DNA of 8,661 nucleotides from Prevotella sp. (lineage in GTDB: Bacteria > Bacteroidota > Bacteroidia > Bacteroidales > Bacteroidaceae): assembly GCA_017430675.1 (NCBI GenBank), contig JAFRMM010000087.1, forward strand, positions 1 to 8,661. The letters run 5' to 3'. The notes beneath the pieces were generated by a model, which did no database searches, had not been told where the DNA came from, and was given only the letters and a program-made list of their open reading frames with translations. Both the position numbers and the translations under genes were made by a program. Below, in pieces: positions 1-8,661 of the stretch (positions are counted from its first letter, which is position 1; every line of letters starts with the position of its first letter).

Positions 1-945
1 CTCTGCGAGCAAGGCCGTAACTTCAACAACAAGATATGGAACGCCTTCCGTCTGGTCAAGGGCTGGAAGGTTGCCGATTCTAATCCGAATACTCAGAATA
101 CTCCGAGTACTCCGACTAATAACGCCATCGCTACCTCGTGGTTCGAGGCCAAACTGCGCCAGACGAATGCCGAGGTGGATGACCTCTTCAAGAAATACCG
201 TATCTCCGATGCCCTGATGGTTGTCTATAAACTCTTCTGGGACGAGTTCTCCAGTTGGTATCTGGAGATGGTAAAGCCCGCCTACGTCAATGGTGAGGCA
301 CTACCCATCGACAAGCAAACCTACGACAAGACCCTCGGGTTCTTCGAGATCCTGCTGAAGATGCTCCATCCGTTCATGCCGTTTATCACGGAGGAACTCT
401 GGCAGCACCTCTACGATCGTCAGGAGGGAGCGTCCATCATGCGCGACAAACTGGAACTCCCCGCTCCTACCGAGGCTGACAACCAACTCGCCGCCCAGAT
501 CGAGAACGTGAAGCAGATTGTCTCTGGTGTCCGTATGGTGCGCTCCTCCAAGAACATTGCTCCGAGAGAACAGTTGGAACTGCAGGTGGTAGGTCAGAAT
601 GACTACGCCGATTTCTACCCCGTCATCATCAAGATGGCCAATCTGAACTCTATCAATAATGTCATAGAGAAAGATCCGACAGCCTCTGCCTTCATGGTGG
701 GTACTGACGAGTTTGCCGTTCCCCTTGGTAATATGATCGACGTCGAGGCCGAGATCCAGAAAATGGAGACCCAACTCCAGCACCTCGAAGGATTCCTCGC
801 TGGTGTAAAGAAGAAACTCTCCAACGAGCGTTTCGTGGCTAACGCCCCTGAACAGGTCGTAGCCCTGGAGCGTAAGAAGCAGAGCGACTCAGAGGAGAAG
901 ATCGCCTCACTGAAAGAATCCATTGCTGCATTAAGAAACAAATAA
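1..945 (+). CDS. valS: Valyl-tRNA synthetase, C-terminal part (5' end outside window)
   Basis: Class I aminoacyl-tRNA synthetase that charges tRNA-Val in the cytoplasm. Only the last 314 codons are present; the frame is open from base 1, so the gene starts upstream and the internal ATG at 175 is not the real start. The visible part begins in the anticodon-binding helical domain (QGRNFNNKIWNAFRLVKGW, bases 10-66, a hallmark of ValRS), continues through HPFMPFITEELWQHL (bases 367-411), and ends in the C-terminal tRNA-binding coiled-coil arm (VEAEIQKMETQLQHLEGFL, then KLSNERFVANAP, then Lys/Glu-rich heptads), stopping at TAA 943-945. The Rossmann catalytic domain with HIGH and KMSKS is not in the window. 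An Asn/Pro/Thr-rich stretch at bases 82-123 looks like a lineage-specific insertion built from a 9-bp repeat. carB follows after 17 nt with no terminator, so co-transcription is plausible. Confidence 0.96.
   Translation, partial: LCEQGRNFNNKIWNAFRLVKGWKVADSNPNTQNTPSTPTNNAIATSWFEAKLRQTNAEVDDLFKKYRISDALMVVYKLFWDEFSSWYLEMVKPAYVNGEALPIDKQTYDKTLGFFEILLKMLHPFMPFITEELWQHLYDRQEGASIMRDKLELPAPTEADNQLAAQIENVKQIVSGVRMVRSSKNIAPREQLELQVVGQNDYADFYPVIIKMANLNSINNVIEKDPTASAFMVGTDEFAVPLGNMIDVEAEIQKMETQLQHLEGFLAGVKKKLSNERFVANAPEQVVALERKKQSDSEEKIASLKESIAALRNK
85..120 (+). repeat. 9-bp in-frame tandem repeat (four units) inside valS
   Basis: Four consecutive 9-base units fill this stretch: CCGAATACT (85-93), CAGAATACT (94-102), CCGAGTACT (103-111) and the more diverged CCGACTAAT (112-120). 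Each unit is three codons, giving PNT, QNT, PST, PTN. The unit length keeps the frame. The repeat lies between the conserved RLVKGW segment and the helix starting AIATSWFEAKL, where a surface linker is expected. It looks like a small coding minisatellite that arose by slippage; copy number may vary between strains (inference). Confidence 0.8.
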
Positions 946-962
946 ATACAACCAATATTAAT

Positions 963-3900
963 ATGAAGAAAGAACTGAAGAAGGTGCTTGTCCTTGGCTC
1001 GGGCGCCTTGAAAATCGGACAGGCAGGTGAGTTCGACTACTCTGGCTCTCAGGCCCTGAAGGCCCTTCGTGAAGAAGGCATCAAGAGTGTGCTCGTCAAC
1101 CCCAACATCGCAACCATCCAGACCTCGGAAGGTATTGCCGACAAGGTGTATTTCCAGCCGGTAAACGCCCACTTCGTGACGGAGATCATCAAGAAGGAGC
1201 GTCCTGACGGTATCCTGCTGGCCTTTGGTGGTCAGACAGCCCTGAACTGTGGTACGGAACTCTACCTGAACGGTACACTGAAGGAATATGGCGTCGAGGT
1301 ATTAGGTACGAGCGTGGAGGCCATCATGAACACAGAAGACCGTGACCTCTTCGTGAAGAAACTCGGTGAGGTCGATCTGAAGGTACCCGTGTCTCATGCC
1401 GTGGAGTCGATGGAGGATGCCCTCAAGGCCGCCCACGAGATTGGTTTCCCGATTATGATCCGTTCTGCCTACGCCCTCGGCGGTCTTGGCTCTGGTATCT
1501 GTCCTGACGAGAAGACGTTCATCGAACTGGCTGAGTCTGCCTTCACCTTCGCTCCGCAAATCCTTGTGGAAGAAAGCCTCAAGGGGTGGAAGGAGATCGA
1601 GTTCGAGTGTATCCGTGATGCCAACGACCGCTGCTTCACCGTGGCTTCCATGGAGAACTTCGACCCCCTCGGTATCCACACGGGAGAGTCCATCGTCGTT
1701 GCACCTACCTGCTCGCTCAAGGAGAATCAGGTGAAGATGCTCCAGGAGATCACCATCAAATGCGTCAAGCATCTGGGTATCGTCGGCGAGTGCAACATTC
1801 AGTTCGCCTTCAACGCAGAGACCAACGACTACCGTATCATCGAGATCAACGCCCGTCTGAGCCGTTCTTCCGCTCTGGCTTCCAAGGCCACAGGTTATCC
1901 CCTCGCCTTCGTCGCTGCCAAGATCGCTCTCGGCTACACCCTCGATCAGATTGGTGAGATGGGCACGACCTCTTCTGCCTACGTCGCTCCGAGCCTCGAC
2001 TATATGATCTGTAAGATCCCCCGTTGGGACCTGACGAAGTTTGCTGGTGTCAGCCGTCTGATCGGATCTTCGATGAAGTCCGTGGGTGAGATCATGAGCA
2101 TCGGCCGCAGTTTCGAAGAGATGATGCAGAAGGGTCTGCGCATGATCGGACAGGGCATGCACGGCTTTGTGGGCAACGACCACACGAAGTTCGACAACCT
2201 CGACGAGGAACTGGCCAACCCCACCGACCTGCGTATCTTCGCCATTGCCCAGGCTCTCGAAGAGGGCTACACCATCGAACGTATCGAGGAACTCACGAAG
2301 ATCGATGTCTGGTTCCTGGAGCGACTGAAGCATATCGTAGATCTGAAGCACGAACTGTTGAAATACAACAAACTCGAGGAGTTGCCCGATGAGTTGCTCT
2401 TAGAGGTGAAGCGCTGCGGCTTCTCCGACTTCCAGATTGCCCGTTTTGTGCTGAAGTCGAAATCCACCAATATGGAGAAGGAGAACCTCGAGGTGCGCAA
2501 GTATCGTAAACAGAAGGGTATCGTTCCTTCCGTGAAGCGCATCCCCACCGTGGCCTCAGAACATCCCGAACTCACCAACTACCTCTATTTCACCTACACG
2601 CATACGCCCGCCTTTGGTGATCCCACAGGTGAGAAATACACCGCTGCCCACGACATCAACTACTACAATCACGAGAAGTCTGTCGTGGTGCTGGGCTCTG
2701 GTGCCTATCGCATTGGTTCGTCCGTAGAGTTCGACTGGTGTTCCGTGAACGCCATCAACACGGCGCGCAAGCTGGGCTACAAGTCCATCATGATCAACTA
2801 CAACCCCGAGACCGTCTCTACCGACTACGACATGTGCGACCGCCTCTACTTCGACGAACTGTCGCTGGAGCGGGTGCTCGATGTCATCGACCTGGAGTCG
2901 CCCCGTGGTGTGATTGTGTCCGTGGGTGGCCAGATTCCCAACAACCTTGCCATGAAACTGCACCGTCAGGGTGTGCCCGTATTAGGAACATCACCTGTGG
3001 ATATCGACCGTGCGGAGAACCGCGACAAGTTCTCTGCCATGCTCGACAAACTGGGCATCGACCAGCCCGCATGGCAGGCACTCACCTCATTCGACGATGT
3101 GAAGGCGTTCGTGGCCAAGGTGGGTTATCCCGTGCTGGTTCGTCCGTCGTATGTGCTCTCTGGCGCTGCGATGAACGTCTGCTACGACGAAGAGGAGTTG
3201 CACCGTTTCCTGAACATGGCTACCGAGGTGTCGAAGGAGTTCCCCGTGGTAGTGTCTAAGTTCATGACCGAGACCAAGGAAATAGAGTTCGACGCCGTGG
3301 CCGACAAGGGTGAGGTCGTAGAATATGCTATCTCCGAACACGTGGAGTATGCTGGTGTCCACTCGGGTGACGCCACGATGGTATTCCCTGCCCAGAACAT
3401 CTACTTCTCGACGATCCGTCAGATCAAGAAGATCGCACATAAGATCGCTGCCGAACTGAACATCTCTGGTCCGTTCAATATCCAGTTCCTTGCCAAGAAC
3501 CGTGAGGTGAAGGTCATCGAGTGTAACCTACGCGCCTCCCGTTCGTTCCCCTTCGTATCGAAGATCCTGAAGCGCAACTTCATCGAGACCGCTACGAAGA
3601 TCATGCTCGACGCCCCCTATCAGCGTCCTGACAAGAGCGAGTTCGACATCGACCGTATCGGTGTGAAGGCAAGCCAGTTCTCATTTGCCCGTCTGCAGAA
3701 TGCCGACCCTGTCTTGGGTGTGGATATGAGTTCTACTGGTGAAGTGGGCTGCTTGGGCGACGATATGAACGAGGCTCTGCTGAACAGTTTAATCGCCACG
3801 GGGTACTCCATTCCTAAGGATGCCGTGCTTATTTCCTCTGGTGGTGCCAAGGGTAAAGTGTCTCTCTTAGAGCCCGCCCAACAACTCGCCAGGAAGGGTT

Positions 3901-4223
3901 ACACCATCTACGCTACTGGTGGTACGGCCAAGTTCTTCAACGACAACGGTGTGAAGGCTGTGGCTGTCGCATGGCCCGACGAGGATGGCGACAACAACGT
4001 GATGGATCTCATCTCGCAGCATAAGGTGGGCTTGGTGATCAACGTGCCAAAGAACCACACCAGCCGTGAGTTGACCAACGGTTATAAGATCCGTCGTAGT
4101 GCCATCGACCACAACATCCCTCTGATGACCAATGTCCGCTTGGCCAAGGCCTTCATCGAGGCCTTCACCGCCATGAGCCTCGACGACGTGAAGATCAAGT
4201 CCTGGCAGGAGTATAATAATTAG
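963..4223 (+). CDS. carB: Carbamoyl-phosphate synthase large subunit
   Basis: Makes carbamoyl phosphate from bicarbonate, ammonia (tunnelled from the CarA glutaminase subunit) and two ATP, feeding pyrimidine and arginine synthesis in the cytoplasm. The 1086 residues match the usual length (about 1070) and show the family's internal duplication. The first pre-ATP-grasp half starts VLVLGSGALKIGQAGEFDYSG (residues 8-28) and the second VVVLGSGAYRIGSSVEFDW (574-592). ATP-grasp metal/nucleotide residues are present in both halves: E294/N296/R298 (IIEINARLSRSS) and E853/N855/R857 (VIECNLRASRSF). The oligomerisation region lies between about 410 and 560. The C-terminal MGS-like allosteric domain (about 950-1075) has the ATGGTAKFF phosphate-site motif. 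The start at 963 lies at the conserved N-terminus, preceded by AT-rich DNA and no Shine-Dalgarno, as usual in Bacteroidota. carA is not adjacent on either side within the window. Many motifs match the eukaryotic CPS1/CAD type. Confidence 0.98.
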   Translation: MKKELKKVLVLGSGALKIGQAGEFDYSGSQALKALREEGIKSVLVNPNIATIQTSEGIADKVYFQPVNAHFVTEIIKKERPDGILLAFGGQTALNCGTELYLNGTLKEYGVEVLGTSVEAIMNTEDRDLFVKKLGEVDLKVPVSHAVESMEDALKAAHEIGFPIMIRSAYALGGLGSGICPDEKTFIELAESAFTFAPQILVEESLKGWKEIEFECIRDANDRCFTVASMENFDPLGIHTGESIVVAPTCSLKENQVKMLQEITIKCVKHLGIVGECNIQFAFNAETNDYRIIEINARLSRSSALASKATGYPLAFVAAKIALGYTLDQIGEMGTTSSAYVAPSLDYMICKIPRWDLTKFAGVSRLIGSSMKSVGEIMSIGRSFEEMMQKGLRMIGQGMHGFVGNDHTKFDNLDEELANPTDLRIFAIAQALEEGYTIERIEELTKIDVWFLERLKHIVDLKHELLKYNKLEELPDELLLEVKRCGFSDFQIARFVLKSKSTNMEKENLEVRKYRKQKGIVPSVKRIPTVASEHPELTNYLYFTYTHTPAFGDPTGEKYTAAHDINYYNHEKSVVVLGSGAYRIGSSVEFDWCSVNAINTARKLGYKSIMINYNPETVSTDYDMCDRLYFDELSLERVLDVIDLESPRGVIVSVGGQIPNNLAMKLHRQGVPVLGTSPVDIDRAENRDKFSAMLDKLGIDQPAWQALTSFDDVKAFVAKVGYPVLVRPSYVLSGAAMNVCYDEEELHRFLNMATEVSKEFPVVVSKFMTETKEIEFDAVADKGEVVEYAISEHVEYAGVHSGDATMVFPAQNIYFSTIRQIKKIAHKIAAELNISGPFNIQFLAKNREVKVIECNLRASRSFPFVSKILKRNFIETATKIMLDAPYQRPDKSEFDIDRIGVKASQFSFARLQNADPVLGVDMSSTGEVGCLGDDMNEALLNSLIATGYSIPKDAVLISSGGAKGKVSLLEPAQQLARKGYTIYATGGTAKFFNDNGVKAVAVAWPDEDGDNNVMDLISQHKVGLVINVPKNHTSRELTNGYKIRRSAIDHNIPLMTNVRLAKAFIEAFTAMSLDDVKIKSWQEYNN

Positions 4224-4227
4224 TAAG

Positions 4228-4277
4228 CCTAGGAGAACCTAGGATGTCCTAGGATATCCTGGGAAAACCTAGAATAA
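4228..4277 (+). repeat. Five-unit 10-bp tandem array with CCTAGG cores
   Basis: The whole carB-to-yigZ gap is built of 10-bp units with CCT at 4228, 4238, 4248, 4258 and 4268. The cores are CCTAGG three times, then CCTGGG and CCTAGA, each followed by a 4-base spacer (AGAA, ATGT, ATAT, AAAA, ATAA). The core is its own reverse complement, so in RNA neighbouring units can pair into short hairpins with 4-nt loops; the A-to-G change in unit 4 still pairs through G-U. A 10-base period excludes coding and places the units about one helical turn apart in DNA. The array ends two bases before the yigZ ATG, so folding or protein binding could affect translation. No named element is recognised. Confidence 0.85.
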
Positions 4278-4279
4278 TT

Positions 4280-4864
4280 ATGACTGACGAATATCGCACC
4301 ATCAAGACCGAAGGCGAGGGCTACTACACCGAGAAGCGTAGCAAGTTCCTCGCCTTCGCTCATCATGTGGAGAGCGTCGATCAGATCAAGGAGATCCTTG
4401 CCGGCTACCGTAAGAAATACTACGACGCCCGCCATGTCTGCTACGCCTATATGCTCGGTCCTGAGCGCACGGAGTTCCGTGCCAACGACGATGGCGAGCC
4501 CTCCTCTACAGCCGGCAAACCCATCCTCGGACAGATCAACTCACAGGAACTCACGGATATCCTCATCGTCGTGGTGCGCTACTACGGTGGTGTGAACCTC
4601 GGCACCAGCGGTCTGATCATCGCCTATCGCGAAGCCGCCAGCGATGCCATCGCAAACTGCACCATCGAGACCCGTCAGGTCGAAGAGGTCATCACCTACT
4701 CTTTCGCCTACCCCATGATGAACGACGTGATGCGCATCGTCAAGGAGATGAATCCGCGTATCGTCTCGCAATCCTACGATAATACCTGCGAGATCCGTCT
4801 CAGCATCCGCCAGTCGGAGGCCGAAACCCTCAGAAACAAACTGTCGAAACTGTCCTTCGAATAG
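4280..4864 (+). CDS. yigZ: YigZ/IMPACT-family protein (UPF0029)
   Basis: A 194-residue cytoplasmic protein of the conserved YigZ/IMPACT family (E. coli YigZ is about 204 residues). The N-terminal UPF0029 domain (about 1-120) shows the typical motifs EKRSKFLAF (residues 18-26), DARHVCYAYMLG (49-60), NDDGEPSSTAGKPIL (69-83) and VVRYYGGVNLGTSGLIIAY (98-116). The rest (about 130-194) fits the small ferredoxin-like DUF1949 domain. In eukaryotes IMPACT/YIH1 regulate the Gcn2 pathway by binding Gcn1; the bacterial role is not firmly established, and some link to translation or nucleic-acid binding has been suggested from structure. Start: ATG 4280 directly follows the CCTAGG array. The LytTR gene begins two bases after its stop, so the two are probably translated from one mRNA. 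Confidence 0.95.
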   Translation: MTDEYRTIKTEGEGYYTEKRSKFLAFAHHVESVDQIKEILAGYRKKYYDARHVCYAYMLGPERTEFRANDDGEPSSTAGKPILGQINSQELTDILIVVVRYYGGVNLGTSGLIIAYREAASDAIANCTIETRQVEEVITYSFAYPMMNDVMRIVKEMNPRIVSQSYDNTCEIRLSIRQSEAETLRNKLSKLSFE

Positions 4865-4866
4865 AT

Positions 4867-5688
4867 ATGTCTTTCCTCAACAGAAAATACCCGTTTCCAC
4901 AGAGCAGTCACTGGCTGAGAGACTGTGCCATCTACTGCGTCATCGTGTTCCTGATTCTCTACCTGTTGCAGCCATTCGGATTCAACATGTATCAGGGTAA
5001 CAAACTGTTGTTATCGCTGTTGTTTGGTGCTGTCACCTTTTGCTGCTGCCTGGCGTACGGATTCGCCGAACGGCCCCTCATTCAGCATGTCTCGCCTTGG
5101 CGAATCTGGCACGAGGCACTGTCTATATTAGCGTTGATCCTGTTTATCGGAATCTGCAACTTCTTCGTATGTGCGTGGGTATTCCAAATTCCTGTCACAC
5201 TCGCTTTCTTCCTGATGTTTCTCTACTGGACACTGATTATCGGTGTGATCGTGACGGTATGCTCAATCAGTCTGAGTTATTACCGCTATCTGCGCAACCA
5301 GTTGGAGACACTGCTCGATAAGACCACAGAGCAACAGACGGGCATCGTCATCACCATCCGCGATACCAACGTCAGGGGCAACGACCTGCAATTGCCCATC
5401 AACGACCTGCTGTATATCGAGGCACAAAAGAACAATGTGGCCGTAAACTATATGAAGGAGGACAAGATTGCCACCATGGAACTGCACTCAACACTCAGCG
5501 CCGTGCTTGACGACCTAAAGGAATATGAGAACATCTTCCAGTGCCATCGCTCATTTGTGGTGAACCTGAACAATATCATTTCTGCCCAAGGCAATTCGAA
5601 TGGCTACCAACTTAAACTCGGCAACTGCCGTTCGGTTGTGCCCGTATCCCGCTCTTACGTGCCGAAACTCAAGTCGTTTATCTCTTAG
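4867..5688 (+). CDS. Membrane-anchored LytTR-family transcriptional regulator
   Basis: A 273-residue one-component regulator: the N-terminal half sits in the cytoplasmic membrane and the C-terminal half binds DNA. Four hydrophobic segments are visible at about residues 20-39, 47-66, 84-106 and 110-136. A short coiled-coil-like linker (YRYLRNQLETLLDKTTEQQ) follows, then a LytTR domain at about 159-273 with the family signatures LLYIEAQKNNVAVNY (181-195), FQCHRSFVVNLNNI (224-237) and VPVSRSYVPKLKSFI near the end. There is no receiver domain or phospho-acceptor Asp, so it is not a classical response regulator; the membrane part may sense the signal itself or a partner protein (inference). The start is two bases after the yigZ stop. 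Its stop codon lies inside the first of four 20-bp-phased repeats upstream of the receptor gene, which makes that receptor the best candidate target. Confidence 0.93.
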   Translation: MSFLNRKYPFPQSSHWLRDCAIYCVIVFLILYLLQPFGFNMYQGNKLLLSLLFGAVTFCCCLAYGFAERPLIQHVSPWRIWHEALSILALILFIGICNFFVCAWVFQIPVTLAFFLMFLYWTLIIGVIVTVCSISLSYYRYLRNQLETLLDKTTEQQTGIVITIRDTNVRGNDLQLPINDLLYIEAQKNNVAVNYMKEDKIATMELHSTLSAVLDDLKEYENIFQCHRSFVVNLNNIISAQGNSNGYQLKLGNCRSVVPVSRSYVPKLKSFIS

Positions 5689-5760
5689 TCACTCATCCTT
5701 TTTCTTAGTCATTCGTCAACTGGCATAGTCTTATGTCAGCCGTTTTAGTTGTCTGTCACG
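5681..5760 (+). promoter_or_regulatory. Four direct repeats with 20-bp period; candidate LytTR operator array
   Basis: Cutting this stretch into four consecutive 20-base blocks lines up TAGT(C/T) at block positions 6-10 in all four (5686-5690, 5706-5710, 5726-5730, 5746-5750), and a second conserved patch at positions 14-18 reading CATCC, CGTCA, TGTCA, TGTCA. Blocks 1 and 2 also match over 14 of 17 bases from 5681 and 5701. The LytTR stop TAG (5686-5688) is part of repeat 1. The array ends five bases before the -33 TTTG of the receptor promoter. LytTR-family proteins such as AgrA are known to bind pairs of direct repeats spaced about two helical turns apart, so autogenous or neighbour-gene control by the adjacent LytTR protein is the natural reading. 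The repeat is directly visible; the binding is inference. Confidence 0.7.
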
Positions 5761-5764
5761 GGAA

Positions 5765-5796
5765 TTTGGAGGATATCATTTCTGTGTCTATCTTTG
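5765..5796 (+). promoter_or_regulatory. Bacteroidota-type promoter for the receptor operon
   Basis: TTTG at 5765-5768 and TATCTTTG at 5789-5796 match the primary sigma consensus of Bacteroides (-33 TTTG, -7 TAnnTTTG) with a 20-bp spacer, within the usual 19-21. The start ATG of the receptor is at 5801, only four bases past the -7 element. Transcription is therefore predicted to start at or within a few bases of the ATG, giving a leaderless or nearly leaderless mRNA. The repeat array lies directly upstream, in an activator-like position. Confidence 0.75.
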
Positions 5797-5800
5797 CAGC

Positions 5801-7852
5801 ATGAAACAACGACTGACACATATCATGCTGATGCTGCTCGTAGCCATAAGCGCTACCAGCCAGACCACCATTTCAGGTATCGTCACTGACGGACGCGAAC
5901 CGCTCGTAAGTGCCAATGTATATATAATAGGTACAATAGACGGATGTCTGACGGACTCGTTAGGCCACTTCTCTTTCCAGACCACCAAGACGGAGGAACT
6001 GACGCTCCGGGCGACGTTCATCGGCTACGAGGATCATACACAGGCCCTCACCCATACCTCCGGCCTCATCATCCGGATGCACGAGAAGGCGACGACCATC
6101 GACGAGGTGGTGGTCACTGCCAGCACCTACAGTTTCGGCAAGAGCGACAACTTCAAGACGATGGATGCCCTCGACGTGGTGATGGCCGGCAATTCGTGCG
6201 GCGACATCGTGGCCGCCCTGCAGACACTACCAGGCACACAGATGGTTGGCGAAAGTGGCAAACTCTATGTCCGAGGCGGTGAGAGCGATGAGTGCCAGAC
6301 GTTTGTCAACGGCATGCACGTGCTCGTCCCTTATACCACCAACACAGCCAACAACGCCTCTCGCGGACGGTTCTCACCCTTTCTCTTCAAGGGCATCAAC
6401 TTCTCGTTGGGTGGCTACGGCGGTGAATACGGACAGGCCCTTTCTTCCGTACTGCCCATGGAGACCACAGATGTCGCCACAGACGACAAGTGGGGTGTCA
6501 GTGCCTCACTCCTCGACTGGAACATCGGCGGTACGAAAGCCTACGACAGAAGCAGTCTGTCGTTCAACGCCAACTACACCAGTCTGGCCCTCTACAATGC
6601 CCTCTTCCCTGACCGCTACGACTGGACCCGTCCCTATCGCAGACTCTCTGGCGAGGCACAATACAAGACAGACCTTTCCGGAGCGAGTATCCTGAAGACC
6701 TACGTAGGCTACGACCTGACCTCCGTAGGTCAGCAGATTGACGATTGTAGCCTGTCGCTCGTCGAACACAATATCTACGCCAACACCACGCTCAAGACCA
6801 ATCTCGGAAGCGGCTACACGCTCTTCACGGGCATCGCCAACTCCTCAGTGGTGGAGAATATCCACGACGCAGAGGTGCCAGGCGACCATTACCATAACTT
6901 CCGCAACGAGGTCCATCTGAAGGCGGAAGTCAGGAAGGTCTTCTCGCCCGTCATCAAGATGTCGGCAGGAGCCGAGGACTACATCCGCCACAGCACCCTG
7001 ACCTACGAGAACAGCCATTACCGTCTCGACTACCATCTGCTGGCCGCCCACCTCGACGCACAGGTCAGGCTCCAGCCCCATCTGTTCCTCAACACGTCAG
7101 CCCGTCTGGAAAACGCCAGTTACGACGGCCTGTGGCTGCTGATGCCCCGAGCCACGCTGAGTTACGTGCCCAACAAGCACTTCCAACTCTCAGCCATGCT
7201 GGGCCGATACAGCCAGACCGCAGAGGATGAGTACATCGTCAGGAGCGGCAAGCGCCTCCCTCAGAGCACGGCCACCCACGCCATCCTCAGTCTGCAGTAC
7301 AGCACGGCCAAGACCCTGCTGCGCATCGAGCCCTATTACAAGAAGTACCACCATCTGCCACTACTGGCTGACGGCATCTGCACAGCCGACGGCTATGGCA
7401 CCAGCCAGGGCATCGACGTGTTCCTCGAGAACCACTCGCTCATCAGGAACCTCACGACCACCCTCTCCTACTCTTTCAATGACTCCGAGCGCCTCTACCT
7501 CGACTACACCAGTCCACGCACGCCTGACTACGCCTCGCGCCACAACGTCCGCCTGACGGCCAAATATGCCATCGGCAAGGTCATCATCGGTCTGGCAGAG
7601 TCGTATGCCAGCGGTCGCCACTACCCTCAGGGCACTACACCTTATTATAATAGTATAGATGCCAACATCACCTACCTGGCTCACCCCAAGGTGATCGTCT
7701 ATGCATCACTCAACAATATCTTCGGTCGTACCAATATCTTCGGCTACAAGGCTGATGGCTCAAACATCATCGGTAGCCGCGACCGTTTCTTCTATATCGG
7801 CATTTTTGTTTCACTTAAAAATAACAAAGCGTATGACATCTCAAATTTTTAA
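5801..7852 (+). CDS. TonB-dependent outer-membrane receptor with carboxypeptidase-regulatory-like domain
   Basis: A 683-residue outer-membrane receptor that would import or bind a ligand using TonB/ExbBD energy; the substrate cannot be told. Residues 1-20 form a signal peptide (MKQR n-region, hydrophobic MLMLLVAIS, cleavage near ATS/Q). Residues 22-95 are a CarboxypepD_reg-like beta domain (ISGIVTDGREPLVSANVYI, then FIGYEDHT). A TonB-box-like segment TIDEVVVTAS (99-108) is followed by the plug (about 115-225) with the signatures LPGTQMVGESGKLYVRGG and FVNGMHVLVPY. The remainder is rich in alternating aromatic strands typical of the 22-strand barrel, ending in FFYIGIFVSL. It is shorter than SusC proteins, and no SusD gene is adjacent, so a polysaccharide-utilisation locus is unlikely. 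ATG 5801 is preferred over Met9 or Met11 because only it keeps the Lys/Arg n-region. The gene has its own promoter and overlaps the next gene by 20 nt. Confidence 0.93.
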   Translation: MKQRLTHIMLMLLVAISATSQTTISGIVTDGREPLVSANVYIIGTIDGCLTDSLGHFSFQTTKTEELTLRATFIGYEDHTQALTHTSGLIIRMHEKATTIDEVVVTASTYSFGKSDNFKTMDALDVVMAGNSCGDIVAALQTLPGTQMVGESGKLYVRGGESDECQTFVNGMHVLVPYTTNTANNASRGRFSPFLFKGINFSLGGYGGEYGQALSSVLPMETTDVATDDKWGVSASLLDWNIGGTKAYDRSSLSFNANYTSLALYNALFPDRYDWTRPYRRLSGEAQYKTDLSGASILKTYVGYDLTSVGQQIDDCSLSLVEHNIYANTTLKTNLGSGYTLFTGIANSSVVENIHDAEVPGDHYHNFRNEVHLKAEVRKVFSPVIKMSAGAEDYIRHSTLTYENSHYRLDYHLLAAHLDAQVRLQPHLFLNTSARLENASYDGLWLLMPRATLSYVPNKHFQLSAMLGRYSQTAEDEYIVRSGKRLPQSTATHAILSLQYSTAKTLLRIEPYYKKYHHLPLLADGICTADGYGTSQGIDVFLENHSLIRNLTTTLSYSFNDSERLYLDYTSPRTPDYASRHNVRLTAKYAIGKVIIGLAESYASGRHYPQGTTPYYNSIDANITYLAHPKVIVYASLNNIFGRTNIFGYKADGSNIIGSRDRFFYIGIFVSLKNNKAYDISNF

Positions 7853-8363
7853 ATCGTGTGTGCTCGCCATCGCACTCTTCCTGATGGCTCCCGTTAGTAT
7901 CAACGCCCAGCAGATGCCCATGCAGGCACTCGTCGGCCAGTCACTCAGCAAACTCCAGCAGGATAAGCCAGAGACCATCCTCAACTGCATTGCCGAACTC
8001 AAACGCATTGAGACGATGTTCCCCGACAGCGTCCAGCCCAAGTACCAGATGGCCCTACAGAGCCTGAACTACGCCGTGATGAATCCCCATGCCCCACAGA
8101 CAGACAACCTGCTCAACGATGCCGCTCAGACCATCGACCAGATGGAGCAGATGGCTGGTGCCGACCTCTCTGACGTCTGTACCCTGCGCGGCTTCCTCTA
8201 CATGGTACGCATCGTACAGGACCCTGCCCAGAACGGCCAGCGTTATTACATCGACGTGATGAACAACTACGAGAAGGCCCTGAAACTCAATCCCGACAAT
8301 GCCCTCGCCCAACAACTGCAACAGAAATTCCGCGAAGGCATGCAAAGCGCCATGAGCAGATAG
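7833..8363 (+). CDS. Small exported TPR-like helical protein
   Basis: A 176-residue predicted periplasmic protein. The frame stays open further upstream (an ATG at 7701), but that part lies inside the receptor gene and reads as a shadow; ATG 7833 gives a clean signal peptide (MTSQIFKS, hydrophobic CVLAIALFLMAPVSI, cleavage after NA at residue 25). The mature part is Gln-rich and all-helical in appearance, with one recognisable TPR-like helix (YEKALKLNPDNALAQQ, residues 146-161) and weaker helix pairs at about 47-83 and 90-129. The segment RIVQDPAQNGQRYY (126-139) resembles a motif I recall from small exported Bacteroidota TPR-like proteins; I cannot name the family. The start overlaps the receptor 3' end by 20 nt, implying translational coupling, so it is likely a periplasmic partner of the receptor (inference). 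The gene ends at a strong terminator. Confidence 0.85.
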   Translation: MTSQIFKSCVLAIALFLMAPVSINAQQMPMQALVGQSLSKLQQDKPETILNCIAELKRIETMFPDSVQPKYQMALQSLNYAVMNPHAPQTDNLLNDAAQTIDQMEQMAGADLSDVCTLRGFLYMVRIVQDPAQNGQRYYIDVMNNYEKALKLNPDNALAQQLQQKFREGMQSAMSR

Positions 8364-8402
8364 TAACAAATAATCCCGCCGATTGGCGGGATTATTTGTT
8401 AC
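8363..8402 (+). terminator. Perfect 18-bp hairpin terminator, possibly bidirectional
   Basis: The left arm 8363-8380 and right arm 8385-8402 are exact reverse complements around the loop GATT (8381-8384). The stem has a GC-rich core (CCCGCC/GGCGGG) next to the loop and an AT-rich base (AACAAATAAT/ATTATTTGTT), so the right arm supplies a U-rich tract on the + strand and the left arm does so on the - strand. The stem begins at the last base of the TAG stop of the preceding gene. Confidence 0.92.
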
Positions 8403-8458
8403 GTTTGAATAAACCTCACCTTTCTGCGATTATCCTTCAGCCTCACTTCTATACCCGC
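8403..8458. other. Short non-coding spacer after the terminator
   Basis: No start codon with a convincing frame, no TAnnTTTG promoter and no repeat was seen here. One + frame is open into the hydrolase remnant, but its translation does not resemble the upstream part of that family; it may be decayed sequence of the same gene. Confidence 0.5.
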
Positions 8459-8661
8459 TTCTATTGTGTGGAGCATATCGTGGTTCACGAACTATGTCAT
8501 CTGCTGGAGCCCAGTCATAATTAGGGATTGTCGTTTAATTCTTCTTGTATAGGTCAGCATGATGCTTTGCCCTTGATCTGTTCTGTTTCCAGCCTTGCCG
8601 TCATTGCGTTTTCTGCTGTCTTACCATCATTTTGGTGAATTTTTGACACATTGGCCGACTA
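8459..8661 (+). pseudogene. Remnant of a YgjP/DUF45-type metal-dependent hydrolase, interrupted
   Basis: Reading from 8465, the codons give CVEHIVVHELCHLLEPSHN and then TAG at 8522-8524. This is the zinc-site signature of the YgjP/DUF45 (SprT-like) family: HELCH with the third histidine in EPSH. The family normally continues with a pattern like HN-x-x-F followed by a helix and a Pro-Trp region. A matching piece, HHFGEFLTHW then PT, is found in another frame at 8625-8660, running to the window edge. Joining codon 8519-8521 (N) to 8625 (H) would give an SHN-HH-F continuation with the expected spacing. No intact N-terminal half is visible upstream, where the terminator hairpin lies 60 bases away. 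Seen: the motif and the stop. Inferred: a gene decayed at its 5' end and interrupted by about 103 nt. Confidence 0.6.

Follow-up and report, generated by a model that had tools for sequence, protein, structure and literature searches.

Four 12-bp boxes of the TAGTCATTCGTC / TAGTYRTCTGTC type, repeated at a pitch of exactly 20 bp, occupy positions 5686–5757 of the window (the whole 8,661-nucleotide stretch of Prevotella DNA that was analysed). Judged from sequence comparison, they very probably serve as the operator for the LytTR protein whose gene lies directly upstream, which would control the neighbouring gene. The window carries, in this order, a gene that we take from its sequence to be carB, a UPF0029 gene, the LytTR gene, the gap, a TonB-receptor-like gene and a small TPR-like gene; the nearest relatives of the LytTR protein are 88% identical to it and are found in Prevotella records. 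The features of the locus are:

4867–5688, forward strand: LytTR regulator gene, 273 amino acids, membrane-anchored, the N-terminal half being hydrophobic (Pfam, hydropathy, AlphaFold model).
5686–5697, forward strand: box 1, TAGTCACTCATC, which contains the TAG stop codon of the LytTR gene (repeat score, PWM, ortholog alignment).
5706–5717, forward strand: box 2, TAGTCATTCGTC, identical to the ortholog consensus of boxes 1–2 (repeat score, PWM, ortholog alignment).
5726–5737, forward strand: box 3, TAGTCTTATGTC (repeat score, PWM, ortholog alignment).
5746–5757, forward strand: box 4, TAGTTGTCTGTC, which ends 7 bp before TTTG (repeat score, PWM, ortholog alignment).
5765–5768, forward strand: TTTG, probable −33 promoter element, whose register is kept in 37 of the 38 aligned sequences.
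5789–5796, forward strand: TATCTTTG, probable −7 promoter element (TAnnTTTG), whose register is kept in all 38 aligned sequences.
5801–7852, forward strand: receptor gene, the putative target, encoding a CarboxypepD_reg + TonB-receptor-plug-like outer-membrane protein of 683 amino acids (Pfam).
7833–8363, forward strand: gene of a TPR-like secreted protein, probably the second one in the operon of the target, start codon not settled (ORF list, weak TPR match).

The first-pass annotation of this DNA described four 20-bp blocks at 5681–5760, and the description holds. Compared with itself at a shift of 20 nt, this region matches at 38 of 60 positions (63%), and the remaining lags from 5 to 44 give 15–39%, with the exceptions of lags 16 (42%), 40 (50%) and 43 (49%). 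The top four-copy score in 5681–5800 is 31, a value that was reached by none of 200 dinucleotide shuffles (shuffle maximum 28). The array was also said to begin in the stop codon of the LytTR gene, and the TAG at 5686–5688 indeed lies inside box 1. The type of LytTR operator in which direct repeats lie about two helical turns apart has at least two repeats of about 9–12 bp at a pitch of 20–22 bp; the window has four boxes at 20 bp. The only place in the whole window that outscores the array in the four-copy score is a tandem repeat at 4218–4275, between the carB-like and UPF0029 genes. It consists of about five copies of a 10-bp unit, CCTAGGAnnn.

The array is conserved in orthologs. The ortholog set comprises 44 loci that encode relatives of the LytTR protein and come from a scan of species genomes. 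A chain of four boxes, scored with a PWM trained on 24 of these loci, is present in 38 of the 44, and in 14 of the 20 that were left out of the training. The boxes in these chains follow each other in steps of 20 bp, save for one 21-bp step in L037. Three loci (L020, L024 and L044) have no array at the end of the LytTR gene, L034 stops at the contig end, and L035 and L042 carry a partial array. All of these, as well as L037 with its 21-bp step, were omitted from the register alignment, which consists of the window and 37 of the 44 loci, i.e. 38 sequences, 37 of them distinct. The mean column entropy in this alignment is 0.31 bits in the boxes versus 1.02 bits in the spacers, a difference that none of 20,000 permutations equalled; among the 12-column frames, that of the boxes has the lowest entropy. 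At most one mismatch to TAGYYNTYYGTC is found in 34 of the 38 sequences for box 1, in all 38 for box 2, and in 37 each for boxes 3 and 4. An alignment of the orthologous gaps had been proposed earlier as a check of the array: the box columns are kept, the spacers drift and the 20-bp period is retained. The ortholog consensus is TAGTCATTCGTC for both box 1 and box 2, TAGTT-TCTGTC for box 3 and TAGTCGTCTGTC for box 4, and this difference between boxes 1–2 and boxes 3–4 hints at two unlike pairs.

Similar arrays accompany LytTR genes that are far more distant. The diverged set contains 69 loci that are less than 50% identical to the respective search query; the close clade is omitted, and the tests leave out the close relatives L061–L067 as well as L087. 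Some of the loci are mutually related (e.g. L081 with L082, L136 with L137, and the five next to a nitronate-monooxygenase-like gene), i.e. the 69 are not all independent. Self-match over 110 nt, counted from the stop codon, has a z of 5.2 at lag 20 and 4.6 at lag 21 and is also high at lag 40; in the upstream, in-gene and +300 control regions of the same loci, z is only −0.8 to 1.5. Held-out chains of three boxes (two-fold, trained on one half of the loci and tested on the other) are found at p ≤ 0.05 in 31 of the 69 loci, 23 of them at p ≤ 0.01, and in 4 of 136 controls. The seed of the held-out motif, TTYRTC, was picked after inspecting the same loci, which makes this test not fully blind, and the lag self-match needs no motif. 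The other 38 loci have no array at p ≤ 0.05 by the held-out motif chains. The motif learned from the diverged loci with this seed reads GCCnTTCGTCC or GCCnTTCATCC.

The position of the boxes relative to the promoter is also alike. Distances could be tested in 30 and 27 of the 69 loci, the rest being without a TA..TTTG far enough after the stop codon. In the 27 loci where TA..TTTG lies at least 45 nt past the stop, the peaks of the box score lie at −41, −61 and −81 from the −7 element; a box is found at −41 (±1) in 15 of the 27 vs 2.4 expected, and none of 2000 random shifts reached the peak. Box 4 of the window is likewise at −41 from its −7 element, and the peaks match the geometry of the window. 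Ten downstream neighbours were tested by Pfam: they include DsbD_2, DUF2141, choloylglycine hydrolase-like, nitronate monooxygenase-like, acyltransferase 3, TonB plug and radical SAM proteins, and three of the ten have no Pfam match. Common to the diverged loci are a LytTR gene and an array, and the neighbouring genes differ. The order LytTR gene, array, nitronate-monooxygenase-like gene is seen in L104, L108, L109, L110 and L123 (one neighbour named by Pfam, the others by eye). The second membrane LytTR gene of P. ruminicola (L107, G001:C38) has a two-box array of a different flavour with TTTGG, and the gene behind this array is choloylglycine-hydrolase-like.

The first-pass annotation had suggested searching genomes for the 20-bp-spaced motif, and this was done in three relatives: outside the array, two-box matches with at most three mismatches number 3 in P. 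ruminicola KHT3, 2 in Prevotella sp. ne3005 and 4 in P. koreensis, against 2, 5 and 2, respectively, for a reversed-pattern control. Since the off-array matches are at the level of the control, the array is local. A regulon of many strict arrays was rejected, because the strict two-box TAGYY pattern matched only 3 of 295 genomes of the order, namely P. ruminicola itself and two genomes that have no LytTR gene in the flanks (open reading frames read over at most about 1.5 kb per side). One of these two other sites lies by sugar-nucleotide genes, and the other is a longer tandem repeat by an IS21-type gene. Among 198 genomes from the phylum, 67 contain matches to a generic two-box pattern. Among 30 places fetched for this pattern, a LytTR gene is in the flanks of 3 and stands directly before the match in 2 (L155 and L158); many of the remaining matches are located within open reading frames or in simple repeats, and the full promoter spacing is found in 1 of 33 matches at the fetched places (L149). 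With a nearby LytTR gene at 3 of 30 places, the generic pattern alone is not diagnostic as a finder of LytTR targets, which are identified by position and pitch and not by motif alone. In both L155 and L158, the LytTR gene and the array are followed by a serine beta-lactamase-family-like gene (named by eye). Two sites in P. ruminicola (both G001:C32) are possible distant targets of a LytTR protein: L149, a two-box site that has TTTG/TAnnTTTG at the spacing of the window and lacks a LytTR gene in the fetched 3 kb, and L179, a two-box site before a CarboxypepD_reg-like gene (named by eye).

The regulator itself combines a LytTR domain with a membrane part. LytTR is the only Pfam family that it matches (residues 175–272, E 2.5e-16), and hydropathy gives segments at residues 21–39, 47–65 and 87–105, the last counted as two (four in total). 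The AlphaFold model (mean pLDDT 82, pTM 0.55, 20 sequences in the alignment) consists of long N-terminal helices (residues 16–151) and a C-terminal beta domain, and the best PDB matches of the C-terminal part are LytTR domains (3d6w, ComE and AgrA bound to DNA). Residues 35–37 of the first hydrophobic helix, Q-P-F, are nearly invariant in the 20 aligned sequences. The protein has the makeup of a membrane-bound one-component LytTR regulator, i.e. a LytTR domain fused to membrane segments with no receiver domain. There is no separate membrane-inhibitor gene of the LytTR regulatory system (LRS) type beside the LytTR gene, its neighbours being the UPF0029 and TonB-receptor-like genes; hydrophobic part and LytTR domain are joined in one protein. 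At least three hydrophobic segments are present in 68 of the 69 diverged LytTR proteins. The number of segments was rejected as a predictor of the array, with at least three in 30 of 31 array-bearing and 38 of 38 array-less loci; the one array-bearing locus with fewer, L102, has an internal stop.

On the receptor side, TTTG and TAnnTTTG span positions 5765–5796 upstream of the receptor gene and are presumably the Bacteroidetes −33 and −7 elements; they are absent from the list of a simple sigma-70 promoter scan of the window. The distance from the boxes to the promoter is fixed in 37 of the 38 aligned sequences, the −7 element reads TTTA instead of TTTG in one of the 38, and an ATG follows this element after 4 nt in 35 of them (position 5801 in the window). 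If TTTG and TAnnTTTG are indeed these elements, the receptor transcript probably has little or no leader. The product of the receptor gene matches PF13715 with an E value of 4.1e-15 and Plug with 0.0014, below the Plug cut-off.

These features suggest how the array might work. Each 12-bp box would be occupied by one LytTR domain, and the 20-bp pitch, about two helical turns, would align the domains on one face of the DNA; boxes 1–2 and 3–4, with their slightly different sequences, would probably be filled by two dimers. The N-terminal helices would hold the regulator in the cytoplasmic membrane and probably sense a signal. The active regulator would occupy all four boxes, and its copy at box 4 would contact RNA polymerase, with the outcome that the receptor gene, and perhaps the small downstream gene, is activated. 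The regulator is probably an activator, because box 4 stops a short way upstream of the −33 element, and because binding upstream of −35 with an activating effect is stated for most LytTR regulators (PMC11347149). Binding of the LytTR protein to the same boxes could instead repress the receptor promoter, which we regard as distinctly less likely. The model for this is CoxC of Afipia carboxidovorans, a membrane-bound LytTR repressor with three direct repeats (PMC11347149), and the boxes in the window reach within 7 bp of the −33 element. However, the CoxC repeats overlap the −35 box (PMC11347149), but here no conserved box lies over the promoter. The first-pass annotation had placed a partial fifth block there and read it as a hint of possible repression besides activation. 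This part of it did not survive: TATCA is found near that spot in only 12 of the 38 aligned sequences, no PWM box extends the chain of the window, and the fifth block was rejected as a repression site.

It is rather improbable that the boxes are used by another DNA-binding protein and that the LytTR gene is an incidental neighbour. What speaks for it is that the array remains by the receptor rather than by the LytTR gene where the two are separated, which is the case in two genomes. In the genome of L024, about 8 kb separate the receptor from the LytTR gene, both apparently on one contig, and the receptor promoter there carries four boxes (L093). In that of L044, the receptor is outside the fetched LytTR locus, and its promoter likewise carries four boxes (L096). 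The L024 assembly contains a second LytTR gene with an array (L009), and in the L020 assembly a second LytTR gene stands directly before the array of its receptor (L095), so that a paralog or a mixed bin is possible in both. The two-box promoter L149 of P. ruminicola, described above, points the same way. The association of like pitch and promoter distance with diverged LytTR genes that have neighbours from different families argues against another protein, as does the presence in one genome of two LytTR genes that have arrays of different flavour. The array belongs to the receptor promoter, and its retention at the separated receptors counts for the LytTR operator as well, as does the intact array of L028 and L030, where DNA is inserted between it and the LytTR gene. 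In loci whose array begins elsewhere than at the stop codon, this codon is TAA in L020, L024, L028 and L030, TGA in L042, L064 and L065, and still TAG in L033, L043 and L044. Both L033 and L043 carry an insertion of similar sequence inside box 1, with a substitute first box downstream of the insertion.

A role in RNA, as the terminator of the LytTR transcript or the leader of the receptor mRNA, is very improbable. A terminator-like hairpin is predicted at 5720–5739, but all eight of its pairs are kept in just one of the 38 sequences (149 of 304 cells), Rfam gives no match up to E 1, and the boxes are upstream of the promoter; the hairpin was rejected both as a terminator and as a structured RNA. 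Slippage can produce repeats of this length, but a chance or decaying tandem duplication without function has a negligible probability given that 0 of 200 shuffles reached the score and 0 of 20,000 permutations the box-versus-spacer conservation. The LytTR operator, which the first-pass annotation had also favoured, is the reading that the conserved boxes, the kept period and the same pitch and promoter distance at diverged LytTR genes with unrelated neighbours support.

Membrane-anchored LytTR proteins of Bacteroidota may even represent a portable one-gene switch, in which an operator of two to four boxes comes right after the stop codon, at −41/−61/−81/−101 from the next −7 element. This generalisation is possible, if somewhat short of probable, and it includes that proximity of operator and regulator may be needed via transertion: the operator would be kept beside the regulator gene perhaps because a membrane-held protein reaches only DNA that is drawn to the membrane during its synthesis and insertion. 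If true, any gene placed behind the regulator falls under the control of a membrane sensor. The box motif with its fixed pitch and promoter distance offers a way to predict the gene controlled by each such regulator, and the array a simple reporter test of the way in which a protein held in the membrane locates and uses its DNA.

The window regulator fits the class of transmembrane transcription regulators that a survey finds enriched in Bacteroidota (PMC10269533). The main text of this survey describes no operator for the LytTR members, and the words “operator” and “binding site” are absent from it. A search of the open-access literature, with subscription journals mostly uncovered, gave no report of this array or of an operator for membrane-anchored LytTR members of Bacteroidota. 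LytTR operators with three repeats (CoxC and RcoM) and the membrane-bound CoxC are known already (PMC11347149). Similar to the window regulator, CoxC is a one-component LytTR regulator with an N-terminal membrane part and more than two direct repeats beside the promoter; unlike the four boxes at 20 bp upstream of the promoter element, the repeats of CoxC are three in number, 8 bp long, of a different sequence and located over the promoter element, and CoxC represses (PMC11347149). No MHYT domain is found in the window regulator by Pfam up to E 0.1, and it is therefore not an ortholog of CoxC. RcoM is a soluble protein. Its operator resembles the array in being a row of evenly spaced direct repeats for LytTR domains that precedes the promoter and, as is probable here, acts in activation, but the repeats are TTCNNGCA, with a spacing of 12–13 bp, and number three (PMC11347149).

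The AlgR site of Pseudomonas aeruginosa, CCGTTCGTC, has a core, YCNTTCGTC, that resembles box 2 and the motif of the diverged loci; in contrast to the window, the AlgR sites described have no regular direct-repeat layout, and AlgR is a response regulator (PMC4064291). Box 2 agrees with CCGTTCGTC at 7 of 9 positions and boxes 1, 3 and 4 at only 5 of 9, with 27 of the 8652 9-mers of the window reaching 7 of 9. AgrA and ComE, which are phosphorylated response regulators, share the LytTR fold with the window regulator, as seen in the structure matches. Their sites have nearly the same pitch, about 20–21 bp, made up of two 9-bp repeats with 10–13 bp between them (PMC11347149), but they form a pair instead of four boxes in a row and differ in sequence.
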